NCBI GenBank assembly: GCA_016936215.1
Contig: JAFGPL010000194.1
Span: 1-37,256 of the forward strand
Direction: 5' to 3'
DNA: 37,256 nucleotides
Source: Bacteroidales bacterium
Lineage (GTDB): Bacteria > Bacteroidota > Bacteroidia > Bacteroidales > UBA10428
Shown: piece after piece, positions 1 to 37,256 of the stretch
Numbering within the stretch: position 1 is the first letter of the stretch
Layout: each line of letters starts with the position of its first letter
The notes under the pieces: model-generated
Database searches by the model: none
The model's input: the letters and a program-made list of their open reading frames with translations, nothing else
Told to the model about the DNA's origin: nothing
Translations under genes and position numbers: made by a program

Positions 1-299
1 GAAAAAAGGGAGTTTACCATGCGTAAATGACCTTTTTGAGGACGAGCGCAACGAAGTATGCGGACTTTAAAGACAGACACTATTTAGTAAGCTTTTTGTT
101 TTTCTAAAAGTTACATTAACACAGGAAATACAAGGAATAATAATAGAAAAAGAAATTGGCTTTCTCTTAGCTTTTACATATTTTATGGTTACATCAGAGA
201 TATATCGGGTAACAACAACCGGGGAAAGGATGCCCTCCATATATTTATCCCGGCAGCATGCCTGGGTTATTATCCTTAACGTTTTTATGTTGTTTTATC
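1..299. other. upstream region of the ABC importer operon with a short hairpin
   Basis: No coding region is supported here. The clearest structure is a GC-rich hairpin at 249-266 (CCCGGCA, loop GCA, TGCC-T-GGG, seven pairs with one bulged T), 33 bases before the chosen ATG at 300. CCGGG at 219-223 could pair instead with CCCGG at 249-253, so two mutually exclusive folds are possible, as in a regulated leader. I could not match it to the cobalamin B12 box or to the molybdenum-cofactor RNA consensus that I remember. The first about 120 bases show nothing I recognise. Confidence 0.3.
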
Positions 300-1367
300 A
301 TGGTTAAGACCTATATTATTACCATTATATTAATCTTTTTTGCATTGCTTTCGTGCAAGCAAAAAACACCGGTGCAAGGGGGCAGAAGAATAACAGATAT
401 GCTTAACCGTACTGTGGAAATCCCTGACAGCATAAACGGGATTATTGGAATTTGTGCTGGCACGTTGAGGTTGCTTGCATACATGGATGCGATACATTTA
501 TTGAAAGGCGTTGAAGAGGTAGAAACCCGAAGTTACAAACCTTATAACCTGGCTTATCCCGAAATAGCATTACTGCCAATAATAGGCCCTATGCACGGGG
601 GTGATGCCGAATTAATTGTTACTCAAAAGCCAGATGTTATTTTTTCGACCTACATTTCGGTTAATGAAGCCAGTGAACTTCAGAAAAAAACCGGGATACC
701 AGTTATTGCGCTTGAGTATGGAGACCTGGGAAAAAATAAAACAGCATTGTACAATTCCCTTGTGCTTATTGGGGAAATAACAGGTAAAAAACAACGGGCT
801 GATTCCCTAATAGCATTCTTTGAACATGTTATTAATGATTTACATACCCGCACCAATCCAGCGGCTCAAAAAGATAAACCTGTTGTATATATCGGGGGGG
901 TCTCCAGCCGGGGGGCACACGGTATTACTTCAACCGATAATGCTTACGAACCCTTTGCATTTATATATGCCAAAAATGTGGCAAAATCCATCAAAGGAAA
1001 CAACCATTCAGTAAACGTCGATATTGAACAGCTCATAAAATGGGGCCCCGATATTGTTTTTCTTGATTGTGCAGGAATAGAAATTATTAATCAGGAAATT
1101 CTTGAAAACCCTGAAATATTCCATTCGATGAAATCGTTTCGCGATTCCCTGGTATATATGGTGCAGCCACATAACTGGTATACAACTAATTTCGGGACAG
1201 TGCTGGTTAATTCTTATTTTATTGGTAAAACCATTTACCCAAAGGAATTTTCTGATATTGTGCTGGAAGAAATTGGCGATTCTGTATATCATTATCTTTT
1301 AGGAAGAAATATCTTAAAAGAGATGAGCAATTACTATGGTGGTTATTCAAAATATAAGGGATATTAA
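300..1367 (+). CDS. ABC transporter substrate-binding lipoprotein (FecB/BtuF/MolA type)
   Basis: This is a periplasmic-binding-protein (class III, helical backbone) component that would capture a metal chelate, cobalamin or oxyanion for the importer encoded by the next two genes. The open frame extends to 258, but ATG300 gives a textbook lipoprotein signal: MVKT, a hydrophobic stretch, then LLSC with the lipidated Cys at residue 19, so I choose 300. The body has the expected TroA/FecB features, including a 'PDVIF' strand in the N-terminal lobe and a matching 'GPDIVFLD' strand in the C-terminal lobe. The stop codon abuts the permease ATG, so translation is probably coupled. The ligand cannot be read from sequence. 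The downstream FmdE-domain gene makes molybdate or tungstate (MolBCA-like) a reasonable guess, but iron-siderophore or corrinoid remain possible. Confidence 0.88.
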   Translation: MVKTYIITIILIFFALLSCKQKTPVQGGRRITDMLNRTVEIPDSINGIIGICAGTLRLLAYMDAIHLLKGVEEVETRSYKPYNLAYPEIALLPIIGPMHGGDAELIVTQKPDVIFSTYISVNEASELQKKTGIPVIALEYGDLGKNKTALYNSLVLIGEITGKKQRADSLIAFFEHVINDLHTRTNPAAQKDKPVVYIGGVSSRGAHGITSTDNAYEPFAFIYAKNVAKSIKGNNHSVNVDIEQLIKWGPDIVFLDCAGIEIINQEILENPEIFHSMKSFRDSLVYMVQPHNWYTTNFGTVLVNSYFIGKTIYPKEFSDIVLEEIGDSVYHYLLGRNILKEMSNYYGGYSKYKGY

Positions 1368-2429
1368 ATGACAGATTTAATTCATAGAAAATACAAGCAT
1401 TATATCAGGCGTAAACTGCTGTTTTTATTAGCCGTAATAGTTTTGTTGGTTGTTTTTTTCTTTATTGGTTTATCAATGGGAAGTATTAATATTCATTTAA
1501 AAAATATTCTTTATTCCCTCACAGGACTTGCAGATTATCAGGATTCGGTTATCGTATTAAATATTCGGTTGCCCAGGATATTGTCAGCTATAGTGGCCGG
1601 TATTGCCTTATCGGTGTCGGGTGCTGCCATGCAAAGTTTGCTGCGTAATCCCCTGGCATCGCCTGTTTCGCTTGGCATATCCCACGGAGCTGCTTTTGGG
1701 GCAGCTTTTGCCATTATTGTACTAAAGGGAATATCCAATGCCAATACAAATTTTCCCGTTTCTACCCCATACCTTATAAGCATTTCAGCTTTTTTTTGGA
1801 GCATGGTAAATACGCTTATCATTTTAACCATTGCAAAGCTTAAAGGAGCTCGTCCGGAGGTTATCATATTGTCGGGGATTATTAGTGGGTCATTATTTAC
1901 TGCAGGCACTTCTGCCTTGCAGTATTTTGGTAACGATATACAAGTTTCGTCTATTGTATTCTGGCTTTTCGGGGATATGGGGAAAACTTCATGGAATAAA
2001 TTCTGGGTACTTCTTGCTGTTACTATTCCGGCAACATTATATTTTATAAAAAACAGGTGGAATTACAATGCCTTGCATGCAGGTGATGAAACAGCTAAAA
2101 GCCTTGGGGTTAAAATAGGTAAAGTACGCATGGTTGGTATGTTTTTTGCTACACTGGCATCGGCTGTAACTGTTTCATTTTTTGGTGTCATTGGTTTTGT
2201 AGGGCTTGTTGTACCGCACATTGTCCGTCGCTTTATTGGTAACGATGAACGTTTTTTGATCCCTGCTTCGGCCCTTTTTGGCGGTATGTTCCTGCTTTTT
2301 GCCGATACTGTGGCCCGGGTTATCCTTTCACCTGTTATTTTACCCGTAGGAATACTTACTTCTTTTATAGGCGCCCCCTTGTTTATTTATCTTTTAATTA
2401 AAAATATTGGGAGGGCATATAATGATTGA
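1368..2429 (+). CDS. FecCD-family ABC transporter permease
   Basis: This is an integral inner-membrane permease of the FecCD/BtuC family, about 353 residues and full length for the family, with many hydrophobic segments spread along the protein. The conserved family segment RLPRILSAIVAGIALSVSGA and the following LLRNPLASP are clearly present near residues 64-98. The coupling region towards the C-terminus (GFVGLVVPHIVR) contacts the ATPase. The gene starts on the base after the stop of the binding protein and overlaps the ATPase gene by eight bases, so the three form a co-translated importer. A single permease gene implies a homodimer, as in BtuC2D2. Substrate is unresolved; see the binding protein. 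Confidence 0.93.
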   Translation: MTDLIHRKYKHYIRRKLLFLLAVIVLLVVFFFIGLSMGSINIHLKNILYSLTGLADYQDSVIVLNIRLPRILSAIVAGIALSVSGAAMQSLLRNPLASPVSLGISHGAAFGAAFAIIVLKGISNANTNFPVSTPYLISISAFFWSMVNTLIILTIAKLKGARPEVIILSGIISGSLFTAGTSALQYFGNDIQVSSIVFWLFGDMGKTSWNKFWVLLAVTIPATLYFIKNRWNYNALHAGDETAKSLGVKIGKVRMVGMFFATLASAVTVSFFGVIGFVGLVVPHIVRRFIGNDERFLIPASALFGGMFLLFADTVARVILSPVILPVGILTSFIGAPLFIYLLIKNIGRAYND

Positions 2430-3168
2430 AATCAAAAACCTTGATTTTGCCTATAAAGCTGACAACGTGCTTAAAAATATTTCAACAGATATAAAAAAAG
2501 GTGAGTTTGTAGGGATTGTTGGCCCAAACGGTTCAGGAAAAAGTACCCTTATAAAAACGATGGCCGGTATCCTTCCAGTTCATAAATACAGCGTGTTTAT
2601 TAATGAGCGCGACATACATTCATACAATCATAACGAACTTGCACGAAATATTGCATACGTACCGCAGTCGGAACAATTTTACCCGGTTAAAGTTTTCGAT
2701 GCAGTGCTTATGGGGCGTAAACCATATATCGGCTGGGCGCCAACAAAAAAAGACCATAGTGTTGTGATCAGGGTGTTAAAAATGCTTGAACTTGAAGATA
2801 TTGCCTTGTCGTTTTTGAACGAACTGAGCGGGGGGCAGCAACAGAGGGTATTTATTGCCCGGGCACTGGCGCAGGAAGCCGGTATTTTGCTGATGGACGA
2901 ACCTACAGCAAACCTTGACCTTCGACATGCACTGGATGTGCTCCAATTACTGAAAAACCTTTCAGATACCGGGATAACCGTGGTTATAGCCATTCATGAC
3001 TTGAATTTTGCAGTGAGATATTGCAACCGTATTATGATGCTAAACAATGGCACAATATTTTCACAAGGGGGAAGCGAAATTATGACCTCCGAAAATATTA
3101 AGAAGTTGTATAAAACAAATGTTAAGGTATTTCAACAGGATAGCCATGTATTTTTTATACCCGAATAA
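2422..3168 (+). CDS. ABC transporter ATP-binding protein (FecE/BtuD type)
   Basis: This cytoplasmic ATPase drives the importer. Walker A is GPNGSGKST (about residues 34-42), followed by the signature LSGGQQQR and Walker B ILLMDEP, with the switch His in AIHD. All are intact. The frame is open from a TTG at 2407, but ATG2422 is preferred because GGGAGGG lies just upstream at 2408-2414 and the encoded MIEIKNLDF is the usual family N-terminus. The start lies inside the end of the permease gene (eight-base overlap). The length of 248 residues is normal. Eleven bases separate its stop from the next gene, which is probably in the same transcript. Confidence 0.93.
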   Translation: MIEIKNLDFAYKADNVLKNISTDIKKGEFVGIVGPNGSGKSTLIKTMAGILPVHKYSVFINERDIHSYNHNELARNIAYVPQSEQFYPVKVFDAVLMGRKPYIGWAPTKKDHSVVIRVLKMLELEDIALSFLNELSGGQQQRVFIARALAQEAGILLMDEPTANLDLRHALDVLQLLKNLSDTGITVVIAIHDLNFAVRYCNRIMMLNNGTIFSQGGSEIMTSENIKKLYKTNVKVFQQDSHVFFIPE

Positions 3169-3179
3169 AATATAAAAGT

Positions 3180-4277
3180 ATGATAACAGTTGAACCTATC
3201 GGAATAGTAAAAAATAAATTCAAAGAGCCGGCAGACCCTTTTTTAATGAGGGAAAGCCAAAGTAAAATCATTATTGATGCAAAATTTGAAGAAGGCCTCT
3301 ACCGCATAGAAGAATCGGCATACATAGATGTTACTTTCCATTTTCATAAATCGGAAGGGTACAACCTAAAAGGCGCTGTTTACGATGGGCAGGTAAAAGG
3401 TGTGTTTGCATCTCGCAGTCCCAGAAGGCCAAGTAGCTTGGGTAATAGCACGGTTAAATTGTTATCGCGTGAAGGCAATAAACTTATTGTGTCAGGGCTT
3501 GATGCTATTGATGGTACACCTGTTTTGGATATCAAACCATGTAATACTTCTTTTTTTGAAGAACATGGTAAAGCAATTCATGTTAACCGCCTGAAGCATA
3601 GTCCGCGATGGGAGATTACCCGTTTTATTAAAAATAACAGTCTGGATTCCTTATTGCTCGAAGCAGGCAAGCTTCACGGGCATTTTTGTTCAGGTTTGGC
3701 ATTGGGGGTAATGGCAGCCACATATGCCATGCAAAAAATAAGTGAATTTTCAGATGGCATGGAAGATATAATAGCTATTACAGAAACCAATAATTGCTTT
3801 TCAGATGGTATACAGTTTGTTACCGGATGTACTTTTGGTAATAACGCGCTAATATTCAAAGACATAGGTAAGAATGCCTTTACCCTTGCTGCAAGGGGGA
3901 AAAAAGGTATAAGAATTGTTTTGCGAAATGACTCAGCGGATTATTTACAAGAAAAATATCCCAGGTTTTATGATTATTTCCATAAAGTGGTTGTTGAACG
4001 TATCAACAGCATTGAACTGAAGGCAAAACTCAGGAAATCCGGCATTGAAGCTTCGTTTGGTATTCTTCACTCAGATTTTGAAAAAATATTCCACATACAG
4101 GAGGTTACCCCTGAATTACCCGGATACGCCCCTATACACGACAATGTAATTTGTGCTTTTTGTGGTGAAAAAACGATGTCAACCCGTATTACTGAAAAAG
4201 ACAATTATTTGTTATGCCTTACCTGTGCAAAAGAACCTTATGGTATGTTGACCGGTTTTGGAATAAAAGAAAAATAA
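3180..4277 (+). CDS. TrmO-like domain fused to FmdE domain and C-terminal zinc ribbon
   Basis: This is a two-domain protein of 365 residues. Residues 1-123 match the TrmO/TsaA (UPF0066) family, a SAM-binding beta-barrel that methylates t6A37 of tRNA; the hallmark segments FASRSPRRPSSLG (76-88) and DGTPVLDIKP (111-120) are present. Residues about 155-310 match FmdE (PF02663), named after molybdenum formylmethanofuran dehydrogenase operons: HGHFCSG (166-172), E202/C206/D209, then GCTFGN (216-221). The end carries a C-x2-C...C-x2-C ribbon (C325, C328, C346, C349). FmdE proteins bind metal through the conserved His and Cys residues, but their role is unsettled. Position at the end of an ABC-importer operon suggests metal handling rather than tRNA modification. 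Whether the TrmO half is still active cannot be judged here. Confidence 0.85.
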   Translation: MITVEPIGIVKNKFKEPADPFLMRESQSKIIIDAKFEEGLYRIEESAYIDVTFHFHKSEGYNLKGAVYDGQVKGVFASRSPRRPSSLGNSTVKLLSREGNKLIVSGLDAIDGTPVLDIKPCNTSFFEEHGKAIHVNRLKHSPRWEITRFIKNNSLDSLLLEAGKLHGHFCSGLALGVMAATYAMQKISEFSDGMEDIIAITETNNCFSDGIQFVTGCTFGNNALIFKDIGKNAFTLAARGKKGIRIVLRNDSADYLQEKYPRFYDYFHKVVVERINSIELKAKLRKSGIEASFGILHSDFEKIFHIQEVTPELPGYAPIHDNVICAFCGEKTMSTRITEKDNYLLCLTCAKEPYGMLTGFGIKEK

Positions 4278-4282
4278 AAAAT

Positions 4283-4314
4283 CACATTAAATGAACATTT
4301 GTTCATTTAATGTG
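4283..4314. repeat. perfect 14-bp AT-rich inverted repeat (terminator or operator)
   Basis: CACATTAAATGAAC (4283-4296), loop ATTT, then GTTCATTTAATGTG (4301-4314): 14 of 14 pairs. It starts six bases after the stop of the FmdE-fusion gene, so it may act as a transcription terminator, although there is no real T tract after it. The core TGAAC-N4-GTTCA also looks like a binding site for a dimeric regulator. Confidence 0.55.
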
Positions 4315-4556
4315 TTACCTTTATAAATAAAATACAAAAGATAAATTATTGTTGTTATTTAATAAATCGTATTTTTTATAAAATATTGTATGTCAATATA
4401 TAAAGTGCTATTCATTATAAATATAACATACAGTAAATCTTTAATTGTTTAAATGTTCTTTGAAAAATATTCTGATAAATAGTTTAAATAATTGATTGTT
4501 ATATGAACAAATGATTATTTAAAATTTTAAGTGAATAACCTTACAACCAGCCAATG

Positions 4557-4673
4557 AAGAACCTAATGGAGAATCCTGTCACCGCAAGGAACAGGGGATT
4601 TAAACCTTGTTGTGACTATAGTAAAGGTAAGCTTTCTGAAAACGGCCAAAGTAATGTAATACTTCAGGTTTTT
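4557..4673 (+). promoter_or_regulatory. candidate structured leader RNA (riboswitch-like) upstream of the cupin gene
   Basis: A 117-base segment folds by eye into a closed multi-helix junction. P1 pairs AAGAACCT (4557-4564) with AGGTTTTT (4666-4673), eight pairs including one G-U. P2 pairs AATCCTGT (4572-4579) with ACAGG-(GG)-ATT (4591-4600) and is capped by CC-GCAA-GG, a GNRA tetraloop at 4584-4587. P3 pairs ACCTT (4604-4608) with AAGGT (4624-4628). P4 pairs AAGTA (4649-4653) with TACTT (4660-4664). The block stands out as GC-richer than its surroundings and ends about 60 bases before the cupin start codon. It does not fit the riboswitch consensuses I can recall. The fold is seen in the sequence; regulation is inferred. 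Confidence 0.4.
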
Positions 4674-4736
4674 AATATCTTATTTGGATAGTATACAATA
4701 ATGGTTTAGTGTATTAATAATCAAGGAGGGAAAAAC

Positions 4737-5323
<587 letters not shown>

Positions 5324-5339
5324 AGCACACTGATTTAAA

Positions 5340-6017
5340 ATGGAACAAGTTGATTTAAACACAATAAAAAATAGTGTAACTGCCATACAGCAATCTATCC
5401 CTGCCCATGTTCTATTGGTTGCCGCTGCAAAAACACGGTTACCTGAAGAGGTCAGAGCTGCCATAGGGGCGGGCATTAAAGTAATCGGGTACAATTATGT
5501 GCAGGAAGCTGAGAATATGCACGGGTTTATAGATAATCAGGTGCAATGGCACATGATCGGACACCTGCAAAAAAACAAAGTTAAAAAAGCAGTTATGCTT
5601 TTTGATATGATCGAAACTATAGATTCTGTTGAACTGGCCGAAATGGTAAACAAACAGTGCATTTCAGCTGGAAAGATAATGCCCGTGCTTATCGAAATTA
5701 ACAGCGGTAAAGAGTCTAATAAAACCGGTGTATTACCTGAAAATGTGTTCTCGCTGATAAAGCAAATAAACAATTTACCAAATATACAGATTCAAGGCCT
5801 GATGACCATGGGCCCTCGTTTTGGTGACCCCGAAGAAGCCCGCCCCTATTTTAAAATTGCCAAATCTTTATTTGACGAAGTTAAAAAAGCAGGGATACCG
5901 AATACCGAAATGCGTTTTTTATCAATGGGGATGAGCAATAGTTACAAGATTGCCGTTGAAGAGGGGGCCAATATAGTAAGGATAGGCACTATGCTTTTTG
6001 GTAACAGGGGTTTGTAA
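5340..6017 (+). CDS. PLP homeostasis protein, YggS/PROSC family
   Basis: This is a 225-residue single TIM-barrel (alanine-racemase N-terminal fold) protein that binds pyridoxal phosphate and buffers the PLP pool; it has no racemase activity in studied members. The PLP lysine lies in LLVAAAKTR (K31 region), and the family signatures HMIGHLQKNKVKK and LMTMGPRFGDPEEARPYF are present, as is the C-terminal LSMGMSNSYKIAVEEGANIVRIGTMLFG pattern in two pieces. It begins 16 bases after the ferredoxin stop, consistent with co-transcription. Adjacent NadA is another cofactor-related gene. Length and motifs are normal; nothing looks defective. Confidence 0.95.
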   Translation: MEQVDLNTIKNSVTAIQQSIPAHVLLVAAAKTRLPEEVRAAIGAGIKVIGYNYVQEAENMHGFIDNQVQWHMIGHLQKNKVKKAVMLFDMIETIDSVELAEMVNKQCISAGKIMPVLIEINSGKESNKTGVLPENVFSLIKQINNLPNIQIQGLMTMGPRFGDPEEARPYFKIAKSLFDEVKKAGIPNTEMRFLSMGMSNSYKIAVEEGANIVRIGTMLFGNRGL

Positions 6018-6064
6018 TAATAGAAGGTAAAGAGTCATAGAATTCCGGGCTAAAAGTAACCGTC

Positions 6065-6970
6065 ATGACAAGCCGTGAAAAAATATCAGCATCTATACTC
6101 GAACTCAAGAAGAAGCATAATGCAATTATTTTAGCACATGTTTACCAGCGCGGCGAAATTCAGGATATTGCAGATTATGTTGGTGATTCGCTCGATTTAA
6201 GCAGAAAGGCTGTTAACACGAAAGCCGATGTAATAGTTTTTTGTGGTGTGCAGTTTATGGCAGAAACAGCCGCCATGCTTAACCCGGATAAAATAGTTCT
6301 TTTACCAGACTTAAATGCAGGTTGTGGCCTGGCAGATATGGCTGCCCCTGACCAAATTTTAAAAGTAAAAAAGCAAAATCAGGAAATGGCCGTTGTCACA
6401 TACATAAACAGCTCTGCTGAAGTAAAAGCTATTTCTGATATCTGCTGCACATCTGCTAATGCCGTTGCTGTCGTTAATTCACTTTCTTACAGCCATGTTT
6501 TGTTTGTCCCCGACAAAAATTTAGGTGCTTTCGTGGCTGAGCAGACTGGTAAAAAAATTTATTTTTGGGATGGTTATTGCTACGTGCACGAAAACATCAA
6601 ACCTGATAAGATTCAATATTTAAAGGAGAAATATCCTGATGCTGAAATTATTGTGCATCCTGAATGTCCTGCAGATGTCAGGCATTTGGCTGATTACACC
6701 GGCAGTACTTCTCAGATGTCAATGTATGTTAAAAAAAGCCGGCATAAAGAATTTATTGTAGGTACCGAAGATAATTTTATATACCGCCTGAAAACTGATA
6801 ACCCGGGAAAAACATTTTATCCGGTTAACAGTATTTGTGATGGGATGAACAAAATAACCCTTGAAAAAGTAAAACTGGCGCTTGAAAAGATGGAATATAA
6901 AGTTTTTGTTCCGGAAGAAATAAGAAAGAAAGCAGCCATCGCGCTTGACAGAATGTTAGCTGTAGTATGA
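6065..6970 (+). CDS. nadA: quinolinate synthase
   Basis: This enzyme condenses iminoaspartate with dihydroxyacetone phosphate to quinolinate, the second step of de novo NAD synthesis, in the cytoplasm. At 301 residues it belongs to the short NadA group (Thermotoga-like). The three [4Fe-4S] ligands are C87 (AGCGLAD), C172 (DGYCYVHE) and C258 (SICDGMNK), spaced 85 and 86 residues apart, as in the short family members. Substrate-binding segments LAHVYQRGEIQDIAD and IVHPECP are intact. NadB and NadC are not in the window. The stop codon is immediately followed by the ATG of the radical SAM gene, so the two are translationally coupled. Confidence 0.95.
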   Translation: MTSREKISASILELKKKHNAIILAHVYQRGEIQDIADYVGDSLDLSRKAVNTKADVIVFCGVQFMAETAAMLNPDKIVLLPDLNAGCGLADMAAPDQILKVKKQNQEMAVVTYINSSAEVKAISDICCTSANAVAVVNSLSYSHVLFVPDKNLGAFVAEQTGKKIYFWDGYCYVHENIKPDKIQYLKEKYPDAEIIVHPECPADVRHLADYTGSTSQMSMYVKKSRHKEFIVGTEDNFIYRLKTDNPGKTFYPVNSICDGMNKITLEKVKLALEKMEYKVFVPEEIRKKAAIALDRMLAVV

Positions 6971-7984
6971 ATGGAAGCCTTACTATATCAGAAGCTTGAT
7001 GAGGAAAAAGTCCGTTGTAACCTTTGTGCCCATCGTTGTGTGGTTCACAATGGAAAATCAGGGATATGCAAAGTAAGGGAGAATAATAACGGGATTCTTT
7101 ATACCATTGTATATGGAAGGGTGATTGCACAACACATTGACCCGATAGAAAAGAAGCCGTTATATCATTTCTACCCGGGGTCAAAATCATATTCAGTTGC
7201 CACACCCGGTTGTAATTTTCACTGCCGCTTTTGCCAAAATTGGGATATTTCACAATTAGGCAACAGTAAAAAAATAGTTGAAACCTGCAATATTATAACT
7301 CCCGGGCAGATCGTGCAGAATGCTTTAAAAACCAACTGTAACAGTATTGCATATACTTATACCGAACCTACTATATTTTTTGAATATAGTTATGATATTG
7401 CCCGTTTGGCAAAAAAGGAAGGAATCAAAAATATTTATGTGTCAAACGGATACATGTCCTCTGAAATGCTTGATATGATATGCCCGTATCTTGATGCAGT
7501 CAACATAGACCTGAAAGCATTCAGGGATGAGAGCTACCGGCGAATAATGGGAGCACGGTTAAAACCTGTGCTTGAAAACCTGAAAAAAATTAAACAAATG
7601 GATATATGGCTTGAGGTAACGAGCCTGATTATCCCGGGCATTAATGACAATCGGGGTGAAATCAGCGATATAGCAAAATTTATTTCTGCTGAATTGGGAA
7701 AAGATGTCCCCTGGCACATAAGCCGGTATATTCCGGCTTATAAAATGAAAGATATTCCGCCAACACCGGTAAAAACCCTTCTGGAAGCCAGGGAAACAGG
7801 GTTGAAGGCTGGACTTGAATTTGTTTATATTGGCAATATGGCTTTACCTGGCGGTTCAGACACAATATGTCCTCAATGTGGTTTCCGGTTAATAGAGCGT
7901 TCGGGTTTTGGTGTATTGCATAATTATATCAAAGATGGACGATGCCCTGAATGTGGTATAAAAATACCCGGTATGGGTTTATAA
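6971..7984 (+). CDS. AmmeMemoRadiSam-system radical SAM enzyme (PflA-like)
   Basis: This is a 337-residue radical SAM protein. The cluster motif is C81-x3-C85-x2-C88 in TPGCNFHCRFCQNW. An N-terminal Cys set (C16, C19, C23, C33) and a C-terminal CPQCG...CPECG ribbon frame it. The segment IDPIEKKPLYHFYPG before the cluster motif is typical of the family that is usually found with AMMECR1 and Memo proteins, whose joint product is still unknown. Neither partner is encoded in this window. The gene starts on the base after the nadA stop. Older annotation would call it a pyruvate formate-lyase activating enzyme, but no formate lyase is present here. Confidence 0.88.
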   Translation: MEALLYQKLDEEKVRCNLCAHRCVVHNGKSGICKVRENNNGILYTIVYGRVIAQHIDPIEKKPLYHFYPGSKSYSVATPGCNFHCRFCQNWDISQLGNSKKIVETCNIITPGQIVQNALKTNCNSIAYTYTEPTIFFEYSYDIARLAKKEGIKNIYVSNGYMSSEMLDMICPYLDAVNIDLKAFRDESYRRIMGARLKPVLENLKKIKQMDIWLEVTSLIIPGINDNRGEISDIAKFISAELGKDVPWHISRYIPAYKMKDIPPTPVKTLLEARETGLKAGLEFVYIGNMALPGGSDTICPQCGFRLIERSGFGVLHNYIKDGRCPECGIKIPGMGL

Positions 7985-8070
7985 TTCAGGCTGTTTAATA
8001 TTATTGTCAAGAATGATTTCAATTTAAAAATAGTGAAATCTGTTTTATATATGAGTATACAAATTTAAAA

Positions 8071-8835
8071 ATGAAAAACATGACAAATTTAAAAACAAAT
8101 ATTAACTGGCTTGATAAAATGCTCCCCGAAGGCATTCCCATCCCTTCATCAACACTTATAAGCGGGCCTGGGGGAACAGGTAAACCACTCGTTGAATTTG
8201 CTTTTGTCGCTGCCTGGTTAAAAGCCGGGGGTTCTTTAATTGGCATACCCCTGCAATACCCGACCGGAGAACTGGTAAAAGCAGCTATGAATAAACTCTA
8301 TCAAATAAACCTTGATGATTATAAGGGCAAAGTGGTGTATATACAATTTGACCCTGATGTAAACGGTTTTGAGAAAATGGGGAAAGACACTTTAAAGGCA
8401 AATATGGTAAAACCCCAAATTTGGGATGATACAATCGAAGAGGCCGAAAAAATGCTCGATAAAACCGAGCCTGGCACGATGGTTTTTGGTTCGGCATTGA
8501 ACCTGTTGCTCTTTTCTAAAAAATACAAAGACAATATATTAAATAAACTAAAAGATGCTTTGCAAAACGATAAAAGCCTTACCTATGCTTTTGCTGTTAG
8601 CACCAGTGCCCTTGCCAATGAAATTAAAATTCTGGAGGAGGTTGCAGACAATTTAATGTTCACCCGAATGGAAAAACCCATGAAACTTTTATTAAAAATT
8701 GACCGGATGAAAGATGTGGGGTTTTCAAAAAAAGAAACAGAGGTGCCAATATCAAACGAAATGCTTAAAGAAATAAATGAAATTGCCGAAGCAACCCGTA
8801 AAACAAGGATACCGGAAATTATGAAAATGAAATAA
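8071..8835 (+). CDS. KaiC/RAD55-like RecA-superfamily protein with altered Walker A
   Basis: This 254-residue protein begins like a KaiC-family ATPase: 'INWLDKMLPEGIPIPSSTLISG' corresponds to the usual 'TGIPGLDELLGGGIP' entry into the P-loop. The loop itself reads GPGGTGKP (residues 32-39), where the normal Thr/Ser after GK is Pro. That hydroxyl coordinates magnesium, so ATP hydrolysis is doubtful. A Walker B-like region is also weak (TMVFGSALNLLL). C-terminally there is a charged helical tail. Related proteins in archaea and bacteria act in signalling or as inactive partners. The role here is unknown. It is probably a real gene given its conserved domain start and the following MBL gene in the same direction. 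Confidence 0.7.
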   Translation: MKNMTNLKTNINWLDKMLPEGIPIPSSTLISGPGGTGKPLVEFAFVAAWLKAGGSLIGIPLQYPTGELVKAAMNKLYQINLDDYKGKVVYIQFDPDVNGFEKMGKDTLKANMVKPQIWDDTIEEAEKMLDKTEPGTMVFGSALNLLLFSKKYKDNILNKLKDALQNDKSLTYAFAVSTSALANEIKILEEVADNLMFTRMEKPMKLLLKIDRMKDVGFSKKETEVPISNEMLKEINEIAEATRKTRIPEIMKMK

Positions 8836-8890
8836 CAGACGAAAATGTATTTTTTTGCAACATGTAAAGTCCTGATTAAGCTATATTTTT

Positions 8891-9529
8891 ATGAAAATCA
8901 CAATACTATATGATAATACCGTTTTTCAGAAAGGTTTGAAACCGGATTGGGGCTTCTCCTGCCTGGTTGAAGCCAATAACAGGACTATCCTTTTTGATAC
9001 CGGGTCGGATGGTGATATTCTACTTAGAAACATGCGCAAACTTAATATTCTTCCGTCATCAATTGATGATGTATTTATATCTCATGCCCACTTTGACCAT
9101 ATTGGCGGTTTGTCTGCTTTTCTTAATATCAATAGCCAGGTAAATGTTTTTGTGCCGGTTTCATTCCGGGGTGTCCGTAAAGCTAAAAAAGTGGTTTATA
9201 TAGATAAACCTGCGAAACTTTATGAGCATATTTTTTCTACCGGTGAACTTGAGAATATTGAGCAATCAATGGCTGTAATGACTGATAAGGGGCTTGTACT
9301 TGTTGTGGGTTGTTCACATCCCGAAATGAAAAATATCCTGGGGGCTGCTTCTCAATTTGGGAAAATATATGCCATCGTTGGCGGTTTACACGGCTTTTGT
9401 ATATACGAATTATTTAAAGATATAGAAGTGATCTGCCCTACGCATTGCACCCGGCATATTCCCGAACTGAAGGCTTTATATCCTGAGAAATATATTGAAG
9501 GGGGTGTGGGTAAAATTATTAACCTGTAA
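8891..9529 (+). CDS. MBL-fold metal-dependent hydrolase
   Basis: This metallo-beta-lactamase-fold protein resembles the family often annotated as dihydropterin-ribofuranosylaminobenzene-phosphate synthase (archaeal MJ0301 type). The metal motif is H65-A-H67-F-D69-H70, followed by GCSHPE and PTHC, which supply the remaining ligands. At 212 residues it is shorter than the roughly 250-280 typical of the family; the missing part lies between the HxHxDH motif and GCSHPE. The substrate is unknown. Only 29 bases separate it from the LarA-like gene downstream. Confidence 0.82.
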   Translation: MKITILYDNTVFQKGLKPDWGFSCLVEANNRTILFDTGSDGDILLRNMRKLNILPSSIDDVFISHAHFDHIGGLSAFLNINSQVNVFVPVSFRGVRKAKKVVYIDKPAKLYEHIFSTGELENIEQSMAVMTDKGLVLVVGCSHPEMKNILGAASQFGKIYAIVGGLHGFCIYELFKDIEVICPTHCTRHIPELKALYPEKYIEGGVGKIINL

Positions 9530-9558
9530 AATATTCATTTTAATTAAACTTAAATATT

Positions 9559-10953
9559 ATGTGGTTTTACAAAGAAAGCGTGCAAATAACCGAACAAATG
9601 CAAAAGGAAATGATGGAGCAGCTTGTTAATGAAGCCGGAAGGCGATTTAACCGTTCCATCAAAAAAGTTTTGCTGTTACCTCCGGATATTACCAGGTACC
9701 ATTCAGGTACCGGGAAAATAACTAATATGTTGTACCATATCCTGGGTACAGGTTGCCATATTGATATCATTCCGACACTCGGGCAACACGTTCCGCATAC
9801 CCGTGAAGAAAATCGGTGGATGTTTGGCGATATCCCCGAAAACTGTTTTCATGTCCATGACTGGAAGTCTTCCTGTACCCGCATTGGTGAAATCAGCGAT
9901 GAATTTGTAAAATATGTTACCAACGGGCGCGCCGACTGGCCCATTCCGGTTGATGTAAACAGGTTGGTAACCGAAGGTAACTACGACCTGATTGTGAATA
10001 TAGGACAGGTTGTACCACACGAGGTGCTGGGATTTGCCAATCACAACAAAAACTATTTTATCGGGCTTGGTGGTAAAGCCACTATTTGTGCGTCGCACAT
10101 GATGGCTGCTGCCTATGGTATAGAAGATAACCTTGGACAACTTGTCACCCCCCTGCGCGGGTGTTATATCATGGCCGAAAGAGATTACCTGAAGCATGTG
10201 CCGGATGTGTATGTTCTGGTTGTAAGGACTTCTGATAATGACGGGGAATTGCAAACCACTGGATTGTACATTGGGGAGGATAACGGTACCTATATGGCAG
10301 CGGCACGGTATGCAAGGGAACACACCATAAAGGTATTTGAAAAACCTTTAAAAAAAGTAGTGTGCATGATGGATGCCAATGAGTTTAAAAGCACATGGGT
10401 AGCCAATAAAGCCATTTATCGTACCCGTAAGGTTATTGCCGATGATGGTGAACTGTTAATCATTGCCCCCGGCGTTGAACGTTTCGGCGAACAAAAAGAG
10501 GTTGACCGCCTCATACGCAAATACGGGTATAAGGGCACCCCTTCTACGTTAACCGCTTATAATAACGACCCGGAATTAAAAGAACTTGGTCATGCCGCGG
10601 CACACCTCATACACGGATCATCCGAAGGTCGGTTCACGATTACATATGCCCCCGGTAAACTCACACGCGAAGAAGTAGAAGGTGTTGGTTTTAACTATGC
10701 CGGTTTAACCGAAACAATAAAAATGTATAAACCCGAAACACTCAAAGAAGGTATAAATACCCTTAATGGTGAAGAATTCTATTTTATACCGTCACCAAGT
10801 ATGGGGTTATGGACCGCTAAAGAAAAATTTCTTGGTTCCCTGAATACCAACCTTGAATTTGCAAAACGTATGAAAGAGAGGGAACCAGGCGAATCAACCT
10901 GGGACCATCTGATACAATCAGATTCTCAGGATATAAAAAAATATAAAGCCTGA
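9559..10953 (+). CDS. LarA-family (DUF2088) nickel-pincer racemase/epimerase homologue
   Basis: This 464-residue protein has the residues of lactate racemase LarA that hold the nickel-pincer nucleotide: DITR (43-46), H77 in TLGQH, H154 in VVPHE, K164 in NHNKN and H180 in CASHM. The H154-K164-H180 spacing (10 and 16) equals that of LarA H174-K184-H200, so K164 is the likely cofactor-bearing lysine. The loop before it (ANHNKN) differs from the SGGxK of true lactate racemases, so another 2-hydroxyacid or sugar-acid substrate is likely; DUF2088 members acting on mannonate-type substrates are one possibility. The cofactor enzymes LarB, LarC and LarE are not in the window. Confidence 0.82.
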   Translation: MWFYKESVQITEQMQKEMMEQLVNEAGRRFNRSIKKVLLLPPDITRYHSGTGKITNMLYHILGTGCHIDIIPTLGQHVPHTREENRWMFGDIPENCFHVHDWKSSCTRIGEISDEFVKYVTNGRADWPIPVDVNRLVTEGNYDLIVNIGQVVPHEVLGFANHNKNYFIGLGGKATICASHMMAAAYGIEDNLGQLVTPLRGCYIMAERDYLKHVPDVYVLVVRTSDNDGELQTTGLYIGEDNGTYMAAARYAREHTIKVFEKPLKKVVCMMDANEFKSTWVANKAIYRTRKVIADDGELLIIAPGVERFGEQKEVDRLIRKYGYKGTPSTLTAYNNDPELKELGHAAAHLIHGSSEGRFTITYAPGKLTREEVEGVGFNYAGLTETIKMYKPETLKEGINTLNGEEFYFIPSPSMGLWTAKEKFLGSLNTNLEFAKRMKEREPGESTWDHLIQSDSQDIKKYKA

Positions 10954-10997
10954 TGCCGGGATTTGCTTTTTAAATCATTTTTAAACGAGTACTTATT

Positions 10998-11552
10998 ATG
11001 GATACTGATAGATATGCAGCTCTGATACAAGAAGAACGAATACGTAAGGACATGTTTTTTATACATGATAATAATTCCCCTATAACCTTTGAACAACGTC
11101 TGTTATTTGAAGGGTTAAGCTATTACCCTCCAAATCCTGATTTACGGTTTGAACTGGAACTTATCAGGCACAAAGTTCAGAAAGTTTTGAAAATTAATGA
11201 TACAAAGGGCAATCTCAGGGAATTCATAAGATGGGGCGAATTCCGGTTTATGATAAATGGCGAAAATTGCACCCTTCAGGCTTATAAAAATCATTCGGAA
11301 GAAGAAAGGCTGTTTGTCCCTTTCCGCGATAAAACCAGTGGGAATGAAACCTACGGGGCCGGAAGGTATATTGACCTTGACTATGAAGAACATCGCACAA
11401 AAGAAGGTAAATGGATACTTGATTTCAATAAAGCATACAATCCCTGGTGCGCATACAGTGAGCATTATGCCTGCCCTTATATTGATCCGGAAAACTGGCT
11501 AGGGGTACCTGTGCGCGCCGGTGAGAAAAATTATCCGGCTGAAAAAACATAA
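10998..11552 (+). CDS. DUF1684 family protein
   Basis: This 184-residue protein of unknown function is recognised by its end: LDFNKAYNPWCAYSEHYACP followed by PENWLGVPVRAGE, the conserved signature of DUF1684, with two Cys and several aromatic residues that may form a site. The N-terminal part contains the expected ERIRKDMFF opening. There is no signal peptide or membrane helix. It follows the LarA-like gene by 44 bases and may be co-transcribed with it. No function should be assumed. Confidence 0.85.
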   Translation: MDTDRYAALIQEERIRKDMFFIHDNNSPITFEQRLLFEGLSYYPPNPDLRFELELIRHKVQKVLKINDTKGNLREFIRWGEFRFMINGENCTLQAYKNHSEEERLFVPFRDKTSGNETYGAGRYIDLDYEEHRTKEGKWILDFNKAYNPWCAYSEHYACPYIDPENWLGVPVRAGEKNYPAEKT

Positions 11553-11664
11553 TTAATTGTGCGAAAAAACAACATATTTTATTTTTCCCGTGTATTTTAA
11601 GTTTCAATTTTCATTTGTAATATAAAAAATATTTTTTTAAACGCTTAAATAGTAAGAGGCAGAT

Positions 11665-12396
11665 ATGTCTGACAATAGTAATACCTTTACATGGATAGCA
11701 GTTTTTGCCATAATTGCAGCAGTAGTCAATGGCTTGGGCATTTTAATTATATTTAAAAATAGCAAATGGGCGGAGAAAGCCAAAACCTATTTTATGTGTT
11801 TTGCCGCAGGTGTTTTAATTTCAACTCCTTTGATGCTGGCCTTGCCTCAGGCTATACAAAAAAATTTTTATGCAGGATTTTTTGCTTTGCTGGGTTTTTT
11901 ATTTATGTTTTTTTCTAATGAATTAATAAGGCGCCTGACCAAAAAAGAAGTTCTTGCATTTGGGATAGTGGCTGCAGAAGGTATAGGTATTCATTCATTT
12001 ATAGATGGTATAATTTATACCGTTACTTTTAGCATAAGTATCCTTACCGGTTTTTTGGCTGCATCCGGATTGGTTATTCATGAGTTTGCCGAAGGAATTA
12101 TAACATACACACTCTTTCTGAAAGGAGGGGTGAAAAAAACCACAGCCATGCTTTACGCCTTTCTGGTAGCGGGTTGCACCACCCCCTTAGGAGCGTTTGT
12201 TGCCTATCCTTTAGTGAACAGGCTAAACCAAAGCAGCCTGGGATTAATGTTAGGTTTTGTAGCTGGTGTTTTAATTTATATTTCAGCCTCTCATCTTTTG
12301 CCTGAAGCAAGGGGGGAAGAAAAAAAACATTCAGAACTTGCCTTTTTAACCGGTGTGGGTTTATCCTTGTTTATCGTGTTGTCCAAACTCTTATAA
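11665..12396 (+). CDS. ZIP-family divalent metal transporter
   Basis: This 243-residue integral membrane protein has about eight hydrophobic segments. The two metal-site helices carry HSFIDGIIY and HEFAEGIITY, the paired His/Asp/Glu motifs of ZIP permeases (ZupT-like), which import zinc, iron or other divalent ions. A charged EARGEEKKH loop precedes the last helix. AGAGGCAG lies upstream of ATG as a modest ribosome-binding site. A 112-base AT-rich gap separates it from DUF1684, so it may have its own promoter, though I could not identify one convincingly. Nickel supply for the LarA-like protein is an attractive but unsupported link. Confidence 0.88.
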   Translation: MSDNSNTFTWIAVFAIIAAVVNGLGILIIFKNSKWAEKAKTYFMCFAAGVLISTPLMLALPQAIQKNFYAGFFALLGFLFMFFSNELIRRLTKKEVLAFGIVAAEGIGIHSFIDGIIYTVTFSISILTGFLAASGLVIHEFAEGIITYTLFLKGGVKKTTAMLYAFLVAGCTTPLGAFVAYPLVNRLNQSSLGLMLGFVAGVLIYISASHLLPEARGEEKKHSELAFLTGVGLSLFIVLSKLL

Positions 12397-12512
12397 TGCT
12401 GGTTAAAAATTTGCAGGATATACTTATGGAAAATACAGGGCAAGCCTTGCATTATATTATTTTTGAAGCCCCCAAAATAGAAAAGATATAAAAAACTGGT
12501 AGTTTAGACTTT

Positions 12513-13304
12513 ATGGTTAATATGAAGTTATCAATTAGCAACAGCCGTTTAGTTGAGCTGAAAGAATGGTTCTCCACTTATGTTAAATCATTTTATAACA
12601 ATGACCCTGAGATTCAGCAAAACATTGTTTTAAAAGAAGAACATACCCGTAGGGTATGCAATGAAATTGTTGCCATTGGCAGTGGGCTGAAATTAAACCA
12701 TAATGAATTACAGTTAGCGGAAATGATAGCCTTGTTACACGACATTGGGCGCTTTGAGCAATTTTCGCGCTACCGGACTTTTGCTGATAGTAAATCAGAA
12801 AATCATGCTGAGCTGGGTGTAAAAATTATTGAGAAGGAAAACATACTTAAACCTTTTAACCCAGAGGTACAAAAAGTCATTATGCTATCAGTTAAATATC
12901 ATAACTTACCGTCATTGCCAGCCCAGTTAACCGGGCCATATTTATTCTATGCCAGGCTGGTCAGGGATGCTGATAAACTGGATATATGGAAGGTGGTAAC
13001 CGATTATTATTACAGAAAAGATAAGAAGAGAAACGGCGCAATTGAACTTGATTTACCCGACACCCCAGAATTTTCCAATAACATCATCCAGGATTTATAT
13101 AGTAAAAAAATTATAAATATTAAAGATGTTAAAACCCTTAACGATTTTAAGCTTCTGCAGATAGGATGGATATTTGATATCAACTTCCGGCCAACTTTTG
13201 ATTGTATTAAAAAGCGCCGTTATCTTGAAAAAATAAGGGGTGTTTTGCCGGAATCGGATACGATTGATGGAATTTTAAATGATATCCGAGTCTTTTTTTT
13301 TTGA
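12513..13304 (+). CDS. HD-domain phosphohydrolase
   Basis: This 263-residue cytoplasmic protein contains an HD domain: H44 (KEEHTRRV), the paired H76-D77 (LLHDIGRFEQF), H98 (SENHAE), and the distal RDADKLD. The set is complete, so metal-dependent phosphohydrolase activity on a nucleotide or similar substrate is expected. The substrate is not identifiable. ATG12522 is an alternative start. The stop is only five bases from the stop of the convergent sirtuin gene, with no room for a terminator between them. Confidence 0.85.
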   Translation: MVNMKLSISNSRLVELKEWFSTYVKSFYNNDPEIQQNIVLKEEHTRRVCNEIVAIGSGLKLNHNELQLAEMIALLHDIGRFEQFSRYRTFADSKSENHAELGVKIIEKENILKPFNPEVQKVIMLSVKYHNLPSLPAQLTGPYLFYARLVRDADKLDIWKVVTDYYYRKDKKRNGAIELDLPDTPEFSNNIIQDLYSKKIINIKDVKTLNDFKLLQIGWIFDINFRPTFDCIKKRRYLEKIRGVLPESDTIDGILNDIRVFFF

Positions 13305-13309
13305 ATTAG

Positions 13310-14059
13310 TTAAGTCATTAGGGCAGATAATAGTTGTTGCATAATTACTGTGGCCTTACCCTGTAAAAAAATATCGGTAGTGCTATTTGTATAATTTGAA
13401 GGGGAAATATTGATTTCCAGTATTTTATTTCCGTTTTTTTTTGCTTCATAGGGTATAAGCGATGCAGGCATAATTTCACCGGTCGTCCCTATAATGATAA
13501 ATACTTCTGCATCTTCAGCTTCCCTAAAGGAATATTTATTGGCAGCCAAAGGAATAGGCTCTCCAAAAAATACAAAATCAGGTTTTAATACAGAACCGCA
13601 TTTGGAACATAGGGGGGGCATAATCGAAAAGTCTGTTTTTCCCGCTTCATAATATGTTGAACATTTTTGACAAACAAGGTTTCTTGAATTTCCATGAAAT
13701 TCGTAAACTTGTTTATTGCCCGCTATCTGGTGCAGGTTGTCAATGTTTTGTGTAATCACAGCATGTAGAAGGCCTTTTTGTTCCATTTCGGCAAGGGCAT
13801 AATGGGCAACATTGGGTTTGGCCTGCCCAAAAAAATCATAAAAAATTTCTTTAATCAGTGGCCATGATCTTTCAGGATATTGATTAAAATAATTAATATC
13901 AAGAAAAACAGGATTGTACTTATTCCATAAACCATTTTCCCCGCGAAAGGGGGGTATCCCGCTTTCTGCAGATATGCCTGCCCCGGTGAATGCAACTGTG
14001 CGCGATGATTGTTTTATTATTTCTGATGCCCTGATTATTTCATCTGTTAAAGAGTTCAT
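13310..14059 (-). CDS. Sir2-family NAD-dependent protein deacylase
   Basis: This sirtuin of 249 residues has the NAD-binding GAGISAESGIPPFRG (26-40), TQNIDNLH (103-110), the catalytic H122 in FHGN, and a zinc ribbon with C130, C133, C151 and C154. All key residues are present, so NAD-consuming lysine deacylation is expected. I could not confirm the Tyr/Arg pair that marks desuccinylases (SIRT5/CobB type), so acyl specificity is left open. It is the last gene of the minus-strand operon, and its start overlaps the upstream NifX-family gene by 20 bases. Confidence 0.95.
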   Translation of the reverse strand: MNSLTDEIIRASEIIKQSSRTVAFTGAGISAESGIPPFRGENGLWNKYNPVFLDINYFNQYPERSWPLIKEIFYDFFGQAKPNVAHYALAEMEQKGLLHAVITQNIDNLHQIAGNKQVYEFHGNSRNLVCQKCSTYYEAGKTDFSIMPPLCSKCGSVLKPDFVFFGEPIPLAANKYSFREAEDAEVFIIIGTTGEIMPASLIPYEAKKNGNKILEINISPSNYTNSTTDIFLQGKATVIMQQLLSALMT

Positions 14060-14393
14060 CTTTTGTCAGGTGTCTTAACACATTTCCAATATTGCCTTTT
14101 TTAAATAAAAGTAAAACCCTTTTGTTTTGAAACCTTTGAATACCTTTTTTCCCGATAAGTGCAGCAATAATAATTTTACAATCATCAATTACTGAATAGA
14201 CATCGAGTGTTTTCAAATGCTGCTTGGTTTTTTCAAATGGGTTGCCCCTTTTTTCTGTCAATATAAATTCACGGTCATTATTTATTCTATAAATAAAAAA
14301 AAATTTGGCCATGCCCAGCATTTCCGGGAAAATAGTTATTCCATCATTAGTAGGAATAGCAATTAACACAGGTTTTTTTATATCATCATCCAT
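14040..14393 (-). CDS. NifX/NifB-C-terminal-like (dinitrogenase FeMo-cofactor) domain protein, copy 3
   Basis: This 117-residue protein matches the dinitrogenase iron-molybdenum cofactor domain (PF02579): an initial beta strand (VLIAIPTNDGITIFPEMLG), a helix at DVYSVIDDCKIIIAALIG and a final GNIGNVLRHL. It lacks the usual Cys and His clusters. The fold binds iron-sulfur or cofactor precursors in nitrogenase maturation, but such small proteins occur widely outside nitrogen fixation. It overlaps the sirtuin gene downstream and the methyltransferase gene upstream by eight bases. It is distinctly AT-rich, as are its two neighbours. Confidence 0.75.
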   Translation of the reverse strand: MDDDIKKPVLIAIPTNDGITIFPEMLGMAKFFFIYRINNDREFILTEKRGNPFEKTKQHLKTLDVYSVIDDCKIIIAALIGKKGIQRFQNKRVLLLFKKGNIGNVLRHLTKDELFNR

Positions 14394-15042
14394 TTTTTTG
14401 GGCGTTTAAAAGACGGATATATTTTTTTAAATAAAAACGTTCGGAAAAATTGTTAAAACCATAAGTACTCAATATTTCTTTCCAATCTCTTTTAATATAA
14501 TCGAAGGCATATTTACACTCAATTTTTTTAAAGACAAACCGGTGCAACCGTGGCATTTTATCCATATCGAACTCGGCAAAATCAAGTATATGAAAAATAC
14601 CGCCGGGTTTTAAATGATTGATTGCATTTTGGATTATAGTTTTTCTGATCTCATGCGGGAAACCATGAATAACAAAACTTATAAAAATCTTGTCAAACAA
14701 TTTTTTCAAATCAAATGGTACATCTATGCGCTGGTTTATAAAGCTTACCTGGTTATTATTTTTAAATTTATTATGAAAATGTTTTTCCATATGCTGAGAA
14801 ATATCCAGTCCGGTAATAAAGCCATTTTCATTTAAATAGCGGTACATTATTGCCGCATTCCTGCCCGAACCGCATCCTAAATCAAGTATATGGTCATCAG
14901 GTTGTATATGCATATTTGCTACTGCATTCGTAATAAAGCTGCCATATAATCCCAACGTACCTATATTCATCACTTTATCATAATTATTTGCAGTAAACTC
15001 TTTAAGTTCAACGTGAGAATCGGGATATAATTTGTTGTTCAT
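14386..15042 (-). CDS. class I SAM-dependent methyltransferase
   Basis: This 218-residue protein has a Rossmann-fold methyltransferase domain: motif I ILDLGCGSGRNA (about 53-64), the acidic end of strand 2 in GLDIS, and motif IV region FDKIFISFVIHGF with a following LKPGGIFHILDF. It resembles the UbiE/UPF0020-independent small methyltransferases (Methyltransf_11/25) whose substrate cannot be deduced. It sits 21 bases after the flavoenzyme gene and overlaps the NifX-family gene that follows. Confidence 0.88.
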   Translation of the reverse strand: MNNKLYPDSHVELKEFTANNYDKVMNIGTLGLYGSFITNAVANMHIQPDDHILDLGCGSGRNAAIMYRYLNENGFITGLDISQHMEKHFHNKFKNNNQVSFINQRIDVPFDLKKLFDKIFISFVIHGFPHEIRKTIIQNAINHLKPGGIFHILDFAEFDMDKMPRLHRFVFKKIECKYAFDYIKRDWKEILSTYGFNNFSERFYLKKYIRLLNAQKNG

Positions 15043-15063
15043 AACTAAAAGTATTTAATTACA

Positions 15064-16923
15064 TTATAATTCTTTTGCTATTTTATAACCGTCATAAATC
15101 GCATTCTGGGCATTTCCTGGTTTTTGAGCATCACCAATGGTATAAACCGGCAATTTGTTGTTCAATTCGTCCCTAAGGGGGATATAACTTTTCGTTCCGA
15201 TAGAAATCACTATAATATCTACATCGTTAAATTGGATTTTTTCGTTATTTCTTTCTGCATAAATGGTTTTACCGGCGATTTTTTTTATAATGGTATGATC
15301 GCTAAAAACTACATTTTGCTCATTCATATTTTTAAGAGATAATTCCCTGGCAATCATTTCCATATCCCTGGCAAAACCGTCCAATAATTCTGTAATGATA
15401 ATTTGATTGCCCCGGGGGATTAATGCAGTGGCAATATCTACTCCTACTAGTCCGCCACCAATGATTAAAACTTTTTTACCGGTTGGCAGATTTTCTTCCA
15501 TCATAATTTCTGCCCAGAAAAACTTATCCAATCCTTCTATCTTTAAAGCAGATGGTTTTGAGCCTGTTGCCAATATAACTGTATCATATTTTGAAATAAT
15601 GTCGTTGCTTTTGGCTTCTTTATAAATAATATTTATTTTTTTGGAATTTAATTCATTTACAAAATAAGGCACCAGGCTTTCCATTGATTTTTTATGAGGG
15701 GCGAGATATGCCAGGTTAAACTGTCCCCCAAGCTTATCTTTTTCATAAATGTCAACTTTATGGCCTCTTTCTGCAAGGGCAATACTTGCTTGCATCCCGG
15801 CCAAACCACCTCCGATAACTGCAATTTTTTTAACCTGCCTGGTTGGTTTTAAGGGTGTCCCATCTTCTCCTACTTCAGGATTAACGAGGCATTTCAAACC
15901 CTGCCCGGCCCTTACCCCACCCAAACATCCCTGCTCGCAGGCCAGGCATGGCCTTATTTGTCCTTTTACCTCAGTCAGGTATTTTCCTATAAAATCAGGG
16001 TCAGCCACCAAAGCCCGTCCAACAGCAATATACTCTGCGGAATAGTCATTTTTTATTTTTTCAATATCATCAATTCTGTTAATTCTTCCAACAAAAATCA
16101 CAGGGATATTAGTCCCGGTTTTTATAGCTTTAGCCAGTTCCCATGTTTTGCCTTTTTCGATAAACATGTGCTGAAAATACCAGGGAGGAGTGGAACATAC
16201 GCTTCCGGCAGAAACATGTATGGCGTTAACCCCTTTATCTTCAAGAATTTTGGAGAACTTTATCATTTCCGGCAATTTTATGCCCCCGGGTATCATTTCA
16301 TCTCCGCTAATTCTTACTATAATCGGTAAATTTGTTACCTCTTTCACTGCCTTTAAAATATCAAGGGGGAATTTGACCCTGTTTTCGAAAGCCCCTCCGT
16401 ATTCGTCGTCACGGTTATTTACAAAAGGTGAAATAAACTGCGCGGGAAGGTAACCATGGCCAAACTGCAACTCAATCAAATCAAACCCTGATTTTTCTGC
16501 CCTGATGGCCGCATTTACAAATAAGTCAATGGCTTTTCTTATGTCAGCGGCGTTCATTTTTCGAGGCATGGCCCCACCATTTTCACAGGGCATATGGGTA
16601 GACGATACATAGTAATTACCGGGGATTTTCGGGTTGGCCATCCTTCCCGGGTGGTTAAGGTGTGCAATTACTTTTGTATTATACTGGTGGATTAAGTCTG
16701 TTAGTTTTTTCAGTCCTTTAATCTTATCATCATTATCAATACCCAGTTGGGTAGGTAATTCCCTTAACCCTTTGTCAAGATAAAATGGTTCGGGGGTAAT
16801 TGCCCCTAAATATTTTGCCCTTCGGTTATAAAATGCCAGGTGTTTTTCGGTAACTATTCCACTCCCATCGCTATAACCTGTTTTTATGGGGGCAAAGATG
16901 AAAGGGTTCTTTAAATTAAGCAT
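15064..16923 (-). CDS. FadH-like OYE flavin oxidoreductase with iron-sulfur cluster
   Basis: This 619-residue enzyme follows the 2,4-dienoyl-CoA reductase layout. An N-terminal old-yellow-enzyme TIM barrel (1-320, FMN) contains HLNHPGRMANP and the catalytic-site ELQFGHGYLPAQFISP. A [4Fe-4S] site has C326, C329, C333 and C345. A C-terminal FAD/NADH domain has GGGLAG (371-376) and a second GGGLVG. All cofactor sites are present. Related enzymes reduce enoyl-CoAs, trimethylamine-type amines or aromatic/bile-acid enones; substrate is open. A role in unsaturated acyl-CoA reduction would fit the acyl-CoA genes later in the window, but they are in another operon. Confidence 0.88.
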   Translation of the reverse strand: MLNLKNPFIFAPIKTGYSDGSGIVTEKHLAFYNRRAKYLGAITPEPFYLDKGLRELPTQLGIDNDDKIKGLKKLTDLIHQYNTKVIAHLNHPGRMANPKIPGNYYVSSTHMPCENGGAMPRKMNAADIRKAIDLFVNAAIRAEKSGFDLIELQFGHGYLPAQFISPFVNNRDDEYGGAFENRVKFPLDILKAVKEVTNLPIIVRISGDEMIPGGIKLPEMIKFSKILEDKGVNAIHVSAGSVCSTPPWYFQHMFIEKGKTWELAKAIKTGTNIPVIFVGRINRIDDIEKIKNDYSAEYIAVGRALVADPDFIGKYLTEVKGQIRPCLACEQGCLGGVRAGQGLKCLVNPEVGEDGTPLKPTRQVKKIAVIGGGLAGMQASIALAERGHKVDIYEKDKLGGQFNLAYLAPHKKSMESLVPYFVNELNSKKINIIYKEAKSNDIISKYDTVILATGSKPSALKIEGLDKFFWAEIMMEENLPTGKKVLIIGGGLVGVDIATALIPRGNQIIITELLDGFARDMEMIARELSLKNMNEQNVVFSDHTIIKKIAGKTIYAERNNEKIQFNDVDIIVISIGTKSYIPLRDELNNKLPVYTIGDAQKPGNAQNAIYDGYKIAKEL

Positions 16924-16957
16924 ATTGGTTCCTCATTAAAAGATATATTTCTATTCA

Positions 16958-17431
16958 TTATCTCCTGCCACGCCCACCACCGCGGCCCCTCCCCATCCCT
17001 TTTCCACTGCCTAAGCCCATTCCCCTGCCTTGCCCAAGGCCTCTACCTATACCCATGTTTCGGTTTTCTGCTTTGCGCGCTGAATGAATACTGTCGGGCA
17101 ATGTTGATTCTTTTAGTGGTTGAATATTTCCATTTATTACCTGTTGTACAGCTTCATTAACTGTCAAATTACGACAGAGATATACTGTACATCCTAAGGA
17201 TAGTAGCTCAGAGAAAGAAGACGGGCCAATATTGCCAACAATGACTTTTTTAATGTCATTGCCTATTAGCTTTCTGATGCTTTGCGCAGGCTCATCAGCC
17301 TGTATTCCTGAAAACACTTCAAACTTCATAGTTTGCGGGTCAAGTACCAGGAAATATTTTGCATGTCCAAATCTCCCGGATACTTTTGAACCTAAAGTAT
17401 CACCTGATGATGCAATAAGAAATTTTTCCAT
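16958..17431 (-). CDS. NifX-family protein with Gly/Arg-rich tail, copy 2
   Basis: Residues 1-110 form the FeMo-cofactor-binding domain (PF02579): SGRFGHAKYFLVLD near residue 20, GIQADEPAQ, VIVGNIGPSSFSELLSLG and a helix with AVQQVINGNI. The last about 33 residues are made of short Gly-Arg-Met units (GRGLGQGRGMGLG and similar), a low-complexity tail that ends in RGRR. Such glycine-rich tails occur on NifX-like proteins of anaerobes; RNA or metal-cluster contact are possible roles. The gene lies 34 bases before the flavoenzyme gene. It is the most canonical of the three NifX-family proteins in this operon. Confidence 0.88.
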   Translation of the reverse strand: MEKFLIASSGDTLGSKVSGRFGHAKYFLVLDPQTMKFEVFSGIQADEPAQSIRKLIGNDIKKVIVGNIGPSSFSELLSLGCTVYLCRNLTVNEAVQQVINGNIQPLKESTLPDSIHSARKAENRNMGIGRGLGQGRGMGLGSGKGMGRGRGGGRGRR

Positions 17432-17462
17432 AGTTGTATACTATTTTTAGTTAGAAGATTAT

Positions 17463-17876
17463 TTATATGTCCTTAAATACCCTGGCAAGTGAAAATCCTG
17501 GTGCTTCAATTTGTAAATCAAGAAAATAGCCAAAAGGGGTCTGATAAACTTCATAGCCGGCATTTTTCATACGTATTTCAATATTGTTAAACAATTGCAT
17601 GGTAAATTCGTGGCCGGCTTTGCTTTCTGAAAGATGCGCGAAAGAATGCAGAACAACTTTTTTTACCTGGTTTTTACCGCAAATCCATTTCAGGTTTTTA
17701 ACTATTTTTTTTTCAACTTCAGTATTTTTGGCAACATCATCTTCCTCTGCATGCATAAAGGCTGTTTGAACATTTTCATAAAAACCCGTAACGTTTTTGT
17801 TTTCAGAAAGTCCTTCAATAGTGTTAATTGTTGCTGTAAATCCAAATTGTTTGCAATAAATAAACAATACTTTCAT
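17463..17876 (-). CDS. stand-alone archaeal-type threonyl-tRNA synthetase editing domain
   Basis: This 137-residue protein matches the N-terminal editing domain of archaeal threonyl-tRNA synthetases (PF08915), a D-aminoacyl-tRNA deacylase fold that removes serine from tRNA-Thr. HSFAHLS (77-83) and TPFGYF (113-118) are the family hallmarks. No catalytic synthetase domain is attached, unlike the archaeal enzyme. It may act in trans, or may bind something else. It lies seven bases after the radical SAM gene and 31 before the NifX copy 2 gene. The partnership with these genes is hard to explain by translation quality control alone. Confidence 0.85.
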   Translation of the reverse strand: MKVLFIYCKQFGFTATINTIEGLSENKNVTGFYENVQTAFMHAEEDDVAKNTEVEKKIVKNLKWICGKNQVKKVVLHSFAHLSESKAGHEFTMQLFNNIEIRMKNAGYEVYQTPFGYFLDLQIEAPGFSLARVFKDI

Positions 17877-17883
17877 GTTGAGG

Positions 17884-18828
17884 TCATTTTTTAAATTTTC
17901 TCAGGTAATAGTAATGTCCGCCATAACCTGATTTTTCGAGCAGGTTTTCTCCCAAAAGGTTATCCAGCAGTTCTTTTCCGTCGTTTGTTTTGTGCATTAA
18001 TTCCATTACGGCGTCTTCGCGCATAGGGTGCACAGCTGTAATGCTTAGAATATCTTCCCTGAAATTGCCGGAAGAAGAAAAAGCATTTCCTTCATAACCG
18101 GTTAACAATTCAACCTTTGCGATATGTTGCCTGAAAATATTGTATGCTGCGGTTACAGCATTTTCATCGGCAGGGAAAACCCCTTTAAATGCAGGCGGGC
18201 GGGTGGGAATTGAGATATAAGCTGTATTTGGGTTAAATGTTTCAATAAACCGCGCTGTATTTTCCAGTTCAACAGGTGAATCATTTATACCGGAAACCAG
18301 CATGGTTTCGGTTACCAGTTTGCCGCCAAACTGGTTTGCAAATGATTGGATACCTTGTTTTATATCATCAAGGTTTAATTTTTTATGTGGCCTATCCATT
18401 TTCTTCCATGTTTCAAAACTTACAGCGTCAACTTTAACCGAAACAAAATCAGCTTTTAGCAGGTCTTCTTGAACGTCTGGTAAGTGAATCAATGATGAAT
18501 TGGTAATGACCGCAATGGGTATTTTAAAATTTTTCAGTTCATCAATAAGTTTCCCTAAATAAATATCAAGTGTTGGCTCACCATCTGGCACAATAGTAAT
18601 GTAATCAGGTAATTGTTCATTTTTTTGAATATCTTTCAATAATGATTTTACCTCGTCAGCCAGTTCTTTCGGTTTATAAAATTCCTGCCGGTTAACCTGC
18701 ATTTTTATTGCTTTTCCAACCTGGCAATAACTGCATGAATATGTGCATATTTTATAAGGGATATTGTTTATCCCAAGGCTCTGTCCAAGCCTGCGCGATG
18801 GTACCGGGCCAAAGACTCTTCGTTCCAT
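17884..18828 (-). CDS. radical SAM protein (COG0731-like)
   Basis: This 314-residue radical SAM enzyme has the cluster motif C28-x3-C32-x2-C35 in ICTYSCSYCQVG. The opening RVFGPVPSRRLGQSLG is the signature of the COG0731 group of iron-sulfur oxidoreductases, related to the wyosine-synthesis enzymes but smaller. Segments with VPDGEPTLD and VSVKVDAVS fit the barrel strands that bind SAM. The C-terminal part resembles a winged-helix (AVMELMHKTNDGKELLDNLL). It starts one base after the stop of the NifX copy 1 gene, indicating tight coupling. Its product is unknown. Confidence 0.88.
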   Translation of the reverse strand: MERRVFGPVPSRRLGQSLGINNIPYKICTYSCSYCQVGKAIKMQVNRQEFYKPKELADEVKSLLKDIQKNEQLPDYITIVPDGEPTLDIYLGKLIDELKNFKIPIAVITNSSLIHLPDVQEDLLKADFVSVKVDAVSFETWKKMDRPHKKLNLDDIKQGIQSFANQFGGKLVTETMLVSGINDSPVELENTARFIETFNPNTAYISIPTRPPAFKGVFPADENAVTAAYNIFRQHIAKVELLTGYEGNAFSSSGNFREDILSITAVHPMREDAVMELMHKTNDGKELLDNLLGENLLEKSGYGGHYYYLRKFKK

Positions 18829-18829
18829 T

Positions 18830-19270
18830 TTATTCTTCTTTTTTAATAATTGATTTCATTACACCTTCTTTTATAGTAAACAGTTTATATTCTTCAGGCA
18901 TATTTTTAAGTTCGTCCACTATCCATTTTATATGTTTCTTAAAAACAGGCACAGACTCGTCCGGGTCTTCGAAATATACAATTACCGGTATGAAATGGTT
19001 GTTCACAATACGAATGTTTCTACCAAATTGTTTAGATACCAATACTTTAACGCCTTCATTTTTTAATAACTCTGAAACGGCCATGCCTTTCTTACGGGAT
19101 CCGTGTTCCTGTTCTTCATCATAGTCTTTGGCAGCATTGTTGATTTCATTTAAAAATACCATGTCATTATTGGCCCATTCGTAAATCAGATACTTATCAG
19201 CATCGCCAAAGTGTTTTTGTTGAAGAACACCCTCGTGGTTAACTGCAAATGCAAAACGTATTGAATTCAT
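18830..19270 (-). CDS. NifX-family (dinitrogenase FeMo-cofactor domain) protein, copy 1
   Basis: This 146-residue protein is the first gene of the minus-strand operon. It begins RFAFAVNHEGVLQQKHFGDADKYLIYE, with the HFGDA segment typical of NifX/NifY-like domains, and continues with a helix ending GVKVLVSKQFGRNIRIV. A charged C-terminal extension (MPEEYKLFTIKEG) is unlike the other two copies. Function is probably carriage of a metal cluster or its precursor. Its promoter should lie in the intergenic region upstream; on the minus strand a TAAGTTTA sequence is present there but I found no convincing -33 partner. Confidence 0.8.
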   Translation of the reverse strand: MNSIRFAFAVNHEGVLQQKHFGDADKYLIYEWANNDMVFLNEINNAAKDYDEEQEHGSRKKGMAVSELLKNEGVKVLVSKQFGRNIRIVNNHFIPVIVYFEDPDESVPVFKKHIKWIVDELKNMPEEYKLFTIKEGVMKSIIKKEE

Positions 19271-19474
19271 ATTTAGATAGATTGTAATTTATTAAACTTA
19301 GTTTTTAATCTGCATATCCGATGATTCTCTTGTTAAAATTCCTGTATGCCTTATTTTTGGGCTTTTTCAGTTTTATTTTATCTGGATTGCAGAAAAAATC
19401 CAAAAGTTATTTATTCGTTGAATTTGTATATATTTATGTTATTATGTATAATATCACAAAGTATTTCCTGCTAT

Positions 19475-19498
19475 ATTTTTGTAGTATATTACAAAAAT
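19475..19498. repeat. 9-bp inverted repeat, operator-like
   Basis: ATTTTTGTA (19475-19483), six-base spacer, TACAAAAAT (19490-19498). The arms match perfectly. The site lies about 205 bases upstream of the NifX operon start and about 210 bases upstream of the predicted peptidase promoter, so it could serve either as a regulator site, or be a chance repeat in AT-rich DNA. Confidence 0.3.
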
Positions 19499-19706
19499 AA
19501 GAATGGGGAATTGTTATATTATCTTATTACTGTCTGAAGAAACCCTGTTTAAAGTTGAATTATTATAACTTTTTTCTTATTAAATTTTAAGGTGCAGGTT
19601 TAATCCCTTAAAACTTTTTGTCTTTAAAACATGCGAAACAAAACGAATAGGGTTATTTTTCCTGAAAGCACTTTATTGCCAGCTCACATCCAGATTGGCC
19701 TTTGTG

Positions 19707-19737
19707 TTTGATTTATAGGCCAGATTGATTATCTTTA
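19707..19737 (+). promoter_or_regulatory. Bacteroidota-type promoter for the M16 peptidase gene
   Basis: TTTG (19707-19710), 19 bases, TATCTTTA (19730-19737). This fits the known Bacteroidota housekeeping consensus TTTG-N19-TAnnTTTG apart from the last base. It would give a 5' leader of about 135 bases before ATG19881. Confidence 0.5.
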
Positions 19738-19880
19738 CTTGTCCCGGTAAATATTTCAGGATCAGTAAATGAACCAAATTGAAATAAATGTTTTATCCAA
19801 AAAGATTTTTAACAATGTCATTATGTTTCAATTCTTTTCTTAAAACAACAATAATTATGAATGATATTAAATATTACCTT

Positions 19881-22709
19881 ATGAAAAAAAAAATATTCAT
19901 TTTTAAACTCGTAACATATACAGTTACAGCAATACTCATTTATTCGTGTTCCCCTTCAGGGGAGAATAACAAGCTAACCATAGAATATGAGAAGTATGTC
20001 CTCGACAACGGGCTCGAAGTGGTTTTGCATGTTGACAAAAGCGATCCCATAGTTTCAACGGCCATTATGTACCATGTGGGCTCAAGCCGCGAAGTGCCGG
20101 GCAAAACAGGATTTGCCCACCTGTTTGAGCATATGCTCTTCCAGGAGTCTGAAAACATTCCGCAGGATGAATATTTTAAGAAAATCCAGAATGCCGGGGG
20201 TACGCTCAACGGATTTACCAATAACGATATCACTACTTATTTTGAAATTGTTCCGAAAAATGCGCTCGAAATGGTGCTCTGGATGGAATCAGACCGTATG
20301 GGCTATTTCATCAATACCGTTACACCATCTGCATTTGCCATTCAGCAGAATGTGGTACAGAACGAAAAACGCCAGATGGTTGACAACAGGCCATACGGCC
20401 ATACAGATTATATAATTGACAAAAACCTGTTTCCGGAAGGTCACCCTTATAGCTGGCAGGTAATAGGTGAGATGGAGGACGTGAATAATGCCACGGTAGA
20501 CGATGTAAAAGAATTCTACCATAATTTTTACGGGCCGAATAATGCAACCCTCGTCATTGCCGGTGATTTTGAAGTTGACTCGGTTAAAGCACTGGTATCG
20601 AAATATTTCGCCGAAATAGCCAGCCACGGGCAAATTGATGAAAGGGAGGCCATGAATGTATCGCTTTACGGGTCAAAAAAAATATACCACGAAGATAATT
20701 TTGCCACGGTGCCGGAACTAAGCATGGTGTGGCCTGCTGCTGAGGAGTTTAGCAAAGATGCCTATGCCCTTTCTTATCTTTCAGAGATACTTACAGAAGG
20801 TAAATCCGCACCGATGTATAAGGTGCTTGTTGAGGAAAAACAGCTAACTTCAAGGGTTTCGGCATTTAATGATGTTCGTGAACTGGCAGGGTCTTTCAAT
20901 ATCAGGGTTAGGGCAAACGAAGGCCACACCCTGAAAGAAGTCGAAGATGCAATACATGAATCGTTCAGGTTATTTGAAAAAGAAGGCATCAAACAAAAAG
21001 ACATTGAAAAGGTAAAAGCAGGCCTTGAAAGGCAGTTTTATAACAGCATAAACAGTGTATTTTATAAATCGCTTCAACTTGCTTATTACAATACGTTTTT
21101 GAATAATCCCGGATTTATTGAAACTGATATCGAAAACATAAAAGCAATCACAATTGAAGATGTAATTGAGGTTTATAATAAGTTTATAAAAGATAAACCT
21201 TGTGTTGTTACGAGCTTTGTTCCAAAAGGCAGGACCGATATGATTGCAGAAAATTCACAAAGTGCTGATATTAAAGAAGAAAGTGTCGAAACAGCCCTGG
21301 AAGTAATCCTTCCGCAACCGGGCAGTGAGGTTGAGGTTCAGAAAACCCCCTCGGCAATTGACAGGAGCGTTCAGCCTCTTTTGGGTACCGATCCGGCGAT
21401 AAGTTTACCTGAGATATGGACTGCAGATTTGCAAAACGAAATAAAGGTTTATGGCATTGAACATAATGAGTTGCCCCTTGTATCGGTTGAAATTATGCTC
21501 AAGGGTGGCTTTTTACTCGATGATACCTCCAAACTTGGTGTTGCCAATCTTTTAACCGATTTAATGATGGAAGGTACTAAGAATAAAACCCCGGAAGAAC
21601 TTCAGGATGAAATCAAACTTCTTGGTGCAGATATATGGATGTACACTACCAATGAAGAAATAATATTTAGTGCGAATACGCTCTCTAGAAATTTTTCAAA
21701 AACCATGAAAATTCTTGAAGAGATGATTCTTGAACCCCGTTGGGATTCACTTGAGTTTAGCCTGGCAAAAATAAGAACAATGAACGGTCTCATTCAGAGT
21801 GAAGCCAACCCTTCTTTTATTGCCAATTTGATGATGAAAAAGTTACTTTATGGAGATGGCCATATATTCGCCAATGATACACGTGGCAAACGCATTGATA
21901 TAGAAAAAATTACCATTCAGGACCTGAAGGATTTCTATGAGAAAAACTTTTCACCTGCCCTCGCAAGTGTTCAAATTGCAGGAAATGTGTCAAAAAAACA
22001 AGCGTTAAAAGCATTACAATCATTAGAGGCAAAATGGCAAAAGAAAGATGTTGAATTTCCTGTATACATTGTACCTGAACCAATAGAATCTTCAAAAATC
22101 TATTTTGTAGATATGCCAGGATCGAAACAGTCGGTTGTTAATATCGGGTACCTCGCGCTATCAAGGTCTCACCCCGACTTTTATCCTGCTTATGTCATGA
22201 ATTATATGCTTGGTGGTTCATTCAGTAGCGTGTTGAATATGATTTTGCGTGAAGAGAAAGGTTTTACCTATGGCGCCAGGTCAGGTTTCGGTGAGCAAAA
22301 AGAAATCGCACCTTTTACGGCTTCTTCAAGTGTAAGGTCGAATGCTACCCGGGAGACTGTTAATATATTTAAGACCGAAATGGAAAAATACAGACAGGGA
22401 ATCTCACCAGAGGATCTTGAATTTACAAAAAACACCCTGATAAGGTCAAATGCCCGAAGGTTTGAGACACTGGGCGCACTCAACGGGATGCTTAGGACTG
22501 TAAGCAAATACGGGTTGTCGTTAGACTATATTAAGGAAGAAGAGAACACTGTGAGATCAATGACGGTTGAAAGGCATAAAGAACTTGCCCAAAAGTATAT
22601 TGTCCCGGAAAAAATGGTCTACCTCGTGGTTGGAGATGCACAAACCCAGATGAATTCACTTAAAAGTCTTGGACTTGGTGAGCCGGTTTTATTAAAGTAC
22701 CAGAATTAG
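19881..22709 (+). CDS. M16-family zinc metallopeptidase lipoprotein
   Basis: This 942-residue pitrilysin-family protein is built of two homologous halves. The first half has the inverted zinc motif H80-L-F-E83-H84 (GFAHLFEHMLFQ), so it is the active half; the second half (from about residue 530) keeps the fold but not the motif, as is usual. The open frame extends to 19788, but ATG19881 gives MKKK, a hydrophobic stretch and the lipobox IYSC (Cys23), so I choose it. It should be a lipoprotein facing the periplasm, where it would degrade peptides. A promoter-like site lies about 140 bases upstream and a strong terminator follows, so the gene is probably monocistronic. Confidence 0.93.
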   Translation: MKKKIFIFKLVTYTVTAILIYSCSPSGENNKLTIEYEKYVLDNGLEVVLHVDKSDPIVSTAIMYHVGSSREVPGKTGFAHLFEHMLFQESENIPQDEYFKKIQNAGGTLNGFTNNDITTYFEIVPKNALEMVLWMESDRMGYFINTVTPSAFAIQQNVVQNEKRQMVDNRPYGHTDYIIDKNLFPEGHPYSWQVIGEMEDVNNATVDDVKEFYHNFYGPNNATLVIAGDFEVDSVKALVSKYFAEIASHGQIDEREAMNVSLYGSKKIYHEDNFATVPELSMVWPAAEEFSKDAYALSYLSEILTEGKSAPMYKVLVEEKQLTSRVSAFNDVRELAGSFNIRVRANEGHTLKEVEDAIHESFRLFEKEGIKQKDIEKVKAGLERQFYNSINSVFYKSLQLAYYNTFLNNPGFIETDIENIKAITIEDVIEVYNKFIKDKPCVVTSFVPKGRTDMIAENSQSADIKEESVETALEVILPQPGSEVEVQKTPSAIDRSVQPLLGTDPAISLPEIWTADLQNEIKVYGIEHNELPLVSVEIMLKGGFLLDDTSKLGVANLLTDLMMEGTKNKTPEELQDEIKLLGADIWMYTTNEEIIFSANTLSRNFSKTMKILEEMILEPRWDSLEFSLAKIRTMNGLIQSEANPSFIANLMMKKLLYGDGHIFANDTRGKRIDIEKITIQDLKDFYEKNFSPALASVQIAGNVSKKQALKALQSLEAKWQKKDVEFPVYIVPEPIESSKIYFVDMPGSKQSVVNIGYLALSRSHPDFYPAYVMNYMLGGSFSSVLNMILREEKGFTYGARSGFGEQKEIAPFTASSSVRSNATRETVNIFKTEMEKYRQGISPEDLEFTKNTLIRSNARRFETLGALNGMLRTVSKYGLSLDYIKEEENTVRSMTVERHKELAQKYIVPEKMVYLVVGDAQTQMNSLKSLGLGEPVLLKYQN

Positions 22710-22787
22710 CAAGGAATTATTTCACCTTACAAAAATATTTTTCAACTATGGGCTGCAAAAAAAATAATAACTTATAGGATTGCAATT

Positions 22788-22828
22788 AAAAAGAAACCCG
22801 TTTTCATCTAAAAAACGGGTTTCTTTTT
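22788..22828. terminator. strong intrinsic terminator, probably bidirectional
   Basis: AAAAAGAAACCCGTTTT (22788-22804), loop CATCTAA, AAAACGGGTTTCTTTTT (22812-22828): 17 pairs with a T tract on one strand and an A tract that gives a T tract on the other. It lies between the convergent M16 peptidase and NUMOD1-like genes and can stop both. Confidence 0.9.
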
Positions 22829-22877
22829 TAACCAGAAAGAATTTATGCTTATCCTGTTTAATTGTTATACCGGTTTG

Positions 22878-23156
22878 TTAATGATGTTTTGTACGTTCGG
22901 CCAGGTTCTTTTCCATAGCCCGTAAATAATAAGATTTATATTTGATGTAATGGGTGCCTTTTTCAAATTCCCAGAAAACATTCCTGGCCTTATAAATTTT
23001 CCCGATGCATGCTTCAAAAATTAATGCGTAATTAATACCGGTATACCTTTCCGCTTCAAGAATGGTATTAAACCTGATGCTTTTATCTGCAAAATGACCG
23101 ATCACAGGAACATGGTATTTTTTCTGCATGCGTTTGTTATATGTTCGCTGGTTCAT
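22878..23156 (-). CDS. small NUMOD1-like DNA-binding domain protein
   Basis: This 92-residue basic protein has a segment, FNTILEAERYTGINYALI (about 30-47), followed by CIGKIYKARNVFWEFEKG, that fits the NUMOD1 helix-turn-helix pattern (F-x-S-I-x-E-A-x-x-x-T-G-I, then G-K-x-x-x-A-x-x-x-W). NUMOD1 is normally a DNA-binding module attached to homing endonucleases. No GIY-YIG or HNH nuclease domain is present in or next to the gene. It may be a domesticated remnant or a small regulator. The M-N-Q-R start is at ATG23156; no ribosome-binding site is obvious. Confidence 0.65.
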   Translation of the reverse strand: MNQRTYNKRMQKKYHVPVIGHFADKSIRFNTILEAERYTGINYALIFEACIGKIYKARNVFWEFEKGTHYIKYKSYYLRAMEKNLAERTKHH

Positions 23157-23201
23157 GTGTTATGAAGTTTTTGTTATGTAACGTCAATCGTAATATAATT
23201 G

Positions 23202-23233
23202 TTTCAGGATTTAAAGACATAAATATAGCTTTT
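23202..23233 (+). promoter_or_regulatory. possible promoter of the leucine-mevalonate gene run
   Basis: TTTC (23202-23205), 20 bases, TAGCTTTT (23226-23233), a partial match to the Bacteroidota TTTG-N19/20-TAnnTTTG pattern. It would leave a leader of about 140 bases before the TTG start at 23377. No better candidate was found between the divergent NUMOD1-like gene and the carboxylase gene. Confidence 0.3.
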
Positions 23234-23376
23234 TTTATTTTACATTACAACGTCTCGACTGGTTAACGTTTGTTAATACAATAATATTGTCATTCTCTAA
23301 GGGTAATTAAATTCTGCTGCATCGCACAAACAATTGTCCGGTGAATCTGTTAATAACTTGTTTTTAAGGTAAAAAA

Positions 23377-24984
23377 TTGAAAAGGTTATCTACAACAATA
23401 AATATTCAGTCTGAGGAATTCAAAGCTTCGTCGGAAAGATACCGGGGCCTTGTTAAAGAATACAGGCAGATATACCGTGAAATTATGAAAGGAGGTACTG
23501 AAACAGCCGTTAAAAAGCATCTTTCCCGAAATAAACTTCTTGTTCGTCAAAGAATTAATAAACTGCTTGATGTTGACACCCCGTTTCTGGAGTTATCCCC
23601 CCTGGCTGCCAACGACCAATATCAGAATGCTTTTCCTTCGGCGGGTATTATCACAGGTATTGGCCTGATTCACGGTAAAGAAACAGTTATTATTGGCAAT
23701 GATGCAACCGTGAAAGGCGGTACTTATGTGAAGGAAACCATAAAGAAACATCTGAGGGCACAGGAAATTGCTATGGAAAACAACCTGCCTGTTGTTTATC
23801 TTGTTGATTCGGGAGGTATTTATTTACCGGAGCAGGCAAATGTATTCCCTGATAAATATGATTTTGGCCGTATTTTTTTTAACCAGGCAAAGCTTTCTGC
23901 AATGGGCATTCCCCAGGTGTCAATTGTGATGGGCTCATGCACTGCTGGCGGGGCTTATATTCCGGCTATGAGCGACCAGACTGTTATCGTGAAAAACCAG
24001 GGCACCATTTTTCTTGGCGGGCCGCCGCTTGTTAAGGCTGCAACGGGTGAAGAAGTAACTTCTGAAGAGCTGGGAGGAGGATTTGTGCATACCACTAAAT
24101 CTGGTGTGGCTGATTATCTTGCCCTTAACGATGAACATGCCTTACAGCAATGTCGTGACATCTTTGAAACTATACCGGCTGCCCGCAAACAACATCTTGA
24201 TTTTTTCCCGGTAAGAGAACCGGAATATAACATCGAAGAGCTATATGGTATCCTTCCCCTTAATGCGAAGAGCACAGTTGATCCCAGGGAAATAATCATG
24301 CGCATTGCTGATGGAAGCGAATTCGATGAGTTTAAAGCCGGCTATGCAACCACGCTGGTAACAGGGTTTGCAAGGATTATGGGTTTTCCTTTGGGAATTA
24401 TCGCCAATAATGGAATATTGTTTTCTGAATCAGCACTTAAAGGCACTCATTTTATCGAATTATGCAATCGCCGTAATATCCCCATTTTGTTTCTGCAAAA
24501 CATTACCGGTTTTATGGTCGGCAAAGAATTTGAAAATGCAGGAATTGCCAAAGACGGGGCTAAAATGGTACAGGCTGTTGCCAATGCAAATGTACCAAAA
24601 TTCACGATAATTTTTGGCGGGTCTTATGGTGCGGGAAATTATGCCATGTCAGGCAGGGCATTTGGTTCACGGTTGCTTTTCATGTATCCTGCTTCATCAA
24701 TATCTGTGATGGGTGGTGAGCAGGCTGCTAACGTTCTTGATAATGTTGGTAACGTTAATTCACGTGACAATGTGCCGGATTTAAAAGCCGGACACGATAA
24801 CAGGATTAAGCAGGAGATACTTGAAAAATATCAAAAAGAAGGATCGGCCTATTACAGCACATCAAGATTATGGGATGATGGCATCATAGACCCTGCCGAT
24901 ACGCGCACCATTATTGCAATGGGCCTTAGCATGAGCCTTAACAGGAAATTTGATGAACCCAAAACAGGTATTTACCGGATGTAA
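23377..24984 (+). CDS. 3-methylcrotonyl-CoA carboxylase, carboxyltransferase (beta) subunit
   Basis: This subunit transfers the carboxyl group from biotin to 3-methylcrotonyl-CoA in leucine breakdown. The 535-residue length is that of MccB/LiuB. Two crotonase-fold carboxyltransferase halves are visible: the first with GSCTAGGAYIPAMSDQ, a match to the acyl-CoA-binding part, the second with FGGSYGAGNYAMSGRAF, the biotin side. No ATG fits the conserved N-terminus; the frame starts at a TTG (23377) with AAGGT just upstream, so I take TTG as start. Substrate choice over propionyl- or geranyl-CoA rests on the linked LiuC-like hydratase and acyl-CoA dehydrogenase. Ten bases separate it from the hydratase gene. 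Confidence 0.9.
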   Translation: MKRLSTTINIQSEEFKASSERYRGLVKEYRQIYREIMKGGTETAVKKHLSRNKLLVRQRINKLLDVDTPFLELSPLAANDQYQNAFPSAGIITGIGLIHGKETVIIGNDATVKGGTYVKETIKKHLRAQEIAMENNLPVVYLVDSGGIYLPEQANVFPDKYDFGRIFFNQAKLSAMGIPQVSIVMGSCTAGGAYIPAMSDQTVIVKNQGTIFLGGPPLVKAATGEEVTSEELGGGFVHTTKSGVADYLALNDEHALQQCRDIFETIPAARKQHLDFFPVREPEYNIEELYGILPLNAKSTVDPREIIMRIADGSEFDEFKAGYATTLVTGFARIMGFPLGIIANNGILFSESALKGTHFIELCNRRNIPILFLQNITGFMVGKEFENAGIAKDGAKMVQAVANANVPKFTIIFGGSYGAGNYAMSGRAFGSRLLFMYPASSISVMGGEQAANVLDNVGNVNSRDNVPDLKAGHDNRIKQEILEKYQKEGSAYYSTSRLWDDGIIDPADTRTIIAMGLSMSLNRKFDEPKTGIYRM

Positions 24985-24994
24985 AAAATGAATT

Positions 24995-25792
24995 ATGCTT
25001 TATAAATATATTGAAGTTTCTGTACACGACAACACAGCTTTTTTAAGGTTAAACAGGCCTGAGGTCAGAAATGCCCTTAACCGTGATATGACATCCGAAA
25101 TAATTGAAGCCCTTGATACCCTTGACAAGCAGGCTTCAGTAAGATTTATGGTAATGGAAGGCATCGGGGGGACTTTTTGTTCGGGTGCCGACTTAAACTG
25201 GATGAAAAGTGCAGCCGAAGCACCTTATGACAAAAACTTCGAAGACAGCTTGTTACTGGCCACGTGCATCAATAATCTATTTAATAGTGAAAAAATAACT
25301 ATTGCCAAAGTAATTGGCGATGCTTATGGAGGAGGTGTGGGCCTGGTTGCAGCTTGCGATTTTGCCTATGCAGAAACAAGATCAGTCTTTTCTTTCAGTG
25401 AAGTTAATCTCGGGTTGGTACCTTCTCTCATCATGCCTTATGTGTTTCAGAAGACAGGGATTCCTGCTTTGAAGGAACTTATTTTGACCGGAAGAAAAAT
25501 TCGGGGCGACGAAGCTTTAGAAATAGGACTTATCAATAAAAGTTTTGATGAAAAGGAAAATCTTGACGATGAGGTTAACCTGCTGATATTAAATCTTTCA
25601 AAGGCAGCACCACTGGCACAGCGCGAAATTAAAAAGCTTGTGAACCGTTATTCATTCATTAATTCCAGCAATAGTATTATTAATGAAACTGCAGGTTTGT
25701 TGGCAAAAATAAGGGCAGGTTCTGAAGCAAGGGAAGGCATGCAGGCCTTTTTGCAGAAAAAAGATCCCGTATGGGTCATTAACAGGGTTTAA
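24995..25792 (+). CDS. methylglutaconyl-CoA hydratase (LiuC-like enoyl-CoA hydratase)
   Basis: This is a crotonase-family enzyme of 265 residues that would add water to 3-methylglutaconyl-CoA, giving HMG-CoA. GTFCSGADLNWMK forms the CoA oxyanion-hole strand, and AYGGGVGLVAACDFAYAE plus FSFSEVNLGLVPSLIMPYV form the catalytic region. The GGGVGL sequence lacks the first catalytic Glu of classical enoyl-CoA hydratase (GGGCEL), while the second Glu (SEVNLG) is kept. The same pattern is known for bacterial LiuC proteins, which favours the methylglutaconyl-CoA assignment. It lies between the two carboxylase subunit genes, as in liu clusters of other bacteria. Confidence 0.85.
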   Translation: MLYKYIEVSVHDNTAFLRLNRPEVRNALNRDMTSEIIEALDTLDKQASVRFMVMEGIGGTFCSGADLNWMKSAAEAPYDKNFEDSLLLATCINNLFNSEKITIAKVIGDAYGGGVGLVAACDFAYAETRSVFSFSEVNLGLVPSLIMPYVFQKTGIPALKELILTGRKIRGDEALEIGLINKSFDEKENLDDEVNLLILNLSKAAPLAQREIKKLVNRYSFINSSNSIINETAGLLAKIRAGSEAREGMQAFLQKKDPVWVINRV

Positions 25793-25796
25793 ATGC

Positions 25797-27782
25797 ATGA
25801 TTAAAAAAATACTGATAGCAAACAGGGGCGAAATAGCCGTTAGAATTGCGCGCACTGCCAAAGAAATGGGTATTTCTACCGTCACGGTTTATGCCGAAGA
25901 CGATCACGATTCACCGCATATCGGGGTGGCAGATGAGGCATACTGCCTGGGTTCAGGGAATCTTACTGACACTTATCTGAATATTCAGAAGATTATTGAT
26001 GTCACCAAAGCAGCAAAATGTGATGCAATACACCCGGGTTATGGTTTTTTAAGCGAAAATGCTGAATTTGCACGTGCCTGTATTGATAACAATGTGGTAT
26101 TTATCGGTCCGTCCCCCGGGGTGATTAAGCTAATGGGCAACAAAAGGGAGGCAAACCATTTTGTGAAGTCTCTGGGTATCCCTGTACTGGAAGCTCTACC
26201 TGTTGTTGATAATTTTAAAAAATTACCTGAAAGCCTCCCTCCTTTTCCTTTGTTGGTTAAAGCGGTGGCCGGGGGTGGGGGTAAAGGTATGAAGATTGCC
26301 GGAAGCCAAAAGGAGCTAAAAGATGCTTTAGAAAGCGCATCACGTGAAGCTTTAACAGCCTTTGGCAATGGTGAGGTTTATATTGAAAAACTGGTTGAAC
26401 ATGCCAGACATATTGAGGTACAGTTACTGGGCGATAATTTTGGCAACATCATCCATCTTTTCGACAGGGAGTGTTCATTACAAAGACGTTATCAAAAGGT
26501 AATGGAAGAAGCGCCATCACCTTCACTCACCCCTGAACTGAGAAAAAAAATTACTGGCGCTGCAGTGCAGATTGCAAGGGCTGTGTCATACAATGGTGCT
26601 GGTACCATTGAGTTCCTTCTCGGAAACACCGGGGACTTTTACTTTCTCGAAATGAATACCAGGATACAGGTTGAACACCCTGTTACTGAATTTATTACAG
26701 GAACTGATATTGTGAGGGAACAGATACTTATAGCCTCGAACAACAAATTGTCTTTTACACAGGAAGAATTATTAATCAAGGGTCATGCAATAGAGGCGCG
26801 GGTTTATGCAGAAAATCCTTCCGACAATTTTCGCCCTTCCCCGGGGAAAATTTTGTACTGGTGGCATCCTGAATTGACTAACCTTCGTGTAGATACTGGA
26901 ATAAAGAGCGGTTATGAGCTGAAATATCAATACGACCCCATGATAGCAAAAATCATTGCATACGGGGAAGATCGTGGCAAGGCCATTTCAAAGCTGCAAA
27001 ACGGACTTTCAGGTACTGTTATACATGGAATGGTCAGCAACCTTACATTCCTGCAGACCCTTACCTCTGATAATAACTTTTTAATTAATAAAATTTCAAC
27101 CACTTACATTGAAGAAAACCTGGTGCGGTTGAATACAAGCACCCGACAGGATACATCTGCAAACGACATAATGTTTCTCATTGCAGCGGCAATCATCATT
27201 AAATACAATAAGGATAACAGTCAAATAGTTGAGAATGTCAACATATGGCAAAAAATAGGATTGTGGAGACATTTGATGATATTGACAGTCGAAATCAATA
27301 AAACCCGGCATGAGGTTGAAATCAAACAACATGGTAAAACATCATTCCTTTTTTATATAAACGGTCAGGAAAGTGAAATTAGCAGTACAATCCTGAAAGA
27401 AAATCTGGTATTTTTTGAGATGGATGGAACGAAATATCAATTTGAATATTCAGTAACAACAGACGGTGAAATCTGGCTGACAGGCATGCAGCAAACGGTG
27501 GTTGTTAAACGAAAAGACATACTTAGTAAACAGGTTGAAGCTGCAACTGAGTTATATAATGTTGAACACGAAAAAACAATTGTTTCACCCATGCATGGCA
27601 AAATTCTTAAAGTTTTAGTGAGCGAGAATTGTGAAATCACCAAAAACGATACCTTGTTGATCATAGATTCCATGAAAACCGAAAACAGGATCATGGCACC
27701 ATTGTCGGGAAAGATTGGCAAAGTATACGTAAAGGAAGGAGACCAGGTAAAAACGAATATGTTACTGGCTGAAATCCAGTAA
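25797..27782 (+). CDS. 3-methylcrotonyl-CoA carboxylase, biotin carboxylase/BCCP (alpha) subunit
   Basis: The 661-residue subunit combines biotin carboxylase (1-445) and biotin carboxyl carrier domain. MIKKILIANRGEIAVRIARTAK and VAGGGGKGMK (the ATP-grasp loop) open it; DRECSLQRRYQKVMEEAPSP is the carboxylation site. At the end, DSMKTENR carries the biotin lysine at K627, 34 residues from the C-terminus, as expected; the usual AMKM is SMKT here. Residues about 480-590 form the MCC-type linker domain. It begins four bases after the hydratase stop. Together with the beta subunit it would form a complete MCC. Confidence 0.92.
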   Translation: MIKKILIANRGEIAVRIARTAKEMGISTVTVYAEDDHDSPHIGVADEAYCLGSGNLTDTYLNIQKIIDVTKAAKCDAIHPGYGFLSENAEFARACIDNNVVFIGPSPGVIKLMGNKREANHFVKSLGIPVLEALPVVDNFKKLPESLPPFPLLVKAVAGGGGKGMKIAGSQKELKDALESASREALTAFGNGEVYIEKLVEHARHIEVQLLGDNFGNIIHLFDRECSLQRRYQKVMEEAPSPSLTPELRKKITGAAVQIARAVSYNGAGTIEFLLGNTGDFYFLEMNTRIQVEHPVTEFITGTDIVREQILIASNNKLSFTQEELLIKGHAIEARVYAENPSDNFRPSPGKILYWWHPELTNLRVDTGIKSGYELKYQYDPMIAKIIAYGEDRGKAISKLQNGLSGTVIHGMVSNLTFLQTLTSDNNFLINKISTTYIEENLVRLNTSTRQDTSANDIMFLIAAAIIIKYNKDNSQIVENVNIWQKIGLWRHLMILTVEINKTRHEVEIKQHGKTSFLFYINGQESEISSTILKENLVFFEMDGTKYQFEYSVTTDGEIWLTGMQQTVVVKRKDILSKQVEAATELYNVEHEKTIVSPMHGKILKVLVSENCEITKNDTLLIIDSMKTENRIMAPLSGKIGKVYVKEGDQVKTNMLLAEIQ

Positions 27783-27843
27783 GGCAAAATGTTTATCATT
27801 TTCGTGAAAATATTAAACTAAAATTGAATCCCGCTGTTCTTTT

Positions 27844-29010
27844 ATGATAAAACAAAACCAAATGCACCCATATATTACAGATCAACACGAAATGTTCAGG
27901 AAAAGAGTTCGCGATTTTGCCGAGAAAGAGGTCAAACCTTTGGCCCGCGAACTTGATGAAAAGGGCAGGTTTTCTGCCGAACTCACTATGAAAATGGGGG
28001 AATTGGACCTTTTTGGCATTACAATCCCTGAAAAATACGGAGGCAAAAATCTCGATACTTTATCATATATCATTGCTGTTGAAGAGCTTGCCAGGATTGA
28101 TGGCTCCCAAGCAGCAACAGTTGCCTCGCATAATTCCCTTGGTATTTGGCCCATCTATCGTTTCGGCACCGAAGAACAAAAACTTAAATTTCTGCCCGGG
28201 TTGATGACAGGGGAGAAGCTATGGGCATTTGGATTGACAGAACCTAATGCTGGTTCCGACTCCAGGGGAACAGAAACAACGGCCAATCTTGATAACGGGA
28301 AATGGGTTATTAACGGTTCAAAAATTTTCATCACCAATTCAGCTTCAGAATTATCAGCAGGGGCTACAATCCAGGTAGTTACAAATCAGGAAGGTGATAG
28401 AAAAGAATTGTCGGTGATCCTTGTTGACCGCAATACAAGTGGCTATTATGCTGAAAGAATTGGCAATAAGATGATGTGGCGGTCAGCCGATACAGGAAAG
28501 CTCGAATTCAGGAATTGCAGTGTGCCCGAAGAAAACCTTCTTGGGTCAAGGGGGCAAGGTTCGGCCATTATGCTCGAAACGCTTGACGGCGGAAGGCTTT
28601 CTATTGCTGCTATGGGACTCGGTCTTGCCCAGGGGGCATTTGAGCAGGCAATGGACTATGCAAAAAAAAGACAACAGTTTGGCCGTCCGATTTATAAGTT
28701 TCAGGCAATCTCTTTCAAACTTTCAGACATGGCGCTTAAGATTGAATTAGCCAGGAACCTCCTTTATAAAGCCTGCTGGCTGAAAGATAATAATCTGCCT
28801 TTTGGAAAAGAAGCAGCAATGGCCAAGCTATACTGTTCAGAAACAGCACGTGAGGTAGCCGATGAAGCCGTTCAGGTTCACGGGGCTTACGGGCTTTTTA
28901 AGGATAATGATATTGAAAGGTTTTACCGCGACCAGCGCATCCTGCAAATCGGCGAAGGCACATCAGAAATATTGCGGGTTGTAATTGCAAGGCATCTTGG
29001 GATAAGATAA
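27844..29010 (+). CDS. acyl-CoA dehydrogenase (isovaleryl-CoA candidate, SCAD-type active site)
   Basis: This FAD-dependent dehydrogenase of 388 residues has the substrate loop LTEPNAGSDS and the FAD/CoA signature GAYGLFKDNDIERFYRDQRI. The catalytic base is E371 in IGEGTSEI, the position used by short-chain and branched-chain dehydrogenases. Isovaleryl-CoA dehydrogenase instead uses a Glu in the LDLERL motif and has Gly/Ala at this place; here that motif is LDGGRL (G250). The active site is therefore of the SCAD/2-methylacyl type. The gene cluster suggests isovaleryl-CoA, but the sequence also allows 2-methylbutyryl- or butyryl-CoA. A 61-base gap separates it from the carboxylase gene. Confidence 0.9.
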   Translation: MIKQNQMHPYITDQHEMFRKRVRDFAEKEVKPLARELDEKGRFSAELTMKMGELDLFGITIPEKYGGKNLDTLSYIIAVEELARIDGSQAATVASHNSLGIWPIYRFGTEEQKLKFLPGLMTGEKLWAFGLTEPNAGSDSRGTETTANLDNGKWVINGSKIFITNSASELSAGATIQVVTNQEGDRKELSVILVDRNTSGYYAERIGNKMMWRSADTGKLEFRNCSVPEENLLGSRGQGSAIMLETLDGGRLSIAAMGLGLAQGAFEQAMDYAKKRQQFGRPIYKFQAISFKLSDMALKIELARNLLYKACWLKDNNLPFGKEAAMAKLYCSETAREVADEAVQVHGAYGLFKDNDIERFYRDQRILQIGEGTSEILRVVIARHLGIR

Positions 29011-29036
29011 ATAAACAGGAGATAAAATCAGATAAG

Positions 29037-30359
29037 ATGATGATAGAAGGATTTTCAAGACTGTCTTCTGATGAAAAAATTAAACTGGCTTCTGGTTTTC
29101 TGCATGATGCCAATGGATTCGGTAATGATTTGGAATCTCACAGGCATAAAGACGAAGCTTATCAAAGCATCTACAATCAGCTTTCAGAAAATTCTGTTTC
29201 AAACTATTTTCTTCCTTATGGATTTGCCCCGAATTTCCTTGTGAATGGTAAAGTGTACATGGTACCGATGGTAACAGAAGAGAGTTCGGTGGTTGCTGCA
29301 GTTGCAGCGGCAGCAAAATACTGGTTCACGCGCGGAGGTTTCACCACACGTGTGGTCTCTGCATTAAAAAACGGTCAGGTACATTTTACATGGTCGGGGG
29401 AATTCAGGAAACTACTGGATATGGTGGCAAGCACAAAACATTACTTGCTGGCCGCAACCGAGCCTGTTACTTCAAAGATGAAAAAAAGGGGCGGCGGTAT
29501 ACTCGATATCGAACTAATGGATAAGAGACAAGAACTGCCGGATTATTACCAGTTGCATGTAACCTTTGATACACTTGACTCGATGGGCGCTAATTTTATC
29601 AATTCGGTCCTTGAAACCATAGCTCATGAGTTCAGGCAATTGGTAATCTCCTGGCCCGGATTTAATGTGAAAGAACGAAATATAGAAATTGTTATGGCAA
29701 TTCTATCAAATTATGCCCCCGAATGTTTAACCGAATGTTATGTTGAGTGTCCCGTGGAAGAATTAACCGGAAACCCGGGTGATTATACCCCTGAGCAGTT
29801 TGCCCGCAGATTTAAACTTGCGGTAGACATTGCAGGGGTGGATATCTATAGGGCGGTAACACATAATAAAGGTATTTTTAATGGCATGGACGCGGTAACC
29901 ATTGCCACCGGAAACGATTTCAGGGCGATAGAAGCGCAGGGTCATGCATGGGCATCGCGCAGCGGAACATATCGCGGGCTTACCGAGGTTTCTATTGATG
30001 ACAATACATTTAACTTTAAATTAACTCTCCCAATAACCATTGGAACTGTGGGAGGTATAACACAAATTCATCCGTTGGCCAAACGCTCGCTCGAACTTTT
30101 GAACAATCCGGACGCCAAAGAGCTGATGCAAATTATTGCAACTGTCGGGCTGGCCAGTAATTTCAGTGCCATAAGGTCGCTGGTTACAAGCGGGATACAA
30201 TCGGGACATATGAAACTTCACCTTGCCAATATACTTCAAAGTCTTATGGCGTCCGATAAAGAAAAGGAGCTGGCAACGGGATATTTTAAAAACAAAACAG
30301 TGTCATACAGCGCTGTGGAGGAATATTTGCAGTCTCTGAGAAAAAAGAATTTTAAGTGA
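29037..30359 (+). CDS. hydroxymethylglutaryl-CoA reductase, class II
   Basis: This 440-residue enzyme reduces HMG-CoA to mevalonate (or the reverse) in the cytoplasm. The class II residue set is present: Glu in VTEESSVVAA (81/82), K278 in HNKGIFNGM, D294 in GNDFR, and H391 in SGHMKLH. K278-D294 spacing of 16 equals that of the Pseudomonas mevalonii enzyme (267-283). The class covers NADH-dependent degradative enzymes and biosynthetic bacterial ones; the linked mevalonate kinase and decarboxylase favour synthesis. It follows the acyl-CoA dehydrogenase by 26 bases and its stop overlaps the next ATG (TGATG). ATG29040 is an alternative start. Confidence 0.95.
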   Translation: MMIEGFSRLSSDEKIKLASGFLHDANGFGNDLESHRHKDEAYQSIYNQLSENSVSNYFLPYGFAPNFLVNGKVYMVPMVTEESSVVAAVAAAAKYWFTRGGFTTRVVSALKNGQVHFTWSGEFRKLLDMVASTKHYLLAATEPVTSKMKKRGGGILDIELMDKRQELPDYYQLHVTFDTLDSMGANFINSVLETIAHEFRQLVISWPGFNVKERNIEIVMAILSNYAPECLTECYVECPVEELTGNPGDYTPEQFARRFKLAVDIAGVDIYRAVTHNKGIFNGMDAVTIATGNDFRAIEAQGHAWASRSGTYRGLTEVSIDDNTFNFKLTLPITIGTVGGITQIHPLAKRSLELLNNPDAKELMQIIATVGLASNFSAIRSLVTSGIQSGHMKLHLANILQSLMASDKEKELATGYFKNKTVSYSAVEEYLQSLRKKNFK

Positions 30360-31279
30360 TGGCCGCGAGATATTCTTCAAACGGAAAACTATTATTGACA
30401 GGTGAGTATTGTGTGCTGCACGGAGCTCTTTCACTTGCTGTGCCTGTAAAGTACAAGCAGTGGCTTGAAGTAACCGAATCAAAAAGCGCCTTTTCACCTA
30501 TTCTGAGCTGGAATGCAATGAATAATGGAAAAGCATGGTTCAATGCCCTCTTTGAAACGAAAAGTCTTAGAATATTGGAAACCAGTAATTTTACCATTGC
30601 CGGGAAGCTGAATAAACTTCTTGTAGCAGCAAAAAAAATTAACAGCGTATTTCTTTCAGGTGACACTTCGTTTTCGGTTCATACCGGTACTGATTTCGAT
30701 ATTAATTGGGGACTTGGCGCCAGTTCTACGCTTATCGTAAACCTTTCACGGTGGGCGGGGATTGATCCCTTTGAACTATTCTTTAACACCGTTGAAGGAT
30801 CAGGTTATGACATAGCCTGTGCTGTTTCTGGATCACCAATACTTTATTGGAAAGACGGACTATTGCCAAAGTTTCAAAAGGTGAACTTCCATCCCCGTTT
30901 TCATACCGGTATTTATTTTATTTATCTCGGTCGCAAACAAGATACTGCCTTGGGCGTTAAAAAATTCTTGTCTGAAAAAAATTGCCAGCCGGGAATGGTT
31001 GAGAGTATCAGCTTTTTGACAAAACAGATGTTAACTGCTAAAAACCTTGTTGAATTTGGTGATGCGATGGAAGAACATGAGCAACTGATGTCTGGTTTGC
31101 TTGAAATACCTTCTGTAAAGCTTCAATTTTCTGATTTTGAAGGTAAATTGAAATCACTCGGTGCATGGGGCGGCGATTTTATGATGGCTGCATGGCCCGG
31201 CAGTGAAAAAGAGATCAGGGAATATTTCAGCAATAAAGGCCTAAAAACAGTTATCCCTTTTAATGAACTGGTTTTATGA
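30359..31279 (+). CDS. GYDIA-family GHMP kinase
   Basis: This GHMP-superfamily kinase of 306 residues has the ATP loop GLGASSTLIVN (about residues 118-128 of the protein) and the GYDIACA segment that names the family. It sits between HMG-CoA reductase and diphosphomevalonate decarboxylase; a separate mevalonate kinase is encoded two genes later. By elimination it is a candidate phosphomevalonate kinase, but biochemical assignment is not established from sequence. A GTG at 30356 could also serve as the start; ATG30359 overlaps the upstream stop as TGATG and is preferred. It overlaps the next gene by four bases (ATGA). Confidence 0.85.
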   Translation: MAARYSSNGKLLLTGEYCVLHGALSLAVPVKYKQWLEVTESKSAFSPILSWNAMNNGKAWFNALFETKSLRILETSNFTIAGKLNKLLVAAKKINSVFLSGDTSFSVHTGTDFDINWGLGASSTLIVNLSRWAGIDPFELFFNTVEGSGYDIACAVSGSPILYWKDGLLPKFQKVNFHPRFHTGIYFIYLGRKQDTALGVKKFLSEKNCQPGMVESISFLTKQMLTAKNLVEFGDAMEEHEQLMSGLLEIPSVKLQFSDFEGKLKSLGAWGGDFMMAAWPGSEKEIREYFSNKGLKTVIPFNELVL

Positions 31280-32382
31280 AAAATGAAAATCAATACCGGC
31301 ATTACCTTGAGGAGGCAAAAGACTCTATTTATGATATTTCCCCTAAGGAAGGTGTTACAGAATGGATTTGTCCCTCGAACATTGCACTTGTAAAATACTG
31401 GGGAAAGAAAGATAATCAGGTTCCTTATAATCCTTCTGTTAGTATTACCTTGAAAAATGCATTTACCAGCCTTAAACTCGAATATTCCAAAACATCAGGC
31501 ATCCATCCTGCACCGCCTGAGTTTTATTTTGAAGGGAAAAGAAATAAGCCTTATGAAAGCAGGGTGGGGGGTTACCTTGAAACGGTTAAGCCATTTTTCC
31601 CTTTTTTAAATCAACTCAGGATTAAGATTCATAGTGAGAATAGTTTTCCCGCAGCCACTGGAATAGCCTCCTCTGCTTCGTCTTTTGGTGCCCTGGCGCT
31701 TTCAATCACCGGGATTGAATATTCGTTTCTCGGAAAATCTCTTGATGACCGGTTTTACAGAAAAGCATCATTTATGGCAAGGCTCGGTTCCGGAAGTGCA
31801 TGCCGCTCTGTATATGGAGGAGTGGTGTTATGGGGATATTCAGAAGAAGTCCCTGGTTCATCAGATGAATATGCAGTTTCAATCAATGACAAGGCAAACG
31901 GGATTTTTAAAAATTATTGTGATTCAATTCTCATCATTACCAAAGAAAAAAAACAGGTTTCAAGCAGCGATGGACATCGTTTGATGAATTCAAACCCATA
32001 TGCCGTAAACAGGTTTGCAGAGGCACGCAATAATATCACGAATCTTCTGCATGCAATTTCATCCGGCGATCAATCAGGGTTTATAAGTATTGCGGAGGGC
32101 GAAGCCATGGCGTTGCACGCCATGATGATGACCGGCAAACCCTATTATTTGCTGATGAAGCCCCAAACAGTTTCTGCCATTGAAAAAATCCGTCAGTATC
32201 GTGAAACTACTGGCCATCCTGTGTGTTTTACCCTCGATGCCGGGGCTAATGTGCACATGTTATATCCGGCACATATAAGCCGGGATGTTCACAAGTTTAT
32301 TGATTCAGGTTTGCGTGAATTTTGCATAGATGGTGAGGTGCTGCATGATATTACTGGTGACGGGCCCAAAAAACTGGTGTAA
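31276..32382 (+). CDS. mvaD: diphosphomevalonate decarboxylase
   Basis: This is a GHMP-fold enzyme of 368 residues that converts mevalonate diphosphate to isopentenyl diphosphate. SNIALVKYWGKKD (34-46) is the substrate motif, FPAATGIASSASSFGA the ATP-phosphate loop, GSGSACRSVYGGVVLW the serine-rich region, and FTLDAGANVHMLY holds the catalytic Asp. All are intact. The N-terminus is longer than in many MvaD proteins by about 20 residues. The start codon overlaps the preceding stop (ATGA). The TIPS-type alternative product (isopentenyl phosphate from mevalonate phosphate) is possible in principle, but the conserved Asp argues for the classical route. Confidence 0.93.
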   Translation: MKNENQYRHYLEEAKDSIYDISPKEGVTEWICPSNIALVKYWGKKDNQVPYNPSVSITLKNAFTSLKLEYSKTSGIHPAPPEFYFEGKRNKPYESRVGGYLETVKPFFPFLNQLRIKIHSENSFPAATGIASSASSFGALALSITGIEYSFLGKSLDDRFYRKASFMARLGSGSACRSVYGGVVLWGYSEEVPGSSDEYAVSINDKANGIFKNYCDSILIITKEKKQVSSSDGHRLMNSNPYAVNRFAEARNNITNLLHAISSGDQSGFISIAEGEAMALHAMMMTGKPYYLLMKPQTVSAIEKIRQYRETTGHPVCFTLDAGANVHMLYPAHISRDVHKFIDSGLREFCIDGEVLHDITGDGPKKLV

Positions 32383-32429
32383 ATATTGAATGCTGAAAAT
32401 TTACAAAATAATGGTCCATACGTTAATAA

Positions 32430-33323
32430 ATGTTAACAATGGCTTTTGAGAAGTTTAATGGCAAAATAATGCTTTTTGGTGAGTATTCGGTACTCAGGGG
32501 AGGACCCGCGCTTACCATGCCATACCGGAATGGGTATGGACAGTTTAAATTTCCTGTTTCAACAGTTTCCAACAGCGATTCCTGGTCGAACAATGAGCTG
32601 AACAGGTACCTCGAATATTTAGGGATAATTAAAGAAATTGACCACACAAAGTTCAGACATGATATAAAAGCCGGGTTGGTTTTCAGTTCTACGTTACCTG
32701 TGGGATATGGTGTGGGAAGTTCGGGGGCTTTGGTAGCGGCTGTATTTAGCTATTATAGCACCATACAGGAAGCATTAAACGTAAACTTGCAGGATTTAAG
32801 GACTTTTTTATCCCGGATGGAGTCGTATTTTCATGGCTCCAGCTCAGGAATTGATCCGTTAAGTTGTTACCTGGGAAGACCTTTAATTATTAACAAAGAT
32901 CATATTACCCCTGTCAGTCCATCTCGTGTTTTTCAAGACCGTTTCTTTCTTTTAAATTCTGGCCGGCCCGGTTCTACGGGCAATATGGTCAGGCTTTTTG
33001 AAAAAAAGTGCAACGGCAAAGATTTCTGTACAATGATGGATGGTGATTTTTTGCACTCAAATTCGATGGCTATTGATGGTTTTGTTAACGGGGATAAAAA
33101 GAATCTGACCGATGGGTTTAAAATGATTTCTTCGTTGCAATATAACTTTTTTGAAGAGATGATACCTGAAAGTGTTCGCCCTATATGGAAATCAGGACTG
33201 GAATCGGATAGTTATTACCTCAAACTTTGCGGTTCGGGTGGAGGAGGGTTTGTAATCGGGATAATCAATAATCCGGATGAGATAAAAACTGTTGATTTTG
33301 AAATGATGCCTCTTAAAAATTGA
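32430..33323 (+). CDS. mevalonate kinase
   Basis: This 297-residue GHMP kinase phosphorylates mevalonate. FNGKIMLFGEYSVLRGGPAL forms the start of the substrate site, GVGSSGALVAA the ATP loop, HGSSSGIDP the region with the catalytic Asp, and CGSGGGGFVIG the C-terminal GHMP motif. The true start may be ATG32439, since MAFEKFNGKI is closest to the family N-terminus; neither ATG has a clear ribosome-binding site. A 47-base gap follows mvaD. It is the last gene of the run; a loose hairpin and T tract follow at 33370-33426. Confidence 0.85.
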   Translation: MLTMAFEKFNGKIMLFGEYSVLRGGPALTMPYRNGYGQFKFPVSTVSNSDSWSNNELNRYLEYLGIIKEIDHTKFRHDIKAGLVFSSTLPVGYGVGSSGALVAAVFSYYSTIQEALNVNLQDLRTFLSRMESYFHGSSSGIDPLSCYLGRPLIINKDHITPVSPSRVFQDRFFLLNSGRPGSTGNMVRLFEKKCNGKDFCTMMDGDFLHSNSMAIDGFVNGDKKNLTDGFKMISSLQYNFFEEMIPESVRPIWKSGLESDSYYLKLCGSGGGGFVIGIINNPDEIKTVDFEMMPLKN

Positions 33324-33625
33324 TTGATCCCTTATTTTTATCCGGGGAAAGTTGCTTATTTATAACATGGGACTTTAATCCTGAAGTAATCAATGCATAG
33401 GGTTTCTGCATTCATAAGTCCGGTTTTTATGCCTGACGGGGTGACTATTGCGCTTTTTGTTTAAGGTCTTTACCCCGAATGTTAAAAAAAATGTACCGGT
33501 TTTCAACTTTGCCATTAAAATTTCGTATAGTAGGTTGCAGATTGTTAAGTTATGGATTAGTTTTACTAAATGCTTCCTGGGCAGAATATTATAAACTCTA
33601 TCGGCAAAGTTGTACTTAATATATA
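33324..33625. other. intergenic region between mevalonate cluster and sensor kinase
   Basis: No gene is supported. GGACTT (33370-33375) can pair with AAGTCC (33416-33421), and inside it AATGCA (33392-33397) with TGCATT (33407-33412); GGTTTTTAT follows, so it may be a loose terminator of the mevalonate run. A promoter-like site at 33534-33565 is listed separately. The rest is featureless AT-rich sequence. Confidence 0.4.
33534..33565 (+). promoter_or_regulatory. possible promoter for the sensor kinase gene
   Basis: GTTG (33534-33537), 20 bases, TAGTTTTA (33558-33565). This partly matches the Bacteroidota consensus TTTG-N19/20-TAnnTTTG and would place transcription start about 50 bases before the GTG start codon of the kinase. 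Confidence 0.35.
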
Positions 33626-36600
33626 GTGGTGAGACTGGTGTTTAGAATAGCGGGCAAGAGATATTTCATTCTTAGGTTATTAATATTATCCTTATTATTG
33701 CATGCTTTTACATATAATGTATTAGCGCAGTATAAAAACTATCAGCTCCAGTTTAATGCAATCACCATAGAAGACGGTTTAACGAACAATAAAGTCAACA
33801 GTATTGTAAAAGATAAACACGGGTTTGTTTGGTTTGCAACAAATGATGGTTTATGCAGGTATGGAGGGTTAAAATTATGGAATTACCATCTTGATCCCCT
33901 GAAAACCAATAACACAAATACCAACCATATCAATACGCTTTGTAACGATGCCGAGGGAAACCTTTGGGTTGGGGCTTTTTCTCTTTTCAGGTATGATGAT
34001 GTTTCTGATAATTTTAAACATTACTCTTCAAAAGATTCATTAGCTGATAAGATAGGGCGTTTACGGGCTATTATTTGTGATAACAGCGGGTGCCTTTTTA
34101 TTGGTGCGGTGAAAGGTCTTTTCTCTTATTATCCGCGGCAGGATAGTCTTGTGCACCATCTTTCAGATGACATTAATGTAAAGAATATCAGGTCTTTGAT
34201 GCAGGATGGTGACACTATATGGATCGGGACAGACGATGATGGTGTTTTAGTCTTTTCAAAAAAAACCGGACGAATTACATCACCGGTTATAGCGGCCGGT
34301 TATAAGGGCAGCGGAAATGCTGTTCAATGTTTTTTCAAAGAAAATGAACATACCATTTGGGCTGGCACCTATGCCAACGGATTATTAAAGATTAATACCA
34401 AAAAAGCTGAAATTAAAAACTTTTTCCCCGATCCGGATAATGACCTTTCTTATCGTACCCGGAGCATAATGAAAGATTTTAAGGGTAATGTATGGTTTGG
34501 GACAAGAGGTGGCTTGTTTGTGAAATTTGCAGGAACCGACACACTATACCACTATGCGCACACAAAACACCCTGTTACAAGGATCACAGATAACTCAATA
34601 TTTAATATATACATTGATAACCATTATGTTATGTGGTTGGGTACATTTGCAGGCGGGGCGAATTACACAAATCTTATCAGTAAACCGATCTATAATTTCT
34701 CAAAAGATGAAAATGTTCCCGGAACGCTAAGCGATAATGTGTTGTATGGATTTTGCGAAGACCATCTGGGTAATGTCTATATCGGTACCAACGATGGCGG
34801 TTTAGACTATTTTAATAAAGCAGAGGGTACATTTACAAATTTTATGAGCAATACGAAAGATAAATGTTCTGTTGGTTCAAACAATATCAAAAGTATAGTG
34901 CAGGACAAGAATAATAACTTTTGGATTGGTATGTACAGCGGGGGCGTTAACTGTCTCAATCCGGCCACGAACTGTTTTATAAAGCTCGACCAATTGGTAA
35001 AACCCGGGAACAAACTCATCAGTAATAATGTCTATGCCCTTGTACTGGATAAAAACAACATTTTATGGATAGGGACTGAAAGAGGGATTGACCGGTTTAA
35101 TATTGATGAAAAAACAATAGATAACGTGCTTAAGAACAGTCGCGTATTATGTTTGTACAAAGACCATTATGAAAGAATTTGGACTGGCGTGGAGAATACA
35201 GGTATTTTTTTATATGATGAAAAGTCCGGCAAGTTTAAACCGGCTTTCAGGCAAATAATCAATACAGGGATTACCGCAATGCACCTCGATAGCAAAGACA
35301 ACCTCTGGCTGGGGGGGAACATTGGGCTATTGTATATAAATACAGCCGATACCACCTCAAAACTATATACCAAAAATGATGGCTTGCCCACCAACCTTAT
35401 AATGGGTATTCTTGAAGACGATCACAAAAACCTATGGATAAGCACTACTGCAGGTTTAGCAAAGTGCACAAACCTTGTAGAAAACGCCGGTTCTTTAAAT
35501 GTCAGGACTTTCACTGAAAAAGACGGCTTACAAAACAAACATTTTCTGAATTATTCTTACTACAAGTCCGGTACCGGTGAGATGTATTTTGGAGGCATCC
35601 AGGGCTTTAGTATGTTTCACCCGGATTCCATGAAAGACAATCCGTTTCAGCCCCAGATTGCCCTTACAGATATAAAGATTTTTAATCAAAGTGTCGGCAT
35701 TGGAAATAAAATACATGGTAAAGCAATTCTTGAAAAATCACCGATTATAACCAAAGAGATTAAGCTGTCGTACAAGCACAGGATTTTTACATTTGAATTT
35801 GCTGCCCTGCATAATGTTAACCCTGAGCAGATTAAATATCAATACATGCTCTATCCCTTTGAAAAAAACTGGAGCCAGACCGATGCTGTAAATCCTTCGG
35901 TCACCTATACCAATCTTCACGGGGGCAATTATACATTCAGGATAAAAGCGGCAAACAGCGACGGGGTTTGGAGCGATCAGCCGTATGAACTGTCAGTTAC
36001 CATTCTTCCCCCTTTCTGGCGCACTACATGGTTTATACTGTTTATGGTGCTGCTTGTAATTGTAGGTTTTATACTGATATACAATAGCAGGGTCAATGCC
36101 ATTGAAAAGCAAAAAAACAGGCTCGAAATGATGGTACAGGAACGTACCAAAACCATCACCGAGATGAACAGTCTTTTAAAAAATCAAACCAAAGAGCTAA
36201 AGACAACCAATAAATTGCTTGAAGAACAGAAAGACCAGATTACCGAGCAGGCTGAAGAACTTGAATCACAGAAGGAGGAGTTGCTCAAGCAAAAAAACAT
36301 GCTTCAGAACCTCAATTCGATGAAAGATAAATTTTTCTCTATTATCGCACACGATCTCAAAGGACCTTTTCAGGGCATACTTGGCCTTACCGATATTCTT
36401 GCCAACGATTACGATGAATGTGCTGATGAGGAGAGAAAACAATACTTTGAGGCGATAAACAACTCATCAAAGAATTTTTACAACCTGCTGGATAATCTGC
36501 TCACCTGGGCAAGGACACAATTGGAGCACGTAACTGTTGACCGGGGCGAATTCGACATTAAAGAACTTCTGGAGAATAACATTAGGCTTCTTGAAGAGAA

Positions 36601-36997
36601 TTTCACAAAGAAGAAAATTTCTGTTCAGGTTAATTATTCCAAAGGAACAAACGTACTTGCCGATAAAAACATGATTGATACTGTTGTGAGGAATCTGCTT
36701 TCGAATGCAATAAAATTTTCAAACGCGGGAGGTGAAGTAAGTATCAATACCAAACACGAAGATAAACAGGTTACCGTTTCGGTAATTGACTCCGGCATAG
36801 GTATGACTGAGGAACAGCTTCAGGGTTTATTCCTGATAGATAAGTCAAGTTCACGGCCAGGCACTTCAGGCGAGTTGGGAACAGGATTGGGTTTGATACT
36901 CTGTTATGAGTTTATCATTAAAAACGGGGGTCGGATATGGGCTGAAAGCCTTGATGGTAAAGGAAGTGCTTTCCATTTTTCCTTAACGGCAAAATAG
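33626..36997 (+). CDS. two-component-propeller sensor histidine kinase
   Basis: This membrane sensor of 1123 residues has a signal segment (RYFILRLLILSLLLHAF, cleavage near LAQ-YK), a periplasmic beta-propeller made of repeats of the 'GLTNNKVNSIVKDKHGFVWF' type (about 40-720), a Y_Y_Y domain (about 730-795), one membrane helix (about 800-822), a coiled coil rich in Glu/Gln/Lys, then the kinase core. H909 in IAHDLKGPF is the phosphorylated His; NLLSNAIKFS, DSGIGMT and GTGLGL are the N, G1 and G2 boxes. The protein stops after the ATPase domain: the receiver and AraC domains of classical hybrid polysaccharide sensors are absent, so a separate regulator is needed. No ATG is available; the start is GTG, at 33626 or 33629. 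The ligand is unknown. Confidence 0.92.
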   Translation: MVRLVFRIAGKRYFILRLLILSLLLHAFTYNVLAQYKNYQLQFNAITIEDGLTNNKVNSIVKDKHGFVWFATNDGLCRYGGLKLWNYHLDPLKTNNTNTNHINTLCNDAEGNLWVGAFSLFRYDDVSDNFKHYSSKDSLADKIGRLRAIICDNSGCLFIGAVKGLFSYYPRQDSLVHHLSDDINVKNIRSLMQDGDTIWIGTDDDGVLVFSKKTGRITSPVIAAGYKGSGNAVQCFFKENEHTIWAGTYANGLLKINTKKAEIKNFFPDPDNDLSYRTRSIMKDFKGNVWFGTRGGLFVKFAGTDTLYHYAHTKHPVTRITDNSIFNIYIDNHYVMWLGTFAGGANYTNLISKPIYNFSKDENVPGTLSDNVLYGFCEDHLGNVYIGTNDGGLDYFNKAEGTFTNFMSNTKDKCSVGSNNIKSIVQDKNNNFWIGMYSGGVNCLNPATNCFIKLDQLVKPGNKLISNNVYALVLDKNNILWIGTERGIDRFNIDEKTIDNVLKNSRVLCLYKDHYERIWTGVENTGIFLYDEKSGKFKPAFRQIINTGITAMHLDSKDNLWLGGNIGLLYINTADTTSKLYTKNDGLPTNLIMGILEDDHKNLWISTTAGLAKCTNLVENAGSLNVRTFTEKDGLQNKHFLNYSYYKSGTGEMYFGGIQGFSMFHPDSMKDNPFQPQIALTDIKIFNQSVGIGNKIHGKAILEKSPIITKEIKLSYKHRIFTFEFAALHNVNPEQIKYQYMLYPFEKNWSQTDAVNPSVTYTNLHGGNYTFRIKAANSDGVWSDQPYELSVTILPPFWRTTWFILFMVLLVIVGFILIYNSRVNAIEKQKNRLEMMVQERTKTITEMNSLLKNQTKELKTTNKLLEEQKDQITEQAEELESQKEELLKQKNMLQNLNSMKDKFFSIIAHDLKGPFQGILGLTDILANDYDECADEERKQYFEAINNSSKNFYNLLDNLLTWARTQLEHVTVDRGEFDIKELLENNIRLLEENFTKKKISVQVNYSKGTNVLADKNMIDTVVRNLLSNAIKFSNAGGEVSINTKHEDKQVTVSVIDSGIGMTEEQLQGLFLIDKSSSRPGTSGELGTGLGLILCYEFIIKNGGRIWAESLDGKGSAFHFSLTAK

Positions 36998-37024
36998 TGT
37001 TTGACAATTTCCCCTCTTTTATCT

Positions 37025-37048
37025 AAATTATCCTGAGATAATTTTTTT
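37025..37048 (+). terminator. intrinsic terminator after the sensor kinase
   Basis: AAATTATC (37025-37032), loop CTGA, GATAATTT (37037-37044), and a run of T to 37048: eight pairs, AT-rich, 27 bases after the stop codon. Confidence 0.6.
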
Positions 37049-37094
37049 ACAGTAAAAGCTTTGCTTTAAATCGTTGCATAAATTTTTGTGCAAA

Positions 37095-37145
37095 TTAACC
37101 GCAATTATTCATGCCTTTTAACAAATTGTTGATTATTGCGGTTAA
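37095..37145. repeat. 11-bp inverted repeat
   Basis: TTAACCGCAAT (37095-37105) and ATTGCGGTTAA (37135-37145) match perfectly with 29 bases between them. It is the first of three inverted repeats in the last 165 bases of the window. Confidence 0.6.
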
Positions 37146-37148
37146 CCC

Positions 37149-37163
37149 TCCCGAAAATCGGGA
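37149..37163. repeat. short GC-rich hairpin
   Basis: TCCCGA (37149-37154), loop AAA, TCGGGA (37158-37163). It is a compact, perfect six-pair stem. Similar TCCCGA...TCGGGA hairpins are common between genes in Bacteroidota, in my recollection. Confidence 0.5.
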
Positions 37164-37174
37164 CAGGCTGATTT

Positions 37175-37215
37175 AGCTACACTTATTTTTGAGGTAGGAA
37201 AAATTTAGTGTAGCT
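37175..37215. repeat. 9-bp inverted repeat near the window end
   Basis: AGCTACACT (37175-37183) and AGTGTAGCT (37207-37215) match perfectly with 23 bases between them. The interval between is too short for a gene and holds AT-rich sequence. Confidence 0.5.
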
Positions 37216-37256
37216 TAATCGTAGCAATTGATTGAATGAATACGGATGAATATTTC

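Follow-up and report, generated by a model that had tools for sequence, protein, structure and literature searches.

A conserved gene cluster in Bacteroidota joins leucine degradation to the mevalonate pathway and may supply isoprenoid synthesis without HMG-CoA synthase

The window analysed here, a stretch of 37,256 nucleotides from a Bacteroidales bacterium, carries eight uninterrupted open reading frames (ORFs), all on the plus strand, which span positions 23377-33323; their coordinates were checked in the window. The four leucine genes come first: the beta subunit of 3-methylcrotonyl-CoA carboxylase (MCC beta; 23377-24984), with a TTG start and AAGG upstream of it; a LiuC-like 3-methylglutaconyl-CoA hydratase of the crotonase family (24995-25792), whose function is suggested by its context; MCC alpha (25797-27782); and a SCAD-like acyl-CoA dehydrogenase (27844-29010), for which we propose isovaleryl-CoA as the substrate. 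They are followed by a class II HMG-CoA reductase (HMGR; 29037-30359) with the motifs EESS, THNKG, TGNDF and SGHMK, a GYDIA family GHMP kinase (30356-31279), a diphosphomevalonate decarboxylase (MVD; 31276-32382) and a mevalonate kinase-like GHMP kinase (MVK; 32430-33323), the last two assigned by family models. The intergenic distances are, in order, 10, 4, 61, 26, -4, -4 and 47 bases, with negative values denoting overlaps; the gene order and gap sizes of the first-pass annotation are thus borne out, with every ORF intact. For the same annotation, a strong promoter and terminator between 29010 and 29037 would have spoken against its reading; here, within 29010-29037 and hence in the 26 bases that form the junction between dehydrogenase and HMGR (29011-29036), no promoter-like or terminator-like match was found on the plus strand, and we presume that the genes are co-transcribed.

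Seven of the eight operon proteins pass their Pfam cut-offs, the exception being the GYDIA kinase, which is in turn the only one to pass an NCBIfam cut-off (NF040656, 324.2 bits vs 225). HMGR falls narrowly below its NCBIfam cut-off (255.0 vs 259.95 bits), as MVD also falls below (156.7 vs 171.35 bits), while MVK and the hydratase are well below theirs. That HMGR belongs to class II is indicated by PF00368, above cut-off, and by 443.7 bits to 7n7s. When MCC beta is compared with the solved MCC beta subunits 3u9r and 8j4z, it reaches 639.8 and 643.1 bits, whereas classical PCC gives 273.8 bits (1vrg) or below; its two best matches, 9tps (656.8 bits, with an alignment that begins at residue 1) and 4q0g (645.5 bits), are labelled as propionyl- or acetyl-/propionyl-CoA carboxylase. 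Geranyl-CoA carboxylase as the identity of the beta subunit was ruled out by score, as 5ikl gave 425.5 bits. MCC alpha combines a biotin carboxylase domain with a biotinyl domain and retains the SMK motif.

The dehydrogenase is of the SCAD/butyryl type, with 381.2 bits to 5ol2 vs 200.6 to the isovaleryl-CoA dehydrogenase (IVD) 1ivh, and contains GEGTSE; this type is constant across the leucine clusters compared, including L157 and L160, two loci in which the leucine and mevalonate genes are not joined. The label 'isovaleryl-CoA dehydrogenase' is thus one given by context. The proposal that the first four genes lead from isovaleryl-CoA to HMG-CoA holds from methylcrotonyl-CoA onwards, where the enzymes are encoded (both MCC subunits by sequence, the hydratase by superfamily and context only); the candidate enzyme for its first step is not IVD-like by sequence. 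HMGR and the lower mevalonate enzymes are likewise encoded in the operon, with the GYDIA protein as the putative phosphomevalonate kinase.

HMG-CoA synthase (HMGS) was searched for in a comparison set of 43 HMGR-bearing genomes, the window's own included, and PF08540 found it in none of them. This model gives 42-102 bits for Bacteroidota HMGS and 24.0 bits, below its cut-off, for an archaeal-type HMGS; since it is too weak a test when used alone, we built a profile, A1, from 13 of 16 HMGS-like proteins and repeated the search. A1 gives more than 700 bits for true Bacteroidota HMGS and 67 bits for an archaeal-type HMGS, and reaches as far as FabH; it too detected HMGS in 0 of the 43 genomes, with weak matches of 20-25 bits in four. 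The whole genome of the window, where such a search had been recommended at the outset, yielded no HMGS with either the Pfam model or A1, and a 24.6-bit A1 match there was ruled out as HMGS because the protein is FabH. An A1 search of the ORFs gathered around the HMGR loci also found no HMGS beside HMGR.

In 19 of the 43 genomes the leucine genes run into the mevalonate genes in the same order; the two parts are unjoined in 13, with at least 4 kb of upstream sequence visible, and the loci of the remaining 11 are cut by contig ends. The full run from MCC beta to mevalonate kinase is present in 14 of the joined genomes (contig ends truncate the locus in the remaining five), and in 17 of the 19 a type 2 IPP isomerase (IDI-2) lies at the junction. 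The survey of relatives proposed in the first-pass annotation thus recovered the junction in 18 further genomes, which is more than chance. The split between joined and unjoined genomes takes a single change on the HMGR tree; when the joined label is set against all other rows, class-level and contig-cut rows included, there are four changes, at least two of them by well-supported branches. Nine of the joined genomes alone carry five family codes, flanking ORFs are alike in only 14 of 171 locus pairs (none involving the window), and dN/dS values, wherever three pairs of relatives allowed their calculation, were 0.04-0.20, indicating purifying selection. The module is nonetheless dispensable, as G001, a genome of the same genus, has neither HMGR nor a full-length MCC alpha; another genome, G006, from the same family and HMGR-negative, retains the four leucine genes at a locus cut by a contig end (L170). 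Neither is the linkage required, since HMGS is also missing from the unjoined genomes.

The view that the reductase occupies the usual place of HMG-CoA lyase is in line with the present data. No lyase, the enzyme that would finish leucine breakdown by yielding acetoacetate and acetyl-CoA, was found over cut-off in the window's own genome (three NF004283 matches, the best at 46.4 bits vs 246), and in L157 and L160 a lyase-like gene lies 140-260 bases downstream of the dehydrogenase match, which is the position of the isomerase or reductase in joined clusters. Lyase-like genes (E up to 1e-20) occur in 0 of 19 joined vs 6 of 13 unjoined genomes (Fisher p 0.0019, the genomes not being independent). 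As lyase was also found in none of 14 HMGR-negative genomes of the order that were tested, its absence is not specific to joined genomes.

Of the 43 HMGR-bearing genomes, 39 encode DXR of the MEP pathway, the genome of the window among those with the gene, and the operon is therefore not needed for isoprenoids as such; IDI-2 was not found in the window's own genome (22.3 bits). The original idea that leucine or isovalerate carbon feeds isoprenoid synthesis without HMGS thus survives as regards the missing synthase, but has to be modified in that the operon route looks like a second isoprenoid supply beside MEP.

Judging from the sequence, we consider it probable that the operon is a 'leucine shunt', a single transcription unit that yields isopentenyl diphosphate from leucine or isovalerate. 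Isovaleryl-CoA, derived from leucine or from environmental isovalerate, would be oxidized by the dehydrogenase to 3-methylcrotonyl-CoA, which MCC would carboxylate and the hydratase would then convert to HMG-CoA; HMGR would reduce this to mevalonate, and two phosphorylations and a decarboxylation would lead to isopentenyl diphosphate. The shunt would stand in for acetoacetyl-CoA thiolase and HMGS as the source of HMG-CoA, and add to the MEP pathway. We speculate that, physiologically, it lets the cell salvage branched carbon, perhaps under conditions in which the Fe-S enzymes limit the MEP pathway.

It is unlikely that HMG-CoA comes instead from an HMGS unrelated to the known ones, or from a lyase-type enzyme run in reverse, with the leucine genes adjacent for some other reason. 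An undetected source is conceivable in that 29 of the 35 class-level HMGR genomes that had both tests show neither HMGS nor DXR, and the two halves lie apart in 13 of the 43 genomes; against this, A1 is sensitive enough to reach FabH and archaeal-type HMGS, no lyase-like protein that could be reversed was found in the 19 joined genomes at E up to 1e-20, and the junction is conserved although the flanks differ. We give still less credence to the same chemistry serving as disposal, with reductase and kinases draining leucine-derived HMG-CoA and reducing power in lyase-less cells while isoprenoids come from MEP. The wide occurrence of DXR and the missing lyase-like genes in joined genomes would fit, but the conversion of mevalonate to IPP costs three ATP, which makes IPP an expensive sink, and the IPP isomerase in 17 of the 19 joined clusters suggests that the product is used. 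Degradative-type class II HMGRs are able to run from mevalonate to HMG-CoA. A reverse flux from mevalonate through HMG-CoA to isovaleryl-CoA for iso-fatty acids could draw on this ability, and M. xanthus does convert HMG-CoA to isovaleryl-CoA in its alternative route (PMC9548883), but we regard it as highly improbable here, as mevalonate would have to be imported with no HMGS found, the kinases and decarboxylase in the same gene string point forward, and neither NCBIfam nor Pfam gives an Aib name to any of the eight operon genes.

The leucine shunt invites a bolder speculation, which we consider doubtful: that some Bacteroidota have rebuilt the mevalonate pathway to start from leucine or isovalerate rather than acetyl-CoA, with HMGS lost and the leucine genes welded on in one lineage, and that in the many relatives with neither HMGS nor DXR detectable, leucine catabolism is the sole source of every isoprenoid. 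In G245 neither HMGS nor DXR was found, and HMGS was also absent from a sample of 800,000 of its 2,587,874 bases; besides a single MCC beta-like gene (44%), the sample gave one match each to crotonase, a weak one, and to biotin carboxylase.

If the shunt operates as proposed, it would be a genome-encoded, selected route from leucine to isoprenoids in bacteria; it would account for Bacteroidota mevalonate genes that lack the pathway-starting synthase, connect the synthesis of quinones and cell-wall carriers with leucine and isovalerate, and provide terpenoid engineering with a set of genes ready for use. The authors of a review state that, to their knowledge, the shunt has never been built in E. 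coli (PMC8791446). The proposal is directly testable, as Tangfeifania diversioriginum DSM 27063 (locus L038), a culture-collection strain, carries the cluster in full, with nine genes as at locus L035.

In liu clusters, for leucine and isovalerate utilisation, MCC beta, hydratase, MCC alpha and dehydrogenase lie together, and the same four genes are clustered here and in L157 and L160; the present cluster differs in that it has no lyase and HMGR comes next, usually after an IPP isomerase, and its dehydrogenase, as in L157 and L160, is SCAD-like. Flavobacteriaceae (Elizabethkingia) are described as having a mevalonate pathway complete but for one enzyme, and no MEP enzymes (PMC4026382); there, too, phosphomevalonate kinase has no assigned gene, for which the GYDIA kinase is the candidate here, whereas in the present genome HMGS was not found and DXR is present. 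A further report concerns the origin of 3-methylglutaryl in caprazamycin (PMC9636800). Among the matches listed, titles and abstract openings report no HMGS-less leucine-mevalonate operon, in a literature that leaves subscription journals mostly uncovered. What appears to be novel is thus a conserved HMGS-less operon joining two well-known pathways in bacteria, while leucine-to-isoprenoid flux itself is already known. The first-pass annotation was right about Leishmania, but such forward flux is not confined to eukaryotes: it is named for Halobacterium salinarum (PMC8791446), and a myxobacterial sesquiterpene was labelled from dimethylacrylate via the leucine branch (PMC7321100). M. xanthus, in which HMGS is present, also uses the aib route, which runs the other way (PMC9548883). 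A single operon of the present kind is not described in the available portions of these two myxobacterial reports. The closest parallel is the leucine shunt to terpenoids validated by labelling in Halobacterium salinarum and Leishmania mexicana (PMC8791446). While the evidence there is labelling and here a conserved gene string, in bacteria with DXR and with neither HMGS nor lyase detected, both would carry an uncleaved leucine skeleton through HMG-CoA into the mevalonate pathway.

Re-reading of the open reading frames bore out the first-pass annotation of positions 23377-33323 as eight intact + strand genes (MCC beta, LiuC-like hydratase, MCC alpha, acyl-CoA dehydrogenase, class II HMG-CoA reductase (HMGR), GYDIA kinase, diphosphomevalonate decarboxylase (MVD) and mevalonate kinase), and returned the same intergenic gaps of 10, 4, 61, 26, -4, -4 and 47 bases. 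In the 26-base dehydrogenase/HMGR junction a consensus scan listed neither a promoter-like nor a terminator-like match on the + strand; the four + strand terminator-like matches in the scanned stretch are all intragenic. A TTG start for the first gene is plausible, since AAGG precedes it and alignment of the encoded protein with the solved homologue 9tps begins at residue 1. The stretch separating the M16 peptidase gene from the operon holds a strong inverted repeat with A/T tails (22788-22829), seen by eye and absent from the scan output, that is likely a bidirectional terminator; a 92-aa ORF on the - strand (22878-23156) is divergent from the operon, and just downstream (33626-36997) a 1123-aa protein carries two-component regulator propeller, Y_Y_Y and histidine kinase domains. 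The source genome (5.3 Mb, 332 contigs, the window being bases 1-37256 of contig 267) is rated 100% complete and 3.42% contaminated.

Against solved structures, MCC beta scores 639.8 bits to 3u9r, the MCC of P. aeruginosa, and 425.5 to geranyl-CoA carboxylase 5ikl; its top two matches, 9tps (656.8 bits) and 4q0g (645.5), have been annotated as propionyl- or acetyl-/propionyl-CoA carboxylase, and classical PCC reaches at most 273.8 bits. For HMGR the scores are 443.7 bits with 7n7s and 200.4 with 1qax, and it has the motifs with the Glu, Lys, Asp and His whose catalytic roles are known from work on class II HMGR; the alignment of MVD with solved diphosphomevalonate decarboxylases spans most of its length. 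GYDIA, which we infer to be the phosphomevalonate kinase, is alone among the eight proteins in passing its NCBIfam cut-off; HMGR falls 5 bits short. Judged by sequence, the weak point among the eight identities is the dehydrogenase, which scores 381.2 bits to 5ol2 versus 200.6 to isovaleryl-CoA dehydrogenase 1ivh, and whose place in the operon suggests isovaleryl-CoA as the substrate. Because GEGTSE is common to the window and all 29 near-full-length relatives from leucine clusters (order and named genomes), this SCAD-like dehydrogenase is, on that motif, a constant member of the cluster type; two remoter matches, at loci L102 and L103 (41% identical), have YEGTSE.

Relatives of the window's HMGR occur in 25 of 99 related genomes, 24 of them (own included) with more than fragments and G096 with fragments only. 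Together with 19 Bacteroidota loci, out of 22 found in a named-genome scan, these 24 make up a set of 43 genomes. A survey for the same junction found HMGR after the dehydrogenase on a single contig in 19 of the 43, with MCC beta through mevalonate kinase complete in 14 of these; leucine and mevalonate genes are unjoined in 13, each with at least 4 kb visible upstream, and contig ends interrupt the locus in the remaining 11. A type 2 isopentenyl-diphosphate isomerase (IDI-2) gene lies between dehydrogenase and HMGR in 17 of the 19, the exceptions being locus L067 and the window, whose genome yielded no IDI-2; one copy (L035) scores 189.5 bits by TIGR02151, under the cut-off of 281.3, yet matches no other family. 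On an HMGR tree of 82 sequences, joined versus unjoined amounts to one change and joined versus all other rows to 4, at least two of them forced by well-supported branches; the tree was made by a quick method, has 29 of 79 inner branches open, and does not distinguish gain from loss. No joined cluster was seen in 40 of the 86 genomes that belong to the class but not to the order, the upstream stretch covered being just 2-6 kb in some; a 41-42% identical dehydrogenase relative is nearby in L102 and L103, and an MCC alpha-like gene in L122.

Comparison of the ORFs flanking the 19 joined clusters (150 aa or longer, up to 4 kb away) gave matches for 14 of the 171 locus pairs (22 rows), and the window is in none of these pairs; many loci had just 0-2.5 kb of flank on a side. 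The closest pair, L042/L044, gives dN/dS of 0.04-0.20 over seven genes (HMGR 0.088), and the computable values for two remoter pairs are 0.05-0.19, with synonymous sites near saturation; these pairs are relatives of the window, which itself has no close relative for such a comparison.

The annotation had also placed the reductase where HMG-CoA lyase usually ends a leucine cluster. No lyase above the cut-off was found in the window's genome (best match 46.4 bits versus 246), and a survey of 57 genomes (E up to 1e-20) gave lyase-like matches in nine, the best per genome at 172-203 bits and all below the cut-off: they fall in 6 of the 13 unjoined genomes and 3 of the 11 cut by contig ends, and in none of the 19 joined or the 14 without HMGR. 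In the separate leucine clusters of L157 and L160, the match that follows the dehydrogenase is such a lyase-like gene, so that, compared with the joined loci, the replacement is seen within the order, except that the isomerase usually comes first. A longer, 336-aa lyase-like form adjoins acetoacetate-CoA ligase at L084:1465-3704 (G094), where leucine and mevalonate clusters are separate; in HMGR-negative G006, the four leucine genes (L170) lie just before a contig end.

The mevalonate genes might instead be served by an HMG-CoA synthase (HMGS) of unknown kind, which we regard as improbable. PF08540 found no HMGS in the window's genome or in the 43 HMGR-bearing genomes, but it scores Bacteroidota HMGS at just 42-102 bits, and we therefore aligned 13 Bacteroidota HMGS proteins into a profile, A1, and searched 80 genomes with it. 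In G137, G319 and G322 the profile retrieved HMGS at scores above 700 bits, while the sole matches in the 43 were at 20.5-24.6 bits (the window's genome, G107, G108 and G109). Archaeal-type HMGS would be expected to show as well, since the copy in G364 scored 67 bits by A1 (549.6 by NF003274); G364, a genome of the same class in which this is locus L149, also has the MEP enzyme DXR. The match in the window's genome is FabH (NF006829, 412 bits), and those in G107 and G109 are FabH-like by eye.

We consider a leucine-shunt operon the probable overall explanation. Leucine or isovalerate would enter as isovaleryl-CoA, pass through 3-methylcrotonyl-CoA and 3-methylglutaconyl-CoA to HMG-CoA, and continue through mevalonate, mevalonate phosphate and mevalonate diphosphate to isopentenyl diphosphate, a direction that is likely because of the decarboxylation step. 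Since DXR, the one MEP enzyme tested, is present (473.6 bits), the operon is most likely a second isoprenoid route beside MEP; DXR was found in 52 of 57 genomes tested (51 over the cut-off) and in 39 of the 43.

Across the class, 87 of 396 genomes (own included) have HMGR relatives. PF08540 detected HMGS in 16 of 78 tested among the other 86, DXR was found in 4 of 79, and A1, run on 35, gave three HMGS above 700 bits, one archaeal type and one 20.5-bit match (G251). Neither HMGS nor DXR was found in 29 of the 35 tested both ways, G251 included; here the HMG-CoA source may have been missed by the models, or the leucine route may be the only one. Four of these genomes (G245, G297, G427 and G460) are single-contig and rated 100% complete; the 31% of G245 that was sampled gave no HMGS, and a single MCC beta-like gene (44%), a single weak crotonase match and a single biotin carboxylase match, favouring neither reading. 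In one class mevalonate cluster the genes for GYDIA kinase and decarboxylase are separated by one that encodes a geranylgeranyl reductase-like FAD protein (L093:6671-7915).

PMC4026382 credits several Flavobacteriaceae with all but one of the mevalonate enzymes and no MEP enzymes, which sits uneasily with these class genomes. Labelling described in PMC8791446 validated the leucine shunt itself for Halobacterium salinarum and Leishmania mexicana, and PMC7321100 reports a myxobacterial sesquiterpene that incorporated dimethylacrylate label, 13C-acetate giving no significant shift; the opposite route, from HMG-CoA to isovaleryl-CoA, appears in an excerpt of PMC9548883. Because the shunt chemistry is published, and no report of a joined leucine/mevalonate operon was found among the literature matches listed (titles and abstract openings), what is new here is that the two sets of genes are coupled, physically and in evolution, and that the synthase is missing, set upon chemistry already known from these systems.
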